DNA of 64,000 bases, from the NCBI GenBank assembly GCA_016806715.1, contig CP060531.1, positions 1,349,966 through 1,413,965 on the forward strand, read 5' to 3'. The notes beneath the pieces are model-generated. The model had not been told where the DNA came from. It saw nothing but the letters and a program-made list of their open reading frames with translations, and did no database searches. Shown here one piece after another: positions 1-64,000 of this stretch (position 1 is its first letter; each line of letters begins with the position of its first letter). The position numbers were made by a program, and so were the translations under genes. The DNA comes from Thermoplasmatales archaeon. Its GTDB lineage: Archaea; Thermoplasmatota; Thermoplasmata; Thermoplasmatales; Thermoplasmataceae.

Positions 1-208
1 ACTGGAATACGTTCAGGTGCCTCCATGTGCGTTCCTCAGTGTCGTGTACTCCATATGGTATTCCACAGACAGGGCATGGGAATCTAGATCCCTTCGGAAA
101 ATCTATGAAGATATCCACCCTCTTTTCCTGGTGATCGAACTTTATTTCCTTAATGATCCACGGCTCCTCTAAACCTAGAAGTCTCCTGAACAGTTCCTCA
201 GAATTCAT
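1..208 (-). CDS. ISL3-family transposase, N-terminal part (cut by window edge)
   Basis: I translated this frame by hand. It starts at ATG 208-206 and gives 69 codons before the window ends. It shows the N-terminal zinc-finger region of ISL3-type transposases: a CPVC pair at residues 45-48, a His at 55 and the conserved TWRHL stretch near residue 61. The family cuts and pastes insertion sequences with a DDE catalytic domain, which would lie outside the window. No stop or frameshift is visible in the 69 codons, so the gene may be intact. I could not identify the element's inverted repeat to the right of the start. Confidence 0.7.
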   Translation of the reverse strand, partial: MNSEELFRRLLGLEEPWIIKEIKFDHQEKRVDIFIDFPKGSRFPCPVCGIPYGVHDTEERTWRHLNVFQ

Positions 209-670
209 GAAATGTAAATGAATGAGGGTATATTACTTACCCCCAAAGAGTTCAAGAGATCCATAATTTTGTTGTTTGCGGCTTCAATCTGATATGATAA
301 TTTTCAGTTTTAATAATAGGGTGTTCTCTCATAGACATAAGTAACGCCATTGACCGTCTTCCTGATCCCCTGCGCCATTCACATAATAGTGTGAACTACC
401 GCCATTATACTTAAATATTTAAATCAGAGAAATGTGCTAAATTATGGTATCAGACAGATTGTAATGTAGGTAAAAAGAGGGAAATTGGGTATAATGTAAT
501 TACCTGCCAACGAAGTCATTCATAAAAGTTCCTTTCCTCTGCCATCTCCACACATGAATCTTTCTCGACGGTCAAACTGTGTAGTTTGTTTTGGATCTTG
601 TACTTTCCTCTTTTTGCAACTTCCTCAAATTGCTAAAAGATCATAATTCGTTACATTTGGGAATTAATTA
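209..670. other. Noncoding stretch between ISL3 transposase and DUF4143 ATPase
   Basis: This AT-rich stretch of about 460 bases shows no credible reading frame or RNA gene. It must hold the outer end of the ISL3 element, but I see no terminal repeat that I can pair. A perfect 12-base palindrome of A/T (TTAAATATTTAA, 411-422) is the only regular element, and nothing near it suggests a function. Confidence 0.4.
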
Positions 671-722
671 TTGTATAGTATATTGTACAAAAAGCATTAA
701 GTTATGTATAGTATACTATACA
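671..722. promoter_or_regulatory. Two operator-like palindromes before the DUF4143 ATPase gene
   Basis: GTATAGTATACTATAC (706-721) is a perfect 16-base palindrome ending 3 bases before ATG 725. A related imperfect palindrome, TTGTATAGTATATTGTACAA (671-690), lies with its centre 33 bases upstream, about three helical turns. A TATA-like TTAATTATT sits at 664-672, so both palindromes overlap the promoter or the transcription start. This layout fits binding of a dimeric repressor. The protein that binds is not evident; autoregulation is only a guess. Confidence 0.55.
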
Positions 723-724
723 AC

Positions 725-2026
725 ATGGTAACAATTGAAGATTTCAAGTACGTCCTAACACTTTGGAACAATTACGAAATACCAAGTCTTATTGAACGTA
801 ACGTAAATATTGATTTGGACGCCAACAAAGTTATTGCAATCGCGGGAGTAAGACGTTCAGGCAAAACCCATGTAATGTTTCAGTGTATAAATGCTCTATT
901 GAAACGTGGCGTTAGAAACGACAACATATTTTATGTCGATTTTGAGAATGAGAGGCTTATTGGGCTACAAGCAACGGATCTTGACAGGCTGCTTATTGCA
1001 CATCGCGAGTTATTCAATCCTGAAGGTACGATATATATTTTCCTTGACGAAATACAGAATGTTGAGAACTGGGAAAAATGGGTTAGAAAGATATATGATA
1101 CAATGAAGTACCGCATAATCATATCTGGTTCCTCATCCAAATTACTAAGCAGGGAGATAGCAACTTCATTAGCTGGAAGAAACCTTACATACGTTGTATA
1201 TCCATTCTCATTTGAAGAGTATGTTTCCGCCAAAAAATTAAGGATTAGCAATCTAGATAAATATTCGATCGATAAGGGAATCATTCTAAAGGCGATAGAC
1301 GAATTTTTAGAATACGGTTCCTTTCCGGAAATAGCTTTGGCGTCCAGCGTCTCCAGAAAACTTGAGGTACTCTCATCTTACTTTGACGCAATTTTCTTCA
1401 GGGATATACTAAGAAGATATAGGATTAGGGAAGTGGGAGAGTTAAACGTTTTTCTCAAGATCATTTCCAGCAACTACTCTTCATATTTCAGTTCAGTAAA
1501 ATCTCTCAATTATTTCAGCAGCCTTGGAATGAAAATAAGCAGGATAACAATATTGAATTTCCTGGAATACACGAAATCTGTCTTCTTGGTGGGTTCACTT
1601 GAGCAATATGAGAAAAGTGTAAGAAAACGTATATCCAGAAAGCCAAAGACGTACATAATTGATGTAGGTATTTCTAGGCTATTCTCTGACATCGACAAGG
1701 GGAGAGCATTGGAAAATGCGGTTTACCTCGAGTTATTAAGAAGAAAAGGTCCTTCAGACACTATTAACTTTCTCAAGCTCAAATCCGGTAAAGAGGTAGA
1801 TTTTATATTTGGAGGCAGGACGAAAGAGCTCATACAGGTTTCCTATGACGTATCTGTCACAATTACCAGGTCGCGCGAGACTGGTGCAATTGTTGAGGCC
1901 GCAATATCGCTTGGGTTAAAGCATGGGACAATAATAACGTACGATTACGAAGGAACAGAAACAGTCGGTGGAATCCTGATAAAATATACCCCCTTCTGGG
2001 TCTGGGCTACACCCGGCATCCATTAG
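725..2026 (+). CDS. AAA+ ATPase of the AAA_14/DUF4143 family
   Basis: The protein of 433 residues has a Walker A motif GVRRSGKT at 41-48, a Walker B followed by DEIQ near 104-111, and a C-terminal DUF4143-type part with the GKEVDFI motif near residue 358, which resembles a PD-(D/E)XK nuclease fold. Members are abundant in archaea, often near mobile elements, and their substrate is poorly known. A longer frame begins at ATG 704, but that ATG lies inside the perfect palindrome 706-721, so I chose ATG 725. The neighbour to the left is an ISL3 transposase, in keeping with an accessory gene. Confidence 0.75.
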   Translation: MVTIEDFKYVLTLWNNYEIPSLIERNVNIDLDANKVIAIAGVRRSGKTHVMFQCINALLKRGVRNDNIFYVDFENERLIGLQATDLDRLLIAHRELFNPEGTIYIFLDEIQNVENWEKWVRKIYDTMKYRIIISGSSSKLLSREIATSLAGRNLTYVVYPFSFEEYVSAKKLRISNLDKYSIDKGIILKAIDEFLEYGSFPEIALASSVSRKLEVLSSYFDAIFFRDILRRYRIREVGELNVFLKIISSNYSSYFSSVKSLNYFSSLGMKISRITILNFLEYTKSVFLVGSLEQYEKSVRKRISRKPKTYIIDVGISRLFSDIDKGRALENAVYLELLRRKGPSDTINFLKLKSGKEVDFIFGGRTKELIQVSYDVSVTITRSRETGAIVEAAISLGLKHGTIITYDYEGTETVGGILIKYTPFWVWATPGIH

Positions 2027-2172
2027 TAAGTGATTATCATACGATCCTGGCTTTCATTCTATGCAGTGGAAAAATCATCTACTCATTGATAGTTTCTAAC
2101 GGCTGAACTGTTACACTCAGACCATAATTGCAAATAGCTGTAACTTCCGACGGCGATTTCTCTTCTATTTTC

Positions 2173-2592
2173 TTAACCAAGAAAGAGAGTTTTATCATCA
2201 ACAAAGCAGATTTTGTTGCCAAAAGGGTCCTCCATGTAGAATGAGCGTTCCCCCCATGGTCTCTTCCCTATGGGACTTAAAATCTTTGCTCCAATAAGCA
2301 CAGCCCTATCAAAGACCAACTCCAGGTCGTTGACAGAGAAATAAAGGTGATCTGGATTGGGCTTAAGATCAAAATCATCACCATCAGCTCTTGGATCGAA
2401 GCAAGCTAAAATAGTGCCATTGCAATCAAAATAATGCCTTCCGGAAGATACTCTTTTTCCTTTCATTGATAATAGATTTTCATAGAATGAGGCTGCCTCA
2501 TCTACATTGTTCACAGGCAAGATGACTCTAAAGAGTTTAGGGGATGTCTTTCTTTTCGCTGTCCATTTTATGTCATTACGCGCTCTTGCCAT
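2173..2592 (-). CDS. Glyoxalase/VOC-fold protein
   Basis: A 139-residue single-domain protein with the beta-alpha-beta-beta-beta pattern of the vicinal oxygen chelate superfamily. The first module begins with FRVILPVNNVDEAASFYENLL near residue 21, and the second ends with FYMEDPFGNKICFVDD, the usual metal-ligand and closing strand region. These proteins bind a metal and act as lyases, dioxygenases or resistance proteins; the substrate cannot be told here. It is a single transcription unit, convergent with nothing. The first 20 residues are basic and may not belong to the fold, so a later start is possible. Confidence 0.7.
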   Translation of the reverse strand: MARARNDIKWTAKRKTSPKLFRVILPVNNVDEAASFYENLLSMKGKRVSSGRHYFDCNGTILACFDPRADGDDFDLKPNPDHLYFSVNDLELVFDRAVLIGAKILSPIGKRPWGERSFYMEDPFGNKICFVDDKTLFLG

Positions 2593-2866
2593 ATCAAACT
2601 TGCGTTGTGATGGCTTAGATGGGATACTGAAGAAGTCTTGATTGCCCTAAAAACAATCTATTCCCGGTGTTATTGTACGATCACTTTGGGAGGAGATTAT
2701 ACCCTATACACCGGGGTGGATATTTCGACAAAAGGAAATGTGTGCATCACGCTGGGTAATGAAGAAATGGTCGCCAGGATTAAATTGGGAACAGCTTTTG
2801 GTAGCATGGCGAATTCCCCGGAAAGCAGAGCGTTCACGGTTTTATAGGGCGTTTGCATCCCTGTTT

Positions 2867-3766
2867 ATGGACATTAAGGTTGAAGGCATCTCCAAGACAT
2901 ATGCCGCTGGCAACAAAGCGCTTGACCAGGTGACATTTGATTTCAACCTCAATGGTATATTTTCGCTTATTGGAAAGAACGGGGCTGGCAAGACAACACT
3001 AATAAGGATTCTATCGACTCAGCTGCTACCGACTTCTGGAAGAGCCAGCGTAAATGGAATGGATGTGGTAGATCAGGCAAGGGAAATCCGTGAACTTGTA
3101 GCTGCGGTACCCCAGGAGGCAAGGGCTGTTCCATGGATGACCCCTATACAAACTCTTACTTCTTATCTGATGTGGCGTGGATACACACACTCCAGATCAA
3201 TGAATATGGGGAAAGATGTTCTCAGAATGCTTGGTATGGAGAAGCAGGAGAACACGAAGAACAGGAACCTTTCTGGAGGTCAGAAAAGAAAAGTGCTTGT
3301 TGCCACTGCACTGGCCAGTGAGGCCACGCTCATATTCATGGATGAGCCAACCACAGGGCTCGACTTCATTTCTAGAAAGGAACTGTGGGAGGTGCTGGTC
3401 TCAATGAAACGCAACAGACTCATTGTTCTGACCACACATTATCTCGAGGAAGCTGAAGAACTCGGTGACCTCATAGGAATAATGAATGCGGGGAGTATGG
3501 TCGGCTTTGGTACCCTGGATCAATTGAGAGGGAGAGTGAAATTCCCGCTCGGGATAAAGATTTTCTCCCAGTCCTATAGTGTGCCGGAGAGCATAGGCGA
3601 TGTGGAGCTCCTGTCAAAAAACGAAGTCCAGGTTTACACCACAGAGGACGGTGCATATGCCCTGGTAAATGACCTCCTTTCTAAGCACATAAAGTTCACG
3701 GTCCAGGAGATATCTCTCAATACTATATTTGAGTCTGTTGTTAACGGGAGCGAATCTGATGAATAG
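2867..3766 (+). CDS. ABC transporter ATP-binding protein
   Basis: This 299-residue nucleotide-binding subunit has Walker A GKNGAGKTT at 36-44, signature LSGGQ at 135-139, Walker B LIFMDEP at 155-161 and an H-loop in VLTTHYLEE. It resembles the daunorubicin/multidrug exporter class. The frame is open upstream to 2738, but homology begins at ATG 2867, and a TATA-like TTTTATA (2840-2846) lies 24 bases ahead, which fits leaderless transcription. The permease gene overlaps its end by 8 bases, so the two form one exporter. The cargo is unknown. Confidence 0.85.
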   Translation: MDIKVEGISKTYAAGNKALDQVTFDFNLNGIFSLIGKNGAGKTTLIRILSTQLLPTSGRASVNGMDVVDQAREIRELVAAVPQEARAVPWMTPIQTLTSYLMWRGYTHSRSMNMGKDVLRMLGMEKQENTKNRNLSGGQKRKVLVATALASEATLIFMDEPTTGLDFISRKELWEVLVSMKRNRLIVLTTHYLEEAEELGDLIGIMNAGSMVGFGTLDQLRGRVKFPLGIKIFSQSYSVPESIGDVELLSKNEVQVYTTEDGAYALVNDLLSKHIKFTVQEISLNTIFESVVNGSESDE

Positions 3767-4502
3767 GAACAGGAGCAGCCAGATTTACGCTTCCATTCTT
3801 GTGAACTCCCTCTATGCGATGGTGAATTATCCAGTGACCCTTATAAGCACCCTTCTTGCACCACTTTCAATACTTGCAGTGGTGACGTTTGCCAGTAAAG
3901 GCACGCTGCTACCCGTAGCAGCTGAGGGAGCCCTGATAATGAACATGGTATCCAGTGGCACTTCCCTGCAGGGTGACCTGTCTCACCTGAAGAACGACAT
4001 GCGCCTGCAGGACATGATTGTAAGCTCCCCGACAGGCCCGGGCACATACATACTGGGGATGGCCTTATCTGAGATAGTATACTCAATACCAACTCTTACA
4101 ATCTTGGTGATATTCAACATCCTCTTTGTGAAGACGACTGCAATCGGTGCGATCGTGATCTTCCTGGATATGGGGACTATCTTCACGTTCTCGATTTCAC
4201 TTGGCTTCCTCCTGTCAACTTTTTCATCTGACATAGTGCAGAGCTGGGCATTTTCAGGTATTCTTTCACCGATCCTGACAACAATCCCACCCGTTTATTA
4301 CCCGATATCATACATCCCTTTTCCATACAGGTATCTGGCTTATATTTCGCCAACCACTTATTCGGCCCTGATTGCCCAGAATGCCGTGGGGTTTGAAGCA
4401 ATTCCCGGAGGTACGATAGCTCTTTACTGGATAATTTTGGTATCAATAACCATTTTATTCAGTTACCTCGCCCTGCGGCGTTCCAGGTGGCGTGAAGTAT
4501 AG
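3759..4502 (+). CDS. ABC-2 type transporter permease
   Basis: A 247-residue membrane protein with about six hydrophobic segments, typical of ABC-2 permeases. It starts at ATG 3759, inside the end of the ATPase gene, so translation is probably coupled. The ATPase and this protein together would form a dimeric exporter in the cytoplasmic membrane. No substrate-binding protein is nearby, which also points to export. Homology is by overall pattern: the central TGPGTYILGMALSEIVY stretch and the following helices are typical of this class. Confidence 0.78.
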   Translation: MNRNRSSQIYASILVNSLYAMVNYPVTLISTLLAPLSILAVVTFASKGTLLPVAAEGALIMNMVSSGTSLQGDLSHLKNDMRLQDMIVSSPTGPGTYILGMALSEIVYSIPTLTILVIFNILFVKTTAIGAIVIFLDMGTIFTFSISLGFLLSTFSSDIVQSWAFSGILSPILTTIPPVYYPISYIPFPYRYLAYISPTTYSALIAQNAVGFEAIPGGTIALYWIILVSITILFSYLALRRSRWREV

Positions 4503-4550
4503 ACAGGCATTATTGGATCGGGATAACCCACGATTTTGGATCGTTACCAG

Positions 4551-4946
4551 CTAGTCCATAGGGCGTTCGTTCGGAGAAGGTTGGATTGTTGACTTATTAT
4601 GTAGAAATTTATCAAGATACTCCTTTAGTGCAACCGCGTTGTTATGTGCACGGTTCCTGGCTGAAAAGAGGAGTGTTATGTCACCGCCCTTGGAGACTCC
4701 AAGCAATGCTCGAACTATGTCGCGTTTTTCGTCAAGCTCCGCGAAGTACCTTTTCTTGAACTCCAGCCATTTTAGATCCTCATGGTTGTACCATTTCCTG
4801 AGTTCACTGGAAGGGGCTATTTCCTTCATCCACAGGTCTATTCCTGCTTCCTCTTTGCTGATTCCTCTTGCCCAAACGCGATCAACCAGAATCCGAATAG
4901 AATTCCCAACACTTTGCTTATCATAGACCCTGGCAATGGTAATCAC
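4551..4946 (-). CDS. DUF488 family protein
   Basis: This 131-residue protein shows the DUF488 hallmarks RILVDRVWARGISKEEA, then LWMKEIAPSSELRKWY, and the terminal LLFSARNRAHNNAVAL segment with conserved Ser, Arg and Asn. Family members are small single-domain proteins of uncertain function. The start codon is a GTG, and a TATA-like ATTTATAT lies about 25 bases upstream (4966-4974), which supports a leaderless transcript. It runs convergent to the ABC exporter genes. Confidence 0.75.
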   Translation of the reverse strand: MITIARVYDKQSVGNSIRILVDRVWARGISKEEAGIDLWMKEIAPSSELRKWYNHEDLKWLEFKKRYFAELDEKRDIVRALLGVSKGGDITLLFSARNRAHNNAVALKEYLDKFLHNKSTIQPSPNERPMD

Positions 4947-5116
4947 AATAAATCAATTCAAACAAGGATATAAATCATTATAACAGGGGCTGAGTTTACG
5001 TGAAAAATGGATCTCACTTTTCATAAAAAGTCAAGTAATCAGGCTCCTTCGCTATATTACGTACAGTAATATTTTAGAAGGCAACCGATTTATTCTGATT
5101 GTGACTGAGGCAAAAA

Positions 5117-6034
5117 ATGAAGGAATGCAGCGCAGTTTCATTCTCATCATCGGCAAACCTCGGGCCGGGTTTTGATACATTAGCCATTGCGCATACGGCT
5201 TTTTCTGACCTTGTCAATATATCCCCATCTTCTGGAGATAGGAGGATTGAGCTGAAGTGTGAGGGTCTACCTGAAGACACGACTTCAAATACTGCAGGAA
5301 GAGCGGTTGAAGCCATGTATAAGGAGCTTGGTCTCAGGGAAAATGTAAGAATCACGATCAAAAAAGGAGTCCCAAAGGGTTTGGGAATAGGGAGCAGTGG
5401 ATCTTCAGCTGCAGCAGCGGTTACGGCACTGAATTCATCCTTAAGCCTCGAGCTTAGCAAGGATGAACTCTCACGTTTTGCCATGATTGGGGAGGCAGCT
5501 TCATCAGGGACTCCTCATGCGGACAATGTATCAGCAAGCATTTACGGCGGGCTTGTGTTCGTTAGTTCTACTGCACCGATGAAGGTCCATAAAATGAAGA
5601 TCGATAGCAACCTCGGAATACTGCTGATAATTCCCAACATACAGAGAGAGCACAAGACAAGGATCGCGAGGGAAGTCGTTCCAAAAGTCGTTACGATGAG
5701 CGATCACATCCAGGAATCCAGACGACTGTCGTTGCTACTACATGGGCTGCAAAGTGGCGATAGAAGCATCATAACTGAAAGCATGAATGACGACCTTGTT
5801 GAGAAATCCAGAATGCACCTCTTCCCTTTCTATCCGGAAATCAAGAGGAAGTCCCTTGAAAATGGTGCTGTGGGTGTTGCTATTAGCGGAGCTGGCCCAT
5901 CAATAATAGAGTTCACAGACCAATCTACAGACACTGGAAAAATAATTTCCAGCGTCTCCGCCATTTTTGATGCACTTGGTACCAGGGTGATGTTCTCCAG
6001 ATGCCAGCCTGCCGGAGGTGCCTATGTTACGTGA
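5117..6034 (+). CDS. thrB: Homoserine kinase
   Basis: A 305-residue GHMP kinase. The N-terminal SSANLGPGFD (10-20) and the phosphate loop PKGLGIGSSGSSAAA (86-100) are the homoserine kinase signatures, and AISGAGPSIIEF near the C-terminus is GHMP motif 3. It phosphorylates homoserine to O-phosphohomoserine, a branch point to threonine and, in some organisms, methionine. The next gene, a Cys/Met-metabolism PLP enzyme, overlaps its end by 11 bases, so the two are co-translated. No threonine synthase is nearby. A TATA-like ATATTTTAG lies at 5070-5078. Confidence 0.9.
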   Translation: MKECSAVSFSSSANLGPGFDTLAIAHTAFSDLVNISPSSGDRRIELKCEGLPEDTTSNTAGRAVEAMYKELGLRENVRITIKKGVPKGLGIGSSGSSAAAAVTALNSSLSLELSKDELSRFAMIGEAASSGTPHADNVSASIYGGLVFVSSTAPMKVHKMKIDSNLGILLIIPNIQREHKTRIAREVVPKVVTMSDHIQESRRLSLLLHGLQSGDRSIITESMNDDLVEKSRMHLFPFYPEIKRKSLENGAVGVAISGAGPSIIEFTDQSTDTGKIISSVSAIFDALGTRVMFSRCQPAGGAYVT

Positions 6035-7157
6035 ATCCACCAGATATGTGAAGGGAAAGATTGAGAAGTTGAATGGTTCGCTCACTTTCCCAATATACCA
6101 GACAAGCGCATACCAGATGCCCTTAGGAGAGAGATACAGGTATTCAAGGGAATTCAATCCCACCGTGGAAGCACTCTCGGAGAAGATTGCCGAACTGGAA
6201 GGGGCAGAATCCGGGTCATCCTTTTCCTCAGGTATGGGTGCGGTCACCACTTCTCTGTTTGCAAACCTCAAGCCAGGATCACGGCTGATAGTTCAGAGGG
6301 ACATGTTTGCCAGGACATACAAGTTCGCGACGGAATTCCTCTCATCATGGAAGGTATCAGTCACGCCTGTAGACCCTGGTACCGACAACCTTGTCATGGA
6401 GATTGAAAAGGGTGCAGATGTTGCTATTTTCGAAAGCATAACCAATCCAATACTGAGGGTAAACGATATTCGGCGCATCTCCAGGGCTGCAGAGGCATCC
6501 GGGTGCAGAGTCATAGTGGATTCCACTCTAGCCACTCCCGTAAACGAGAAACCCCTCTCCATGGGTGCGGACCTCGTCATTCACAGCGCCTCAAAGTTCA
6601 TCGCAGGACACAACGACGCCATCGCGGGCCTGGTTGCTGGAAAAAAGGAAATGGTACAACCGGTGGACGATCTCCGGAGAACACTTGGCCCATCATTGGA
6701 CCCTAATACAGCATTCCTCGTACTGCGGGGAATCAGGACACTGAAGATCAGGATGGATGCAATAAACAGTTCGGCTGAAAAAATAGCCAGGTCACTGTCG
6801 GAAAATAGCCTGGTCCAGAGTGTCTATTATCCGGGACTCCAGATACACCCTGACTATTCGGTCGCAAGGGAAGTTCTGAGGGGTTTCGGTGGGGTTATAT
6901 CATTCACGGTGAAGAATGGAAAAGGGAATGAAAATCGATTCCTTGATCACCTCGGACTCTGCGTACCGGCGAATACCCTCGGGGGTGCAGAGACAACTAT
7001 GTCAAACCCATTCACCATGTCGCATCGTGGGCTTTCTCGCGAGGAAAAGGAGAGGCTGGGAATCACTCCAGATCTTTTCCGTCTTTCCGTGGGGCTGGAA
7101 GATCCGGAAGATATAATTGAGGACCTGGAATCTGCAATCCGGAGCATACAGCCGTAA
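6024..7157 (+). CDS. Cys/Met metabolism PLP enzyme (cystathionine gamma-synthase-like)
   Basis: A 377-residue fold-type I PLP enzyme. Visible are the substrate-loop motif YSREFNPTVEALSEKIA (40-56), SSGMGA (68-73), the aspartate of VIVDSTLATP (163-172) and the PLP lysine in SASKF (K191). Length fits cystathionine gamma-synthase, gamma-lyase or sulfhydrylase. An earlier GTG (6018) is open, but ATG 6024 follows a strong Shine-Dalgarno GGAGG at 6014-6018. Overlap with homoserine kinase suggests that O-phosphohomoserine is the substrate, as in plants; this is inference. Confidence 0.85.
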   Translation: MLRESTRYVKGKIEKLNGSLTFPIYQTSAYQMPLGERYRYSREFNPTVEALSEKIAELEGAESGSSFSSGMGAVTTSLFANLKPGSRLIVQRDMFARTYKFATEFLSSWKVSVTPVDPGTDNLVMEIEKGADVAIFESITNPILRVNDIRRISRAAEASGCRVIVDSTLATPVNEKPLSMGADLVIHSASKFIAGHNDAIAGLVAGKKEMVQPVDDLRRTLGPSLDPNTAFLVLRGIRTLKIRMDAINSSAEKIARSLSENSLVQSVYYPGLQIHPDYSVAREVLRGFGGVISFTVKNGKGNENRFLDHLGLCVPANTLGGAETTMSNPFTMSHRGLSREEKERLGITPDLFRLSVGLEDPEDIIEDLESAIRSIQP

Positions 7158-7172
7158 GGATGCCATCTCAGG

Positions 7173-7793
7173 CTAGTTTTTCTGACTCTGCAGGAATTTC
7201 TTCACTTCATCGAAGAAGGCTGCGGGATTATCGATGTAGACTGGATGAGTTGCGCCCTGGATTATCTTGAGCTCAGAGTTCCTTACGAGATTCTTCAGAG
7301 TTGTGCCATCCTCTTTCTTTATCACGTCATCAAACTCTCCCCAAAGGATCAACAAGGGGACATCAACTTTAGAAAGTTCATCCCTCATGGGGTCGACGCC
7401 TGATGAACCTATTACAATAGCAGAAGAGACAATGTCCGGATAGTCTATGATGGTCCTGAGAGTTATGCCACCTCCCATTGATGGTCCTACGAGAGTGAAG
7501 CCCAGCAGCCCAATGCTTCCGCTGAAATCCAGGACGAACCTTGAAGAATTCCTGAAATCCCTGGAAAACCCGTAAGCAGGGTTAGCAGGTGAATTACCAA
7601 ACCCGGGGTAATCTGGTGCATATACATCATATCCCAGTCCTGTCAGTATTTCAAAAGTCTTAATTCCTACCCAGTCCTTTGAACTGAAGCTCCGTCCATG
7701 GAGAAGAATTACGGATCCCCTGTGATCCTGTGAAGTGGATGTTCTGTAAAATACCTTAGATCCACCTATAACAGTGTATTTTTCATCAATCAT
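7173..7793 (-). CDS. Alpha/beta hydrolase
   Basis: A 206-residue alpha/beta-hydrolase with the oxyanion motif LLHGRSFSS (30-38), nucleophile elbow GPSMGG (S105), an aspartate in WGEFDD (155-156) and a histidine in GATHPVY (H183), so the catalytic triad is complete. It is shorter than many family members and has a reduced cap. The substrate is unknown; carboxylesterase or thioesterase activity are possible. It stands alone, convergent with the thrB operon. Confidence 0.8.
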   Translation of the reverse strand: MIDEKYTVIGGSKVFYRTSTSQDHRGSVILLHGRSFSSKDWVGIKTFEILTGLGYDVYAPDYPGFGNSPANPAYGFSRDFRNSSRFVLDFSGSIGLLGFTLVGPSMGGGITLRTIIDYPDIVSSAIVIGSSGVDPMRDELSKVDVPLLILWGEFDDVIKKEDGTTLKNLVRNSELKIIQGATHPVYIDNPAAFFDEVKKFLQSQKN

Positions 7794-7886
7794 GTTAGGG
7801 TATCCGCTGATAGTATTTGTCCATTTAGCAGTCCGCCACAGCGTACTACAATAATTTTATTACCAGATTATGCCTGTTTTTTAATA

Positions 7887-8477
7887 GTGATTGCAGAACA
7901 AGATTATAATGTCCGGGATTATCGATCAGGCACAATTAGGGATTCCTTGTTGAGAGGATTGCCGATGCTGCTCGTTCCTCCGGTGATCCTGGTAGTGATT
8001 CTCGCAAGTGGAAATTTTTATTTTCTCGAGTATTTTCATGTTGTCTCCGGGTCTGCATGGACAGGCATGGATCTCGTTATGGGGCTGTTCTTTTCATTTA
8101 TAATGGCAGGATTGCCACCAAATCAGAAACTGGAGGTTTCCCGGAGACTGACGCCTACAATGCTGTTCTTCATGCCATCAATTTCGACAACCACGGTGAC
8201 TGCGGGGGTTTATCTTGCATTGGCGATGCACATATCATTCACCTCACCGTATTTCATCGCCGTTGCTGTGATTGCGCTCGTTCTCACCATTCAGGGGCTT
8301 CTGATTTTCCTTCCAAATGAGTTGAGGGTCTATCTGGAGATCCTGCACGGTTCCAATGATAAAGCGAAGATAGTAAGGCTGACAATGATGAATATAAGGA
8401 TATCACTGGTACAGCTCATTCTTCAGGTGATAATTATCCTGCTTATGGCACACTTTGCAACAGGGGCGCCATTATGA
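7887..8477 (+). CDS. Four-to-five-helix membrane protein, first of a tandem pair
   Basis: A 196-residue integral membrane protein that I cannot assign to a named family. The motif EYFHVVSGSAWTGMD carries His51, Trp58 and Asp62 in one helix, and the next gene has the same pattern. This resembles, weakly, helices of CopD/DUF2269-like proteins that can bind heme or copper. The start is GTG 7887, with a TATA-like AATTTTATTA (7853-7862) about 27 bases upstream. The stop overlaps the next start by 4 bases, so the two products are probably made in equal amounts and may form a heterodimer. Confidence 0.65.
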   Translation: MIAEQDYNVRDYRSGTIRDSLLRGLPMLLVPPVILVVILASGNFYFLEYFHVVSGSAWTGMDLVMGLFFSFIMAGLPPNQKLEVSRRLTPTMLFFMPSISTTTVTAGVYLALAMHISFTSPYFIAVAVIALVLTIQGLLIFLPNELRVYLEILHGSNDKAKIVRLTMMNIRISLVQLILQVIIILLMAHFATGAPL

Positions 8478-9034
8478 AGGAAGATGATAGGGATCTAAAA
8501 TCCGTCATTGTAGCAGGCACACTAGCATTCTTTATCCCATTTCTTGCCTTTGCAATAGCATTTTTATCGGGAAGCTTGCTACTGCTTGACTATATACATG
8601 TCCTGCTTGGTGCCATATGGACTGGAGTGGACGTCTTCCTGGGGCTCATTTTTGCATTAGTGATCAAGACGCTTGACGCAGATACCAAGAGGAATGTTGC
8701 AATGAGGGTAATTCCGATGTCCCTGTTCTTCATACCGGCAACCTCTGTCGTTACTCCTGCAGCCGGTTACGTACTTGCGGTTAAGGAAGGAATCTTCATC
8801 ATTTCGTCACCAGTAATTGAAGCAATCCTTATTGTCGGGGGGTTCCTGGTTGCCATCGGCTTTGTTACAATAGTACTGTTTTCCTGGCTTCTGTTAAGAG
8901 AACTGAGAATGAAGGATGCTGACAGCAAAAAAATCACCCTCTACCTCTCGGTAATCTCCAGGGGGGCACTTGCACAGCTGGTCTTTCAGATCGGGATCAT
9001 AAGCCTGATGGCATACCTGGTAGTCTATGTATAA
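8474..9034 (+). CDS. Four-to-five-helix membrane protein, second of a tandem pair
   Basis: A 186-residue paralogue of the preceding gene: the shared motif reads DYIHVLLGAIWTGVD with His42, Trp49 and Asp53, followed in both by a segment of the form MR/RR-x-x-P-x-x-LFF-x-P (here MRVIPMSLFFIP). The ATGA overlap with the first gene shows translational coupling. Conserved His, Trp and Asp within the membrane suggest a buried cofactor or proton site, but no function is established. The pair ends about 40 bases from the convergent DsrE gene. Confidence 0.65.
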   Translation: MKEDDRDLKSVIVAGTLAFFIPFLAFAIAFLSGSLLLLDYIHVLLGAIWTGVDVFLGLIFALVIKTLDADTKRNVAMRVIPMSLFFIPATSVVTPAAGYVLAVKEGIFIISSPVIEAILIVGGFLVAIGFVTIVLFSWLLLRELRMKDADSKKITLYLSVISRGALAQLVFQIGIISLMAYLVVYV

Positions 9035-9074
9035 TACCCCTACACAGGCTGGCATTCGATTCCGGTATCCCGGG

Positions 9075-9416
9075 TCAGAAGGTAATGACCTGGTATCCGG
9101 CATTCACGTAATGTGCGATTCTCTCACCAGCAGGCATCAGCTCAACTCCGAATGAGAGGAGCTTGTCCTTTACCCCATTCTTCTCGGCTATGAATACGCA
9201 TGCAGAATCAACCGCCTTACCCTCAACGAGCTGCTTGACCTGGTCCTTTGTCTGTCCATCTGCTTCGGCAATGAATTTTTCACTCGGTCCAAAGAAGAGG
9301 ACCTTCAGGTCATCATATCTCTTCGCAGCCAGAGACCTTGCTGCAACAGTTATACCTGCTTCTGCCTTAGCTTTTGCTTCCTCTCCGCTGACTATCAGGA
9401 ATAGTACCTTTGCCAT
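9075..9416 (-). CDS. DsrE/DsrF-like family protein
   Basis: A 113-residue protein with the alpha/beta sandwich pattern of the DsrE/F/YchN family: an N-terminal strand KVLFLIVSG, a mid-strand LKVLFFGPSE and a closing GYQVITF. Members act in sulfur-relay or persulfide chemistry or are of unknown role. A Cys is present at VDSACVF (about residue 72), the region where catalytic cysteines occur in relatives, but the match is not certain. A TATA-like TTTAAAAAAG lies about 25 bases upstream, consistent with a leaderless mRNA. Confidence 0.7.
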   Translation of the reverse strand: MAKVLFLIVSGEEAKAKAEAGITVAARSLAAKRYDDLKVLFFGPSEKFIAEADGQTKDQVKQLVEGKAVDSACVFIAEKNGVKDKLLSFGVELMPAGERIAHYVNAGYQVITF

Positions 9417-9665
9417 ATTTCCGCATAATTTACTCTTTTTTAAAGGATGCGTCGTGAGCAGTCAGACATGTTACATGGACCTCAGAAAGTCGATTAAGGC
9501 AAGTATGGTAATGAAAGCCACGAATATCAGTTGATTATCGTGCATTCAAGCAAGGAGTGCAAGTCAAGCTATCAATAAGTATGGCATTCACGATATTCTT
9601 GCCTGAATACGATGAGAATTTGAAACAGTATTTATTAATAAAAAACATATGAGAGGAGGATTGTT

Positions 9666-10520
9666 ATGGAGTATCGCGAATTTGGGAATACAGGTTTCAA
9701 GGCTTCTGTCATAGGGATGGGCACATACTATGACCCGGGCTGGATATTGAGCGCAAAACTTTTACGGAAACAGCCAAATCTTGAAAAGCATCTTGAGGCG
9801 ATAAAAGTAGGCCTTGACAACGGGATCAACCTCATCGATACTGCTGAACTTTACGGCTCAGAGAACATGGTGGCAATGGCAATAAAGGGCAGGAAGAGAG
9901 ATGACCTGTTCATTGCAACGAAAGTTTGGCGATCACATCTCAAATATGACTCACTAATCAAGGCTTGCAGGAAAAGCCTGAAGAATCTCGATACAAATTA
10001 TATAGACTTATACCAGGTGCACTTCCCCAATGGAAGGGTGCCAATCGGCGAAACCATGAAGGCAATGGAATATCTGGTTGATCAGGGGATGATAAGGTAT
10101 TTTGGCATAAGCAACTTCAACTTTTCCCAGATGAAAGCAGCAGAGGATGCTGTCAAGAAATACGAGATTACCTCGACTCAGATGAACTACAGCATAGCAA
10201 ACAGAAAACTTGAAAGGGACATACTTCCACACTGCATAGAGAAGAATATAGCTATCCTGCCTTATTACCCTCTGGCTCACGGAAAACTGTCAAATCCAGG
10301 ATCATGGCCACAGGGAGTAATGGATACAGTGATGAAGAAGCATGGGATCACAAAACCGACAACTCTTGCCCTGGCCTGGCTGACCTCGAGATGGAATGGC
10401 ATCTTCCCAATTCCTCGGGCTTCCAACCCTGACCATGTCAAGGATAACGTTGAAGCTGGATCAATAAGGCTTGACGAGACCGACATGAAAATGCTTGATG
10501 AGGCATTTCCCGTGACCTGA
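9666..10520 (+). CDS. Aldo/keto reductase
   Basis: A 284-residue (beta/alpha)8 oxidoreductase. The catalytic tetrad is visible: Asp and Tyr in NLIDTAELYGSE, Lys in IATKVW and His in YQVHFPN. The C-terminal IPRASNPDHVKDN stretch is the NADP-binding signature, IPxxSxxxH/R-like. The substrate is unknown. A TATA-like element lies at 9630-9640 and a purine-rich GAGGAGGA (9652-9659) precedes the ATG, so this gene probably has a short leader with a Shine-Dalgarno site, unlike most single genes here. Confidence 0.85.
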   Translation: MEYREFGNTGFKASVIGMGTYYDPGWILSAKLLRKQPNLEKHLEAIKVGLDNGINLIDTAELYGSENMVAMAIKGRKRDDLFIATKVWRSHLKYDSLIKACRKSLKNLDTNYIDLYQVHFPNGRVPIGETMKAMEYLVDQGMIRYFGISNFNFSQMKAAEDAVKKYEITSTQMNYSIANRKLERDILPHCIEKNIAILPYYPLAHGKLSNPGSWPQGVMDTVMKKHGITKPTTLALAWLTSRWNGIFPIPRASNPDHVKDNVEAGSIRLDETDMKMLDEAFPVT

Positions 10521-10614
10521 TTTCCAGTTCTCGCAGGCATGGACCAGCCTGTTGCCAGGGCAGCTACGGAGATGCGTATAACTCTAGAGACCCAACATGG
10601 TTTTGCAAAATCTC

Positions 10615-11484
10615 CTAGAACAATGGGCCATAATTCACGCTTCTTTCGTACTTCCACTCATCAGGCTGGTATGTGCATGTCACGCCTTCAGTCTCACACA
10701 GTCTCTCGATTGTCATTCTTGTGGAAGCCCACCACTTGTCGTTATCATGGGTGTTCCTGAAATTTTGCACCTGGAGTCCGGCTCCGGCAATAAGGGTCGC
10801 AGAACCTTTGTATAGCTGGTAGCGGTCATAAATAATCCTGGTTCCTATTTTTCCAGCTTCTGCTATAACCTCTGACAAACTTTCCCGGGAGTCGTTAACG
10901 CCTTTCATTATAGGGCCCAGGAAAATCCATGTCTTGACTTTGCTGGAATGTATCAGGGCTAAAGCCCTGATCCGTGATGCAGGTGACGGGCTCCCCGGCT
11001 CAATGGTCTTCCATGCATCTCTCTCCATCGTGGTTACAGTCATTCCCACATCAATGTTACGGGTGTGTCTCAGGAATACGTCCAGGTCCCTGACAACCAG
11101 TGGCGACTTTGTCTGGATTGAGACTCTGAATCCATTATCGGCCAGCATCTGTACTGCACCACGGGTTAGTCTATACTTTCCTTCCAGCGCCTGGTACGGA
11201 TCTGTTATGGTTGAAACGCCAACGATGCCTCTCCTTGCGGTTTTAATCTCTCTTTTCAATAAGTCGAGTATATTTGTCCGGACTGCAACTGTTCCTCCCC
11301 AGTCATCTCTTGCCTGAACATTAGATGTGAAATCTATTGCGAAACAGTATATGCATGCGTGAAGGCATCCAATATATGGATTCAGGGCGTAGTCAAGTTC
11401 CGGCAGTCCTGATTTGGACAGCGCACTGCTTGCCTTCACCTCAATGACATTGATCTCTCTTGGCAAGTTTATCATCCCCTTCAA
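10615..11484 (-). CDS. Radical SAM protein, spore-photoproduct-lyase-like
   Basis: A 289-residue radical SAM protein with the cluster motif CLHACIYC (C40, C44, C47) and the DYALNPYIGC lead-in typical of the SplB-like/Rv2578c-like group. Such proteins use a 4Fe-4S cluster and S-adenosylmethionine to make radicals; spore photoproduct lyase repairs thymine dimers, but relatives differ. The start overlaps the stop of the NreA gene by 4 bases, so the two are one operon, which supports a link to DNA repair. Specific activity cannot be inferred. Confidence 0.8.
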   Translation of the reverse strand: MKGMINLPREINVIEVKASSALSKSGLPELDYALNPYIGCLHACIYCFAIDFTSNVQARDDWGGTVAVRTNILDLLKREIKTARRGIVGVSTITDPYQALEGKYRLTRGAVQMLADNGFRVSIQTKSPLVVRDLDVFLRHTRNIDVGMTVTTMERDAWKTIEPGSPSPASRIRALALIHSSKVKTWIFLGPIMKGVNDSRESLSEVIAEAGKIGTRIIYDRYQLYKGSATLIAGAGLQVQNFRNTHDNDKWWASTRMTIERLCETEGVTCTYQPDEWKYERSVNYGPLF

Positions 11485-12725
11485 AGGAACCGGTCAAGGC
11501 CACCATAAGTAAGTATCTGGTCCAGCCCTGATTTCTGCTTCCACATACTGACCGGCACAGTGAGGAAAGAAGCTATGTGGTTTAACGCTTCCTGGTAACT
11601 GCTGAAAGATTCAGGTTTGGACCTGAACATCTCCCTGACATTTTCCCTGACATACCAGACTCCAACCGGAAGGTTGAATCCAGGGTATATTTCTCTCCAG
11701 AGCGTGGCAGATCCCTGCCTCTTAAGATTCTTCAATGCTTCAAGGGCCGCGAGCTTGGACGCATAGTAACATCCGCCGATCCCGGGATAGTCTTTCCTGC
11801 CGCCATACATTTCATAATCAATCTCAACAAATGGGGTATCACTCCACTGGTTCCATGTGCTTCCGGGATACCATGCCTCTCCCCACTCGAACATCCAGTT
11901 CCTTGGAGAAAGGATAGCAGTGAAAAGATTTCCAGGAGTTTTTCTCACATAGGCAAGGTACTCTCCCAGTTGTGGTTTCTGCTTTATCTCATCAGTGAGT
12001 TCATCCGAGACATTCTTGTCGGCCGCAGTGATTGCCCATCTCGTGGGAACCGCTTTTCTCTGTTTTTTTACTCCTAGAGCACCAACGCTGAGTATCTTGG
12101 AGATTCTTGTAACATCAATGCCTCTCCTGTACATGCCATTGATCCCATCAACTGCCAGGAGATCGTCCTCGGAGTAAATCCGGTCAACAAAACCCTCTAT
12201 TTTGGCATTTCCTATATTGATCTTCTTAACCGGTGCAGAGGGACCCATGGGAGGAACATGCTCGTCAAGCACAATCTTTGCACTGTTCATGTTCCTGGTG
12301 AATTCCATTTCAACTTCTACCGGCTTCTCGGATAACGACATCACCTGGATATCCTGTAATACCCTGTCTGGCTCGGAGACATTCTTCACATTTACCTCCA
12401 TTCCCCCGCGAAGCAATGAAAGTCTCATGGACAGGAATTCCTCCATGTTTATCTTCATCCAGTTCGAAGGGCTCTCGTAACCACTTGTATCACCGTGAAT
12501 ATTTGGGGCGGATGGATAAATATTTACTTTGGGGTAGCCATATCTTCCCACAAATACTGCCGGAGGAGTAGAACCGCTTATCTCTTTTCCGTTGAACCTC
12601 GCAATCTTTGGTTGCAGCAGGTTTTTGACGGAGATCGGACAGTATGAAAGCCCGCAAAGCATTTTTGCTCCCCTGCACCTTATACAGAGCGAAGCGGGTA
12701 TCTTATAAGCAGTCTTGAATTCCAT
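11481..12725 (-). CDS. nreA: Archaeal DNA-repair protein NreA-like
   Basis: A 414-residue protein of the archaeal Nre family. The N-terminal metal-binding cluster has cysteines 14, 17, 24 and 29 (CIRCRGAKMLCGLSYC), followed by the conserved FVGRYGYPKVNIYP and SEP-type motifs. Family members interact with PCNA and help tolerate DNA damage. The C-terminus ends YGGLDRFL, which resembles a PCNA-interacting box with Tyr in place of the usual Gln. It is the first gene of an operon with the radical SAM protein. Confidence 0.85.
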   Translation of the reverse strand: MEFKTAYKIPASLCIRCRGAKMLCGLSYCPISVKNLLQPKIARFNGKEISGSTPPAVFVGRYGYPKVNIYPSAPNIHGDTSGYESPSNWMKINMEEFLSMRLSLLRGGMEVNVKNVSEPDRVLQDIQVMSLSEKPVEVEMEFTRNMNSAKIVLDEHVPPMGPSAPVKKINIGNAKIEGFVDRIYSEDDLLAVDGINGMYRRGIDVTRISKILSVGALGVKKQRKAVPTRWAITAADKNVSDELTDEIKQKPQLGEYLAYVRKTPGNLFTAILSPRNWMFEWGEAWYPGSTWNQWSDTPFVEIDYEMYGGRKDYPGIGGCYYASKLAALEALKNLKRQGSATLWREIYPGFNLPVGVWYVRENVREMFRSKPESFSSYQEALNHIASFLTVPVSMWKQKSGLDQILTYGGLDRFL

Positions 12726-12886
12726 CAGGCATTAACAATTCTACCAACTATTAAAGCTGATCTACAGGAGATAAAATTGAGAAAAGGGTTTTCCGCTGCA
12801 CATTATTCCTGCGGGAAATAGCATCTATGTTGGTGGCTAAATTATAACAGGTATAAACTTAAATAGTTATTCTTATTAATCAGTAT

Positions 12887-13366
12887 ATGGAACCGTCTAG
12901 CAATAAGGATAAGAATGTATCAAGGACAAGCGTTCTTCCGGCATACCTCGGGGTGTTCTTCCTGATTCAATTCATAATAACCATGGTTATACTGTTCACT
13001 GACCAGAATCTACAGACTGATTTTGGCACCGTACCGAAATATTTCATCCACTGGTATGGGCTCCTTGTGACAGGAGTAGTAGACATTATTGCATTTATTG
13101 TGCTCCTTGCAGTAAGGAAACGATCCATTGTGGGAGTCGGGGTAGGATGGGGAGTATTCATGGCAGCCTTTCAGGTAGCAGATATAGCAACTTACTCTAT
13201 GCTCAATGTCGGCTTCTCTGCAGGAAATTTTGCGCAATATCTGTTCGGGGTTACAAAATTCAGTGGTGCGCTTCCATATATACCCGGTTTGTACGATCTT
13301 TTATTTGCGCTGTACCTTGTAGCCATAGGCGTGGGATTATTTATCCGCAGCAAGATGAAGCCATAA
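12887..13366 (+). CDS. Small membrane protein of unknown function
   Basis: A 159-residue protein with four predicted transmembrane helices (roughly residues 18-38, 54-73, 78-98, 128-153) and a charged, soluble N-terminus rich in Ser, Asn and Lys. I do not recognise the family. A TATA-like TTAAATAG at 12859-12866 is 25 bases upstream of the ATG, so expression as a leaderless single gene is likely. It runs convergent with the glycosyltransferase cluster. Confidence 0.6.
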   Translation: MEPSSNKDKNVSRTSVLPAYLGVFFLIQFIITMVILFTDQNLQTDFGTVPKYFIHWYGLLVTGVVDIIAFIVLLAVRKRSIVGVGVGWGVFMAAFQVADIATYSMLNVGFSAGNFAQYLFGVTKFSGALPYIPGLYDLLFALYLVAIGVGLFIRSKMKP

Positions 13367-13394
13367 TATCTCCATTTTTACCTCATTTACCTTT

Positions 13395-14276
13395 TCATAG
13401 GCGTATATCTTTATTCGAAATCGGCCACTTGTAGTACGATTTACCCTTTTTCAGGTGACTGCGGGACAGGATCAGCGCAAGTGCCTCCACAAAACACACC
13501 AGCGGTAAGATTAAAATCTCTTTCCTGTATCTTTTCAGGAATGAGACCATGATAGAAAAGAAAGTTTTCCTGTCTGTGATTATGAGTGTTGTCATTACAA
13601 GAGGGTCCAGATTCATTCTCAGTAATTCCTGATGGCCAAAATTCACCCTGATTCTCTGTATAAGAAGGTCGATTAAAGTTCCCGGTATCTGATTTCTTAC
13701 TTTTATGTCATCCCTGTATTCGACTCTGTACCCAAGCCGTTTTGCGTTTAAGCAGATGTATGCATCGTCATTGACAATCCGTGGAAGTACGGGCAGTAAC
13801 TTCCTTCTTATTGCCAGGAATTCCCCTCCATGGACATTGAGGTTTCTTTTTGACATGTACTCAAGCTCGGCGTCATGCAGTTTCCAAAGTGCACTGCCTA
13901 TTTTCCCATGAAGTCCCTTAACTGGTTCTGGAACCACCTGCGGGATTATAACGCCAATGTCATCATCCATTGCTTCAAAACAACGTTTAAAGATATCTTC
14001 CTCTATCTGGATATCTCCGGATAAGATGAAAGTCAGTTCGCCTGCAGCAAACCTGAATGACCTGTTCAGGGATTCAGCTTTACCAAGCCTGTCCTTTTCC
14101 TCTTCAAGGATAAGTCTCTGATCCGCAAGGCCGCTGACATATTCCTTATCGGTTCTGGTTCCTCCGTACATAAGAACAATCCTGTCCACATCTGAAGCGA
14201 TCACGGCGTCGAGAAGAATTTTCAGAGATTCTCCGTCATCGTAACTGGTGATTATGGCAGTCGAGAGTGGCTCTAT
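13395..14276 (-). CDS. Glycosyltransferase, GT-A fold, with no standard start codon
   Basis: The GT-A domain is clear: SGDIQIEEDIF replaces the usual DxD strand, followed by NVHGGEFLAIRRKL and VNDDAYICLNAKRLGY; a C-terminal hydrophobic helix would anchor it to the membrane. The first ATG/GTG/TTG in frame is GTG 14204, which would remove the first beta-strand. The frame continues 24 codons upstream and encodes a proper GT-A start (STAIITSYDDGESLK). The only plausible initiation there is ATA 14276, which overlaps the TAG of the preceding gene and lies 5 bases after a GGAGGGG Shine-Dalgarno stretch. A mutated start or sequencing error are alternatives. Confidence 0.65.
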   Translation of the reverse strand: MEPLSTAIITSYDDGESLKILLDAVIASDVDRIVLMYGGTRTDKEYVSGLADQRLILEEEKDRLGKAESLNRSFRFAAGELTFILSGDIQIEEDIFKRCFEAMDDDIGVIIPQVVPEPVKGLHGKIGSALWKLHDAELEYMSKRNLNVHGGEFLAIRRKLLPVLPRIVNDDAYICLNAKRLGYRVEYRDDIKVRNQIPGTLIDLLIQRIRVNFGHQELLRMNLDPLVMTTLIITDRKTFFSIMVSFLKRYRKEILILPLVCFVEALALILSRSHLKKGKSYYKWPISNKDIRL

Positions 14277-14995
14277 CGGTACCCCTCCCTGAATTTCCTG
14301 TCAAGTTCCTCATATTTCACAGTCTTAAGGTAAAATCGGTGTAATCCTGTTACTGTCCGGAACTTGTCTCCCGGGTTATTCTTCCTGTCAAACTTTTTAT
14401 TTCTATAGAGTGATTTTAGATGCAGCCACGAGGATACAATGACATAAAGCATAAGATCTATCGGGGATAAGCGAGAACCATGGCCCTGGCCTACTGGTTC
14501 TGCCTCAGTGGTGGAATTCTCCCGCTTCTGGTATGTTGCCATTATTTCCGGGGACGAATGAAGAAGGCCCTGATAATACTCAAGCCCCGCAAATGGGATC
14601 ACATGCACGGAATCTTTTGCTGCAAGTCCGGAAATGAAACTCCTGTAATACTCAACAGCGTATTCATGGTCAAAAGCAAGGCTCAGGCATATGTCTTTAC
14701 TTTCCGTGATCCGGCAAACTATAAATGATTTGAGCAGCACCCTCCATAACCTGTTGTTCCTGGTGATAAGATATATGTCTATATCGTCTTCGGGTTCAGG
14801 AGCATAAGAAACAGATCCAGAAACACCGGCAAACAGAATATCGTCTGATAAAATTGATGATATAAACTTTCCAGCCTGTTCTAGCTTTTTTTGCTTTACG
14901 TGTGACTCTCTGTCAGCGTAAGGGATATCAGAGCTCTCAGCGATGGAAGTGATTTGAAATGGCAATATCTTACCTATTATAATCAATGAAAACAC
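14273..14995 (-). CDS. Nucleotidyltransferase-domain protein
   Basis: A 240-residue protein with a nucleotidyltransferase-fold core: GVSGSVSY (58-64) then DDIDIYLI (70-77), the GS...DxD pattern that binds nucleotide and metal. The remainder is helical and has no clear family. The start is GTG 14995, with a TATA-like CTTATATC on this strand at about 15012-15019. It is followed at once by the glycosyltransferase gene, so it may act in the same surface-sugar or modification pathway. A minimal antitoxin-type function seems less likely because of its length. Confidence 0.6.
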   Translation of the reverse strand: MFSLIIIGKILPFQITSIAESSDIPYADRESHVKQKKLEQAGKFISSILSDDILFAGVSGSVSYAPEPEDDIDIYLITRNNRLWRVLLKSFIVCRITESKDICLSLAFDHEYAVEYYRSFISGLAAKDSVHVIPFAGLEYYQGLLHSSPEIMATYQKRENSTTEAEPVGQGHGSRLSPIDLMLYVIVSSWLHLKSLYRNKKFDRKNNPGDKFRTVTGLHRFYLKTVKYEELDRKFREGYR

Positions 14996-15309
14996 GTAAT
15001 TAATATTATCTGATATAAGACCTTGAATAGACTAATCGAGATTTTCCTATATAAGGCCGGTAGCATCATTCCCGCCTTATCCATGGTATTTTCCGTGACC
15101 GGAACATCCCTATGAATACCGTATCGATTTGAAGGAATATGCGCATCTTTCTCAGTCTGGAATAGAATATAATTATTATTCCCATCACCAAACGTGGTAA
15201 TTAACCTTTTGAAACTACTGTTTTTTAAACATTTATCAAAACCTGTTTGTGACTCTATTGCTTTAAAGACTAGGAGTAAAGGCTTAATCATAACTACAGA
15301 ACAGGTATG
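14996..15309. other. Gap with no convincing gene
   Basis: About 310 bases between the methyltransferase-fusion stop and the nucleotidyltransferase start. One minus-strand frame of 102 codons (14983-15291) is open, but its translation has no recognisable fold, its codon pattern is unlike the neighbours, and it overlaps the promoter and first codons of the nucleotidyltransferase gene. I treat it as noncoding. The TATA box for the nucleotidyltransferase is the only feature I can support. Confidence 0.45.
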
Positions 15310-16494
15310 TCAACTGCCGATCCTGTTCTGAAGCACAGTGAGGAAGTGATCCCCCATATACTTCATTGGCCATTTTCCCGCTAATTTCTGATCGATTATA
15401 TCCAGCTTCTCATAACTCTGGTCCAGGAAATTTATCAATCTTGTGAAATTGGAGGGCGGAAGTATAATTGGCACGGCATCTGTTTCTAGCGCCATGAAGC
15501 AGCTACCAAAAATACTCATAAACTCCCTGAAGCTGAATGAATACACATCAATGCAGAACCTGGATCTTCCTTCCCTTATCGGGTTCTTCAGCCTCCAGAA
15601 TAACCTTGAGGCATTCAGTGACAGTATATTACTTGCCATTTCCGATAAGCAGAACTTGTTGTATACGCCTGCGATAAAGTATCCTCCAGGTTTTATAAGC
15701 ACACTGAGCGCACCGGGAATCTTCTCTATATCCGGTTCACAGTTAAGTGCACCATACGTGGAGTATCCCGCATCAAAGGCACTTTTTCCGAGTATTCCCT
15801 CGAGTTCCCCGATGCTGGATGCGCTAAGCTTCATTGTGTTCAGCCTCTCATGAATGCCCTCCTTCCTTGCCTTTGCGTTGATGTTGTCCAGCATCCTGCT
15901 GGAAATGTCGATTGCAAAAACCTCATGTCCATCCCTGAGAAGCTCCAAGGTCTCTGCGCCAGTGCCACAGCCTATTTCCAGTACGTTCTGGTGTTTTCCC
16001 AGATATTTTCTTAACTTTTTAAGTGATCTTTCCCTGAGAAGTACATTTATGCGGTTCCCAAATATGTGTTCATCGTAATTGTCAGCAACGCTGTCGAATT
16101 CCTCCTCCAGCCATCTGTAATAATTGCCCCCCGTTTCCTGGCGTTCAGTGCAGACATCAAGCCTTATGAATCTGGCTGGCCTGCTGAAGTATTTCCTTAC
16201 ATAATCATTCCCGTACTTTGCGGTGAATTTTCTAAGTACATTTTCTCTCTCCTCACCGGACGTTATGAGTGAGGGTGTTCGGGAACCCGAGACCTTGCCA
16301 ATGGCGAAATCTGCCTTTCTGTTCCTGAGGATGTAGGATGGCCAGCGTGCGTTATAATCTGATGATATCAAATAAATGACCTCACCCTCGATTACATATG
16401 CAAGTTCTATTGAGTCACCCCCGGAAATTAATGAAAGTGACCGGGACTCAGGGTATGCGCCGCTACTGGTACTACCATTAATTTTTTCTATCAT
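15310..16494 (-). CDS. Split-barrel domain fused to class I SAM methyltransferase
   Basis: A 394-residue two-domain protein. Residues 18-114 read as a split beta-barrel of the PNPOx/deazaflavin-nitroreductase type (ELAYVIEGEVIYLISS, then WPSYILRNRKADFAIG, ending ARFIRLDV). Residues 130-394 form a methyltransferase with motif I VLEIGCGTGAETL (171-183), the acidic AIDIS of motif II and the PGGYFIAG motif. Flavin or F420 binding by the first domain is inferred only from shape. Its start overlaps the stop of the 76-residue gene by 4 bases. Neighbouring glycosyltransferases suggest small-molecule or glycan modification. Confidence 0.65.
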   Translation of the reverse strand: MIEKINGSTSSGAYPESRSLSLISGGDSIELAYVIEGEVIYLISSDYNARWPSYILRNRKADFAIGKVSGSRTPSLITSGEERENVLRKFTAKYGNDYVRKYFSRPARFIRLDVCTERQETGGNYYRWLEEEFDSVADNYDEHIFGNRINVLLRERSLKKLRKYLGKHQNVLEIGCGTGAETLELLRDGHEVFAIDISSRMLDNINAKARKEGIHERLNTMKLSASSIGELEGILGKSAFDAGYSTYGALNCEPDIEKIPGALSVLIKPGGYFIAGVYNKFCLSEMASNILSLNASRLFWRLKNPIREGRSRFCIDVYSFSFREFMSIFGSCFMALETDAVPIILPPSNFTRLINFLDQSYEKLDIIDQKLAGKWPMKYMGDHFLTVLQNRIGS

Positions 16495-16721
16495 GGCACC
16501 TCGCCGGGCTGCTGGAATTCTGAGGCAATTGCGCGGTAAATATCAGTGACTTCATAGTTCAGGTTTTCAACTACCTTGTCTCCAACATTTCTCTGCCTGA
16601 ACATCAAGCCAAGGACACATACTATAAAAAGGAACGATCTCCTCTTAGTGTCTACTCCGAGGCAGATTCCCTTTTCGGATATCAGATACTTTATAGGAAA
16701 TCTTTCTGAGTATACTTTCAT
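16491..16721 (-). CDS. 76-residue protein, possibly PqqD-like
   Basis: A small protein translationally coupled (ATGA overlap) to the methyltransferase fusion. The order of features, a strand ending in GICLGVDTKRRSF, then a helix, then VGDKVVENLNYEVTDIYRAIASEF, is reminiscent of PqqD-type peptide chaperones, but the similarity is weak and key positions are not clear. PqqD proteins carry precursor peptides to radical SAM enzymes; none is adjacent here. I regard the gene as real because of coupling, with function unknown. Confidence 0.45.
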   Translation of the reverse strand: MKVYSERFPIKYLISEKGICLGVDTKRRSFLFIVCVLGLMFRQRNVGDKVVENLNYEVTDIYRAIASEFQQPGEVP

Positions 16722-16773
16722 GTAAATGCCCTCCCAACACTTTTACTGGAAGATGTCTCCCTCAGCGCATGCG

Positions 16774-17577
16774 TCATCTGTGAACCTCCCCACTTATTTT
16801 TCTCCTATCTATTTTACCCCATTTAGTCGGGTTCATGAATCCGGTTAGAAGTTTAAGGTAATATATTGGAGAATATAGGAAATTCTTTGCGTTCTTGCTG
16901 TTAAGATGCATCATCCAAACGACAATTATAGCCTTGGAAAGTTGGCTGAAGTGCCTGGAAGGAGTCATCCTGATCTGTGCCCCCTGCCATTCCGGCCAGT
17001 ATCTATAATTCCTGTATACGGATCTGTGGATCATTGCGTCTTTTACGTAACGTATTTTGAGGTAATTATCAGATATCACTTCTTCAAAATAGAACGTTTC
17101 CCTACCCTGGATTTCATCCGGCATGTTAATCTTCCTGGCCAGCTGCAACGGCATCATTGTGAGTCCGAGTGGGATACCGTAGAGGAAATTATGTCCCAGC
17201 GCACACCCGACAACAGCACCGGTACGCGGGTCCTTGAATTCCTCCATGGCCTGAGCAAAAAATGTATCGCTTACAACGGAAACGTCCCCATCCACAAACA
17301 AGACATATTTCGTACTAGCCTTAGAAATCAAAAGGTTCGTTGCATAGCCCAGCCCTTTCTCCTCTTCAAATAACTCAACGCTAAACCTTGCGGCAATTTC
17401 CGGCGTGGCATCGGTGCTGTTATGATCTGCAATCAGTATCCGCTTTACCGGTATATACCTGGTAACGGATTCAAGGCAATTTTCCAGGGTATCTGCTGAA
17501 TTGAACGTCCTAATGAGTACGTCCACGCTTTCCTCGTGATTTTGAGGCATTATAAATTGATATTGTAAACAACGCAT
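16774..17577 (-). CDS. Glycosyltransferase family 2
   Basis: A 267-residue GT2 enzyme. The fold begins with VDVLIRTFNSADTLENCLESV, then RILIADHNSTDAT (nucleotide binding), and the metal motif VDGDVSV (near residue 97). The EKGLGYATNLLISKA stretch is typical. The C-terminal part has amphipathic helices and may rest on the membrane. It opens the minus-strand cluster with the 76-residue protein and the methyltransferase fusion 50 bases downstream. An internal ATG at 17550 (residue 10) is an equally good start. Confidence 0.82.
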   Translation of the reverse strand: MRCLQYQFIMPQNHEESVDVLIRTFNSADTLENCLESVTRYIPVKRILIADHNSTDATPEIAARFSVELFEEEKGLGYATNLLISKASTKYVLFVDGDVSVVSDTFFAQAMEEFKDPRTGAVVGCALGHNFLYGIPLGLTMMPLQLARKINMPDEIQGRETFYFEEVISDNYLKIRYVKDAMIHRSVYRNYRYWPEWQGAQIRMTPSRHFSQLSKAIIVVWMMHLNSKNAKNFLYSPIYYLKLLTGFMNPTKWGKIDRRKISGEVHR

Positions 17578-17882
17578 ATCTACTTTACTACTTCAGTTGT
17601 CAAAAACTGGCGATGATGAAAGTCTCCTCGGGTACGTTTAGACAATTCTTATCAGGTGGCGGTAGGCCATATATTCTAGAATCCCATAGTGTTAAAGACC
17701 TCATTCAGGTTGGCAGAATGCAAACCGATGGCAGGTTGATATCTCTAAACCCCAACTGTGTACCGCACACCAGTCACAAGGCTGTTCAGAGAATTATATC
17801 ATGTTAATTTCAATCCCTGGTATTGCCACTATAATTATTTTAATAAACAATAAAACAATATGAGTGAATCCGGTGTTGAATT
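17578..17882. other. Divergent intergenic region
   Basis: About 305 bases between the divergent glycosyltransferase and the 109-residue gene. A TATA-like ATTATTTTAATAAA (17832-17845) would serve the plus-strand gene. No RNA gene, repeat or further reading frame of merit was seen; a short plus-strand frame at 17613 has no support. Confidence 0.4.
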
Positions 17883-18212
17883 TTGAGTTTTGATGACGCA
17901 AACCTCTTCGATCTGATGGATTCCTGTCAGTCTCTTGGAGATACGAGATTCGGTGGATCGGGGACAAGAGATGAGGATATACTTGTTGGTTACATCTATG
18001 GAGTTCTTTCAGAAAGCACTTCAACAGAGCTTTTGTACGACACAAAGCTTGCAAAGGCATACAAGTATGGTGAATACAGTTACATGGTGTGGATGGGCGA
18101 ATTCGAGCTCGAAGAAAGCGGGGAACAAGATGATGAACCGCTGGTATTACCGGTAGCTGTGGAGGGTCCATTCAGGGATGGGGAAATTGAGGAGATCCTG
18201 AAGCAGTTATAG
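17883..18212 (+). CDS. Acidic hypothetical protein
   Basis: A 109-residue, strongly acidic, soluble protein beginning at TTG 17883. It has no recognised domain: a short helical N-terminus, a Gly-rich RFGGSGTRDED stretch, a central strand pattern around YSYMVWMGEFELEE and an acidic end. The start is supported by an upstream TATA-like element (17832-17845) about 40 bases away, which is longer than usual. Its last codons overlap the convergent regulator gene by 6 bases. Confidence 0.5.
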   Translation: MSFDDANLFDLMDSCQSLGDTRFGGSGTRDEDILVGYIYGVLSESTSTELLYDTKLAKAYKYGEYSYMVWMGEFELEESGEQDDEPLVLPVAVEGPFRDGEIEEILKQL

Positions 18213-18527
18213 GCTTCTATTTTCCATTATTTTTATGCAATAGAATCTCTTTCTTGCGTCGTTGAGGCATATCTGTATGTCAATGAGTTTCATGTCCCGC
18301 AAATTCTTGACGGCATAAAGAACACTTCTCTTGGATAGTCCTGTTTCCCTTTCCAGTGTGCGGAAGTCCGCGATTCTCAGTCGTCGAAGCACCAAAAGGA
18401 CTAACCGGGCGGAAGTCGGCATCTCAAATTCGCTGAATTCTATTTCCAATGAAACAGCAATAGCTCCGTGGACAAAAACGATTCGTATAGGCAGCAATGA
18501 CAAACTGTTACACTGACTTAAGTGCAA
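18207..18527 (-). CDS. Winged-helix transcriptional regulator
   Basis: A small DNA-binding protein; the core from METPTSARLV-like residue 36 to the end contains a helix-turn-helix: DFRTLERETGLSKRSVLYAVKNLRDMKLI, with the recognition helix at SKRSVLYAVKNL, then a short wing. It resembles MarR/ArsR-type archaeal regulators. The N-terminal 35 codons are not conserved in character, and an ATG at 18422 gives a 71-residue protein that covers the whole domain. It lies between an acidic protein and the phosphate-uptake operon, so control of the latter is possible but unproven. Confidence 0.6.
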   Translation of the reverse strand: MHLSQCNSLSLLPIRIVFVHGAIAVSLEIEFSEFEMPTSARLVLLVLRRLRIADFRTLERETGLSKRSVLYAVKNLRDMKLIDIQICLNDARKRFYCIKIMENRSL

Positions 18528-18546
18528 TGAGAATATTTTTTGAGGC

Positions 18547-19452
18547 TCAAATCACAAATCCCAAGAAGAGACCAGCGAGCGGGGATATAACCCAGGTGGC
18601 AAGTATTATCAGGAAAGGCCGGAGAAAGATTGCCTTTGTTTTATAAGACATCCCAGTTCCAAGGACGCTTGAAGTCAGTGTCTGTGTGTTTGACAGCGGA
18701 ATACTGAAAAGTGTTGCTATTTCTACGAACACGGATGACACCAGCAGGGAGGTTAGAGCATTGGAATACCTCATGAGGTACATCTCCTCACCAACCCGCT
18801 TTATAATACCTCTGCTGAGAAAGATTGATCCGACAACTATCCCTGTAATCATTGATGTTATAACCCATATATCAAAGCCTGCCATGTTGGCTATGAGTCC
18901 AAGAGTGTTTGCACCTAGCGTAAATGCGGTGAGGAATGACACTACAATCAGTATCAGCTTGAGGTATGAAATCTCGCTCCAGAAGTTCTTGAAATTCTTT
19001 TTTTGCAATTGGGCGTTGAGCAAATACGCAAACAGTATGGAACCAATTGGGGCAAGAACCCATGTGGCTACCATGAGGATCACAAAGCCGCCGTTTACGG
19101 TGTACCCATGGTGTATAGAGAGTCCTATGGCCACTCCGACGAGTACCATGGTCAGCGAAAGGGGGGATCTCAGGAAATATGCGACTATGAAAAGTACAAA
19201 CGATACAAGGAATGCATAACTCTCAAGCACGTAGGAGTGCGGCAGCAAGTTGGCTGAAGCAGAATGTAGGGCAGAACCTTCGAGCAAGAGCCCCATGGAA
19301 AACCCCAGAATGCCAATGGCAATTCCAATGACCCTGCTGGTTATTCTCGACCCTATTATGGTGCCAACGGCTGCAGAAAGGTTGTTTCCAGCTACAAAAG
19401 CCGTGAGCACTCCGGCAAGAATGATGGTAGCTACATATGGAAACGTGATCAT
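18547..19452 (-). CDS. pit: Inorganic phosphate transporter, Pit family
   Basis: A 301-residue membrane protein with about ten helices. The family signature GNNLSAAVGTIIGSR (22-36) and its internal repeat GANTLGLIANMAG mark the duplicated Pit halves that carry phosphate with a cation. It is shorter than bacterial PitA (about 500 residues), as in many archaeal forms. The start overlaps the stop of the PhoU-like gene by 4 bases, a common arrangement for this pair. Confidence 0.85.
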   Translation of the reverse strand: MITFPYVATIILAGVLTAFVAGNNLSAAVGTIIGSRITSRVIGIAIGILGFSMGLLLEGSALHSASANLLPHSYVLESYAFLVSFVLFIVAYFLRSPLSLTMVLVGVAIGLSIHHGYTVNGGFVILMVATWVLAPIGSILFAYLLNAQLQKKNFKNFWSEISYLKLILIVVSFLTAFTLGANTLGLIANMAGFDIWVITSMITGIVVGSIFLSRGIIKRVGEEMYLMRYSNALTSLLVSSVFVEIATLFSIPLSNTQTLTSSVLGTGMSYKTKAIFLRPFLIILATWVISPLAGLFLGFVI

Positions 19453-20126
19453 TTTGACACTGACAGGATTATGTTCATGAGTATATCGGAAATATCCTCA
19501 CAGTCATCGACCATATCATCGATTTTATGGACCAGGCTCATAAGGTGGTCATATACGAGAAAGTGCATGCTGTCAGCATTTCGATAAATCTCGTCAATGA
19601 GGTTATCCTTAAGTTCATCAACAGCTTCCTCAAGAACCTCGATCTTCTTCCTCTCGTTCTTGAGAGAATCCATGTTTGTATCCGAGAACATAGTTGAAAC
19701 GGATTTTATGGCTTCCTGGCTCTTCTCAATCATTGTCATGAAAGTCCTGTAGGATGATGCCATTATTGCTGTTCCATTGCTTCTCTTGTAATCGATGTTC
19801 ATCCTCTTTATCTCTCTGCTGAGGTAGTGTGTCTTATCAAGTATGTCATCACACTTATCGGTAAGATTTAGCAGGTTATCCATGAGGTTTGAACTTATGG
19901 CTCCGCTGGTTATCTCATGCGTCAGTTGCATTCCATAGTTGTCCCCCTTCCTTTCAAGCACCCTGATTTTCTCGTTTATCTCAAGCATTCTTTTCGGGTT
20001 AGTGTCCAGCATCTCATGTAGCAGCGATGTTGCCTCCTGTGCCATATCCATGTATACGGTCATTTCACCAAGAACGTGCTTCTCGCCGACCACCATTATT
20101 CTCTTGAGAAAGCCAGAATTTACCAT
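19449..20126 (-). CDS. PhoU-like Pit accessory protein (DUF47)
   Basis: A 225-residue all-helical protein with two related halves. The conserved E-x-x-x-D pattern occurs in RVLERKGDNYGMQL and in LVHKIDDMVDDCEDISD, the metal-binding motifs of the PhoU/DUF47 family. Such proteins sit next to Pit transporters and are thought to gate phosphate uptake. It is the first gene of the operon; a TATA-like TTATATAC lies about 24 bases upstream of the start at 20146-20153. Confidence 0.85.
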   Translation of the reverse strand: MVNSGFLKRIMVVGEKHVLGEMTVYMDMAQEATSLLHEMLDTNPKRMLEINEKIRVLERKGDNYGMQLTHEITSGAISSNLMDNLLNLTDKCDDILDKTHYLSREIKRMNIDYKRSNGTAIMASSYRTFMTMIEKSQEAIKSVSTMFSDTNMDSLKNERKKIEVLEEAVDELKDNLIDEIYRNADSMHFLVYDHLMSLVHKIDDMVDDCEDISDILMNIILSVSK

Positions 20127-20227
20127 TGTGCCGCATCGTTAGGTCGTATATAATCCTGATGAAAAGTTCTTATCCGTATGGATGTGCAAATCAATTTATA
20201 TGTTTACTTAATGATTAAAGGAAGACT

Positions 20228-20695
20228 ATGAAATGGATCACAAGGGAGAAAGCGAAAGTTGACAGGATTGCCTGCCCCTGGCTCATAAGCAGATTTGTTG
20301 ACAAGGACGCTGAATTCATATTTGTTTCAAAGGACAGGGTCATGGAGGTAGCCAGAGAGAAGAACGCAATACCTTTCGATGTGGAAGGTGCTGATCTCAC
20401 GCACTACAAGGATCATGGAGAGGAGAGAGTGAGCTTTGATTCCATCATAAAGAAATACGGGCTGAAGGACAGTGCACTCCTCGACTTTGCGGAAATAGTG
20501 AGAGGGGCTGACGCATCTCTGCCAAATCCGCGGCGTGAGTCTGCCGGCCTGGAAGCAGCTGCACTTGGATTCAGGGAGATCGCCGGCGATGATCATGAAA
20601 ACATGAAGCTTCAGTTTCCACTTTACGACGCACTTTACCAGTACTGTAAGTTACTGGCTGAGAAGAAAACCAAGCTGGAACACAGCGCTCACTGA
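20228..20695 (+). CDS. ChrB C-terminal domain protein
   Basis: A 155-residue protein matching the chromate-resistance ChrB C-terminal domain: the N-terminal KWITREKAKVDRIACPWLISRF is the family hallmark, with conserved Arg, Cys and Trp, and FDVEGADLTH and the EIVRGAD motif follow. In bacteria this domain is fused to a regulator and sits next to the ChrA exporter. Here it stands alone with no ChrA in the window, so a role in chromate resistance is doubtful. A TATA-like ATTTATATG at 20194-20202 precedes it by about 30 bases. Confidence 0.75.
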   Translation: MKWITREKAKVDRIACPWLISRFVDKDAEFIFVSKDRVMEVAREKNAIPFDVEGADLTHYKDHGEERVSFDSIIKKYGLKDSALLDFAEIVRGADASLPNPRRESAGLEAAALGFREIAGDDHENMKLQFPLYDALYQYCKLLAEKKTKLEHSAH

Positions 20696-20869
20696 ACCAG
20701 CTGGGCGTTTTTCAGTTCATTTATTCCATTCCGGTTAACAGTCTGTTCTAAGCCACAGTGGATGATTGAGGATTGTTGCACCCTTTACTGATATAATTCC
20801 ATTTGGAGTATACACCATCACTTGAAATTCCGGTTCGCTGCAAAAGTATTTTAGAGGCTGCAAAATCAT

Positions 20870-22366
20870 ATGGACATGGATAACAATACTTTTTTTACGA
20901 CATTGAAGAAGAGGTTCCCTGATGTTCTTGACATCAAGGATGACATTGCAACATTTAATATGTACATAGATGGCCAATGGATAGGAAATAACAGTAAACC
21001 CGTCAAGGATCCAGATAACAATTCCACACTATGCCAGGTTTCGGTTGCGGACCTGGAACAAGTAGACAGGGCTCTGGAATCAGCACGGGAAAAGAAAGAA
21101 GTGATGAAGAACCTGAGCGGTGATGAAAAGATAGCAATCCTGGAAAGGGCGGCTGATCTTCTAATGGCCAGCAGGGAACTTTTTGTCAATGCCCTCGTAA
21201 AGAACGTGGGAAAACCTCTTAAGGAAGCCGAAGGTGAAATAGATGCAACAATAGAGAGACTGCGAAGGGTTAAGAGTGATTCCCAGCGCATCCAGGGTGA
21301 TTTCATCCCTGGGGAATGGGCCAAGCCAAACAGGGGAAGAATCGCAATAATAGTGAGGGAACCAGTGGGAGTGGTTCTGGCCATAGCACCTTTCAACATG
21401 CCTCTGTTCATATCATACACCAAGATAATTCCCGCACTTCTTGCCGGTAACACTGTGATACTTCGCCCGCCGTCTCTTGTTCCCATAGCTCCGATAATGA
21501 TGGGAAAGATACTCGAGGAGGCAGGCCTTCCTGGAGGTGCTTTGAATATAATTCCCACTTCTACAGATGTTGCGAGCTATCTGGCTACAAGGGACGAGGT
21601 AGACATGATAACTTTTACGGGGAGCACCGATGTTGGATTGAAATTGACCAAGATCTCGGGCATAAAACGCATACACCTGGAACTTGGGGGGAAAGCGGCC
21701 GCGCTTGTGCTGCAGGATTGCAGTGATGTCAAGAGTGCAGCTCAGAACATTGTTACGGGTTCAACTAAATTCTCAGGCCAGAGATGTGATGCAATAAGCA
21801 GGGTGTTGGTTCATGAATCCCTGGAAGAGGGTCTTACTAAAGAGATATTATCAATCGTGAAAAAACTCCGGAGTGGCGACCTATCAGCTAAGGAAACTGA
21901 CATAGGGCCATTAATTGACTCCAAGGCAGTCGCAAGGGTGGACAGTCTGGTCAAGGATGCAGTTGAGAAGGGAGCTAAACTATTGCTTGGAGGGAAGTCG
22001 AGAGGCAATTATTATGAACCAACGGTACTGGCAAACGTTCCGTTAAGCGCCAGGATAATGTGGGAGGAAACGTTTGGCCCGGTAATACCGATCCATTCTT
22101 TCAAGAAAGAGGATGAGGCAGTGGAGATAATCAATTCCTCTGAATATGGCCTTGACAATGCCATTTTCACGGATGACATCAGGACAGCCTGGCGACTGGG
22201 CAAAAAACTGGAGAGTGGAGAAATATCCATAAACTGTTTTCCATCGCATGGAATCGGATTTTTCCCGTTTGGTGGGGTCAAAAAAAGCGGTCTTGGCAGG
22301 GAAGGAATAAGTTACAGCATAGACGAATTCACGAACCTGAAAACTATGGTGTATAACGTAAGCTGA
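20870..22366 (+). CDS. Aldehyde dehydrogenase, GAPN/glyceraldehyde-dehydrogenase type
   Basis: A 498-residue aldehyde dehydrogenase. Catalytic residues are visible: Asn176 in APFNMP, Glu271 in HLELGGK and Cys306 in FSGQRCDA. The GQRC context is typical of non-phosphorylating glyceraldehyde-3-phosphate dehydrogenases. Thermoplasmatales use a non-phosphorylated Entner-Doudoroff route in which an NADP-dependent enzyme oxidises D-glyceraldehyde, so either substrate is possible. A second ATG two codons later (20876) may be used. It appears to be monocistronic, with a TATA-like GTATTTTAG about 27 bases upstream. Confidence 0.85.
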   Translation: MDMDNNTFFTTLKKRFPDVLDIKDDIATFNMYIDGQWIGNNSKPVKDPDNNSTLCQVSVADLEQVDRALESAREKKEVMKNLSGDEKIAILERAADLLMASRELFVNALVKNVGKPLKEAEGEIDATIERLRRVKSDSQRIQGDFIPGEWAKPNRGRIAIIVREPVGVVLAIAPFNMPLFISYTKIIPALLAGNTVILRPPSLVPIAPIMMGKILEEAGLPGGALNIIPTSTDVASYLATRDEVDMITFTGSTDVGLKLTKISGIKRIHLELGGKAAALVLQDCSDVKSAAQNIVTGSTKFSGQRCDAISRVLVHESLEEGLTKEILSIVKKLRSGDLSAKETDIGPLIDSKAVARVDSLVKDAVEKGAKLLLGGKSRGNYYEPTVLANVPLSARIMWEETFGPVIPIHSFKKEDEAVEIINSSEYGLDNAIFTDDIRTAWRLGKKLESGEISINCFPSHGIGFFPFGGVKKSGLGREGISYSIDEFTNLKTMVYNVS

Positions 22367-22478
22367 GACAATCATTCACTCCATTTGATTTCGACGGAAA
22401 AAAGAGCAATTTCAGTATTACGGTATACCTTATGAGCTGGAGAGAAGATTTAATATGTTATAAACATTCAAACTGAAA

Positions 22479-23120
22479 ATGTCCATCCTCCTCTTCTTTG
22501 TCACTGTCACCATCGCCCTGTTCGCCATCCTGAATCCAATAGGAGCAGTGCCGACTCTTGTTTCCCTGACGCAGAACTACAGCCCAAAGGAAAAGAACGG
22601 AGTGATAAGAAAGAGTGTCCTGGTAGCTTCCGGTATGATCATCGGGTTCATGCTGATCGGTGTTTACATATTCAGTGTACTCGGCATAGACATTTCTGAC
22701 TTTAAGATTGCAGGAGGAATTCTGCTATTCAAGGTTGCGTTCGATATGCTTCAGGGAAAAACCTCTAACACCAAGCTGACGCAGGCCGAGACAGATGAAT
22801 CGCAGGAGAAGGAAGCCATTGGCGTAGTTCCCATAGGTACACCACTTCTGGCTGGACCCGGGACAATAACCACTGCCATTATATATTTCAACTCACTGAG
22901 CGTTAGCATACCGGAAAAAGGAAGCGTTTTTCTCTCAGTGGTGATTGTGATGGTACTTACGTATTACATCCTCAAATTTTCAACAAGGATCTTTGACAGG
23001 GTCGGAAAGACCGGATCATTAATCATATCCAGAATAATGGGACTTCTCCTTGCTGCCATTGCGGTTAGCTTCGTGATCTCCGGAATCTCCTTTATCGTAA
23101 CCTCTTCCGGCCTTTTTTAG
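22479..23120 (+). CDS. MarC family membrane protein
   Basis: A 213-residue integral membrane protein with six hydrophobic helices and the MarC signature FAILNPIGAVPTLVSLT (15-31) and GGILLFKVAFDML. The VPIGTPLLAGPGTITT motif near residue 118 is also characteristic. Family members are membrane proteins without an established substrate. A TATA-like TTTAATAT lies 27 bases upstream at 22449-22456. Its end overlaps the convergent aroD gene by 4 bases. Confidence 0.85.
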   Translation: MSILLFFVTVTIALFAILNPIGAVPTLVSLTQNYSPKEKNGVIRKSVLVASGMIIGFMLIGVYIFSVLGIDISDFKIAGGILLFKVAFDMLQGKTSNTKLTQAETDESQEKEAIGVVPIGTPLLAGPGTITTAIIYFNSLSVSIPEKGSVFLSVVIVMVLTYYILKFSTRIFDRVGKTGSLIISRIMGLLLAAIAVSFVISGISFIVTSSGLF

Positions 23121-23812
23121 AATTTTTTGTAAAAATCCTCATATTCTTTCCTTGTAAGCTGTCCATCGGCGCTCAAGGATTCGCCGCTCGCATATACTAT
23201 GTCTGAAAGAAGATATCCGGAAAATAGCCTGAATGCTGAGTTCTCCATGCCCATTGGGACCAGCGATAACGGAACCCTGTTTTCCTTCTTGAATGAGTAC
23301 AGGTCGGACAAATCCAGCAGAAATCCATGAGGATCTGTATAGGTTGAGGCCAGCTTGTAGATGTCACCGCCAAATTTCATCATGCCATTGAGCATATGTG
23401 ATACCCGGCCGCCGTTGAAGTCATGTGTCGATATGATCACGGTGCCTCTATACCTGCTTAGGTCTATCCAGTTTATGCAACTGACATCTATATCTATTGC
23501 AGGAGCCCCTAGCGAAATGGCTGTGTCATACATTTCCTTCCCCTCACGTGAGTCGATAAACCTGTACGTGAAGACAAAATCCAGGGACATGCCATTGAGG
23601 GCGGAAATGAGTTTTTCGAGCTCCGCCTTCCCCTTTGCATGGAAGAGATCATATCTTATTTCATAGACTAGCCCTTTTCCGTAATACCCATCGTTAAATC
23701 TTGAAAGTAGAGACATTGAGTCAGCAGAAAAAATTGATGTGACTATGGTTGTCTTCCTTCCGCCAATATCTGACCTTCCTATCTTAACCGGTTCAGCTGC
23801 GATTATGGGCAT
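23117..23812 (-). CDS. aroD: 3-dehydroquinate dehydratase, type I
   Basis: A 231-residue type I dehydroquinase of the shikimate pathway. The substrate-binding EIRYD (Glu51, Arg53), catalytic His130 in STHDF and Schiff-base Lys153 in DIYKLAS can all be seen, and the C-terminal serine/Gln-rich loop GESLSADGQ closes the site. Length matches archaeal forms. No other shikimate gene is in the window. It converts 3-dehydroquinate to 3-dehydroshikimate in the cytoplasm. Confidence 0.88.
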   Translation of the reverse strand: MPIIAAEPVKIGRSDIGGRKTTIVTSIFSADSMSLLSRFNDGYYGKGLVYEIRYDLFHAKGKAELEKLISALNGMSLDFVFTYRFIDSREGKEMYDTAISLGAPAIDIDVSCINWIDLSRYRGTVIISTHDFNGGRVSHMLNGMMKFGGDIYKLASTYTDPHGFLLDLSDLYSFKKENRVPLSLVPMGMENSAFRLFSGYLLSDIVYASGESLSADGQLTRKEYEDFYKKF

Positions 23813-23913
23813 ATATGAATATTATATCGGTCTATTAAAGATTTTTACGAATATCGTTACCTGGTTCTGTAAACGGTTTTATACGTCCTGCGTATCCAAC
23901 TTGAGGAAGTCAA

Positions 23914-24351
23914 ATGTTCAGGATGACAATCGTATCAGCACCATCCAGGGCAGTGGAAAATGATCTGGATAAGACAATAGCTTTTTTTCTATCGGACATT
24001 GGTTACATACCACGGCTAAAACCATCTACGGACTTTCAGGTAATATCGAAATCAGCATATTTCAGGCTGTTTAAGGAATGCTTCCTCATGAGGGCTGAGA
24101 GATACTGGACGGGAGATGAACTTCTGGCATATCTGTCAACCAGCAGGACAACTCTTTACAGGCATCTCAATAAGCTGAAGGCAATGGATATCCTGGAAGA
24201 AGTGCAGGAAGGGAAGGTTAAAAAATACAGGCTGCGCTCGGGTGACATTCTCAGGGCGTGGAGCTGGGTTGAGGTAAATATAAAGATGGCACTCGAGAAT
24301 TACAAGAAGACTGTGGAGCAAATAGAAGCAGGAATCAATGCACTCAAATAG
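23914..24351 (+). CDS. Winged-helix transcriptional regulator
   Basis: A 145-residue regulator. A winged helix spans roughly residues 57-112: RYWTGDELLAYLSTSRTTLYRHLNKLKAMDIL with recognition helix SRTTLYRHLNKL, then a wing EEVQEGKVKKYRLR. The C-terminal helix (about 117-143) could mediate dimerisation. It resembles archaeal ArsR-type proteins. A TATA-like TTTTATAC (23876-23883) and a GAGGAAG Shine-Dalgarno-like stretch precede the ATG. Target genes are not apparent. Confidence 0.7.
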   Translation: MFRMTIVSAPSRAVENDLDKTIAFFLSDIGYIPRLKPSTDFQVISKSAYFRLFKECFLMRAERYWTGDELLAYLSTSRTTLYRHLNKLKAMDILEEVQEGKVKKYRLRSGDILRAWSWVEVNIKMALENYKKTVEQIEAGINALK

Positions 24352-24464
24352 TTGTATTTCTCATTCTTGTTCCACGGTGGTCTCGAAAACATTTTTATGA
24401 TAATAATGCCTAAGCCGTTCGGGGGAAGCGGACGAATAATATTCTTAAAATTCTGTCAGGCTCG

Positions 24465-24746
24465 ATGATAAATATGGAAATGATCGAAATAAAGAAAGGC
24501 GGAAAATATCTGGTGATCTCAAACAGCGGTGACGACACTCCAATGAAGACTGAAGGAGAATTTGTCGGTTATACTATTCTGGGCGAAGACGGTGCGATCT
24601 GTTTCAAGATAACCGGCTCAGACAATAAGACTCTGTTCAGGCTTATACCGGTTTCTGGAATTATTGCAATAGAATTCACTGATGAGGCACTTCTCAGTTC
24701 AAAGGCAAAAATGGAAGACAAGGAAAAGACCAATTACATCAGCTGA
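24465..24746 (+). CDS. Small conserved-type protein of unknown function
   Basis: A 93-residue protein, or 90 residues if the ATG at 24474 is used. Its beta-rich pattern (IEIKKGGKYLVIS, EGEFVGYTILGEDGAICFKI, LFRLIPVSGIIAIEF) suggests a small barrel, perhaps Sm- or OB-like, and the last 20 residues are charged and probably disordered. I do not recognise the family. It overlaps the end of the convergent thpR gene by 13 bases. Confidence 0.55.
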   Translation: MINMEMIEIKKGGKYLVISNSGDDTPMKTEGEFVGYTILGEDGAICFKITGSDNKTLFRLIPVSGIIAIEFTDEALLSSKAKMEDKEKTNYIS

Positions 24747-25249
24747 ACAGATCCAAGCAGGCTATATTCAGGTCCATGGGGCTTTAAATCACTCCTGTAA
24801 TAACACAGTTCGCTGATATCTGCCTTTCCAAAATTGAATTTACCATATTTTTTTACGAGGTCGGTTGATTTTACAGGTCCATGTATTCTCGCGACAGTTA
24901 TGTGCGGGACAAATCCTTTTTCGTCCGGGGTAAGGCCAATGCTGGATATTAATAGGGAATATAAAGCCTGAGGAAATGCTCCAACATTAATATATAAGAC
25001 CCTGGGCCGCGATTCTGAAGGGAAGAATCCGATTCCAACCATTTCCACTGTGAATTTCCGATACCTGATCATGCCGATGGCTTTAACCACCTCCTCAGCT
25101 ACTTCGTTCGATGTCTCTCCAAGAAAGTGAAGGGTTATGTGCAGTTCCGGCGTACTTACTGGTGTGACTCCTTTCATCGTACCCGCCGCACGTACAAGAT
25201 CATTAATCTCCAAAGTCCTGTCCACATGGCATGCTATGAATGTTCTCAA
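24734..25249 (-). CDS. thpR: RNA 2',3'-cyclic phosphodiesterase (2H family)
   Basis: A 171-residue 2H phosphoesterase with both HxTx motifs, HITL near residue 38 and HITV near residue 120, in the two pseudo-symmetric halves, plus the N-terminal RTFIACHVD strand. Archaeal members open 2',3'-cyclic phosphates on RNA and are also called LigT-like proteins. The gene is divergent from gcvH, and their promoters share the roughly 50-base gap. Confidence 0.85.
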   Translation of the reverse strand: MRTFIACHVDRTLEINDLVRAAGTMKGVTPVSTPELHITLHFLGETSNEVAEEVVKAIGMIRYRKFTVEMVGIGFFPSESRPRVLYINVGAFPQALYSLLISSIGLTPDEKGFVPHITVARIHGPVKSTDLVKKYGKFNFGKADISELCYYRSDLKPHGPEYSLLGSVQLM

Positions 25250-25302
25250 CTCTCTGGCATTTGAAAAATATTATTTATATATTCTCTCGCGCTGTTGGAA
25301 TC

Positions 25303-25683
25303 ATGTTTAAGGTACCGGGAGACTTGCGATACACAAAGACGCATGAATGGTTCAAAATGGACGGGGACGTAATGGTCGTTGGGATTACGGATTATGCCCA
25401 GCATCAGCTTACAGACATAGTCTACGTTGATTTTCCAAAGCCAGGAGCAGAATTGAGCGCAGGAAAGCCCATGTTGACCATTGAATCAGTAAAGTCTGCG
25501 GAAGATGTTTTTTCGCCAGCAACCGGAAAAATTAGCGAAGTGAATCAGGCAGTAGTATCGAAACCGGAAATCCTCAACCAGGACCCTTATGGTAACTGGC
25601 TCGTGAAGATAAAAGTCGCTAATGACTCAAAAATGGCATCCCTTTCATCTGATGAATATAAGAGCCTGACAGCCGAAAATTGA
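25303..25683 (+). CDS. gcvH: Glycine cleavage system H protein
   Basis: A 126-residue lipoyl-carrier protein. The lipoylation site is Lys64 in IESVKSAEDVFSP, and the N-terminal YTKTHEWFK and the ILNQDPYGNWLVKI stretch are typical. It carries the aminomethyl group between the P, T and L proteins of glycine cleavage; these are not in the window. The frame is open upstream to 25240, but homology starts at ATG 25303, and a TATA-like TTATTTATAT lies at 25270-25279, 25-30 bases ahead. Confidence 0.9.
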   Translation: MFKVPGDLRYTKTHEWFKMDGDVMVVGITDYAQHQLTDIVYVDFPKPGAELSAGKPMLTIESVKSAEDVFSPATGKISEVNQAVVSKPEILNQDPYGNWLVKIKVANDSKMASLSSDEYKSLTAEN

Positions 25684-25684
25684 A

Positions 25685-26284
25685 ATGACCGATCGACGGG
25701 ACAGCTATTACCAGAAAGCGAAAAGAGAGAATTTCAGGAGCAGGGCAGTATACAAGCTCAGGGAAATTGAGAATAAGTTTCGTATAGTAAATCAAGGCGA
25801 TACTGTACTAGAAATAGGTTCGGCTCCCGGAGGATGGACGCAGTACCTTACGTCGATTGAAGGGGTAAGGGTTGTTAGTGTGGATCGTACACCTTACGAT
25901 CCGGTTGAAAATTCCATTTCAATAAAGAGGGACATATTTTCGGCGGACATCCCTGAACTGGTGGCAGAGGCCATATCTTCATTTGGTCAGGAAAAGTTCA
26001 ATGCAGTTGTGTCTGATGCAATGTCAAATACCAGCGGTAACCACAGCATGGATCATGCTTCCTCATACCTGATATGCGATAGGGTGCTCAGTTTATCGTT
26101 AAAGTTTCTTTACCCGGGGGGAAACGTGCTTGTTAAGCATTTCCAGGGTGACATGACCAGAGAATTGATCGATAAATGGTCTCCCAATTTCAGGGGACAC
26201 AAGGTTACGACACCAAAGGCATCAAGGTCCGGTAGCAGGGAAATTTACATAATTTTCTTCAATCTATTGAATAAATCCTTGTGA
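25685..26284 (+). CDS. rlmE: Ribosomal RNA 2'-O-methyltransferase RlmE/FtsJ family
   Basis: A 199-residue SAM methyltransferase of the RrmJ type. The N-terminal SYYQKAKRENFRSRAVYKL motif, the SAM site EIGSAPGGWTQYL, and the catalytic K-D-K-E set (Lys in YKL, Asp in VVSDAMSN, Lys in LVKHFQG, Glu in SREIYI) are present. It 2'-O-methylates rRNA, and archaeal members may also act on other RNAs. The start follows the gcvH stop by 1 base, so the two are co-transcribed. Confidence 0.88.
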   Translation: MTDRRDSYYQKAKRENFRSRAVYKLREIENKFRIVNQGDTVLEIGSAPGGWTQYLTSIEGVRVVSVDRTPYDPVENSISIKRDIFSADIPELVAEAISSFGQEKFNAVVSDAMSNTSGNHSMDHASSYLICDRVLSLSLKFLYPGGNVLVKHFQGDMTRELIDKWSPNFRGHKVTTPKASRSGSREIYIIFFNLLNKSL

Positions 26285-26921
26285 AGCTAAAGTCCCCATC
26301 TTTCAGGAATTTCTCCACTCTATCGACGAATTCAAAATCTACTATTATGAAGACAGATTTTCCAGAATACTGAAACAGGGCCGACCTTATCTTGTCTTCT
26401 ATATATGCCAGCCTCTCCTCATCAATTATTCTCAGCCCTTTTATCTTGTTGACTGTCCTCTCCCAGTTCCTTACAAACTGTTCTACATTCTTGTCCTTGT
26501 AATCCTTCTTCAGGAGCCTCTTCTTGCGGATGGAATGCCTTACAAGATCGAGCGTTTTCATGGACTTGGTATACAACTCCCCATAGGATTCCTCGTTCAT
26601 ATCAACAGGTACTATCGGTATTCCAAAAGAATCTGAGTATTTCACGGCTTCAATATAAACAGGGGGTGGTGTCATGACCTCACCATACATTGAGAGCCTT
26701 ACTCCATAAATTATTTCATAGTCAGAAAGCTCTATTTCATATGGATGTAGAAGAAAATCCCTCAATCCCAATATGTGTTCATCAGACAATGTTATTATTA
26801 TTACATCGGGCTTGAGTTTCCTGAGATCCTCTGCCAGGACCTCGCCATCCTTTACCAGGCCCTTGATGCCTCCAAACAGCCAGATCTGTCCAATTTCAGG
26901 CTTTGTGGTATAATCACTCAT
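26259..26921 (-). CDS. Hypothetical protein, TraB/GumN-like
   Basis: A 220-residue soluble protein. An early strand LKPDVIIITLSDEH, a middle SFGIPIVPVDMN strand and a final KSVFIIVDFEFVDRV strand follow the order seen in TraB-type proteins, but the HxxH-like catalytic residues of that family are not obvious, so the assignment is tentative. Its start overlaps the stop of the regulator gene by 4 bases, so they form one operon. The 3' end overlaps convergent rlmE by 26 bases. Confidence 0.45.
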   Translation of the reverse strand: MSDYTTKPEIGQIWLFGGIKGLVKDGEVLAEDLRKLKPDVIIITLSDEHILGLRDFLLHPYEIELSDYEIIYGVRLSMYGEVMTPPPVYIEAVKYSDSFGIPIVPVDMNEESYGELYTKSMKTLDLVRHSIRKKRLLKKDYKDKNVEQFVRNWERTVNKIKGLRIIDEERLAYIEDKIRSALFQYSGKSVFIIVDFEFVDRVEKFLKDGDFSFTRIYSID

Positions 26922-27871
26922 TGAAGGCTCTTCTTTCTCTCAATAATCATCTCCAGACTGTCCTTTGCGGATGCCGTTCTCAACTCATGCAGGCTAACGA
27001 CCGGGCATTTGGCTATATTATCCTTGGTCGTATCCATCCTCGTGATTATCAGTGGTTCAGTCTGGAAGATTTCGCTGACGTTCTTTATTGCAATTGCCCT
27101 GCCCATTTTCTCGTTCAGGCTTTCAAAAAGCCCTATGAGAAACATTGTATCCATAGCCCTGTTTGCTACGGCATCAAATGGTGCTTTTTTCATGCTGTAA
27201 AAGTCATACCCCGTCCTTACAATGTTGTCAATCACTTCCCTGATAAAGTCATTTATATCGCCGCGTTCCTCTGCAGGGAGTTCAATCTCATTGACGATCT
27301 TGAGTATATCAATGCTTGAACTGATGTCGTTCATGAGCAAAGCTTCAAGCTTTGTGTACACATCTATGGTGGATGCGCTCCCCCTTTCATACAGTGAAAT
27401 TGATCGTCTCGAGGTGCCCACCTTGTTTGAAACAAACCCGATGGAATATCCAAGTTTATCCCTGATGCTATGCATAACTTTTCCGTTTATGGGTATGTAG
27501 AACCCGCCAGGACCAGAAAACACATTGGGTTTTCTGCCGTCAATGTAGTCCACAAATGTGACAGGCGACATTATGGGAACGTGGTGCCTATAATAGACAA
27601 CACCATCCTCCAGTACGCCACTTCCTGCTCTTTCACCTATTACAACGGCAGCTGCACCCGTGACTCTAGACAGTCTCACCATCTCAATGGCATTTGTAAT
27701 CCGGAATGTATCGACGTTATGTAAAATCTTTATGATGTATTTTTCATCTTCTCTGCGGGCAATCAGCTCAAAACTTATGAGTCCGCCCAGATCAGGGTCT
27801 GAAGTGAGAAAGCCCCTTTTTTCTAAAGCTTCGCAAAGCTTCCTGATAAAGATGTGCCTGTTCTCCTCCAT
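26918..27871 (-). CDS. Archaeal XRE-type HTH regulator
   Basis: A roughly 317-residue regulator with an N-terminal domain of about 115 residues, then a helix-turn-helix of the Cro/CI type: LGYSIGFVSNKVGTSRRSISLYERGSAS, in which SIGFVSNKVG and SRRSISLYERG are the two helices. This arrangement is that of a conserved archaeal family annotated as putative HTH regulatory proteins. A start six codons earlier (27889) is open, but TATA-like GTATTTAAG at 27893-27901 puts the transcription start at ATG 27871. It is coupled to the following TraB-like gene. Confidence 0.72.
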   Translation of the reverse strand: MEENRHIFIRKLCEALEKRGFLTSDPDLGGLISFELIARREDEKYIIKILHNVDTFRITNAIEMVRLSRVTGAAAVVIGERAGSGVLEDGVVYYRHHVPIMSPVTFVDYIDGRKPNVFSGPGGFYIPINGKVMHSIRDKLGYSIGFVSNKVGTSRRSISLYERGSASTIDVYTKLEALLMNDISSSIDILKIVNEIELPAEERGDINDFIREVIDNIVRTGYDFYSMKKAPFDAVANRAMDTMFLIGLFESLNEKMGRAIAIKNVSEIFQTEPLIITRMDTTKDNIAKCPVVSLHELRTASAKDSLEMIIERKKSLQ

Positions 27872-27941
27872 ATTGAACAAATATTGCATCCTGTATTTAA
27901 GCTATTCTATTGGTAGAATGTCACATGTCCATGTACGGCAT

Positions 27942-28541
27942 TTAATCCATCTGTACCTTCTCCCAGGCACTGGAAGAAAGCTTGTTCGGGCAGACAATGA
28001 CCTCGCATTTTGAGCACGCAAGATATTCTGGATTGAGTTCAGGGGTCGCTATGATTACCTTGCTGACTCCAAATATGGATCCAACCTGATCAAAAATCTT
28101 TGACGGAACTGACCTGTAAAATACTGCCCTTATGAACGTGTCATCCCTTCCGCAGTTTCGCCCTGTTATGTCCCTCACATTGCAACCATAGCGCTTAATT
28201 ATCTCGGTAAATTCACTCAGGACTCTTGAGAAAAAGCCTGGCGAGGTCAGGACGGTTATGACCTGGCTTCCTATGACCGGGGCAACCCTGGAAATATCCT
28301 CCATGGGCAGGAGTTTACTCATGACCATCTTCAGTACTTCAACGGATTCAACGACTTTAATTGTCTCGTACACAGTTCTCCTGTTCACGTTCAGCGACTT
28401 CGCTATTTCAGAAATAGAAATCTCGATGTCCCTGAGAAAAAGCTTACCTTCTGTTATTGATATGCCGTTGTTGTAGAGCCCTTCGATGACTCTTTTCCTC
28501 GTAGGATAGGATTTGAAGTATTCTTCAAGCAACAATAGCAT
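27942..28541 (-). CDS. HTH regulator with ACT-like C-terminal part
   Basis: A 199-residue protein. An HTH spans DIEISISEIAKSLNVNRRTVYETIKVVES (recognition helix NRRTVYETIK), and the C-terminal half has a beta-alpha-beta pattern like ACT domains and ends in a cysteine-bearing segment ACSKCEVIVCP. It fits an archaeal family described as predicted regulators of amino-acid metabolism. Ligand and targets are not evident. A TATA-like ATATATA at about 28560 lies upstream on this strand. Confidence 0.65.
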   Translation of the reverse strand: MLLLLEEYFKSYPTRKRVIEGLYNNGISITEGKLFLRDIEISISEIAKSLNVNRRTVYETIKVVESVEVLKMVMSKLLPMEDISRVAPVIGSQVITVLTSPGFFSRVLSEFTEIIKRYGCNVRDITGRNCGRDDTFIRAVFYRSVPSKIFDQVGSIFGVSKVIIATPELNPEYLACSKCEVIVCPNKLSSSAWEKVQMD

Positions 28542-28577
28542 AAAATGTAATTTGTTGAAAATATATATACTGTGTGA

Positions 28578-30344
28578 TTAGCCAGCAATCACACGGGTAC
28601 GTATTGCAGTAAGCTTCTCGCCCTGATCGATCACTGGCTGAAAGTACTCTGGTGGAGCCGGAGCCAGCAGGACTTTTATTGTGTAAAGCATGCCTCTCCT
28701 GAACAGGTCCACATTCACCGTTTCACCAGGCCTGAATATGTACGGATTATCAGTCTTTATTGCTTTTATATCATCCCTAATATTTTTCAGGAACAGATCT
28801 GAGAACTTCATGCGGTTAATGGCTACAAGCTCGTCACCGGCATTGATTCCGGCGATGAAAGCAGGTGAACCCTCTAGGACTGAAGAGACTGCAATCTTTC
28901 CGTTATCCGTTTTGGTGAATATGCCCATATATGCCTTTTCAGCGGGTTCACTATTGTCTATACTCTTGTATCCTCTCTTGATTTTCACGCCTATCCTGGC
29001 GACCTCAGCATCGAAATCTATCTTCTCAGTTCCCCTTACAAATCTGGTGTAAAATTCAGTGAAATCACGTCCGGACACGTCCTTGAGTGCCGAGAGAAGG
29101 TCTTTCTCAACGAAGCCTCTCCCATCTTTCTTGTACTTTTCAAAGAGGTGCCTCATGACATCATCAAGGCTCTTGGACCCATTTGTTGCCTCCGAAATCC
29201 GGAGACTAAGCAGGAATCCAAGGATCTCACCTTTCAGGTAGTATGATACATAGCTGTTCGTGTTGTTCGGGGAGGGGCGATAAAGTTTTATCCATGAGTC
29301 AAAGGATGAATCGGAGGCTGATTCTATTTTTGAGCCTGGCAGGAGCTCGTAGTATCTTATGTATTCAAGGATGTGCTTCAGGTATTCCTCTTCGGATATG
29401 ATTCCAGACCTGTAGAGAGCAACCCACTCGTAGTAACTGGTTATACCTTCACTTACCCAAAGCATTGTTGTGTAATTTTCTTCCCTGTAATTGAATGGTC
29501 CAAGTTCCGCTGGCCTTATCCTCTTTACATTCCACAGGTGAAAGTACTCATGCGAAGTCACTGACAGGAAATCAAGGTACCTGTCTCTTGGCTGGAAGGT
29601 GAATTTCTCCACATCTATTGTAGTGGAGTTCAGGTGTTCCAGTCCGCCTCCCTGTCCCCCTTCCGGAACCAGGTGGTAAATGAAAAGGTACTTCCTGAAT
29701 GGCAGCTGGTTGAACATTTTTGAAAATACAGACACTATACGGGGGATATCTTTCAGCAGTGCAGCCTCATTTTCGTTCCCGTGGCCATATATGGCAATTT
29801 CATGCTGTTTTCCATCCACTTCAAAAAAGAGACTCCTGTGTGTCCCTATCTCCAGTGGGGAATCTACAAGAATGTCATAATTAATGGCCCTAAACCTGTT
29901 TTCAGCTATTTTCTCGAGTCCGGTAGAAATTTTCCAGTCTGCAGGAGGTACCACGGCAAGTTCCAGTGCTTGGTCTTTGTACCCTTCAATATAAAGAAAT
30001 ACGCTGGTTCCAAGCACAAAAGCATGTGTGGAGTCCAGGTGACTCGTATGAACCGTAAACTCATCCGCATAAACCTCATAGCTAATCGTGATGTTCTTTG
30101 TCCCGGAGCATGAAGTCACCCAGGTAGACTTATCTTTCTTTGCCGTAGTAAGGGTTTCGCCAGCATCTGAAATTGCCTTCAGCTTCCTCACATTTTTAGC
30201 AAAGTCAAGAATTGCATAGGATCCCGGTGTCCAGGCAGGCATGGTAAGCATAACTCTCTCTTCGGTTACGTCCTCAAGCCTCATTGTTACCTTGAAGAAG
30301 TGGGTATGTGAATTCTCCATCTCAAGCGTATAAGTTATATTCAT
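28578..30344 (-). CDS. M61 family metallopeptidase with PDZ domain
   Basis: A 588-residue peptidase of the glycyl-aminopeptidase family. The zinc site is HEYFH (265-269) with Glu299 in WVSEGITSYYE as third ligand, and GLEH (234-237) is the family substrate motif. A PDZ domain follows at about 470-570 (MGIFTKTDNG, then GSPAFIAGINAGDELVAIN). No signal peptide is visible, so it is probably cytosolic. Family members cleave N-terminal glycine or alanine. It ends near the Lon-like ATPase gene, separated by about 47 bases. Confidence 0.88.
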   Translation of the reverse strand: MNITYTLEMENSHTHFFKVTMRLEDVTEERVMLTMPAWTPGSYAILDFAKNVRKLKAISDAGETLTTAKKDKSTWVTSCSGTKNITISYEVYADEFTVHTSHLDSTHAFVLGTSVFLYIEGYKDQALELAVVPPADWKISTGLEKIAENRFRAINYDILVDSPLEIGTHRSLFFEVDGKQHEIAIYGHGNENEAALLKDIPRIVSVFSKMFNQLPFRKYLFIYHLVPEGGQGGGLEHLNSTTIDVEKFTFQPRDRYLDFLSVTSHEYFHLWNVKRIRPAELGPFNYREENYTTMLWVSEGITSYYEWVALYRSGIISEEEYLKHILEYIRYYELLPGSKIESASDSSFDSWIKLYRPSPNNTNSYVSYYLKGEILGFLLSLRISEATNGSKSLDDVMRHLFEKYKKDGRGFVEKDLLSALKDVSGRDFTEFYTRFVRGTEKIDFDAEVARIGVKIKRGYKSIDNSEPAEKAYMGIFTKTDNGKIAVSSVLEGSPAFIAGINAGDELVAINRMKFSDLFLKNIRDDIKAIKTDNPYIFRPGETVNVDLFRRGMLYTIKVLLAPAPPEYFQPVIDQGEKLTAIRTRVIAG

Positions 30345-30391
30345 GACATTTAGTGTGATAGAGAAATTGATTTAAATTTAGTGATAGCCGA

Positions 30392-31891
30392 TCACTGGTA
30401 GGAACGGTCATCCCTGTAATTGTGGTAATTAGAAAAGTAATCGCTCTGCTTCTGTGAGTCCGTAGCCTCGGACGAGACTGCAGCACCGAAGTTTCCATAA
30501 TATTTCTTGATCTTTTCCTCAACTGGCAGGTACATATTCAAAGCTTCCTTAACGTGCCTCTTCTCGATGAGCTTTCCCTCTTCTGAAACGCAAATGTCGC
30601 CAGCTGCCCTGATCAGGCCGCCAAGTTCCCGAAGCTTCAGGGTAAGTGACTTCTCTTTATGATCAATCTCCTTTGCCCTCCTGGAACCCTCATCTATTAT
30701 CATGGTTGCAGCATCCATGGCCATGTGCGGAATCTTTCCATCCACTATGATCTCCTGGGCTATGAACTGGATGTATTTGGTCCGGTTTTCCATTGTATCC
30801 GGTATCGTAGTTTCCATAAGTATCTCATAGCCGCTTCCTACAATCCTGGATCTCAACGGGCTCAAAATGTACTGCAGGTCCTGGATATTGCAGGCTGCCA
30901 CAAGGATAAAGTTTGCAGGGACCTTATCCACCCTGACGCTTGCTCCGGCGCTCTGGGGGTTTCGTCCTGTTATAGGGAAATTTCTCTCCTGCATGGCAGT
31001 CAAGATGAATCTCTGCAGGTTTCCGAGGTGCGTGATCTCATCTATGAAAAGGACTCCTTCATGCGCTTCATGGACAGATCCAGCAATCACCCTTTCATAT
31101 GGGAGCGTACCCAGTTGCGGATGCCCACCGTACGGATCATGTCTTACGTCCCCCAGCAACTCAGTTTCGCTGGCTCCGGTTGCAAGGACGAAAGGGTTCC
31201 TGTCAAGCGGTACAATGACCTTGCTCGGGCTCTTCTTTTCCATCTTCCTCTTTCGTTCAAGAGTCTTCTCGTCAAGTATCCTGATGTTTTCTCCGGCTCT
31301 CTCATAAACAATAACTTCTTCCCTGTCCCCAAATTTTCTTGTGGAAGTGACTCGCTCACTGTTGCTCTGTACTCCGAATGCAGCCCCTATCACATTGAAG
31401 ACGTCGCCAAAAGGTCCCTGTGGATTTACCTGGACTTTTGGAGAGTTGCAATTTGGGCAAACCTGCTCTGTATAGATAGAATAAAACCCGCATTTAGGGC
31501 ACCTATATCCCAATCTCTCAGCAACGCTGACGGGCACATTCTCTGGTTCCAAAACCATGCCTTCAACGGACCCAAGTTCCAGGGCCTCGGCATTCACCTC
31601 ATCAGCACTCTTTACTTCTACAAATGGGCGCTCGGGATATTGTGGGTTGTGCACAACCCTGATTTCCTCTCTGGGTCTCTGGATGTAAAAAGACATTGCC
31701 TGAGCAATCATTGACTTACCAACCCCGGGAGGTCCAACCAGCAGAAGGTGTCTTCTCTGCCTGGCAGCTATCATCGCCATTCTTACAGCTTCATTCTGGC
31801 CTATGACTCTGTCTAATGGATTGCTGGGAATCTTCACATACGATGTGTCAGGAAGTTCCTCAAAATTTGCATTCAGGAATGGCGTTCCCAT
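30392..31891 (-). CDS. Lon-like AAA+ ATPase lacking protease domain
   Basis: A 499-residue AAA+ protein similar to the ATPase part of archaeal LonB. Walker A is GPPGVGKS (53-60), Walker B GVLFIDEI (near 279-286), and a zinc ribbon is inserted between them (C131, C134, C145, C148). The C-terminus is helical and then Ser/Tyr/Asn-rich; there is no Ser-Lys protease domain and no membrane segment. It may work as an unfoldase or remodelling factor. It overlaps the end of dnaG by 19 bases, so the two genes are probably co-expressed. Confidence 0.8.
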   Translation of the reverse strand: MGTPFLNANFEELPDTSYVKIPSNPLDRVIGQNEAVRMAMIAARQRRHLLLVGPPGVGKSMIAQAMSFYIQRPREEIRVVHNPQYPERPFVEVKSADEVNAEALELGSVEGMVLEPENVPVSVAERLGYRCPKCGFYSIYTEQVCPNCNSPKVQVNPQGPFGDVFNVIGAAFGVQSNSERVTSTRKFGDREEVIVYERAGENIRILDEKTLERKRKMEKKSPSKVIVPLDRNPFVLATGASETELLGDVRHDPYGGHPQLGTLPYERVIAGSVHEAHEGVLFIDEITHLGNLQRFILTAMQERNFPITGRNPQSAGASVRVDKVPANFILVAACNIQDLQYILSPLRSRIVGSGYEILMETTIPDTMENRTKYIQFIAQEIIVDGKIPHMAMDAATMIIDEGSRRAKEIDHKEKSLTLKLRELGGLIRAAGDICVSEEGKLIEKRHVKEALNMYLPVEEKIKKYYGNFGAAVSSEATDSQKQSDYFSNYHNYRDDRSYQ

Positions 31892-33174
31892 GATACTACC
31901 CTAATTTCTGAAGGTTTCTTGGTCACGTGCCCCATTTTCACTCCGTAAATATTCTTTATACCTTTTGTAAATGCAACGTCAACGAGTCGCTGAGATATTA
32001 CTCCTCCAGTGATCAGTGTATCGGCGGCTGAGACTTCTGACATTTTATCCACTGCTTCGGCTACCGGGAATGACGCCACTTTAGTGCCATCATCTCCGTA
32101 AAACTCAGTCAGCTTATCCTGAAGTAGGGTATTTGCACGCCTCTCTATGGCTCTTGGGTTAGAAAGGTCCACTTTATCGGGATTATCATCCACTTGCTCT
32201 ACCTCTGGCGGTTCCTCCTGAGGTTCAGGTGTTTCCTTTGGCTTTTTCTGCTCAACGGGTTCTGCCTGTTTCTGACTCTGCTTCTTATGAATTTTCTGCG
32301 ACTCAGTGGCAGTTCTCTCGGAAAGTTCCTTCAGTTCCTCGGTCATTCCTCTCATGGATAGATACTGATCAACCGGCGTCTTGTACCTTAGTGCCTTGAC
32401 GATCTGCTTGTATGTCAGCTCTTCAACTTCAGTTCCAGGTGGGGCCCTGGCTACAAAATCAACCTCGGCAACCTGCAGCATTTCCTTGAGAATGAGGTCT
32501 CCTCCCCTGTCTCCATCCAGAAACACTGTCACTGTCCTTTCTCTGGACAACATCTGTACGGTCTTCGGGATGTTTGTTCCCTGTACTGCAATGGTGTTCT
32601 TTATACCATACCTGAGAAGGTTGAGTATATCGCTCCTCCCCTCAACAACTATTATGGAGTCTGAATCCTTTACGGCAGGACCTGCTGGGAGGTGTTCTTC
32701 ACCATAGCTCATGATCTCTCCCTTTTCTACCTCTTCCCGGACAGTCTGAACTATAGATTCACTAACCGTCTTTCCGTTGTCCCCCATCTTCTTATAAAGT
32801 TCTTCAGCGCGTTCAACCACTTTCTTTCTTTTTTGTATCCTTACGTCTTCAATGTTTTCAATCTCTACCTTGGCCTTGCATGGTCCTATACGATCTATTG
32901 TCTCCAATGAAGCGGCAAGAATAGAACTTTCTACCTGGTCCAGACCGGATGGAATAAGCGCGAATCCCTCTGTCCTACCTTTCTTGCTGTCTATCTCTAC
33001 TTCTATCCTTCCGATCTTACCACTTTTCTGCAAGTCTCTTAAGTCAAGCTCGTTTCCCAATAACCCTTCAGTCTGTCCGAATATTGCACCGACTACGTCA
33101 GGTTTTTCAACCACCCCATCGGTTGCAATCTTGGCTTTGATCATGTATTTCGTTAAATTTGGATCTACATTCAT
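31873..33174 (-). CDS. dnaG: Archaeal DnaG primase-like protein
   Basis: A 433-residue archaeal DnaG. The N-terminal domain begins NVDPNLTKYMIKAKI, and a Toprim domain follows with the acidic VEGRSDILNLLRYGI and FLDGDRGGD motifs. An acidic, Pro/Gln/Lys-rich linker (about 290-340) precedes a C-terminal domain. Archaeal DnaG associates with the RNA exosome and can also prime DNA. Of three possible starts (GTG 33183, GTG 33177, ATG 33174) I prefer the ATG because GGTGAT, a Shine-Dalgarno-type motif, lies 5 bases before it. Confidence 0.88.
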   Translation of the reverse strand: MNVDPNLTKYMIKAKIATDGVVEKPDVVGAIFGQTEGLLGNELDLRDLQKSGKIGRIEVEIDSKKGRTEGFALIPSGLDQVESSILAASLETIDRIGPCKAKVEIENIEDVRIQKRKKVVERAEELYKKMGDNGKTVSESIVQTVREEVEKGEIMSYGEEHLPAGPAVKDSDSIIVVEGRSDILNLLRYGIKNTIAVQGTNIPKTVQMLSRERTVTVFLDGDRGGDLILKEMLQVAEVDFVARAPPGTEVEELTYKQIVKALRYKTPVDQYLSMRGMTEELKELSERTATESQKIHKKQSQKQAEPVEQKKPKETPEPQEEPPEVEQVDDNPDKVDLSNPRAIERRANTLLQDKLTEFYGDDGTKVASFPVAEAVDKMSEVSAADTLITGGVISQRLVDVAFTKGIKNIYGVKMGHVTKKPSEIRVVSWERHS

Positions 33175-33280
33175 CACTATCACCCTTGATGTTTTTACTT
33201 AAGATAACGATAGAACAAGAAAATTTTCTCTCTATCACCATCCAGTTTGTATAACTTATGAATATATAATCTGTTCGTTA

Positions 33281-33350
33281 GCCTTGCCCCTGATTGGGGG
33301 TGCAGACCTTCCGGTGGCATGGTCCTACGACATGCAGAATCCGGGGGCTA
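33281..33350 (+). ncRNA. Candidate structured small RNA
   Basis: A GC-rich 70-base block in an AT-rich gap. A TATA-like AATATATAAT (33261-33270) predicts a transcript starting near 33286-33292. Possible helices: CCCC/GGGG (33287-33290 with 33296-33299), GCATG/CATGC (33317-33321 with 33331-33335), and a competing outer helix GCCCC/GGGGC (33286-33290 with 33344-33348). An AT-rich stretch follows. It is not a tRNA, and I find no box C/D or SRP core. Its separate TATA box and the absence of a reading frame favour an RNA gene, but a DNA-level role is possible. Confidence 0.4.
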
Positions 33351-33403
33351 TAATTTAATCGTAAAATTATATAATGAATTAACTATTAGCTAAAAAGTTT
33401 ATT

Positions 33404-34426
33404 ATGATCAGGTTTGGCATTGCCGGGATTCCTTTAACAAGCAAGGGCAGGACTTTCATCGAGTCCGTTGAAGATGTACACAACTTAGGACTTAACGCGT
33501 TGGAGGTGCAACTACTCAGGGTCAACATAGAGGAGAGACCGGCACTTGAATACACTGGAATGAAGCCGCGGGATATAGACGGTTCCATAATTGTCGAGGT
33601 ACTGAGAAGTGACGAGAATGGAAACTACAGGCCCGTTGGAATTGAGTCCACAATAGAGGAAAATGACATAGTCCAGGAGATATTCTGGAACATGGCCAAA
33701 AATTACGATGAACTGAAAGAGGGTGGAGAGCTTGCCAAGGAGTTGGATGTGAACCTGTCCATGCATGCCCCCTATTACATGGATCTGCTTGATGATGGAG
33801 ATATAGGGGAACGATCATATGATCATCTGCGATGGACCCTGATAGCAGGTCGTGCCATGCAGGCCAAACGAGTCGTAACCCATACCGGTTTTTACAAGGT
33901 CAACAAAAAGGAGAGCCTGAAAAGAGCAATCGAAGTATACTCACGCGTATCTAAGGCATGCCCTCCAAGCGACAATTTCCCCTATGTTTCCGTTGAATGC
34001 TCAGGTAAGGAAGAAATTTTCGGGTCGACCTCTGACCTTATAGCTCTCAGCAAAAAAGTGCCTGAGGTTGAGCCAATAATAAATTTCCCTCATATTCATT
34101 CATTAAGTGGTGGCTCCCTGATAGAGATAAAAGACTTCGATGAAATTATAGATGAGTTTTCCAAGTACGCAAAGGGTGACATCTATACTGAATTTTCAGG
34201 AGTTGAGTACCAGGATCACACTGAGACAAAGCTTACTGCAATCAAGCATGGGGATCTTAAGTTTGAGACGCTGTCAGAGGCCATTGCAAATAGAGAGGAG
34301 GATATTACCGTAATATCCTCATCGCCGCTTCTTGAGCATGACGCACAGTACATGTACCTCATATATCTCAGGACATTTTCAAAGCGGCTACAGAAGAAAT
34401 CAACTATCAAGAAAGCAGCTCATTAG
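33404..34426 (+). CDS. TIM-barrel protein, AP endonuclease family 2/xylose-isomerase-like
   Basis: A 340-residue (beta/alpha)8 protein. Metal-binding residues typical of endonuclease IV are visible: His in MHAPYYM (about 120), His in VTHTGFYK (about 164), Glu in VECSGK, His pair in NFPHIHS (about 228-230) and the Glu in YTEFSG. It is longer than E. coli Nfo (285). Repair at abasic sites is likely, but sugar-isomerase-type activity cannot be excluded. A TATA-like AATTATATAATG precedes the gene; the next gene overlaps its stop by one base. Confidence 0.72.
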   Translation: MIRFGIAGIPLTSKGRTFIESVEDVHNLGLNALEVQLLRVNIEERPALEYTGMKPRDIDGSIIVEVLRSDENGNYRPVGIESTIEENDIVQEIFWNMAKNYDELKEGGELAKELDVNLSMHAPYYMDLLDDGDIGERSYDHLRWTLIAGRAMQAKRVVTHTGFYKVNKKESLKRAIEVYSRVSKACPPSDNFPYVSVECSGKEEIFGSTSDLIALSKKVPEVEPIINFPHIHSLSGGSLIEIKDFDEIIDEFSKYAKGDIYTEFSGVEYQDHTETKLTAIKHGDLKFETLSEAIANREEDITVISSSPLLEHDAQYMYLIYLRTFSKRLQKKSTIKKAAH

Positions 34427-34731
34427 TGGTGAAAGAGATGGTTAGGGAATATCCAGTAAAAAAGGGAATAAACCTCAGTACTGAGTTTATAAGGGAAAAG
34501 GCTGAGATGGTTACAGGCGAGGCCAGGATTGATGGGAACCGTGTGATTTCCCACTGTTCCGGGCTATCCGAGATCAATATGTATACAGATGGGAAGAAAC
34601 TCAGTGTTGAGACTAAATCTGACGGCATAAAGGAAAACGCGCCTGAAGCGTTACGCATTTATAACAGACTTATAGAGGATATCACTGGTTACTCATCAAA
34701 GGAAAGAAAAAAGATAATGTCAAAGCTCTAG
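34426..34731 (+). CDS. Small protein of unknown function coupled to the AP-endonuclease-like gene
   Basis: A 101-residue protein. Starts are GTG 34426, GTG 34429 or ATG 34438. It has an alpha/beta pattern with YPVKKGINL, then alternating strands around ARIDGNRVISH and KKLSVETKS, and a helical, lysine-rich end. I think similar small proteins occur in other Thermoplasmata, but cannot confirm. Overlap with the preceding stop implies one operon and perhaps a shared repair role. The MFS gene follows 10 bases later. Confidence 0.6.
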   Translation: MVKEMVREYPVKKGINLSTEFIREKAEMVTGEARIDGNRVISHCSGLSEINMYTDGKKLSVETKSDGIKENAPEALRIYNRLIEDITGYSSKERKKIMSKL

Positions 34732-34740
34732 TTTCAGTAA

Positions 34741-35955
34741 TTGGAGATATCACACTTGGGGTACCGTATTCAGGCAGGTTCGATTCATTTCTCAAGGGCG
34801 GTGTATGCTCTCAATTGGTTTGTGATGGCGCCAAGCCTCATATATATAAGCAGCGATCTCAATCTTCAGCTGATACAGCTGGGGGTTATAACCACTGGAT
34901 TCTATGTTGGTCTTGCGGCGTTTCAGCTCATTGGTGGTATTCTAGCTTCGAGGGTAGGGAATGCCTACATCGCAATCCTCGGGCTTGCAATTCTTGGCGT
35001 ATCTACAGTATTCAGTGGATTGTCGTATAGTCTTTTGACCTTGCTTACCAGCAGGATTTTTGCGGGTATTGGAGCTGCGCTATTCTTTTCCCCGGGAATA
35101 GGCGCTCTGAGCAACATTGTACCAGCAGACAGGTTTGGAACTCATGTGGGAATATATAATGGAGCATTCAACATAGGTGCTGGGGTTGGGATTTTCGGAT
35201 GGTCAATACTTGATAAGATGTTTGGCTGGCGTCCCTCGTTGATTTTTGCAGGAGCGCTTGCTGTTGCGCTCGCGGTTGAAAATATACTGGCTCTGAGGGG
35301 AATCAGGGAAGAGAGGTCGGTCACCAGGGATATCCCCCGGAAGATTGTATCGGTAATGAAAAAGCCACACATTTGGATACTATCAATAGCGGGTCTTTCA
35401 AGCATAATCGGCGAGACCCTCATCGGCCAATTTTTTGTTTATTATGCCGAGAATGTTGTTCATATCGCGTCATTCACAGCCGGGTTAATGGCCGGTATCT
35501 CTATGGTAATAGGCATCGCAGGAGGAATAATCGGCGGGAGGCAAATCCAGAAAGTGAAGCATAAGGCGAGGGCATTTCTTCTGACAATGCTCATCGGAGG
35601 GGTTTTCATCGCAATGATACCCGTAACTTACAATATAGTATTGCTCATGCTCATTCTTATTGTAGAAGGTATCCTGGTTGTAGCGGGTTTTTCAGTTCTT
35701 TACACCATGGTTTCAATGGAAATTGCCGATCGTTCCATGGTTTCTTTTTCGCTTTCCCTTACAAATTTTATCCAGATGGGCTTTAGCATAGTTCTACCGG
35801 TTGTTTTTACTTCGCTAGCCTATTTTCTCAATTACTCATATGCGTGGTTGATCGCGGGGATTGTCGCTATGGCTACTTCCGGCCTCATTTATATCGGGAG
35901 ACGCATGAATGCCCTTTCCAGTTTTTTTCCCGGACCTCAACGAAGTAAACTTTGA
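34741..35955 (+). CDS. MFS transporter
   Basis: A 404-residue, twelve-helix major-facilitator carrier. The loop after helix 2 has a weak version of the family motif (GGILASRVG, about 65-73), and the central loop after helix 6 (RGIREERSVTRDIPRK) is charged. Substrate is unknown. The likely start is TTG 34741, ten bases after the preceding stop, with TTG 34756 as alternative. Many residues in helix 4-5 are Gly and Ala (GIGAALFFSPGIGAL), common in drug or sugar carriers. Confidence 0.82.
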   Translation: MEISHLGYRIQAGSIHFSRAVYALNWFVMAPSLIYISSDLNLQLIQLGVITTGFYVGLAAFQLIGGILASRVGNAYIAILGLAILGVSTVFSGLSYSLLTLLTSRIFAGIGAALFFSPGIGALSNIVPADRFGTHVGIYNGAFNIGAGVGIFGWSILDKMFGWRPSLIFAGALAVALAVENILALRGIREERSVTRDIPRKIVSVMKKPHIWILSIAGLSSIIGETLIGQFFVYYAENVVHIASFTAGLMAGISMVIGIAGGIIGGRQIQKVKHKARAFLLTMLIGGVFIAMIPVTYNIVLLMLILIVEGILVVAGFSVLYTMVSMEIADRSMVSFSLSLTNFIQMGFSIVLPVVFTSLAYFLNYSYAWLIAGIVAMATSGLIYIGRRMNALSSFFPGPQRSKL

Positions 35956-36110
35956 AACTATGAAAAACAGGATAGCCAGTATTAGATACTTTATTGCCGG
36001 ATAATCGTTCTTGGAGGTCTGGTCGTCCTCGTCAGGTGGTGTTATTGAGCATTCGAGAACTGGCATAAAATTTCAGTCGATCCCCGTATATAAAGTCTTA
36101 CAATGAAACA

Positions 36111-37214
36111 TTATGCCTCGCCTGCAGCCAGGGTATAAATGCAGGCGGGATCACTACCAAAAAGACTACCGGATGAGGTGAATGCCCTCGCCCTTGACCC
36201 TCCGCAGATGTCGTTATAGCTGCAAACGCCGCATTTCCCAGTGAAAGTTTCGGGGGAATCAAGACGATCAAGTATTCCATTATCAGTGCATATGTCAACA
36301 ATTGAAGTTTCTCTTACATTGCCTATTGGTCGCTCAATAAACCCGTTTATCAGTACATTACCGTCGTGCCCTATAAATAGGGTTTTCATGCGTTTGCCGG
36401 AATGCCTTGTTTGGGCATTCGCTCCGCTCTTTATGAATTCAGGTGCAGTTGCATTCATTAGGTTCCGGTATAGCTCATTACCATTGTAGGATTCGCCGGC
36501 AAGACGCTGGCGTTCAATTCTCTTGAATATGGGGGATTCCACGGTCCTCACATTCATTTTATCTCCATTTACTTCTACAAGCCAGTTATTGACATCCTCC
36601 ATCTGTTCAGGAGAAAGGTCGGCCAGTGTTTCACCCCTGCCGATCTTTATTAGAAAGAAAACCTCCCAAACCCTGATTCCAAGACCTGAGATCAAAGTCA
36701 AAATTTTTGGCAGTTCAAGCACATTATCTCGATAAACCGTCGTATTTACCTGAACTGGTATGCCAGCAGCATTGAACATCCTTATTGCCTTTAATGTATC
36801 CTGGAAAACGCCTTCTTTTCCCCGGAATTCGTCCTGATCCTTGGCAGTGGGCCAGTCAAGACTTAAGGAAACTGAATGAACGCCATACAATTTTGTCATT
36901 TCTACAAGTTTATCGTTAATTCTATCCGATACTGTTGGGCTAAGGGCTGTTTTTATTCCCAGCTCATTTGCCTTCTTCAGGAGAGTCTCGAGGTCACTTC
37001 TCATCAGCACATCCCCTCCGGTGAGTATCAGGACTGGGTAAGGTTTCGGAAACTCTGCTATCTGAATAAGTAGGTTCAGCGATTCCTCCGTGGTTAGCTC
37101 ACCCGGCATTGGATTAAGAATTGCCTCAGCTCTGCAGTGTTTGCAAGCAAGCGGGCACGCCTTGGTGGTTTCCCAGAAAAACAGCTGTGGTTTATAGATA
37201 GTATGGGCTATCAT
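36111..37214 (-). CDS. Radical SAM/SPASM protein
   Basis: A 367-residue radical SAM protein with the cluster motif CPLACKHC (C20, C24, C27), the LILTGGDVL glycine-rich strand and a C-terminal SPASM-type set CGVCSYNDICGG followed by a final Cys in DPACIY. The layout is close to archaeal heme-pathway or tungsten-cofactor maturases (AhbC/AhbD, TIGR04053-type). No precursor peptide or heme gene is adjacent, so function is open. The gene is alone, convergent with the MFS carrier. Confidence 0.8.
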   Translation of the reverse strand: MIAHTIYKPQLFFWETTKACPLACKHCRAEAILNPMPGELTTEESLNLLIQIAEFPKPYPVLILTGGDVLMRSDLETLLKKANELGIKTALSPTVSDRINDKLVEMTKLYGVHSVSLSLDWPTAKDQDEFRGKEGVFQDTLKAIRMFNAAGIPVQVNTTVYRDNVLELPKILTLISGLGIRVWEVFFLIKIGRGETLADLSPEQMEDVNNWLVEVNGDKMNVRTVESPIFKRIERQRLAGESYNGNELYRNLMNATAPEFIKSGANAQTRHSGKRMKTLFIGHDGNVLINGFIERPIGNVRETSIVDICTDNGILDRLDSPETFTGKCGVCSYNDICGGSRARAFTSSGSLFGSDPACIYTLAAGEA

Positions 37215-37306
37215 TTCAGTTGCATGTTAAATTGAGATAAAAGGGAGAAGCCTTAATAATCAGGTCAAAAAGAGAGTTAAAAAAAAATTAATACTTTTCA
37301 CTAAGA

Positions 37307-37579
37307 TTACTTTTTGTATTTTATCTTGCTGGATGCCCGGAAGACGAATTTCTTCTTTGAGGGCACATCTATAATCTTCTTTGTCTGTGGGTTTCTAGCC
37401 TTCCTTGCCATCTGGGTTCTTCTTTCGAAGATTCCAAATCCAGCCAGGTTTATTTTAGATCCCCTGTCCGACTCCATGATCACTGTGTCCAGAAAAGTCT
37501 TTATGACGTTTCTAGCCACTTTCTGTGTCGAGTTTGTCTTTTTCGCGACAGACTTAGAGATTTCACTGATTCCTACCAT
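37307..37579 (-). CDS. HU-family DNA-binding protein (HTa-type)
   Basis: A 90-residue HU protein: helical N-terminal half (EISKSVAKKTNSTQKVARNVIKTF), the INLAGFGIFERR strand-turn and the arm RKARNPQTKKIIDVPSKKKFVF. Thermoplasmatales lack canonical histones and compact DNA with this bacterial-type protein (HTa in Thermoplasma). A GGAGGG Shine-Dalgarno site lies about 10 bases before the ATG, and TATA-like boxes are at 37595-37620, as expected for a strongly expressed gene. Confidence 0.92.
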   Translation of the reverse strand: MVGISEISKSVAKKTNSTQKVARNVIKTFLDTVIMESDRGSKINLAGFGIFERRTQMARKARNPQTKKIIDVPSKKKFVFRASSKIKYKK

Positions 37580-37892
37580 TTAATCCCTCCAGTATGATAA
37601 TATAATTAGAAGTATTAAAATATTTGCATTGGGTTTTATATAAACTCCATATAACAAGGATTTTTGGGATATGTCACTATTATAATAAAAATTTTGAGAT
37701 ATAACTATAATCCACAGAACCGCTATAATGGCTCATTTGCAAGCTATATCCCAATTATATAACCTTTGCGTAAGATTTCAAAGACATAACTGTTACATCA
37801 TCATATATGGAATTTTTTCAGTCATTATTACAGAACCGACGTGAAAGATCATAGGAAAAATATAATTAAATAATGAGAAATGATAAAGTTTA
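37580..37892. other. AT-rich divergent promoter region of HU and speE-like gene
   Basis: About 310 bases of very AT-rich DNA holding promoters for both flanking genes. The speE side has AATATAATTAAA at 37858-37869, 25-30 bases before its ATG. The motif ATATAAC or its complement recurs at least four times (near 37650, 37700, 37745 and 37758) without constant spacing. No reading frame or structured RNA is evident. Confidence 0.4.
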
Positions 37893-38720
37893 ATGAGATT
37901 AATAGAGAACTGGTTTTCCGAGAGATATTCTGACAACCTTCAACTTTCGTTCAGGGTAATGGATCAGCTTCTTTCAGTAAAAACCGACTTCCAGAGGATA
38001 GATGTTTTCGAAACGTATGATTTTGGGAAACTTCTGTCAATAGACGGAACGGTTCAGCTGACTGAGAAGGATGACTTTGTTTATCATGAAATGATAACGC
38101 GAGTTCCATATTTCATGACAAAGAACAGGCCGCGCAATGCCCTTATTATTGGCGGCGGTGACGGCGGGGCTGCGACTGAGTTTTTAAAGCTCGGCCTGGA
38201 GAGCATCACCAATGTCGAAATTGATTCGCAGGTAGTGGAAGTTTCAAGGAAATTCTTTCCGGCACTTGCATCTTCTTTTTTAGACAGCCGGGTTAAACTG
38301 ATTATTGGCGATGGAGCCGAATTCCTTGCGGAAAGTAAGGAGAAGTTTGATATCATTATTGTGGATTCAACCGATCCTGTTGGACCAGCTGAAGTACTAT
38401 TCCAGAAAGAATTCTATGGATCAGTGAAAAAAGCGCTGGCAAAGGACGGAGTTATCGTGACACAGTCGGGATCCCCATTCTATCAACCAAACGGGCTCAA
38501 ACTTGCATACAATGGGATGAGGGGGGTTTTCAGTCACGTATCAGTCTACACTGCATTTATACCAACATATCCAAGTGGATTCTGGTCGTTTACAATGGGA
38601 AGCGATTCTGCTTTTTCGAGGAGAGAAGAGAAAGTAGGAGCAGGAAAATACTTCAATGAGCAGATACTGGAAGGTGCTTTCAGGCTTCCCCAGTTCCTGA
38701 TCGACCTGATTTCTCCCTGA
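37893..38720 (+). CDS. speE: Spermidine synthase-like aminopropyltransferase
   Basis: A 275-residue protein with the aminopropyltransferase core: [28 protein letters not shown], the binding loop GGGDGG (85-91) and the catalytic DSTDPVGPA (about 153-161). Archaeal enzymes make spermidine, thermospermine or agmatine-derived polyamines with decarboxylated SAM; specificity cannot be read. It is leaderless, judged from the TATA spacing. Only this pathway gene occurs in the window. Confidence 0.85.
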
Positions 38721-38775
38721 TCTTTATATAAAAAACTGGAGAACTTTGTGAGATACGCCGCTATGTCACAAAAAA

Positions 38776-39171
38776 TCATTTCACTTTGAATTTTTCCATG
38801 GCCTCTGACAGCTGTTTCTCGTATTTCGGACCCAGACTTCTTGCAATTTTCTGAAGGTCTTTCATGGATTTAACAAAATTATACTTGCTCTGCTTTGAAA
38901 CCAGCTCTTCAAATTTCCTCATGTCGCTGGTTATTTTGTAGAGAAAATAAAAGAAAAGCAAAGTGAATATTATGCCGGCAACAAAGATCCAATAGTCCCA
39001 GCTTCCCAGTGAGGAAAAAGAAAGTATAGAGTCTGATAGCACATTGCTATGGAACAAGACGTCATTGGCCGAAATTATAAAAACGAAAAAAGATATCACG
39101 AAAGCTATCAGATAGAAATAAAACTGGTAGTCCTTAATCCTGGATGACATGTACTTTAGGAGTATTATCAC
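38776..39171 (-). CDS. Two-helix membrane protein of unknown function
   Basis: A 131-residue protein with two transmembrane helices (about 15-37 and 57-80) and a soluble, lysine-rich helical C-terminus of about 50 residues. I do not recognise it. Its start overlaps the rdgB-like stop by 4 bases, so it is the third gene of the Kae1-Bud32 operon, in which each junction is an ATGA overlap. It may be expressed for convenience rather than function. Confidence 0.6.
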   Translation of the reverse strand: MIILLKYMSSRIKDYQFYFYLIAFVISFFVFIISANDVLFHSNVLSDSILSFSSLGSWDYWIFVAGIIFTLLFFYFLYKITSDMRKFEELVSKQSKYNFVKSMKDLQKIARSLGPKYEKQLSEAMEKFKVK

Positions 39172-39728
39172 TCATTATTTAACACATTTCTCTCGTTGAT
39201 AAAATGAATTAACTTCTCTGCCGCTTTTTTCCTGTGTGAGATAAGATTCTTGCGCTCATTTCCCATTTCTGCAAGGGTAATTCCTTCATCATCAGGAATG
39301 AAGATTGGGTCAAACCCGAATCCTCCTTTGCCCCTCTCATCTGTCGAAATGGAACCATGTACGCTTGCTGAAAACTGAAAAATCTCCATATCGTGACTTA
39401 GCGAAATCACTGTCTGAAAATGCGCCCTGCGATTCGCATCTAGCAAGGACAGTATCCCACGGTTTCCGATTGTTGAACTTACATATGATGAATAGGGTCC
39501 CGGGAAACCATTGAGAGCGTCTATGTAAAGCCCAGTATCCTCCATGAAGAAAGTGCCGTCTATGAGGCTCTGCAGCTTCTTGCAACTGTCCAGTGAAATC
39601 TCATCCGTTGTATACCCCTGGATTTCCTCGTATTTCATGCGTACCCACTTAATCTCGATCTGGTGTTCAAGAAATATTTTTTTCAGTTCATTGTACTTGT
39701 GTTCATTGCTGGTTACAAATTTAATCAA
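39168..39728 (-). CDS. XTP/dITP pyrophosphatase (HAM1/RdgB family)
   Basis: A 186-residue nucleotide-sanitising enzyme. It begins KFVTSNEHKYNELKKIF, the family phosphate-binding start, with FMEDTGLYIDALNGFPGPYSS for metal and substrate binding and GGFGFDPIFIPD near the end. It hydrolyses ITP, dITP and XTP so they are not used in nucleic acids. It is coupled by a 4-base overlap to the Kae1-Bud32 gene, an arrangement I also know from other archaea. Confidence 0.9.
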   Translation of the reverse strand: MIKFVTSNEHKYNELKKIFLEHQIEIKWVRMKYEEIQGYTTDEISLDSCKKLQSLIDGTFFMEDTGLYIDALNGFPGPYSSYVSSTIGNRGILSLLDANRRAHFQTVISLSHDMEIFQFSASVHGSISTDERGKGGFGFDPIFIPDDEGITLAEMGNERKNLISHRKKAAEKLIHFINERNVLNNE

Positions 39729-41323
39729 ACATATCTCCTCCTCTTTTCCATGAGGTTCAGAGTTTCCAACACAAGGGATGAGTCACGGAATGATCTATTG
39801 TAACTGTCCATAAAGATATCAACAAGGTCAGTTACATTGCTGTTCAGGCTCCTGAATGATTCTGATAGAAGAAATATATCGGAAGCCATGTCCTCTACAG
39901 TGGAGTCCATTCTTCCCATACTTGGGTCTATGAGATATACTTTATTATCCGCGACAATTATGTTATTTGTAGTAAGGTCTCCATGGGTTATTCTTTTAGT
40001 GTGGATGGTGCCGATTGTTTTTCCCAGTTTCGAAATGACCGCCTGATACTCCCTGGCCTCTGCCAGATACTGCGATAGCATAACGCCCTTTATGCTTCCA
40101 AGTGTGAGGGAATTGTTGAAGGGGTTGTAATCGTAAACAACCGGAACACCTATGCCAAGTTCATTCATTTTTTTCAGGAGTATGAATTCAGTTCTCTGTC
40201 TCATTGTCTTGATTCTGGAATCAAGAAGCGGGTTCCTGTACTTTTTTGAGAGTCTTCGCTTGAGAACCACATCCCTTCCATAAAAGGTATCTTTGCTCGT
40301 TACAGACTCCGCTCCGGTTCCCATTGCAGGATAAAGTTTGCCTGACTTGATCCATGGGGCATCCACACTATCTATTCTCTCCCTCTGGTTTATCTGTGTC
40401 TCCTCTATCCGTTCACCACCTCGCGCTTTATAGATTAACATTCCGGCCTGTGCAATCATTGCCCCATTATCCATGCAATATTGCTTGTCTGTCAACTTCG
40501 CATCATACCCGGACTCGGCAGCCATTTCAGTTATCATCTGCCTCAACCTGTCATTTCGGGCAACGCCTCCTGCGATCATGATTTCTTTTTTTCCGGTGAG
40601 ATAAAGGGCCCTCTCCAGGATCTCTACCAGCATTGCAAATGCTGTCTCCTGTACGCTGAAAAATATATCTTCCGGCTTCTTTCCGGCTTTCTTTAGCGCG
40701 AGGGCAGCGGTGAGGATCCCAGAAAAAGAACAATTCATTCCCTTAACTGAGTAAGGCAACTCGTGCAGTTCGCTACCAATAGCCGCCATCCTCTCAATCT
40801 GTGGTCCACCGGGAAAGGAAATGCCAAAGACTCTGGCAAGTTTATCAAGCATGTTTCCAACGCCGATATCTATGGTCTCCCCTATGACTCTATACCTGCC
40901 ATTGATGTGAGCCAGGACCTGAGTGTTCCCGCCGGATACGTAAAGCATTGCAGGATCAACTGCCCCTGTCAGTTTCCTTCCTATCTCTATGTGTCCAAGC
41001 GGATGATTTACCCTCACGATAGGTTTTCCAAATTTTATTGAAAGTGTCCTTGCCGCTGTGGCTGCAACCCTAAGGCATGGCCCAAGTCCTGGTCCGGAGG
41101 AGAACGCGACTGCATCAATATCTTTCATTTCAGCGTTTGCCTCGGCCAGGGATTTCCGGATTACTGTTACAATTTCAGTTGAATGATGTATTGCGGCTTC
41201 CCTTGGATGGATCCCTCCAGCTGGTGGCAGGTAAGTTGAATTAACGTTGGAAAGAATGCGCTCCTCGCTTACAATACCCGCACTTACAGTATGAGCAGTA
41301 CCCTCTATTCCAAGAACAAGCAT
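39725..41323 (-). CDS. Kae1-Bud32 fusion (tRNA t6A synthesis and kinase)
   Basis: A 532-residue fusion. Residues 1-320 are Kae1/TsaD: the HHSTEIV (about 46-52) and NHPLGHIEIG (about 107-116) metal histidines and the GVARNDRLR motif. Residues from about 340 form the Bud32 kinase with catalytic loop THGDLTTNN and metal motif IDPSMG in place of DFG. In the KEOPS complex it makes threonylcarbamoyl-adenosine at position 37 of ANN-decoding tRNAs. Fusion of the two is common in Thermoplasmatales and methanogens. It heads the three-gene operon. Confidence 0.92.
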   Translation of the reverse strand: MLVLGIEGTAHTVSAGIVSEERILSNVNSTYLPPAGGIHPREAAIHHSTEIVTVIRKSLAEANAEMKDIDAVAFSSGPGLGPCLRVAATAARTLSIKFGKPIVRVNHPLGHIEIGRKLTGAVDPAMLYVSGGNTQVLAHINGRYRVIGETIDIGVGNMLDKLARVFGISFPGGPQIERMAAIGSELHELPYSVKGMNCSFSGILTAALALKKAGKKPEDIFFSVQETAFAMLVEILERALYLTGKKEIMIAGGVARNDRLRQMITEMAAESGYDAKLTDKQYCMDNGAMIAQAGMLIYKARGGERIEETQINQRERIDSVDAPWIKSGKLYPAMGTGAESVTSKDTFYGRDVVLKRRLSKKYRNPLLDSRIKTMRQRTEFILLKKMNELGIGVPVVYDYNPFNNSLTLGSIKGVMLSQYLAEAREYQAVISKLGKTIGTIHTKRITHGDLTTNNIIVADNKVYLIDPSMGRMDSTVEDMASDIFLLSESFRSLNSNVTDLVDIFMDSYNRSFRDSSLVLETLNLMEKRRRYV

Positions 41324-41350
41324 CTAGCTCCAATGTCCAGAGACTAAAAA

Positions 41351-41563
41351 ACATTTACGAGGATCGGGCAAGAAAGTTTCAGCCTCCGGGGAGGAGATGA
41401 ATTGCGAAATTTTTTACTGGCATGCCGCTTTGCATAATCAAGTACAGCAGGGCATGCGGGATTTGAAGCCTGTTAGGCTCATAAAAGGGGGGGAGATTGT
41501 GTAAGACTGCCTGGATGCATGAAAGGGCAATGGTCAGTGAAGCAGGAACCTCATATGCTTTAG
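41351..41563 (+). pseudogene. Decayed C-terminus of a TnpB/OrfB transposon protein
   Basis: Read in one frame, this segment gives a typical TnpB tail: TFTRIGQESFSLRG, then RNFLLACRFA, STAGHAGFEAC, GGDCVRLPGC and the ending SVKQEPHML. In-frame stops occur at 41435 (TAA) and 41474 (TAG), and nothing upstream of about 41350 remains, since the kae1 gene begins there on the other strand. I know this ending style from IS200/IS605 elements, where the 3' part of tnpB also encodes the guide-RNA scaffold. Assignment rests on these tail motifs only. Confidence 0.55.
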
Positions 41564-41726
41564 CGAGGGGAGGATGTTAGATGAGACATATTTGGGTCAT
41601 TGGACCCGGGGCGAGAAACATAGGGAACGACTGTAATCTATAATTTTATTAGGAAGCTATTAATTAAGAATAGCAATTTCAAGGCAAATTTGCTCTAAAA
41701 TACTGATTAGGCAGAAGGTTGTATAA
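41564..41726. promoter_or_regulatory. Region between TnpB relic and rps6e
   Basis: TATA-like elements lie at 41637-41650 (CTATAATTTTATT) and 41694-41704 (TCTAAAATACT), the latter about 25 bases before the rps6e ATG. Between them is an inverted repeat GCTATT/AATAGC (41656-41661 and 41669-41674, 7-base spacer). The upstream part (41564-41635) is GC-rich and would contain the right end of the old IS605-type element. No separate gene was seen. Confidence 0.4.
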
Positions 41727-42116
41727 ATGGAAAATTCAGTTGCAATAATAGCAGATCCAAAAGTTGGAAAAACCTATAAGGTTGAAGTACCGCAGGACTT
41801 GCTCAACGCACTTGTTGGAAGAAAGATAGGCGACGAGCTAGATGGAATATTCTTTAACCTTCCGGGTTACAAGATGAAGCTTACTGGCGGTAGCTCCAGC
41901 GATGGTTTCCCGATGAAGAGGGATTTGCAGATAGGCGGAAAGAAGAGAATACTGGTTACATATAATGAGGGCAGAAGAGGGAAAAACGGCAAGAGGAAGA
42001 GAGTGACGTTCAGGGGTTCCATAATCGGACCTGACATATCCCAGCTCAATCTTGTTGTGACGCAGTACGGCCCCGATCCCATTGGTCCTAAGGAAGAAAA
42101 GAAGGATACTCAGTAA
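41727..42116 (+). CDS. rps6e: Ribosomal protein S6e
   Basis: A 129-residue archaeal S6e. Its pattern VAIIADPKVGKTYKVEV, IGDELDGIFFNLPGYKMKLTGGSSSDGFPM and the basic stretch RRGKNGKRKRVTFRGSIIG are the family core; the C-terminus is charged. It is a component of the small ribosomal subunit. Its stop TAA shares its last A with the ATG of the aIF2-gamma gene, so translation is coupled, as in many archaea where S6e and aIF2-gamma are neighbours. Confidence 0.92.
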   Translation: MENSVAIIADPKVGKTYKVEVPQDLLNALVGRKIGDELDGIFFNLPGYKMKLTGGSSSDGFPMKRDLQIGGKKRILVTYNEGRRGKNGKRKRVTFRGSIIGPDISQLNLVVTQYGPDPIGPKEEKKDTQ

Positions 42117-43339
42117 TGCTACCGCAGCCATCTGTTAATATTGGAATGGTGGGCCATGTTGATCATGGAAAGAGTACGCTCACCCTTGCGTTAACGGGCA
42201 CAAGGACTGATGTGCATTCCGAGGAGATTAAGAGAGGAATCTCAATTAAACTAGGTTATGCAGACGCCCCGATATATAGGTGTACTGGTGAATCCGGCGA
42301 GCAAATTTATTCAGGCAAGAAGCTGAATGATAATTGTGAGTTGAGCCGGGTTATTTCAATCGTGGATGCACCGGGACATGAGACCCTAATGGCAACTATG
42401 CTTTCAGGATCTTCTATAATGAACGGAGCATTGCTTGTGATAGCAGCAAACGAAAAATGCCCTCAGCCACAGACCAGGGAACATCTTATTGCCCTTGACA
42501 TAATGGGAATAAAGAACATTGTAGTTGTTCAGAACAAGATAGATCTTGTGACCAGGGAAAGGGCAATGGAAAGCTACCATGAGATAAAGAACTTCCTCAA
42601 GGGAAGCGTTGCTGAGCAGGCGCCGATAATACCGGTAAGTGCCTATCACAGCACAAATATAGATGTGCTGATGAAGGCAATAAATGATGTGATCCCCACT
42701 CCTGAGTATGATGTTAATGCAAATCCACTGATGTATGTTGCCAGATCCTTTGATGTGAATAAGCCAGGTGCAAATCCTCAGAATATCAAGGGAGGAGTAC
42801 TTGGGGGTTCGCTGATCCGTGGATCACTCAGCGTGGGAGATGAAATAGAAATAGCCCCTGGAATCCAGGTAACCAAAGGGAACAAGACAACGTGGGAGAA
42901 CGTAGTCACGGAAGTTGTCGGCCTGATGGCCGGAAAGAGCTCCTACGAGAGAATAATTCCCGGTGGGTTAGCAGCCGTTGGCACGAAACTGGATCCATTT
43001 CTTACAAAAGGTGACTCATTCACTGGCAGGGTTGTAGGAAAGGTTGGAAAGGTACCGAACGTTGTTTTCAGCATGACTATTGAAGCAAACCTTCTCAAGC
43101 GAGTCGTAGGGTTTGAGGAAGAGCAGAATGTCGAGCCTCTTAAATCCAAAGAGAACCTGATGCTTACGGTTGGCACTGCGAATACTGTTGGAGTAGCCAC
43201 GGCAGTGAGGGACCAGAACATCGAGATCAGCCTGAAATATCCTGTAGCCTCAGATATCGGGGAAAGGATATCCATAGGAAGAAGAATATCAAACAGGTGG
43301 AGACTCATTGGCTACGGCAAGATAACCAACATAGGATAA
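42116..43339 (+). CDS. Translation initiation factor aIF2 gamma subunit
   Basis: A 407-residue GTPase. G-motifs visible: GHVDHGKSTL (G1), the switch region with IKRGISIKLGYAD, DAPGH (G3), NKID (G4) and the SAYH (G5). A short zinc-knuckle-like piece with cysteines follows the switch. Two beta-barrel domains end the protein. With alpha and beta subunits it carries initiator Met-tRNA to the ribosome. It lies directly after rps6e; a glycosylase gene is convergent 2 bases beyond. Confidence 0.93.
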   Translation: MLPQPSVNIGMVGHVDHGKSTLTLALTGTRTDVHSEEIKRGISIKLGYADAPIYRCTGESGEQIYSGKKLNDNCELSRVISIVDAPGHETLMATMLSGSSIMNGALLVIAANEKCPQPQTREHLIALDIMGIKNIVVVQNKIDLVTRERAMESYHEIKNFLKGSVAEQAPIIPVSAYHSTNIDVLMKAINDVIPTPEYDVNANPLMYVARSFDVNKPGANPQNIKGGVLGGSLIRGSLSVGDEIEIAPGIQVTKGNKTTWENVVTEVVGLMAGKSSYERIIPGGLAAVGTKLDPFLTKGDSFTGRVVGKVGKVPNVVFSMTIEANLLKRVVGFEEEQNVEPLKSKENLMLTVGTANTVGVATAVRDQNIEISLKYPVASDIGERISIGRRISNRWRLIGYGKITNIG

Positions 43340-43341
43340 CT

Positions 43342-44046
43342 TCATTGCTTTTCTGTCCCTCTTGCGAAGGCACACACAATATTCAGCGGGCAATTTGAGC
43401 ACAATGGGGTTTTTCTGCAGTATTCCTTGGCAGTGTGTACAAGCATAGCATGGAAATTTTTCAACTGTTCCTTGTCCAGGCCATGGTTTTTCGGCTTTGG
43501 CCTATTTCTGGAAACCACAATGGGCGCATCTTCCAGCCCTGAAAGCCGTTTAAAAATTCTCTCTGTGTAGCTGTCGACTATAAAAACAGGCATGCCAAGG
43601 GCGTACAGCATTATGTCATCTCTTGTCTCTGGTCCGATTCCATGGATGCTTTCCAGGAAATTTATTATAATTTGCGCTGGCTTGCCTTTCATTCCCTCGA
43701 TGCTCCCGAATTTTTCGACGATCCCCTTGGAGAGCAACTTCAGGGTCATGGCCTTCCGGTTATAGAAGCCGGAAGACCTGATGGCATCCCTTATTTCATC
43801 TTCTGGCGAGTTGTATATTTCCTCTATTCCGAGGAGTCGCCTTTCTTTTAGCCTGTTGAGGGCTATTTCCACATTTTTCCATGATGTATTTTGTGTAAGG
43901 ACTGCCCCAATGACAACTTCATCGTCGCTGCTTGCCGGCCACCATCCAAGATCACCATAGCGCACGTAAAGCAGATCATAAATTTCACTGATTCTCAAAT
44001 CCCAAGCAAATGTACTCCACGTTAAATTATTTTTTTTTTTAATCAT
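43342..44046 (-). CDS. HhH-GPD DNA glycosylase with 4Fe-4S cluster
   Basis: About 234 residues. The helix-hairpin-helix is SIHGIGPETRDDIMLYALG, the catalytic Asp sits in VDSYTERIF, and the C-terminal cluster motif is C-x5-C-x2-C-x5-C. The lysine of endonuclease III is absent from the hairpin (Glu/Thr instead), which suggests a monofunctional glycosylase like the MagIII/3-methyladenine type. The frame extends to TTG 44064, but ATG 44046 is more likely. A run of about eleven A follows the start codons, a possible slippage site. Confidence 0.78.
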   Translation of the reverse strand: MIKKKNNLTWSTFAWDLRISEIYDLLYVRYGDLGWWPASSDDEVVIGAVLTQNTSWKNVEIALNRLKERRLLGIEEIYNSPEDEIRDAIRSSGFYNRKAMTLKLLSKGIVEKFGSIEGMKGKPAQIIINFLESIHGIGPETRDDIMLYALGMPVFIVDSYTERIFKRLSGLEDAPIVVSRNRPKPKNHGLDKEQLKNFHAMLVHTAKEYCRKTPLCSNCPLNIVCAFARGTEKQ

Positions 44047-44148
44047 GCAAGCTGTCACGGGCAAAATGCTTGCCTTATTTCCAAGTATTGATTATCCCCT
44101 GAAAAACCGAAGAAAACATTATAATTGAATCTAGAATGTCGAAAAGAA

Positions 44149-45441
44149 ATGAGTGAGTTTGACGCCATTGTGATTGGTGCTGGCCCCGCCGGGGCATCAG
44201 CTGCTATTAGACTCGCATCTTCTAAAAAAAATGTACTTCTCGTTGAAAAATCGGACCCTCCCGGAAGCAAGAATGTTTCCGGTGGAGTACTGTGGGGAAA
44301 CGGCCTTTCAACGATCATTCCTGATTGGGAAAAAAGCGCTCCGGTGGAAAGGTTTGTAGACACAAAATCTGTCGCTTTCCTGACCCAGGATTCCAAGATA
44401 GCCATAGACTTCAGTTCAAGGAAGCTGCAACAGAAAAAGACTGGGTACACTGTACTCAGGGCGAAGCTTGATCAGTGGCTTGCCAGGAAGGCAAAAGAAG
44501 CAGGTGCAATGGTCATTAACGGGGTCACAGTGGAGAAGCTCCACATGGAAAACGGGAAAGTTACCGGCGTGGAGCAGGGCGGAGATGTTATCACATCGGA
44601 TGCCGTGATACTGTGTGAGGGAGCAAACCCGCGCGTGGCTATTGACTCAGGATTGCATAAGCGCCTTTCTGACAATGATGTTGCTTTAGGCGTGAAGGAA
44701 GTGTTTCATCTTCCAGAAAATACAATAAACGAGCGCTTTCACCTGAAGAGCGGTGCAGGATTTGCATGCGAATATGTCTTGGGATATCTGCAGAACGGAG
44801 TGGAAGCGGGTGGGTTTCTTTACACGAATAAGGACAGTATTTCAGTAGGTATAGTAGTATCAATGTCCCACCTCAGGGAAAATAATTCAACACATTCTTA
44901 TGATCTCATTGAATCGTTCACTAGCCATCCCTACATTGCGCCCCTTCTGGAGGGTGGAGATATGCAGGAATACAGTGCTCACATAGTTCAGGAAGGTGGC
45001 ATAGGATCAATGCCGAAGTTATATGGAAACGGATACATGATCGCCGGTGACTCCGCTGGTTTTTCTTTCAGCAATGGACTGGTGCTGCAGGGAATGAACT
45101 ATGCCATTGACTCCGGTATACTTGCTGCTGACACCTTTATTGCTGCCTCAGATGGCAAGGATTACTCCGAGAATTCCCTCAAGTCATACCAGGATAGACT
45201 GGAGGCTTCCTATGTAATGAAGGATATGAGAACGTTTAAGGGAATAGAGAATGTTACCTGGAGTCCATTTGTGCACAAGAAAATCCCGGCTATGCTGGAA
45301 TCACTGATGCTGAACCTCTTCATGGAGGAGGGGAAGCCAAAGAGGCACATGACGGGCATGCTGCTTGACGCAATGTCTGAGAATGATATGCTTAAGACAT
45401 CAAGTATCATGGAAGCCTACAGAATGATGAGGAGGATGTAA
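44149..45441 (+). CDS. fixC: FixC-like flavoprotein (ETF dehydrogenase/quinone oxidoreductase)
   Basis: A 430-residue FAD protein. The dinucleotide motif is VIGAGPAGASAA (9-20), with later motifs NVSGG and the FAD-closing YMIAGDSAGF. It belongs to the ETF-quinone oxidoreductase/FixC group. Upstream extension exists to 44125, but TATA-like ATTATAATT at 44118-44126 places the start at ATG 44149. The gene order C-X-A-B gives a full EtfABCX/FixABCX set that passes electrons between flavins, ferredoxin and quinone. Confidence 0.87.
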   Translation: MSEFDAIVIGAGPAGASAAIRLASSKKNVLLVEKSDPPGSKNVSGGVLWGNGLSTIIPDWEKSAPVERFVDTKSVAFLTQDSKIAIDFSSRKLQQKKTGYTVLRAKLDQWLARKAKEAGAMVINGVTVEKLHMENGKVTGVEQGGDVITSDAVILCEGANPRVAIDSGLHKRLSDNDVALGVKEVFHLPENTINERFHLKSGAGFACEYVLGYLQNGVEAGGFLYTNKDSISVGIVVSMSHLRENNSTHSYDLIESFTSHPYIAPLLEGGDMQEYSAHIVQEGGIGSMPKLYGNGYMIAGDSAGFSFSNGLVLQGMNYAIDSGILAADTFIAASDGKDYSENSLKSYQDRLEASYVMKDMRTFKGIENVTWSPFVHKKIPAMLESLMLNLFMEEGKPKRHMTGMLLDAMSENDMLKTSSIMEAYRMMRRM

Positions 45442-45443
45442 AT

Positions 45444-45716
45444 ATGAAAATAGAAGATCGATTGTCTGTATTGAATTACAAGACTGACAAGTCCTATGCC
45501 CATATTACGATAAAACCTGACATATGCGAGACATGTCCGGATCACTTCTGCACATTTGCCTGCCCTGCAAACTGTTATACCTTGATAGAGGGCAAACTTA
45601 ACTTCAAGTATGAGGACTGTGTTGAATGCGGTACGTGTGATCTTGCCTGCGCTCACGGCAGTGTAACCTGGACAAATACAAAGGGAGCGCACGGCATTAA
45701 GTACAAGTTCGGGTGA
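45444..45716 (+). CDS. fixX: FixX-like ferredoxin
   Basis: A 90-residue ferredoxin with eight Cys in two motifs: CETCPDHFCTFACPANC and CVECGTCDLAC. The first is not a standard CxxCxxC cluster ligand set, as usual in FixX, so one cluster may be absent or altered. It associates with FixC and hands electrons from ETF to quinone or to low-potential acceptors. It starts 2 bases after fixC ends and is 6 bases before fixA, clearly the same operon. Confidence 0.88.
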   Translation: MKIEDRLSVLNYKTDKSYAHITIKPDICETCPDHFCTFACPANCYTLIEGKLNFKYEDCVECGTCDLACAHGSVTWTNTKGAHGIKYKFG

Positions 45717-45722
45717 ATTTAC

Positions 45723-46520
45723 ATGGTATTGGAAATTATAGTTATGGTTAAACAGGTCCCAGACAGCCAGGAAGTCGTGATAGACCCCGTGACAATGAAT
45801 CTGAACCGGAGTCTGACAAGGAATGTTACTAACAGTGCCGATGAAAATGCTCTGGAAGCGGCGCTCAGAATCAAGGACAAAGTTGGGGCAAACGTAACCA
45901 TGATCTCAATGGGTCCTCCACAGGCAGAAACCACAATGATAGAATGCCTGGCCAGAGGGGCGGACAGGGCGATACTTGCATCCGACAGGTTCTTTGGAGG
46001 AGCAGATACCTATCCTACCGGACTTACTCTCGCAGCAACAATCAGTAAGCTTGGAAAATTCGACATCATATTCGCTGGAGAAGAATCGTCAGATTCCAGC
46101 ACTGGTCACGTTGGGCCGGGGGTTGCAGAGTTTCTAAACATTGATCAGATCACATATGCGAGCAGTGTTGAGTACGAGGACGGCTATGTGACCGCTGAAC
46201 GCGAGCTTGAGGATGGCACGGAAACTGTGAAGGTTCCTACACCTGTTCTGGTTACCGTTTTACTGAATTCAAATTCTCCCCGGATGCAGACCCTCAGAAG
46301 AAAGATAGATGCAGTGAAAAAAGGCATGGAAATGTGGGACCACGACAAGATTGGTCTCCAGCCGGAATGGGTAGGGGTAAGGGGATCCCCGACAATAGTG
46401 AGAAAAATGCGACCGATCAAGGAGAGAGAAAGGGCAGCCAAGAAGATCGAGATCGACAATATAGGAGACCTGGTCAGGGAGCTTTACGAAAAGAACATAC
46501 TGAAACTGGAGGAGGAGTGA
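45723..46520 (+). CDS. fixA: Electron transfer flavoprotein beta subunit
   Basis: A 265-residue EtfB/FixA. It begins EIIVMVKQVPDSQEV and shows the ADENALEAALR helix, GADRAILASD and the FAGEESSDSSTGHVGPGVAEFL motif that touches nucleotide and flavin. EtfB binds AMP or, in bifurcating systems, FAD. It pairs with the alpha subunit next door. Because fixCX are present, electron bifurcation is possible but is not proved by these motifs. Confidence 0.88.
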   Translation: MVLEIIVMVKQVPDSQEVVIDPVTMNLNRSLTRNVTNSADENALEAALRIKDKVGANVTMISMGPPQAETTMIECLARGADRAILASDRFFGGADTYPTGLTLAATISKLGKFDIIFAGEESSDSSTGHVGPGVAEFLNIDQITYASSVEYEDGYVTAERELEDGTETVKVPTPVLVTVLLNSNSPRMQTLRRKIDAVKKGMEMWDHDKIGLQPEWVGVRGSPTIVRKMRPIKERERAAKKIEIDNIGDLVRELYEKNILKLEEE

Positions 46521-46522
46521 TC

Positions 46523-47575
46523 ATGGCTGGAATCAAGCTTGCAACTCCTGCAGCAAAACCTGAAGAATACAAGAACGTTTTTGTGTTTCTGGAGACAAGG
46601 GAAGATAAACTTGTCAGGCCGGCCCTTGAAATGATAGGGGTAGGAAAGAGGATTGCAGATAAGGTGGGTGAGAAACTTTATTGTCTCCTGCTTGGAGGGA
46701 ATATCAAAAAGGAGGCGAAGGAAGCTGTTTCTTACGGATGCGACGTTGTCCTTGGAGCAGAATCTCCTGATCTGAGTGTATATAGAACACTTCCATATTC
46801 CAAGATAATTTCTGATTTTGTGAAGCAGGAGAAACCAAATATATTCCTAATACCCGCCACAAGGAATGGCAGGGATCTTGCCTCAAGGATTGCAGTGAGT
46901 TGCGAGGCAGGAGTCACCGCCGACTGCACAGAGCTAGACATAGAGCAGGATACCAGAATACTTTCCGCAAATCGTCCAACATATGGGGAAAGCATGCTGG
47001 CGGAAATCCTGTGCAAGCGACACCGCCCGCAGATGGCTACAGCTAGGGCTGGAATTTTTCCGGTTCCCGACAAAGTCCAATCTCCAAAGGGAGATATCAG
47101 GATCAACGACGTGAAAATAGAAAAAGCTCTGCTGAGGAAGGAAATCCTGGATTTCAAGAAAAAGAATGCAGTTGACCTCACGGCTGCGAAGGTAGTGGTA
47201 TCAGGCGGCATGGGTCTGGGAAAAGCCGATGGTTTCAAACTCATAGGGGAACTTGCAGATGAGATCGGTGGAGTTGTGGGATCAACGAGACCTGCTGCCG
47301 ATATGGGCTGGATAACCAGGGATCACCAGGTAGGCCAGACCGGGCAGACAGTGCGTCCGAGACTGTACATCGCTGCAGGAATATCCGGTAAGATTCAGCA
47401 TATAATGGGCATGAAGAACAGTGAAACAATAATTGCCATAAACACGGACCCAAATGCAGAAATAATCAAGTACTCTGACTTTGTGATCAACGCTGATCTC
47501 TACAAGGCGATCCCACCGTTAATCAGTTCGGTAAAGGAAGAGAAAAAGAAGCTTTTGGCTGCAAACAAAAAATGA
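46523..47575 (+). CDS. fixB: Electron transfer flavoprotein alpha subunit
   Basis: A 350-residue EtfA/FixB. The C-terminal FAD domain shows VVSGGMGLGKADGFKL, VGSTRPAADMGW and GQTGQTVRPRLYIAAGISGKIQH, all family signatures. ATG 46523 follows a strong GGAGGAG site (46510-46516) and overlaps nothing; the 63-codon extension upstream is a shadow of fixA. Together with fixA it shuttles two electrons to FixCX. Confidence 0.9.
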   Translation: MAGIKLATPAAKPEEYKNVFVFLETREDKLVRPALEMIGVGKRIADKVGEKLYCLLLGGNIKKEAKEAVSYGCDVVLGAESPDLSVYRTLPYSKIISDFVKQEKPNIFLIPATRNGRDLASRIAVSCEAGVTADCTELDIEQDTRILSANRPTYGESMLAEILCKRHRPQMATARAGIFPVPDKVQSPKGDIRINDVKIEKALLRKEILDFKKKNAVDLTAAKVVVSGGMGLGKADGFKLIGELADEIGGVVGSTRPAADMGWITRDHQVGQTGQTVRPRLYIAAGISGKIQHIMGMKNSETIIAINTDPNAEIIKYSDFVINADLYKAIPPLISSVKEEKKKLLAANKK

Positions 47576-47592
47576 TTTTATAGGGAAGTAGC

Positions 47593-49614
47593 CTAGACCA
47601 TCTGGGCAATGCTCCTTTCCCTTATCTCCTTCTTTATTTCTGTTATAAAGTCTTCAACAACGTAGGTCTTCTGCTTGTTATCTCTTCCCCTTATGGTTAT
47701 TGTTCCGTCCGTGGACTCCTTCTCTCCTACTATACCAATATAAGAAGGCCGCTTTTCCCTGATCATCTTTATTTTCTTGCTGATGGTCTCAGCCGAAAGA
47801 TCCAGCGTGGTGCGGATCCCGTTCTCCTTCAGTTTCTGATTTATCTTCCTTGCGTATTCATCGGTACCGGCACTGACCGGAGAGAGGTACACCTGCATGG
47901 GAGAAAGCCATGTTGGAAGTTTACCTGCGTAATGTTCCAGGAGTATTGCCATGAATCTTTCCAGGCTTCCGAAGATTGCCCTGTGTATCATTACAATCCT
48001 GTCTTTCTTGCCCTGGCTGTTTATGTAATACAGGCCGAAATTTGTTGGAAGGAAGAAGTCAAGCTGTATGGTGGACAGCTGCCAGCTTCTGCCTATTGCA
48101 TCCTTTGTATGAACATCGATTTTTGGGCCATAGAATGCAGATTCTCCTGGATATTCCTTGAAGTCCAGGCCGGATTGTATCAGGGCCTCCCTCAACTGTC
48201 CGCTAGCCTGATCCCAGAGCGAGAGATCTGGATCGAGGTGTTCGGAACCGCAGTTCGGGCAAGTGAATTTTTCATCGGTCGTGCCCCTCCTGGTCTCTAT
48301 TCTTGTCTGGCAGTCCCGGCATATGAAAGTTACCAGGTAAAGTTCCGGGTGCTCCCTGTCCATCAGGCTGAGATCGAATGTTGCCTCAGTTGTTCCTAAT
48401 ACCGTTTTGTACGTTTCCCTGACCAGGGAAATGAGGCTTTTTACCTCCTCCAGGATCTGGTCCATGGAGAGAAAAGCGTGCCCATCATCCTGAGTGAACG
48501 CCCGGGGTCTGGTAAGGCCTCCAACCTCTCCGGATTTCTCGTACCTGTATACCGTGCCGAATTCACTGTACCTTACGGGAAGATCCTTGTAACTGTGAGG
48601 GGACCGCTCGAATATGGTTATATGTCCCGGGCAGTTCATGGGTTTCAGGCCATATCCCTCATGGTTCTCCAGTTCAAAGGTGAACATGTCGGGCTTGTAT
48701 TTCGCATAATGTCCGGACTGTTTCCACATGGTATCCCTGAACACATGAGGCGTCCAAACCTCCATCCACCCTCTTTCGGAGTTCTTTTCCCTCATGAAAT
48801 TCATCAACTCATTCCTTATGATCACACCGTTAGGCGTGTACAGGGGGAATCCGGGTGCTCTTTCGGAATTGAAGAGGAACAGGTCCATCTCCGTCCCGAT
48901 CTTCCGGTGGTCCCTTAAGGAAGCCTCCTCTCTCATCTTGATGTATGCATTCAACTCCTTCTCGCTGGGAAAGGCGGTTCCGTAGATACGAATCATTGGC
49001 TTCTCGTTTTCATCACCCTTGTAGTGGGTTGCAGCAATAGATAGCAGCTTGACTGCCTGAAGGAATGATGCATCCGGAACATTTGGTCCCTTGCAAAAAT
49101 CCACGAATCCACCCTGCCTGTATACCGATGAGTACCCTTCCTCACCAACGTTGGCCATTATCTTGTCGATCTTGTACCTGTTGGACTGGAAAATCTTCAG
49201 TAATTCTTCCCTGGAATGTTCTTCTCTTACAACCGGCTCCCCTTTCTTAGCGATCTCCTTCATCCTGGACTCTATTGTGGCAAGGTCGTCAGAAGAGATT
49301 GGTTTCATGTCAAAATCGTAATAAAAACCCTCCTCAGTAACGGGTCCAGCATTGGGCAGGGCGTCGGGATACATTTCTGTAATTACCTGCGCCAGCAGGT
49401 GGGCTGCAGAATGCCTCATAATTCCTAAAGCCTGTGGTGAATCTTTAGTCAGGAGATTACAATCAGAGTCCTTTTCCGGAATGGCCGACAGGTCGAGCAG
49501 TTTTCCTGCACATTCAACCGCAACGGCTTCTTTCTTGAGCCTATCAGGGACAGATTTCTCGAACGATTGTCCGCCGGCAAAACGCAGCTTGATCGTTTTC
49601 TCGTTGGCGCTCAT
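47593..49614 (-). CDS. thrS: Threonyl-tRNA synthetase with inserted zinc ribbon
   Basis: A 673-residue enzyme of bacterial rather than archaeal organisation. It has an N-terminal TGS domain (5-60), an editing domain with HSAAH (68-72), the class II core with MNCPGH (326-331), motif 2 around VYRYEKSGEVGGLTRPRAFTQDDGHAF and a C-terminal anticodon domain (from about 565). Between motif 2 and the FYGPKID motif there is an extra segment with CRDC (432-435) and CPNC (452-455), a zinc ribbon not expected in bacterial ThrRS. Monocistronic, minus strand. Confidence 0.9.
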   Translation of the reverse strand: MSANEKTIKLRFAGGQSFEKSVPDRLKKEAVAVECAGKLLDLSAIPEKDSDCNLLTKDSPQALGIMRHSAAHLLAQVITEMYPDALPNAGPVTEEGFYYDFDMKPISSDDLATIESRMKEIAKKGEPVVREEHSREELLKIFQSNRYKIDKIMANVGEEGYSSVYRQGGFVDFCKGPNVPDASFLQAVKLLSIAATHYKGDENEKPMIRIYGTAFPSEKELNAYIKMREEASLRDHRKIGTEMDLFLFNSERAPGFPLYTPNGVIIRNELMNFMREKNSERGWMEVWTPHVFRDTMWKQSGHYAKYKPDMFTFELENHEGYGLKPMNCPGHITIFERSPHSYKDLPVRYSEFGTVYRYEKSGEVGGLTRPRAFTQDDGHAFLSMDQILEEVKSLISLVRETYKTVLGTTEATFDLSLMDREHPELYLVTFICRDCQTRIETRRGTTDEKFTCPNCGSEHLDPDLSLWDQASGQLREALIQSGLDFKEYPGESAFYGPKIDVHTKDAIGRSWQLSTIQLDFFLPTNFGLYYINSQGKKDRIVMIHRAIFGSLERFMAILLEHYAGKLPTWLSPMQVYLSPVSAGTDEYARKINQKLKENGIRTTLDLSAETISKKIKMIREKRPSYIGIVGEKESTDGTITIRGRDNKQKTYVVEDFITEIKKEIRERSIAQMV

Positions 49615-49716
49615 GATTATGGGTAATTTTGTCTCTAGATAAAATTCTTTATCTGGATCATGTGGGTATCACAGTTCCTTAAATGGCATGAAGGAGAGCA
49701 TCCTTTTTACGCATGG

Positions 49717-51225
49717 TCACTTCAGTTTTACGGCTCCCAGCTTCTCCATGTCGAACTTTTCCCCGGAAATCATCTCGTAAATTCTGCTTATGTCCATATA
49801 CGGTGGTCTGTCGCTGACAAGAGCTGGAACTATCTCCCGTATCTCGCCATAGATTCCTGAGGCAAATGTAGATGGCTTATCCGTAGCGAATTCCAGTGCC
49901 TGGGCTCCAGTCAGGTACTCGATTGATATGATCTGGAAAAGGTTCGAGACTATTTCGGAAAGCTTGATAGCAGCGTTCATTCCCATGCTCACATGATCTT
50001 CCTGGTTGGCAGATGTTGGGATGGAGTCCGCAGTAGATGGAAAACTGAGCGTCTTGTTCCTGTTGCATAACGCTGCAGCCACATACTGGGGTATCATGTA
50101 CCCGGAGTTCAGGCCGCTATCCCTGACTAAAAATGGTGGCAGCCCGCTCAAGCTGCTATCTGTTATTCTCGCGATCCTTCTCTCAATCATGTTCCCAAGG
50201 TCGGTCAGTGCTATTGCCAGAAAATCGCAAGCCAGCGCCACCGGTTCTCCATGAAAGTTCCCGGCAGAAATTATCTCTTCACTCGAAACGAGAGGATTGT
50301 CTGTCGCCGAATTTATTTCCGTGGTAAGAACGCTGTTAACGTAATTGATGGTGTCAAGAACGGCACCATAAACCTGCGGGATACACCTCAGGGTGTAAGG
50401 ATCCTGTACTTTCTCCTCTGTTGATTTCCGTATTATTATGCTGTCTCCTACGAGATCCCTGAAGGAAGCTGCAATACATTTCTGGCCATTGTGCCCTCTA
50501 CTGCTGACGGCCCATTCCCTGAATGCCTTCAGTGTCCCCCTGAGCCCCTCAAATGATAGAGTTGACGACGCAATAGCATTTCTCATCAGCCGGAAGGATC
50601 TGAATACTTCCAGAGACAGTATAGAAGAGATCGCAGCTGTTCCATTAATGAAAGCCACACCTTCTTTCTCAGTAAATTTATACGCTTCGATGTTAAGTTT
50701 CCTTAAAAGTTCAGCCGTTTCGAAGGCTTTTCCCTGGTAATAAACCTGTCCCTCTCCCATTAGCGCCAGTGCTACATGTGCCAGTGGAGCCAGGTCTCCG
50801 CTGGCGCCAACTGATCCATATCTGGGGACAACCGGTGTGATCCCTTCATTCAGGAATTTAAGGGTGAAGTCAACAAGGTTCGTAGAAACTCCAGAAAACC
50901 CTTTGCAGAAACTATTCAGTCTTATTACCATCATTGCCCTGACATACTCTTGAGACAGTGGCTCTCCGACGCCTGACGAATGGGACCGGATCAGATTTTG
51001 TTGAAGCTTGTCAATGTCCTCTTTCTCAATCCTGACGTTAAGGAGGCTTCCAAAACCGGTGTTTACACCATATATGGTGTCACCATGATTTATCTTATTT
51101 TCCAGTGCATTCCTGGATTTCTTTATTTTTTGCAATGCAGCTCCGGAAATAGAAGCTTTCTCTCCAAGAACAGCTATTCTGTAGACATCTTCGGCTGTCA
51201 GACCCATGCCATCGAGTTCAATCAT
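49717..51225 (-). CDS. hutH: Histidine ammonia-lyase
   Basis: A 502-residue ammonia-lyase. The MIO cofactor forms from Ala141-Ser142-Gly143 in YGSVGASGDLAPLAH. YGVNTGFGSL (52-61) supplies the catalytic Tyr and GSLL residues, and NQEDHVSMG near residue 400 is also diagnostic. It deaminates histidine to urocanate, the first step of catabolism. Phenylalanine/tyrosine specificity is less likely but not excluded. No other hut genes are adjacent. It is divergent from a GntR regulator, with a gap of about 110 bases. Confidence 0.88.
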   Translation of the reverse strand: MIELDGMGLTAEDVYRIAVLGEKASISGAALQKIKKSRNALENKINHGDTIYGVNTGFGSLLNVRIEKEDIDKLQQNLIRSHSSGVGEPLSQEYVRAMMVIRLNSFCKGFSGVSTNLVDFTLKFLNEGITPVVPRYGSVGASGDLAPLAHVALALMGEGQVYYQGKAFETAELLRKLNIEAYKFTEKEGVAFINGTAAISSILSLEVFRSFRLMRNAIASSTLSFEGLRGTLKAFREWAVSSRGHNGQKCIAASFRDLVGDSIIIRKSTEEKVQDPYTLRCIPQVYGAVLDTINYVNSVLTTEINSATDNPLVSSEEIISAGNFHGEPVALACDFLAIALTDLGNMIERRIARITDSSLSGLPPFLVRDSGLNSGYMIPQYVAAALCNRNKTLSFPSTADSIPTSANQEDHVSMGMNAAIKLSEIVSNLFQIISIEYLTGAQALEFATDKPSTFASGIYGEIREIVPALVSDRPPYMDISRIYEMISGEKFDMEKLGAVKLK

Positions 51226-51321
51226 ATAGCCCTTATATTGGCATGGAATGTAATAATTATTCGGAAAAGTCTTGGAGCATCTGTCCAGTTCTGAGCATAT
51301 AGAGATAAAAATTTATTTGTT

Positions 51322-51334
51322 CTATATGATATAG
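51322..51334. promoter_or_regulatory. Operator-like palindrome before GntR regulator gene
   Basis: CTATATGATATAG is a perfect inverted repeat with 6-base arms around a central G. It begins 9 bases downstream of the TATA-like AAATTTAT (51309-51316) and ends 3 bases before ATG 51338. Its position would block transcription initiation, so autoregulation by the GntR protein or control of the divergent hutH are both reasonable. Confidence 0.5.
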
Positions 51335-51337
51335 GAC

Positions 51338-51736
51338 ATGAAGTATATGCTTCTCATAACTGTAAACCATAATTCAAGAGATCCACCTTATAAGCAGATA
51401 TACGACCAGATAGTTTACAGCATATCAATCGGGAATTTGAGGAAGGGAGATGCCATTCCTCCATCAAGGATCCTTGCCGGTACGCTCGATGTCAATTATC
51501 ACACAGTGAATAAAGCATATCAGCAGCTGCGGGAGAATGGAATAATATCACTGTCTAAGAGAAGGAGATACGTTGTAACAGAAGGTAATCGTGATACACG
51601 TTCTGTGGATGAATTTTTTCTGAAAGAAGAAGAAATAATTGATGATGCTATTGCCAGGGGCTTAAGGGATCAAGAAATCATTGAGGCAGTGAAGAAGATC
51701 CTTACGGCAAGATCAAAAAAGAGATATGGAGATTGA
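51338..51736 (+). CDS. GntR-family regulator, YtrA-like
   Basis: A 132-residue GntR protein with the N-terminal PPYKQIYDQIVYSISIGNLRKGDAIPPSRILAGTLDVNYHTVNKAYQQLRENG domain split over two helices, followed by a short helical tail instead of a ligand domain, as in YtrA-type regulators. ATG 51347 (residue 4) is an alternative start. The next gene begins 30 bases downstream, so it may control a membrane protein, a common YtrA arrangement. Its own promoter holds a palindrome at 51322-51334. Confidence 0.78.
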   Translation: MKYMLLITVNHNSRDPPYKQIYDQIVYSISIGNLRKGDAIPPSRILAGTLDVNYHTVNKAYQQLRENGIISLSKRRRYVVTEGNRDTRSVDEFFLKEEEIIDDAIARGLRDQEIIEAVKKILTARSKKRYGD

Positions 51737-51765
51737 GTTAAACGGTCTATTTAACATCTTTTGCA

Positions 51766-52872
51766 TTGGTAGACGTAATACTTACGGTTATAATCGGCAT
51801 CATGCTGTCAATAATCCCGTACATTACGGAGAAATCAATCGTTTTTGGTGTTAGGACACCGCCTGAATATCTTGATTCTGAGGTAATCAAAAGGTCCAGG
51901 AAAACTTATGTGGTCTCCGTACTGGTAATTACACTGATTCTTTCCACTGTACAGGTATTGATTATACCGCAATCCCTTGTTCTTCTCCTGTCTATCTTTC
52001 CACTGTTTGTGGTTCTGATCGCGTTCTTTGTTTATCTGCCACTGCACTATACAATCGAAAGGACTAAAAAATCGGAGACTTGGGCGGATAAATCCAACCA
52101 GTCCGTATCGGCAACATTCGTTTCTGGAAAGAGTAATCCCTTTCCATGGGTTTACGCAGTTCCTGGAGTTATGGTGCTTTTGGCGATTTTCATAATTGGG
52201 ATAATGGATTATAGTAACATGCCACAAGTCCTCGCAACGCATTTTGGCGCAAATGGCCAGCCAAACCAGTACTCGACAAAATCAATCGGAGCTGTTTTCT
52301 TTACCGGATTTTTGGGCATTGGTCTTACAGTCGGCATGACCCTGCTTGCGTATCCAATATCCAGATCTTCTTTCAGGGTGGACAGCTCATCGAATGCAGC
52401 ACTGGAAAGATCAGTCATCTTTCGCTCCAGGATGACAAGGATGATCCTCATAATGCCGTTTTTCATCGACTTAACAATGATGATCAGCGAATTCGAGATC
52501 TGGGGTTTGATTGGACATGGCCAGACCACCCTGATCCTGACCCTTGCTCCAATTTTTGCTATGTTGGCCTTGGTGCTTTCGGTCACGTTGATCACGGGCC
52601 AGGCGGGAAGCAATCTGAGGACGGTATCAGGCGCGGAGGGGGCACCAGGTATATCTGGTCATATGGATTCGATTAAGTCGGCTTCCACGAAGGACGATGA
52701 TTCCAGCTGGAGAGCTGGAGTAATATACTTCAATAAGAACGATGCCAGGTTTCTGGTGCCAAAAAGGTTTGGAGGTGGATACACACTTAACTTCGCTCAC
52801 CCCGGCTCAATCGCAATGGTAGCTGCAATTCTTTGCGTTCCCATAATTTTAATATTGATGCTTCCACATTAG
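51766..52872 (+). CDS. DUF1648-type multi-helix membrane protein
   Basis: A 368-residue membrane protein that begins with a short helix and the DUF1648 hallmark PYITEKSIVFGVRTP. About nine hydrophobic segments follow, including ATHFGANGQPNQYSTKSIGAVF, in which the ATHFxxxGxPDxxxxK pattern of the family is visible. SdpI-like proteins contain this domain; a resistance or stress role is only inferred. The start is TTG 51766, because no other start lies upstream in frame. Likely one unit with the GntR gene. Confidence 0.75.
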   Translation: MVDVILTVIIGIMLSIIPYITEKSIVFGVRTPPEYLDSEVIKRSRKTYVVSVLVITLILSTVQVLIIPQSLVLLLSIFPLFVVLIAFFVYLPLHYTIERTKKSETWADKSNQSVSATFVSGKSNPFPWVYAVPGVMVLLAIFIIGIMDYSNMPQVLATHFGANGQPNQYSTKSIGAVFFTGFLGIGLTVGMTLLAYPISRSSFRVDSSSNAALERSVIFRSRMTRMILIMPFFIDLTMMISEFEIWGLIGHGQTTLILTLAPIFAMLALVLSVTLITGQAGSNLRTVSGAEGAPGISGHMDSIKSASTKDDDSSWRAGVIYFNKNDARFLVPKRFGGGYTLNFAHPGSIAMVAAILCVPIILILMLPH

Positions 52873-53020
52873 TTTTCTTCTTTTTTCGTAATCATGAGAA
52901 TATTTTTGCAAGTATTTTACGGGAGTCAATTTTTTCCTGTTTATGAGAAAATTGTCTCAGTTAGCTTGCATACGGTTCAACAATTCCAATTTTAATAGAA
53001 GGCACAATTTTCATCGGCTA

Positions 53021-53095
53021 TGCAGGTGCCGGGATTTGGACCCGGGTCGAAAGCTTGGAAGGCTTTCGTGCTGGACCAGTCTACACTACACCTGC
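53021..53095 (-). tRNA. tRNA-Gly (anticodon TCC)
   Basis: A 75-base cloverleaf folds by eye: acceptor GCAGGTG/CACCTGC, D-stem GTGT/GCAC, anticodon stem AAAGC/GCTTT with loop CTTCCAA and anticodon TCC, and T-stem CCGGG/CCCGG with loop TCCAAAT. Discriminator is A; no CCA is encoded. There is no intron. The T-loop TCCAAAT recurs with TCCAAAC in tRNA-Lys of this window. Confidence 0.9.
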
Positions 53096-53152
53096 TATTA
53101 TGGCCAAACCTGATTATATTAATGATTAAATAAGTTTGCCAGTCTGAATTCC

Positions 53153-53824
53153 TCAGGAAGCCGCTTCTATTGTAAAAAGTTGGTTATATGTTTGATTATC
53201 TATAAATGCTGATATAGTTATCTGATATGCAGTTGCACTAGAAAGGGCTGAGACATTGAAATAGTCATAATGAGTTGAAGAATCATAATACTGGCTGGTT
53301 ATATGAAGACTACTTGCACCTGTGGTCACTGAAACATTAGAAATCTGGGAGTTGAAGTTTACATAAGCTCTCAGGCTATATGAGCCTGGGCCCCCGAGGT
53401 AATAGATATTTGAACTTGCTGAGTATGTTGCGGCTGCCCACGAGCCAGAAGTATTCTCATATTGCAATCCGGAGATTTGCGGGCTGGAAACTGTTGTTAT
53501 CGGTGGATTTATGAAAATAGTCCAGAAAATTATAACAGTCAACAAGAATTCTCCGCCGACGAGCACCCAGTGCCATGTCCTCTTTGGCAGAGTTAACCCA
53601 AGGCTCTTCAGTATCTGCTTTATAAAAATTATGAAGACAAAAATCAACAAGATGTCAAGATAACCATATCCGAGAACGTATATGTACCCGGCAAAGAGTC
53701 CCAGGAATGCTCCAATGACAAATGTAACGATCATTGTTTTGGCTCGTTCTTTTTCGCCTTCCAGATATGCTCTTTCGTCGAATTCCGGTTCTTCAAATAT
53801 TGGTTCTGCCTTTGGTTTGACCAT
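53153..53824 (-). CDS. Membrane protein with extracellular beta-rich domain
   Basis: A 223-residue protein with an acidic cytoplasmic start (about 1-28), three hydrophobic helices (about 30-50, 55-78, 86-107) and an outside part of about 115 residues rich in Ser, Thr, Asn and Tyr, with several N-x-S/T sites (NVSV, NTSG, NVSA). This fits a surface-exposed, glycosylated domain, but I recognise no family. Its start is 10 bases from the stop of tpiA, suggesting co-transcription. Confidence 0.6.
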   Translation of the reverse strand: MVKPKAEPIFEEPEFDERAYLEGEKERAKTMIVTFVIGAFLGLFAGYIYVLGYGYLDILLIFVFIIFIKQILKSLGLTLPKRTWHWVLVGGEFLLTVIIFWTIFINPPITTVSSPQISGLQYENTSGSWAAATYSASSNIYYLGGPGSYSLRAYVNFNSQISNVSVTTGASSLHITSQYYDSSTHYDYFNVSALSSATAYQITISAFIDNQTYNQLFTIEAAS

Positions 53825-53834
53825 GAATGCCGCC

Positions 53835-54479
53835 TTATTGGATGCTCATTAATGAATTTAACGCGGCAAAGGGATCTTGCGCCTTGACAATGCCTGAGGC
53901 GACCAGAACTCCGCTGGCGCCAAGAGAAAGCGACTTTTCAACATCGCCTGAATTCTTAATGCCGGCGCCTACCAGTAGTTCTACGTCTGATTTCCCGCAT
54001 AACTGGGCTGCGTTATATATCACATCAGGTTTTGCAGTGGATACGGATATATTTCCCCCTATGAGTTCCTTTGGTTCATAGGCTATATAACGCGGCCGTA
54101 GTTCAACATACCTCTCTATTTCGGCCAGGTTTTCAAGGCAGAGTGTGATATTAAAACCCAGATCAGCTGCCCTCTTTACCGTGGCCATTATCTGCTCTTC
54201 CGGTACGCGATTTTCTGAGTGATTTAGAACAGAACCACTTATACCCTTCTCCATTAGCGATTCAATTGATATCTTTCCAGTGTACGGTCCATGACCTACG
54301 TTATCAACGTGCTGTGCCAGGAAAGTAATGTTCTTAGTGTTCTTGCCGAGATCTAAATCTAAAGGGCTTAAAGCTACCTGCATGTTAGTGCCTCTATCAC
54401 TCTGTATCTTTGAAAATCCTTCTACCAGGGATTCTGCCCTAATACCTGTGGATTCAAAATAGTGCTTGAAATTGATCAT
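53835..54479 (-). CDS. tpiA: Triosephosphate isomerase, archaeal type
   Basis: A 214-residue isomerase, short as in other archaea. Residues seen: Lys and His in INFKHYFES, electrophilic His in AQHVDNVGHGPYTG, the NHSENR loop, and catalytic Glu in AYEPKELIGG followed by the phosphate loops GAGIKNSGDV and GVLVASGIV. It interconverts dihydroxyacetone phosphate and glyceraldehyde 3-phosphate. An upstream frame reaches 54497, but the first residues before Met 54479 are not conserved in character. Confidence 0.88.
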   Translation of the reverse strand: MINFKHYFESTGIRAESLVEGFSKIQSDRGTNMQVALSPLDLDLGKNTKNITFLAQHVDNVGHGPYTGKISIESLMEKGISGSVLNHSENRVPEEQIMATVKRAADLGFNITLCLENLAEIERYVELRPRYIAYEPKELIGGNISVSTAKPDVIYNAAQLCGKSDVELLVGAGIKNSGDVEKSLSLGASGVLVASGIVKAQDPFAALNSLMSIQ

Positions 54480-54631
54480 ATAACAGAATTTTTGCATGCT
54501 ACCAAATTTCTCTGTAATATTACTATTTTCCTACTCTGTTTTCGGTATACTGTATTTCGCAGCCCGTGGGAATTACAAAGAAAAGTATTCCTGATTTGCA
54601 TCAATTGGTGCGAGCCGGCGACATAAGTGGA

Positions 54632-55339
54632 TCAGTAGCCTGTCCACGGTCCCTCAAGAGCCTGTTTCATCCTCAGAATCTCGTCTTCGTATTCCTTAGA
54701 ACCTTTTGGATATCTTTTGGGCGTAGATTTCTCATTCACAGTGGGCTTAATATGTGATATATGTGATTTTCCTGAAATAAGTTCCCTCACTAGTCTTGGG
54801 TTCTCATTCGGCATCTTTTGCATTTGTATTGGTTTAACCATACGAGGTCGTACGGGTGGCTGAACAATAACTTCCTGCTGCAATTCAGGTGGCTTAATGT
54901 TTTCGACCTCATTCTCTTCCTTTTCCTCAGTCTTAACCTGTGGAACTGAAACGGGTTTTTCAGGTAACTCTATAACTTTCGGGCTTGCTGGCTCCTCATG
55001 AGGTTTCTCTGGTGGAACAATTACAGGCTCCACGCTCTGCCAGTGGTGCTCTCTTCCTGTGGACCCAGTCTTGTAATTTTCCAGTGATTCCTCTAGACCT
55101 GTTATAGTGACAAAGTCCCTGCTCTCATCCATCATCTTTGTTATCTGCTGCCCTAGTTTTTCCACAAATTCTTTCAGCTTTGGCATTTCAATTGCTTCGC
55201 GTAAAATTCTCTGAATAGTTTCTCGGTCAGTTTCTCCGGGCCATTTCAGGAGTTCTAGAACTAAATAATCTTCTCCGTCAAGCAAAACACTCTTTGCTTC
55301 TTCGTCAACCTCTGTCTTCCTTGTCTTGTTCTTATCCAT
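54632..55339 (-). CDS. Proline/glutamate-rich partner-like protein next to actin
   Basis: A 235-residue protein. The first 90 residues are helical (ETDRETIQRILREAIEMPKLKEFVEKL), then a long disordered region rich in Pro, Glu, Val and Lys (about 100-180), and a basic helical end. No enzyme motif is visible. It lies 71 bases downstream of the actin gene on the same strand, so they are probably co-transcribed. An actin-binding or filament-control role is inference from place and composition. Confidence 0.6.
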   Translation of the reverse strand: MDKNKTRKTEVDEEAKSVLLDGEDYLVLELLKWPGETDRETIQRILREAIEMPKLKEFVEKLGQQITKMMDESRDFVTITGLEESLENYKTGSTGREHHWQSVEPVIVPPEKPHEEPASPKVIELPEKPVSVPQVKTEEKEENEVENIKPPELQQEVIVQPPVRPRMVKPIQMQKMPNENPRLVRELISGKSHISHIKPTVNEKSTPKRYPKGSKEYEDEILRMKQALEGPWTGY

Positions 55340-55410
55340 TTGTATATTACCTCTATGTTTTCATAGAAGCTGTTTAATAATTATCATCGTTATAAAATTA
55401 AAAAAAGGGA

Positions 55411-56388
55411 TTATTTGGATCTTTCAGCAGCATCCTTGTATCCTAGCGCATTTGCAAACTGAAGATCTTCCGGTGCTGCGGTGACCAATGCGCCCGGTGC
55501 CAGAACGTCCAGTGTCTGTCCTATCAGGGCAGCTCCGCCGCCTACGGGTATCAAAGCTGTAACACGGTCAAGTTCGCCCCTCAGGTTGGCTCTGAGACTG
55601 TCGAGTATCCGGTTAGATAGTTCCTTTAGTATAGGTGCCCCAACTTCTGCTCCCCCAACCTGTCGTTGCTTGAACATCACAGGTGAGGTGAGGGCCTGTC
55701 TTGCCACATCGGTCGGAACTACGAATCCGGTTTGTCTGGCTATGAGTTTTCCTATGTTGGACACTGCGTCTCCTATTCCTGCTTCTATGGAGAATGACAT
55801 TTCAACCACAGGCTCCATGTTCATGAGGTTTATTGTCAGGACATCAGTTGTCCTTGAACCAACATCAACAACCAAGCCATATCCCGGCTGACTCTTGACG
55901 AGTCCCTTCTCAACGAGATAAAGTGCTGCACCTACTCCCTGGGGTCTGACTACGAGTTTCTCTATGTGTATCTGTCTCGACTGCCCGTTATTAGCCTTTA
56001 TGGTAAGAGTCTTTCCTTCCAGGGACTCTCTTGCGGCAGCTACCTCCTGGTCAAATGTGCCCAGAGGGGTTCCACTACCAAGCGAGATACTGGTTTGGGC
56101 TCCACCGTCACCGGCTCCGCTGATCCACAGGGCTGCCGCAAGCAGTGGGCGTGAATCTGCGCTTGCCAACCTTCCATCACCCAGAGGTTCCCTTACACCA
56201 GCTCCAGTGGCGTTTTCTCCAAATATGAAGGGTTCCTCGTCATCTATTGCCAGAGAAAGTATTGACCCTCCAAATCCCCACGACTTGGCGTCGTATCTTG
56301 CCCATCTGGATGGGAACTTTTCTCTGCGTCCGTCCACACCGATTACTTTCGTATCTCCATAACCCAAATCTATACCTACTGAGACCAT
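55411..56388 (-). CDS. Archaeal actin-like ATPase, Ta0583 type
   Basis: A 325-residue actin-fold protein close in length and pattern to Thermoplasma Ta0583. Phosphate 1 loop GIDLGYGDTKV (5-15), phosphate 2 VVDVGSRTTDVL (173-184) and the adenosine motif PVGGGAALIG (281-290) are clear. Ta0583 can form ordered polymers and is ParM-like in structure. The gene has an AAGAGGAAGA purine-rich site before its ATG. Upstream is the 750-bp noncoding region, which could contain its control or a DNA target site. Confidence 0.85.
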   Translation of the reverse strand: MVSVGIDLGYGDTKVIGVDGRREKFPSRWARYDAKSWGFGGSILSLAIDDEEPFIFGENATGAGVREPLGDGRLASADSRPLLAAALWISGAGDGGAQTSISLGSGTPLGTFDQEVAAARESLEGKTLTIKANNGQSRQIHIEKLVVRPQGVGAALYLVEKGLVKSQPGYGLVVDVGSRTTDVLTINLMNMEPVVEMSFSIEAGIGDAVSNIGKLIARQTGFVVPTDVARQALTSPVMFKQRQVGGAEVGAPILKELSNRILDSLRANLRGELDRVTALIPVGGGAALIGQTLDVLAPGALVTAAPEDLQFANALGYKDAAERSK

Positions 56389-57136
56389 ACGTTTCTTCCT
56401 CTTATGTGCGACCCTGGTTCATCATTATTTCATTCACTGTACTCATGCGTTGGTCGAGCGAGTGTGCAAATTTTTACGTTCAGAGAACTGCTCGTGGCTA
56501 TTGCCCTCACTGTACTGGATGCATGTCGATGTTCAATATCTCCTCAATAGATGATCTATTGACTTGATGCCAGTCGTACATACCGCATCTATTAGCTACA
56601 TAAATATAAATCTTTTTGCCTTTTGCATGGAGTTTTTAAAGGATAAAATGACATAAACACAGTAAAATAGCGGATATTCAGATACACACAAAATTTCGCC
56701 TCTGTTATCTAAACGAAATAATCAAAATAGACAAATCACATACATTGGTATGCCTTAAAAAAACGAAGTGGGTTTACATACCTAATTCCTTCAATACTGG
56801 TTCCACAATTAAAAAACAGATAAGCCGGTTTTAAGAATTTCACAACATCAAATTCATATTAAAACGTTATTTTTAATGGCTGGAGAGATATATTCGCAAA
56901 AGTCAAGGGATAACACTTTCACTTCTTATTAAATATAGTAAGACAAATATAGGATCTACATAATTTCTATTACGCATGAATAAATATTTAGGTGAATATA
57001 AAAAGACCATTCAGTAGAATTATTACGGTTCCTAGATAATTATCTTCGTACAAACTGTGATATTACAACAATAAAAAAGGAGAAAATCGTTTTTGCTCAT
57101 GCGTTCATTTAAATTGAAACCTGTGCTAGAGCATAC
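56389..57136. other. AT-rich noncoding stretch with a repeated octamer
   Basis: About 750 bases without a believable gene. CTCATGCGTT occurs at 56442-56451 and 57096-57105, and its core in reverse complement (ACGCATGA) at 56972-56979, so the octamer TCATGCGT occurs three times. The second copy set is just ahead of a TATA-like CATTTAAAT (57106-57114) for the next gene. The region separates the actin gene from the accessory island. I see no tandem repeat, tRNA or CRISPR structure. Confidence 0.4.
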
Positions 57137-57778
57137 ATGGAGAAATTTGAACTGTTGGAAGTAGTGAAGGAATTAGAATTTGACACTGAGTTTGTGTTAT
57201 TTAAAAATGACAATAACAAATTATACATTAAAAGGCCGTCCAAAGTCCCTACAAGATTTCGAAGTTATGACTTGAAAAAGAACTTCCAGATTTGGATGAC
57301 TGAAGGGTCAAGGGTCTTCAGACCAAATCATTTGAGGTTGTTGCTTGACCTGAATTTGAGGGTTAGGAGCAGGCCTGAATTAAGAAATAACCTTTTAATG
57401 GGCTTTGATACGATATTCTATGGTCTCGACCCAAAAGAAGCCTTGAATTCGCTTGAGAAAGAAGATTTTCATCATTTCTTGAATCCTATTATTTTAATAG
57501 GTCATCTAGCTCAAGCTTTCCTAGTAGAGCAGGAGTACAGTTACAATAAAGAAAGCAAGTATGACCCACCTTCATTATTCCTGCAAGGTTGGGTTCGGCA
57601 ATTTATCGATAGCCCAAAAGAAATTGATAATCTTACCATGAGTGTAGCAAAAGGACAACCACCTATCTCAAAGTATGTTGATCTGGAAAATAAAAAGAGC
57701 AAGAGGTACATGGGGAAATTGAAACCCATGTGGTACATGGAAGAGAAAACATCATCACTAGAACAGCACTATGAATAA
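57137..57778 (+). CDS. 213-residue hypothetical protein, possible restriction endonuclease
   Basis: No family recognised. It is a soluble alpha/beta protein with a charged N-terminus (FDTEFVLFKNDNNKLYIKR, a possible D/E-x-K region), helices around ALNSLEKEDFHHFLNP and a basic C-terminus. It precedes a ribbon-helix-helix protein and a DNA methyltransferase, the usual setting of type II restriction enzymes, which evolve too fast to be recognised. TATA-like CATTTAAAT lies about 26 bases upstream, so it is leaderless. Confidence 0.5.
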   Translation: MEKFELLEVVKELEFDTEFVLFKNDNNKLYIKRPSKVPTRFRSYDLKKNFQIWMTEGSRVFRPNHLRLLLDLNLRVRSRPELRNNLLMGFDTIFYGLDPKEALNSLEKEDFHHFLNPIILIGHLAQAFLVEQEYSYNKESKYDPPSLFLQGWVRQFIDSPKEIDNLTMSVAKGQPPISKYVDLENKKSKRYMGKLKPMWYMEEKTSSLEQHYE

Positions 57779-57865
57779 TATTGGCTAAATGCCTTCGAAG
57801 GAGGGTCCTCAATAGTTATGTCTATTACTACTTATTGATATACACAAATAAGGATAGTGTTTGAA

Positions 57866-58021
57866 TTGAGTAAAGTCGCGTTGAATATTACGGTGGACGA
57901 GGAAGTCTTATCAAATTTTAAGAAACTTTGTAATGACAAAGACATAAAGGTTTCAACCAAGATAAATTCACTAATGAGACATTGGGTGGAAGAAAACGGT
58001 GGAGGTTCTAATGAACCATAA
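57866..58021 (+). CDS. 51-residue ribbon-helix-helix DNA-binding protein
   Basis: A short frame I found by hand. It begins at TTG 57866 (GTG 57857 is also open) and shows the CopG-type pattern: a strand KVALNITVDEEV, a helix VLSNFKKLCNDK, then KVSTKINSLMRHWVEEN. A TATA-like TTGATATAC (57834-57842) is placed for a leaderless start. It overlaps the methyltransferase start by 11 bases, so the two are coupled. It may repress the cassette or shape restriction timing. Confidence 0.6.
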   Translation: MSKVALNITVDEEVLSNFKKLCNDKDIKVSTKINSLMRHWVEENGGGSNEP

Positions 58022-58790
58022 GATCTATATAGGTGACAGTTTAGAGATTTTGAAAGAACTCGAGAATGACTCAATTGATATGGTTTTCGCTGATCCTCCG
58101 TATGGTATGTCCAAATCTAAGGGCCTTGGTTGGGCATACAGTAAACACATTACTATGCAAGAGGCATGGGACATTTTCACAAAAGATTCACTCTTTGAGT
58201 TCAATCTAAATTGGATAAGTGAAACGTTGCGTGTTGTGAGACCTGGAGGCAGTTTCTGGGTCTGTGGCTCATTTCATAATATATATCAATTGGGGTTTAT
58301 CTTGCAGCACCTTGACATGAAAATCAACAACAGCATAGTATGGTTCAAACCTAACGCTCAACCAAATATTACAACAAGAATGTTTACAGAAAGTACTGAG
58401 CATCTAATATGGGCCATAAAAAATCACTCTAAAGAAAAGTGGACTTTCAACTATGAAGTTATGAAAGGACTCAATGATGGAAAACAAATGAGGAATATGT
58501 GGTCCATACCATTGACGCCCAAAAGTGAGAAGTGGGCCGGTGGTCATCCAACCCAAAAACCTTTTGAATTGCTGAAAAGGGTCATTTTGTCGTCTACGAA
58601 TGAAGGTGATACTATTTTGGATCCTTTCTTGGGTTCCGGCACAACATCGGTAGTTGCAGAATACTTTGGGAGAAACTCAATTGGTATAGAAAAAAATAAA
58701 GAATATCTTAACATAATCCAGAAAAGATTGAATCCCCCTCAAAAAAGTATTCAGAATGCAGGTTTAAATGTGGAATACATTCAGAAATAA
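58011..58790 (+). CDS. DNA methyltransferase, N6-adenine/N4-cytosine type
   Basis: A 259-residue beta-class methyltransferase. Catalytic motif IV is DPPY (28-31), motif I is DPFLGSGTT (204-212) near the C-terminus, and GHPTQKP (178-184) is motif X. The order IV-X-I marks the beta class. ATG 58011 follows GGAGGT (58001-58006), so I prefer it over GTG 57999. The codon use and A/T content match the neighbouring 213-residue gene rather than the core genes. Its recognition sequence cannot be told. Confidence 0.82.
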   Translation: MNHKIYIGDSLEILKELENDSIDMVFADPPYGMSKSKGLGWAYSKHITMQEAWDIFTKDSLFEFNLNWISETLRVVRPGGSFWVCGSFHNIYQLGFILQHLDMKINNSIVWFKPNAQPNITTRMFTESTEHLIWAIKNHSKEKWTFNYEVMKGLNDGKQMRNMWSIPLTPKSEKWAGGHPTQKPFELLKRVILSSTNEGDTILDPFLGSGTTSVVAEYFGRNSIGIEKNKEYLNIIQKRLNPPQKSIQNAGLNVEYIQK

Positions 58791-58809
58791 CAAATATCTG
58801 CACACCTCC

Positions 58810-59035
58810 TCATTTAATTGGGAGTCCAAAAATTACTGTTTTATCTAAACGCTTGCTTAAATCAGAAATCCTTGACCTGAGCCATATGCAATCTTTGTTC
58901 TCTACGAGGCCATTATCCTCAAGCTTGTGGGCCATTTCAACTAGCTCTGGCCCCGTTTAATCCCAATTTTTCACATTATTTGTTCTAATGGCTGTTTGTT
59001 CTCTTATTTCTCCCTTTTTTCGTACTTTTCTTTTT
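58810..59035 (-). pseudogene. Decayed copy of the 67-residue protein gene
   Basis: Reading the minus strand ending at TGA 58810-58812 gives a product close to the protein at 59797-60000: EQTAIR then, after a stop codon (WD-stop), ELVEMAHKLEDNGLVENKDCIWLRSRISDLSKRLDK. The intact relative reads KLIEMTHKLEDNGLIENKDFLWIKTRISNLSRHFDK. No proper start codon is visible. The in-frame TAA marks it as broken. The duplication must be fairly recent because over half of the residues are still identical. Confidence 0.65.
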
Positions 59036-59108
59036 CATTTCTGAGGTTAAGCTTAATAATTCTTACGAAATGGTCATATATATTAACAACATGGTTTAAG
59101 GGATAGAT

Positions 59109-59513
59109 ATGGCGGAGCTGGTCCAGGTAAGATATGTTGTTAACGACGTGGATGAGGCAATTGGGTTCTACTGTGGTTTGTTGGATTTTAAAGAAATAAT
59201 GCACCCTGCAAAGGCTTTTGCTATGCTTCAACGAGGAGCTTTGAGACTTGTTTTGAGCAGCCCTAATCCTCAATCCGGTGGGGGGGCTACAATGCCTGAT
59301 GGCACAATACAGACTCCGGGTGGATGGAACAGATTTTCGATTGAGGTTAATAATTTGGAATTAATTGTGGATAAACTTAAGAGATCTTCTGTACACTTTA
59401 GAAACGATATTGTTGTTGGGGTAGGTGGAAAGCAAACCATTGTTGACGACCCTTCTGGAAATCCCGTAGAACTTTTTCAACCTACATTGGATGAAGCTAG
59501 ACTTGGGCATTGA
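59109..59513 (+). CDS. Glyoxalase/VOC-fold protein
   Basis: A 134-residue VOC protein. It starts VQVRYVVNDVDEAIGFYCGLLDFKE, has a variable middle with a Gly/Ser-rich loop (SGGGATMPDG) and ends TIVDDPSGNPVELFQP, the closing strand with the metal Glu. It lies on the plus strand between two copies of the small gene at 58810 and 59797. Function is not identifiable; resistance to an electrophile or antibiotic is common in the superfamily. A TATA-like CATATATATTAAC (59077-59089) precedes it by about 25 bases. Confidence 0.75.
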   Translation: MAELVQVRYVVNDVDEAIGFYCGLLDFKEIMHPAKAFAMLQRGALRLVLSSPNPQSGGGATMPDGTIQTPGGWNRFSIEVNNLELIVDKLKRSSVHFRNDIVVGVGGKQTIVDDPSGNPVELFQPTLDEARLGH

Positions 59514-59796
59514 TCAGTCATCTACCTAACGTGCATTAATCTTCTTTTCCTTCTAATTCTGGTCTCCTATTGCACATGATGCTAACCTCAAACACTAAAT
59601 GGTTCATATCAAGTTGTTCTTAAAAAAAACTATCTTGAAATCCCAAATAAAATTTTCTCACTAATCTGTAATACCCGTAATACGCGAAAAATGTTAAAGC
59701 TAGTTTTTCAAGTTTCCCCAAATCATATATTTAAGAGAAAGTTACATTCACTGTATCTAGCAAAAAAACTGAATTGATGCAGGCTGACCAAAAAAA
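59514..59796. other. AT-rich gap containing first copy of a long direct repeat
   Basis: This 283-base noncoding stretch holds one repeat copy (59635-59683). The rest is T- and A-rich with no reading frame of merit. The plus-strand frames around 59774 are shadows of the minus-strand 67-residue gene. Confidence 0.4.
59635..59683. repeat. Direct repeat, copy 1, ending in GTAATAC units
   Basis: A 49-base segment starting TTGAAATCC and ending GTAATACCCGTAATAC. It matches 60894-60942 at about 39 of 49 positions, in the same orientation and without gaps. The two copies enclose the 67-residue gene and the HEPN-like gene, a unit of about 1.25 kb. Confidence 0.6.
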
Positions 59797-60000
59797 TTAC
59801 TGTTTATCGAAATGTCTGCTGAGGTTGGATATCCTTGTCTTTATCCAGAGAAAATCCTTATTCTCGATAAGACCATTATCTTCCAGCTTGTGGGTCATCT
59901 CAATAAGCTTCGGTTCCATCGATCCCCATTCTTTCCTTATCTCTTTCCTTACGGCTTGCTGTTCTTCTGTCTCTGTCCTTTTAGGTTTTTCTTTAACCAT
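59797..60000 (-). CDS. 67-residue helical protein
   Basis: A small, charged, soluble protein of two or three helices (EEQQAVRKEIRKEW, KLIEMTHKLEDNG, WIKTRISNLSRHF). It has no known domain. A broken copy lies at 58810-59035, which shows that this kind of gene is duplicated and lost in the island. It is on the same strand as the HEPN-like gene, 55 bases downstream of it, so both may be one unit. Confidence 0.5.
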   Translation of the reverse strand: MVKEKPKRTETEEQQAVRKEIRKEWGSMEPKLIEMTHKLEDNGLIENKDFLWIKTRISNLSRHFDKQ

Positions 60001-60055
60001 GTATGATTATACTCAATTGTTATTTAAACCGTTATTGTCTAGGATGGGACAAAAA

Positions 60056-60829
60056 TTATGGAGTTGGTTGGGGATAAAGTTGGCCAAACCTTTTTATAAC
60101 TTCTTTGGTAAATTCTGATGCTTTCTTATATTGGTCTAGACAAGCGTCTTTATTTGTTGTTAACTTTAATAATGTATTGGGGTCGTCGTCCAGCACATAA
60201 CCATGCAATTGCTCGACAATGGTAATTCTTGAGAAATCGCCATGGGCAGCAGCATTCCTTCTTGATATGAAAACGCAGTGTTCAAAGGTATCTTTCTCAT
60301 TTAAAAGAGTTTTACAAGAATATCCAAGACATTCTACTTTTTTTAGCAGTGTATCACTTAAGCTCTCATGTTTGAAAAGGACCCATAATGAGGGGCCTTT
60401 TTGGACCAGTCTATTCCACCTTTTATCAAAATACCTCATTCCATATACAGTGTCAACTCCCGTCCAAGAAGAGTCTATTGAGGTAAATTGCTTCGGATCC
60501 GGGTCATTTAAGAAGTCTAGATAGAGGATGACATTACAAATCTTCTCAACTGCTGATGAAGAAGCCGCAATCGAGCTATTGAAATCTCCTATGATGTACT
60601 CAACAGCACTGCTTTCAATAATCTCTATACTTTCATAAATCTCATTTACTAAAAACTGAGTTTCTTCATGTATTTTTGTGAAATTCCAAATGTCGAATTC
60701 CCAAGGAGAATACAAGTCATCTATCTGTCCTATTCTCTCTTCTATCGCTTTCCAACCACTAAGTGAATTGGTTGAACTAGTTTTAAAGAAATCATCCAGT
60801 CCAGAATATTTACGACGACTATTATACAT
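60056..60829 (-). CDS. HEPN-like protein
   Basis: A 257-residue helical protein. The motif RRNAAAHG (190-197) gives R-x4-H, the catalytic signature of HEPN ribonucleases, and the earlier helix AASSSAVEKICNVILYL (88-104) carries the conserved polar/Glu face. The rest is not recognised. HEPN proteins occur in toxin-antitoxin and defence systems, but there is no nucleotidyltransferase next to it. The 67-residue gene downstream could be a partner. The promoter region contains the second repeat copy. Confidence 0.55.
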   Translation of the reverse strand: MYNSRRKYSGLDDFFKTSSTNSLSGWKAIEERIGQIDDLYSPWEFDIWNFTKIHEETQFLVNEIYESIEIIESSAVEYIIGDFNSSIAASSSAVEKICNVILYLDFLNDPDPKQFTSIDSSWTGVDTVYGMRYFDKRWNRLVQKGPSLWVLFKHESLSDTLLKKVECLGYSCKTLLNEKDTFEHCVFISRRNAAAHGDFSRITIVEQLHGYVLDDDPNTLLKLTTNKDACLDQYKKASEFTKEVIKRFGQLYPQPTP

Positions 60830-60893
60830 TAAAATTATAAGTCAATTTGATATAAAATTATAACTCTTCGCACTAATCCTTAGACAAACACCT

Positions 60894-60942
60894 TTGAAAT
60901 CCTCATATAAATTTACTTTCTAATTTGTATTACCCGTAATAC
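60894..60942. repeat. Direct repeat, copy 2, with GTATTAC/GTAATAC inverted repeat
   Basis: A 49-base segment matching 59635-59683 at about 39 of 49 positions. Here the end reads GTATTACCCGTAATAC, a perfect inverted repeat of 7-base arms, and a third GTAATAC follows at 60944-60950. It is 65 bases upstream of the HEPN-like gene and 50 bases from the IS66 end, so a control site or a recombination site are both possible. Confidence 0.6.
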
Positions 60943-60996
60943 CTGTAATACAAGAATTACTTTCATGTGGGAATTATCCTAATTTCTCCTACAGTT

Positions 60997-62463
60997 AAAA
61001 TTAAGTACTTGTATAGCTTCAGCCGAATCCGCACAGCTCTTTTCTTAATATTTTGTCCATCTCCACAAACATATTCATTCCCCTCATTCGCCATGTAGAC
61101 AGCAGCGATGCGATGTACTGGTAGTTCCTGGAACCCGATTCGGATCGGAATGTACCAATAATTTTGCGTATTACAACATGTTCTCTTATTGCCTGTTCCG
61201 CAAGGTTGTTGGTCGGCTCCATTCCGTTGTAGAGGAGGCAGGTGAACCATGAACCCAGGCCGTTACGGATATACTCAACAGGCTTGTGCAGATCGGAATA
61301 CGAGTTATAAAGTTCAACGAGTTCTTTCATTTTCCCGTCAAATGCTTCCTTCTTTTTCCTGCGCTCATCCATATCCCCGGACTCCAGAGACTTTTTCAGT
61401 TCCCCGAACATGGAGTGTATCTCCCCGGAGAGTTCGCTTCCATGTACAGTATTCCTGAATGCATCCGCCTCCCTGATCAGGTGAGCCCAGCACCTCTGTA
61501 TTGTTGTGAGATATGAGTACACCTTCCATCCGTCCACTATTGCCGGACCATGGAAGTCCTCGCCCATTGTCTCCTTCACAACATCCCGTCCCCTGCTGTC
61601 TGTGATCACAACGAGAACCTCGTTCTCTGCCGACCTGAAAGCCCACAGCCAGTATTTCTTTCCGTTCACGTGGAAACCGGTCTCATCTATGTGAACCCAT
61701 TTCGATCTTCTGATGCGATCCTGTATCTGCGAATACTCGTTCCTGCATGAATCCCCGACTCTCAGGAGGGCATCGTTTATGCCCTTGACACTGAGATCGA
61801 GATCATTGTTCGTGCTGATGAATTCCTGCACCTTCCTTACTGGTCCCCTTAAATTGTACTTCAGCATTGTTATGTAATTCAGGAGGTAGATGCCCATATC
61901 GCCGGTCTGCGGACAGTCTCTGTGTTTCGATTTCACCTCTGTGCCGCAGCTGCTGCACCTGTAAACATCAAGATCGTATTCCGTCACCTTTATCTTCTGT
62001 GGTGGCGGGATGTCGAAGATTGTCCTCTTCTCCGTCCTGATGGGAGAACCGAGAGGACTGCTGCATCTGGGGCACTTATCCTCAGATACATGGATGATCT
62101 CATCCGGTTCCCCGAATTCACGTGTTGCACCCTTATGACCCGGAGGAGCACCCCTCTTCCCCGGTGGTTTTATGTCCTTCGGTTTGAACATCTGCCTTGA
62201 TGATGGTGTGTGTGGATTCTCGTAAATAAGAATGCGTCTCTTCAGTTCCTCGTTCTCATTCTTCAGGGCTGAATTCTCAGCTGTGAGTCTCTCGACAGTG
62301 TTTTCCAGATCCATGATATATACCGTCAGGCTCATGTCAGCAGGAGACACCACTAAGGACTATTATTTACTCATGAAAATACTTTTCGGTTCAGTATTAC
62401 AGCGGTCCGTTAAAAAATGCCATTGAAAATATGGGAATCGAAGCTATACAAGTACAAAATTAA
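60997..62463. mobile_element. IS66-type insertion sequence with 8-bp target duplication
   Basis: The element occupies 61005-62455 (1,451 bp). Its ends are a perfect 16-base inverted repeat GTACTTGTATAGCTTC (61005-61020) and its complement (62440-62455). AAAATTAA flanks it on both sides (60997-61004 and 62456-62463), the 8-bp duplication expected for IS66. It carries only the large transposase and no tnpA/tnpB accessory genes. Perfect ends and duplication indicate recent insertion. Confidence 0.9.
61019..62353 (-). CDS. IS66-family transposase (TnpC)
   Basis: A 444-residue transposase. An N-terminal coiled coil (about 14-45) is followed by zinc-binding pairs CPRC (94-97) and CSSC (133-136), then the DDE core with Asp223 in HIDETG, Asp274 in VDGWKVY and Glu386 in TNNLAEQAIR. 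The start may be ATG 62353 or Met7 (62335). The stop codon lies inside the left inverted repeat, so the gene fills the element almost completely. No defects are visible. Confidence 0.9.
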   Translation of the reverse strand: MVSPADMSLTVYIMDLENTVERLTAENSALKNENEELKRRILIYENPHTPSSRQMFKPKDIKPPGKRGAPPGHKGATREFGEPDEIIHVSEDKCPRCSSPLGSPIRTEKRTIFDIPPPQKIKVTEYDLDVYRCSSCGTEVKSKHRDCPQTGDMGIYLLNYITMLKYNLRGPVRKVQEFISTNNDLDLSVKGINDALLRVGDSCRNEYSQIQDRIRRSKWVHIDETGFHVNGKKYWLWAFRSAENEVLVVITDSRGRDVVKETMGEDFHGPAIVDGWKVYSYLTTIQRCWAHLIREADAFRNTVHGSELSGEIHSMFGELKKSLESGDMDERRKKKEAFDGKMKELVELYNSYSDLHKPVEYIRNGLGSWFTCLLYNGMEPTNNLAEQAIREHVVIRKIIGTFRSESGSRNYQYIASLLSTWRMRGMNMFVEMDKILRKELCGFG

Positions 62464-62536
62464 TATATGGATACTTTTCGCCCAACCCACAAAATTCCAG
62501 TGATGAAATTCCTCACAGAACTAACCAGAGATTCAA
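62464..62536. other. Short gap between IS66 and tRNA-Lys
   Basis: About 70 bases between the element's right target duplication and the tRNA 3' end on the minus strand. No further motif is supported. The short distance suggests that the island was built next to the tRNA gene. Confidence 0.35.
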
Positions 62537-62610
62537 CGGGTCCGGGGGGGTTTGGACCCCCGACCTATGGATTAAGAGTCCATCGCTCTACCTAGCTAAG
62601 CTACGGACCC
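62537..62610 (-). tRNA. tRNA-Lys (anticodon CTT)
   Basis: A 74-base cloverleaf: acceptor GGGTCCG/CGGACCC, D-arm GCTTAGCTAGGTAGAGC, anticodon stem ATGGA/TCCAT with loop CTCTTAA and anticodon CTT, and T-stem GGGGG/CCCCC with loop TCCAAAC. Discriminator is G, normal for Lys. No intron, no encoded CCA. Confidence 0.92.
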
Positions 62611-62814
62611 AGTTGTTGGAAATAATGCCGTATAATTTATATTTTCTTATTCAGGCATCTGAAAAACAAAAAATTCGGCATTCTCTATTTCTCATTTCCG
62701 TAACTTTTGCACCACATTTCCAAATGATATACATTAAGCAGGGGCTCATGGAAAACTCTTTAGTTGTTTTAAGTGAAAAGCAATCTCTCTAAATTCTGAG
62801 TTCTTTGCCGATAA

Positions 62815-62950
62815 AATTTTAAATACCGTGATAAGCTAACGGACTAAGAGAAACCATACACTAAGAGGGCAATGCATCAGTGCAACCCTTATGGTCGGGT
62901 CTATATTCTTAGCCTGATCGATAAGTGTAACGGTTCTTTAGGTGAAATAA
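62815..62950 (+). promoter_or_regulatory. Promoter and long leader of the rpl3 operon
   Basis: TATA-like TTTTAAATACC at 62817-62827 would start transcription near 62850, leaving a leader of about 100 bases before the rpl3 ATG. The leader can fold AGGG/CCCT (62866-62869 with 62886-62889) around TGCA/TGCA with loop TCAG. Most single genes here are leaderless, so a structured leader may serve control of ribosomal-protein synthesis. Confidence 0.45.
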
Positions 62951-63940
62951 ATGGCGACGCCACATCACCCCAGAAGGGGGTCAAAGGGGTATTACCCTAG
63001 GGTACGCGCTCAGCATATGCAGAGCGACATTCGAAGCTGGCCAGAGATAGAGGGAAAGCCAAAAATTCAGGCTTTTGCCGGATACAAGGTCGGCATGACA
63101 CACATAGAGATGGTGGATTACCGAAAGAGCAGTGTTACCGCGGGGCAGACAATAATGTCAGCAGTAACGATAATTGAAGTTCCGCCTTTGTCTGTTGTTG
63201 GAATCAGGTACTATGATAACGATGAAACAGGTCTTTTTGTCGTAGCCGAGGAATGGGCACAGGATCTGGACAAGGATCTTTTTAAGAGAGTCCCGGAGAG
63301 AAAGAAGAAGTCCGAGACCCCTACGATAAACGAGGTCATTGATGTTAGGCTTATTGTAAGTACAAATCCATCGGAAGTAACTGGAATACCGTCAAAGACT
63401 CCAGAAATTTTCGAGATAAGGATAAGCGGTTCTGATCTAAAAGAAAAGATTGATTATGCAAAGGGGAAACTGGGTAAGAAAATTTCATTTGATGAATTCA
63501 GCACACCCGGTAAATTTGTAGACGCAATCTCGATAACAAAGGGAAAGGGATTCACGGGCCATGTGCAGAGATTCGGCGTAAAACTCCTGCCTTACAAAAA
63601 CAGGAAGCACAGGAGAATGATCGGAACACTTGGACCCTGGCATCCTGACTGGGTCAGAAACACCGTCCCCCAGGCGGGTCAGAAAGGAACTCACCAGAGG
63701 ACAGCATCAAACATCAGGGTTCTTAAATATTCAAAGAAAGAGGCAAATGAGGATATAAACGTAAAGGGTGGTTTTCCGGGATACGGGGTCGTGAGAAGCG
63801 ATTTTGTCCTGGTTCACGGGTCTATACCTGGCCCTTCGAAAAGGCTGGTAAAGTTTCGGGACCCTGCAAGGCAGAAATCACCAAACATAGAGAATCTGAC
63901 GATTTCTTACATATCCAAGGAATCCAAGCAAGGTGACTAA
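62951..63940 (+). CDS. rpl3: Ribosomal protein L3
   Basis: A 329-residue archaeal L3. It starts MATPHHPRRGSKGYYPRVRA, carries AFAGYKVGMTHIE, and later GFTGHVQRFGVK, RTVPQAGQKGTHQRT-like and GPSKRLVKFRDPAR segments of the family. It sits at the peptidyl-transferase region of the large subunit and is the first gene of the large ribosomal-protein operon. The next gene starts 1 base after its stop. Confidence 0.93.
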   Translation: MATPHHPRRGSKGYYPRVRAQHMQSDIRSWPEIEGKPKIQAFAGYKVGMTHIEMVDYRKSSVTAGQTIMSAVTIIEVPPLSVVGIRYYDNDETGLFVVAEEWAQDLDKDLFKRVPERKKKSETPTINEVIDVRLIVSTNPSEVTGIPSKTPEIFEIRISGSDLKEKIDYAKGKLGKKISFDEFSTPGKFVDAISITKGKGFTGHVQRFGVKLLPYKNRKHRRMIGTLGPWHPDWVRNTVPQAGQKGTHQRTASNIRVLKYSKKEANEDINVKGGFPGYGVVRSDFVLVHGSIPGPSKRLVKFRDPARQKSPNIENLTISYISKESKQGD

Positions 63941-63941
63941 A

Positions 63942-64000
63942 TTGGAAACAGACATTTATGATAATCAGGGAAATGTAAAAGGCAAAATTCAACTCCCCGG
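63942..64000 (+). CDS. rpl4: Ribosomal protein L4 (start only)
   Basis: The frame opens at TTG 63942, one base after the rpl3 stop, and gives METDIYDNQGNVKGKIQLP, a typical start of archaeal L4 (rpl4lp). The order L3-L4 is conserved in archaea. Only 19 codons are in the window. Confidence 0.8.
   Translation, partial: METDIYDNQGNVKGKIQLP

Follow-up and report, generated by a model that had tools for sequence, protein, structure and literature searches.

A ParR-like partner gene downstream of the Ta0583-type actin gene in Thermoplasmataceae

The Ta0583-type actin gene of Thermoplasmataceae is followed in nine genera by a gene for a protein with a likely ribbon-helix-helix (RHH) head and an invariant C-terminal motif. 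Sequence comparisons establish the linkage of the two genes, their conservation, and the head and tail motifs of the second protein. We consider it probable that actin and partner form a two-gene module on the chromosome, filament plus adaptor, which operates in the manner of bacterial ParM-ParR. The features discussed below lie in the window, which is the whole 64,000-nucleotide stretch of DNA that was analysed:

55411 to 56388, minus strand: gene for a Ta0583-type actin-like ATPase, 325 aa (Pfam and 2fsj matches)
54632 to 55339, minus strand: gene for the ParR-like partner, 235 aa, beginning 71 bp past the actin gene (family found at this position in nine genera; E 5e-9 with a leave-one-genus-out HMM)
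55070 to 55339, minus strand: partner head, residues 1-90, RHH-like (hhalign to RHH_1; AF2 helices 22-31 and 38-77)
54722 to 55069, minus strand: Pro/Glu/Lys-rich linker, about residues 91-206, probably disordered (identity, low pLDDT, composition)
54632 to 54721, minus strand: C-terminal tail, amphipathic helix with LE..W motif (EILRMKQALEGPW), proposed actin-binding element (invariant in 28 partners; helix 215-229)
56600 to 56612, minus strand: putative TATA-like promoter element of the actin-partner pair (upstream DNA alignment, identical in 4 congeners)
56546 to 56560, no strand assigned: leader palindrome AATAGATSATCTATT, a candidate for a single operator (exact sequence unique in the genome; core incompletely conserved in genome G046)

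The actin gene and its surroundings

Both open reading frames, on the minus strand, match their description in an earlier note on this DNA. The assignment of the first as a Ta0583-type actin was borne out by Pfam matches to ALP_N (E 7e-31) and MreB-like_C (E 1e-42) and by a full-length match to 2fsj, the Ta0583 protein of Thermoplasma acidophilum (E 3e-132). The matches to the Ta0583-type families (PF17989/PF21522) cover the full length and lie above the curated cut-offs, and the window's actin and Ta0583 are orthologs sharing 62% identity. A whole-genome search found a single actin copy in the 1.96-Mb genome. The crystal structure of Ta0583 has reportedly been available since 2006.

The protein also falls among the ParM-type actins, with E values of 1e-11 for pCBH ParM and 9e-14 for Sulfobacillus ParM/StbA; matches to the PRTRC_D and ParM equivalogs were weak and below cut-off. 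The MreB equivalog gave no match to the actin. Furthermore, mreC and mreD do not occur among the downstream neighbours, which beyond the partner are the triosephosphate isomerase gene (tpiA) and a gene for a membrane protein without Pfam match. The earlier proposal of a shape-determining system found no support. These archaea lack a cell wall, which would suit an actin serving as shape-determining cytoskeleton with the partner as its membrane or envelope adaptor, but we regard this as highly improbable: the partner sequence contains no membrane-spanning hydrophobic stretch, the nearest bacterial relatives of the actin are ParM-type and not MreB, and many Thermoplasmataceae genomes are without the actin altogether.

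On the 5' side of the actin, positions 57137-58790 encode three proteins: one of 213 aa that Pfam does not match, one of 54 aa that is RHH/ParG-like (57857-58021), and an N6_N4 DNA methylase (57999-58790). Synteny of this gene set is absent in congeners, and it is possibly a restriction-modification island.

The partner as a family and its losses

A pairwise search across the order matched the partner only within its own genus (four genomes), suggesting a genus-specific orphan. This reading was overturned by profiles and synteny. The synteny set comprised the 37 actin-bearing genomes among 117 in the order. The same-strand gene directly 3' of the actin was the partner at 29 of 29 loci, from 28 genomes and nine genera including Thermoplasma. 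Partner sizes range from 100 to 237 aa and the gap to the actin from 7 to 84 bp; in genome G070 the two genes overlap at the actin end, and there the partner escaped the gene picker and was recovered by profile. The flanking genes vary among the genus groups while the two genes stay together, so the pair behaves as a unit.

Leave-one-genus-out HMMs gave the neighbour as their best matches in the window's genus (E 3-5e-9), in Thermoplasma (2e-14 to 5e-11), in genus group g6 (4e-18 and 1e-6) and in g5 (6e-8 to 6e-4). Judged by these profiles, the actin neighbours of the nine genera are one family. In the order-wide profile search a partner without an actin occurred only in genome G092, where it occupies the extreme end of a 3156-bp contig and the actin would fall beyond the contig edge; the other genomes of the order gave three matches with E values of 0.002-0.009, which is noise level. 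The association proposed in the earlier note passed this survey of relatives, the neighbour being kept beside the actin in every partner-bearing genus. The probable T. acidophilum genome carries a short 102-aa version of the partner, 7 bp downstream of Ta0583. Two diverged actin-partner cassettes (L048 and L049) were observed in the uncultured archaeon ASS_A1 (CP009479).

In the tree of actins, the rows without a partner fall into two distinct groups, two MAGs of genus group g2 and Ferroplasma/Acidiplasma, which are nested among partner-bearing rows. Because of this placement, one ancestral actin-partner pair followed by two partner losses fits the tree, the root of which is unfixed. The partner, and partly the actin, has been lost in Ferroplasma-type relatives, indicating that the module is dispensable. 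Two Ferroplasma-type genomes (loci L062 and L067) have broken or fragmentary actins, with stops or fragments. The Thermogymnomonas actin is frameshifted in a draft genome, possibly through a sequencing error.

Head, linker and tail of the partner

The partner is present in all four genomes of the window's genus, and dN is far below dS wherever dS is measurable; on these substitution patterns it is a real gene. Its three sections evolve at different rates. Compared with the two nearest congeners, identity is 81% in the head, 34-44% in the linker and 87-90% in the tail; across the genus the ranges are 64-81% for the head (residues 1-90), 28-44% for the linker and 80-90% for the tail (206-235). 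AF2 predicted a helical head and tail with pLDDT of about 80-93 and a low-confidence middle. Pro, Glu and Lys make up 41% of the 114-residue linker. The helical head and Pro/Glu-rich middle described in the earlier note are both present, whereas its "basic tail" is only mildly basic, with a charge of +1. The proline-rich, probably disordered section that the note stressed is the fast-evolving, least conserved part of the protein.

The head is arranged as a strand (an extended segment), helix A, a turn with an invariant Glu and a long helix B. This Glu, in a GE[ST] turn, is the head residue that is invariant across genera. In profile comparisons by hhalign, the head and the RHH_1 proteins found in this order aligned in full register, with E values of 7.7e-6 for the core genera and 9e-5 for all. 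Among the controls, the best value was 0.026 for 64 control families and 0.0074 for 200 shuffles of the columns; the reversed profile gave 0.015. A single-sequence Pfam scan of 26 members for RHH_1 (PF01402) gave a best E of 0.26, below the cut-off, and Foldseek returned no significant match for either AF2 model. The second-ranked Foldseek match to the window protein, 6kyt (a MazEF-mt1 complex chain), had an E of 5 and was discarded as evidence. The AF2 monomers had low pTM. Since Pfam does not recognise single members and Foldseek is silent, we describe the head as likely, and not proved, to be RHH.

RHH folds are overwhelmingly DNA-binding. In the alignment, the strand positions that usually contact DNA are unconserved between genera; the outward residues are not consistently basic, least of all in the window's genus, where they are non-basic. 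N-terminal arms are basic in several genera. The non-basic outward residues imply that DNA binding by the head may have been lost in the window's genus. Conservation of the tail and head core, with the outward strand residues left free to vary, would also be expected if the partner regulated or nucleated filaments and had no role on DNA, the head only dimerising and the tail capping, bundling or depolymerising actin. The DNA-binding habit of RHH folds speaks against such a regulator, which we consider unlikely while giving it more weight than the other alternatives.

In the tail, the residues of an E-x-x-W element are invariant across genera and the preceding Leu is nearly so. LE..W (or ME..W) is found near the C-terminus of all 28 partners tested, compared with 1 of 607 other proteins of the same loci. 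The motif closes an amphipathic helix, modelled by AF2 at residues 215-229 with a pLDDT of about 90. The LE..W tail may be the element that hooks actin. Four actin residues, R138, V173, D319 and R323, are conserved where the partner is present but differ in both lineages that have no partner. This pattern is suggestive of a C-terminal contact site on the actin, but it exceeds chance by little and D319 is absent from most bacterial actins.

A protein that is mainly an operon repressor, an RHH autoregulator making no actin contact, would have the same kind of head. Such a protein would have no need for a C-terminal LE..W helix that stays invariant at the end of a variable linker, and the motif is retained even in g5, where the head is most diverged. 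We regard this explanation as quite improbable, even in view of the operator-like sequence described below that would suit it.

In the adaptor reading that we prefer, the head would dimerise through its strand and would bind DNA or cluster on it, and the tails would offer actin the LE..W helix in several copies. The contact would probably lie in a cleft near the actin C-terminus, as for ParR on ParM. Once brought together by a head that is bound to DNA or oligomeric, the tails could hold and steer the growing filament end, by which filament growth would be coupled to a site on the DNA. The module would probably serve to move or position DNA of the chromosome, or a plasmid that was once resident. 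Counting against this reading are the lack of iterons at most loci, the silence of single-sequence Pfam and Foldseek searches on the head, the low pTM of the AF2 monomers, the outward strand residues that are not consistently basic, the unsupported homology with the Bacillota partners, the inconstant position relative to orc1/cdc6 and the losses in Ferroplasma-type relatives.

Upstream DNA, bacterial relatives and known systems

The long noncoding stretch upstream of the actin to which the earlier note drew attention is real and measures 748 bp (56389-57136), but conservation in the genus is limited to its proximal ~290 bp, which include the TATA-like box and a ~190-nt leader, and the stretch holds no parC-like array. 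Leader and promoter are conserved within genera. The 15-bp leader palindrome lies just downstream of the TATA-like box in the window's genus. This position is a point in favour of a repressor, and autoregulation of the operon by the partner would be possible under the adaptor reading as well. As a genome-wide repeated site the palindrome was rejected, the genome containing no family of copies; it is a candidate operator.

From 1 kb upstream to 1.5 kb downstream, most loci contained no parC-like iterons by a crude scan with 10 block shuffles per locus. Scores above the shuffles were scattered: one Thermoplasma locus, one locus in the window's genus and three GC-rich bacterial regions. TRF and a repeat finder detected no repeat array, and Rfam gave no match. 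Proximity of the actin to orc1/cdc6 is not conserved. In another genome, a ParA-like gene lies beside an Orc1/Cdc6 paralog (G101:C1:1557773-1561615), which may be an integrated plasmid; in the window's genome the sole ParA-type match is weak. The absence of a parC array counts in favour of a regulator without a DNA role, as does the finding that Cb-cParR depolymerises filaments independently of parC (PMC12270681).

A genome contig scan found actins 35-50% identical to the window's actin in MAGs labelled Bacillota, an assignment in which binning errors are possible. Several of these contigs (L171-L182) are plasmid-like, each with its own ParM-like actin and small downstream gene. The small ORF begins 1-2 nt past the actin stop in seven of them (L171, L172, L173, L174, L176, L177 and L181) and overlaps the actin or nearly so in L175 and L178; the candidate in L180 is 338 nt away and L182 is fragmentary. 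On five Bacillota contigs the small ORF is followed by a gene identified by eye as encoding a VirD4-like coupling protein, and these contigs are therefore probably plasmids. The frequent location of related bacterial actins on plasmid-like contigs is a second point against the regulator. Sulfobacillus plasmids carry a ParM 29% identical to the actin, followed at a distance of about 190 nt by a small gene that looks RHH-like. Viral contigs yielded no actin relative.

The tails of the Bacillota small ORFs end in LEGRW, IQGPW, LDRAF, LEDRY and the like. A loose tail motif is present in all 11 bacterial partner candidates, including Sulfobacillus, versus 7% of the background; the strict LE..W occurs in one of the 11. 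Since hhalign gave no support for homology between the archaeal and Bacillota partners, we treat the shared tail as resemblance only. It is plausible that the module originated from plasmid systems that acidophilic Bacillota carry, or was exchanged with them. The "filament adaptor" and "ParM-like" parts of the earlier proposal draw support from the resemblance of the head to RHH, the invariance of the C-terminal motif and the plasmid-like contigs of the bacterial relatives.

In the plasmid ParM-ParR-parC systems (R1, pSK41, pB171) an actin-fold ATPase is likewise followed by a small protein with an RHH-type head and a conserved tail. The ParR tail occupies a hydrophobic pocket of ParM, like barbed-end regulators on actin (PMC5016525), and the ParM of plasmid pSK41 is reported to be structurally closest to Ta0583 (PMC4911067). 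Unlike these systems, the archaeal pair is chromosomal, iterons were not found and the partner has a 114-aa disordered linker in the window's genus; sequence similarity of plasmid ParRs to the archaeal partner was undetectable. Taken by its components, the pair has a confirmed adjacent family whose head is supported as RHH by profile comparison but not by single-sequence Pfam or Foldseek, and a candidate counterpart of the ParM-binding tail in the invariant amphipathic LE..W helix. Because no iteron array above shuffles, bar single marginal cases, was found as a parC, we do not file the pair as ParMRC and call the partner ParR-like by resemblance.

Some bacteria have ParM-ParR pairs on the chromosome (PMC12270681). 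The cParM-cParR pairs of Desulfitobacterium and Clostridium botulinum combine a chromosomal actin with an adjacent divergent RHH protein, as the archaeal pair does. In contrast, their actins belong to a different lineage, the C. botulinum system has a parC, and the archaeal partner could be traced through a whole archaeal family. Salactin of Halobacterium salinarum is another archaeal actin homolog, linked to the partitioning of DNA when ploidy is low; a text search of that report (PMC10746226) turned up no mention of a ParR-type partner. Ta0583 itself has been grouped with ParM/MreB (PMC2651865) and a segregation role for it has already been proposed (PMC10354927). Its partner gene is not named in the open-access papers found on Ta0583, and may have been mentioned in subscription papers, including that on the 2006 structure, which lie outside this coverage.

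The findings suggest that Ta0583 of Thermoplasma, an actin that has long been an orphan, powers a chromosomally encoded module for moving DNA. More tentatively, and with somewhat less confidence than in the adaptor reading itself, we propose that this chromosomal ParR-like module of Thermoplasmataceae segregates or positions cellular DNA, with a centromere other than a nearby iteron array. The analysis names a family-wide partner of Ta0583 and a short LE..W motif, by which the question becomes testable, and gives T. acidophilum a defined partner candidate in the 102-aa gene. An archaeal chromosomal actin is thereby linked to plasmid-type DNA-moving systems. If the proposal is true, an archaeal actin would for the first time have a DNA adaptor identified for it, and the module would be related to those on plasmids of acidophilic Bacillota.
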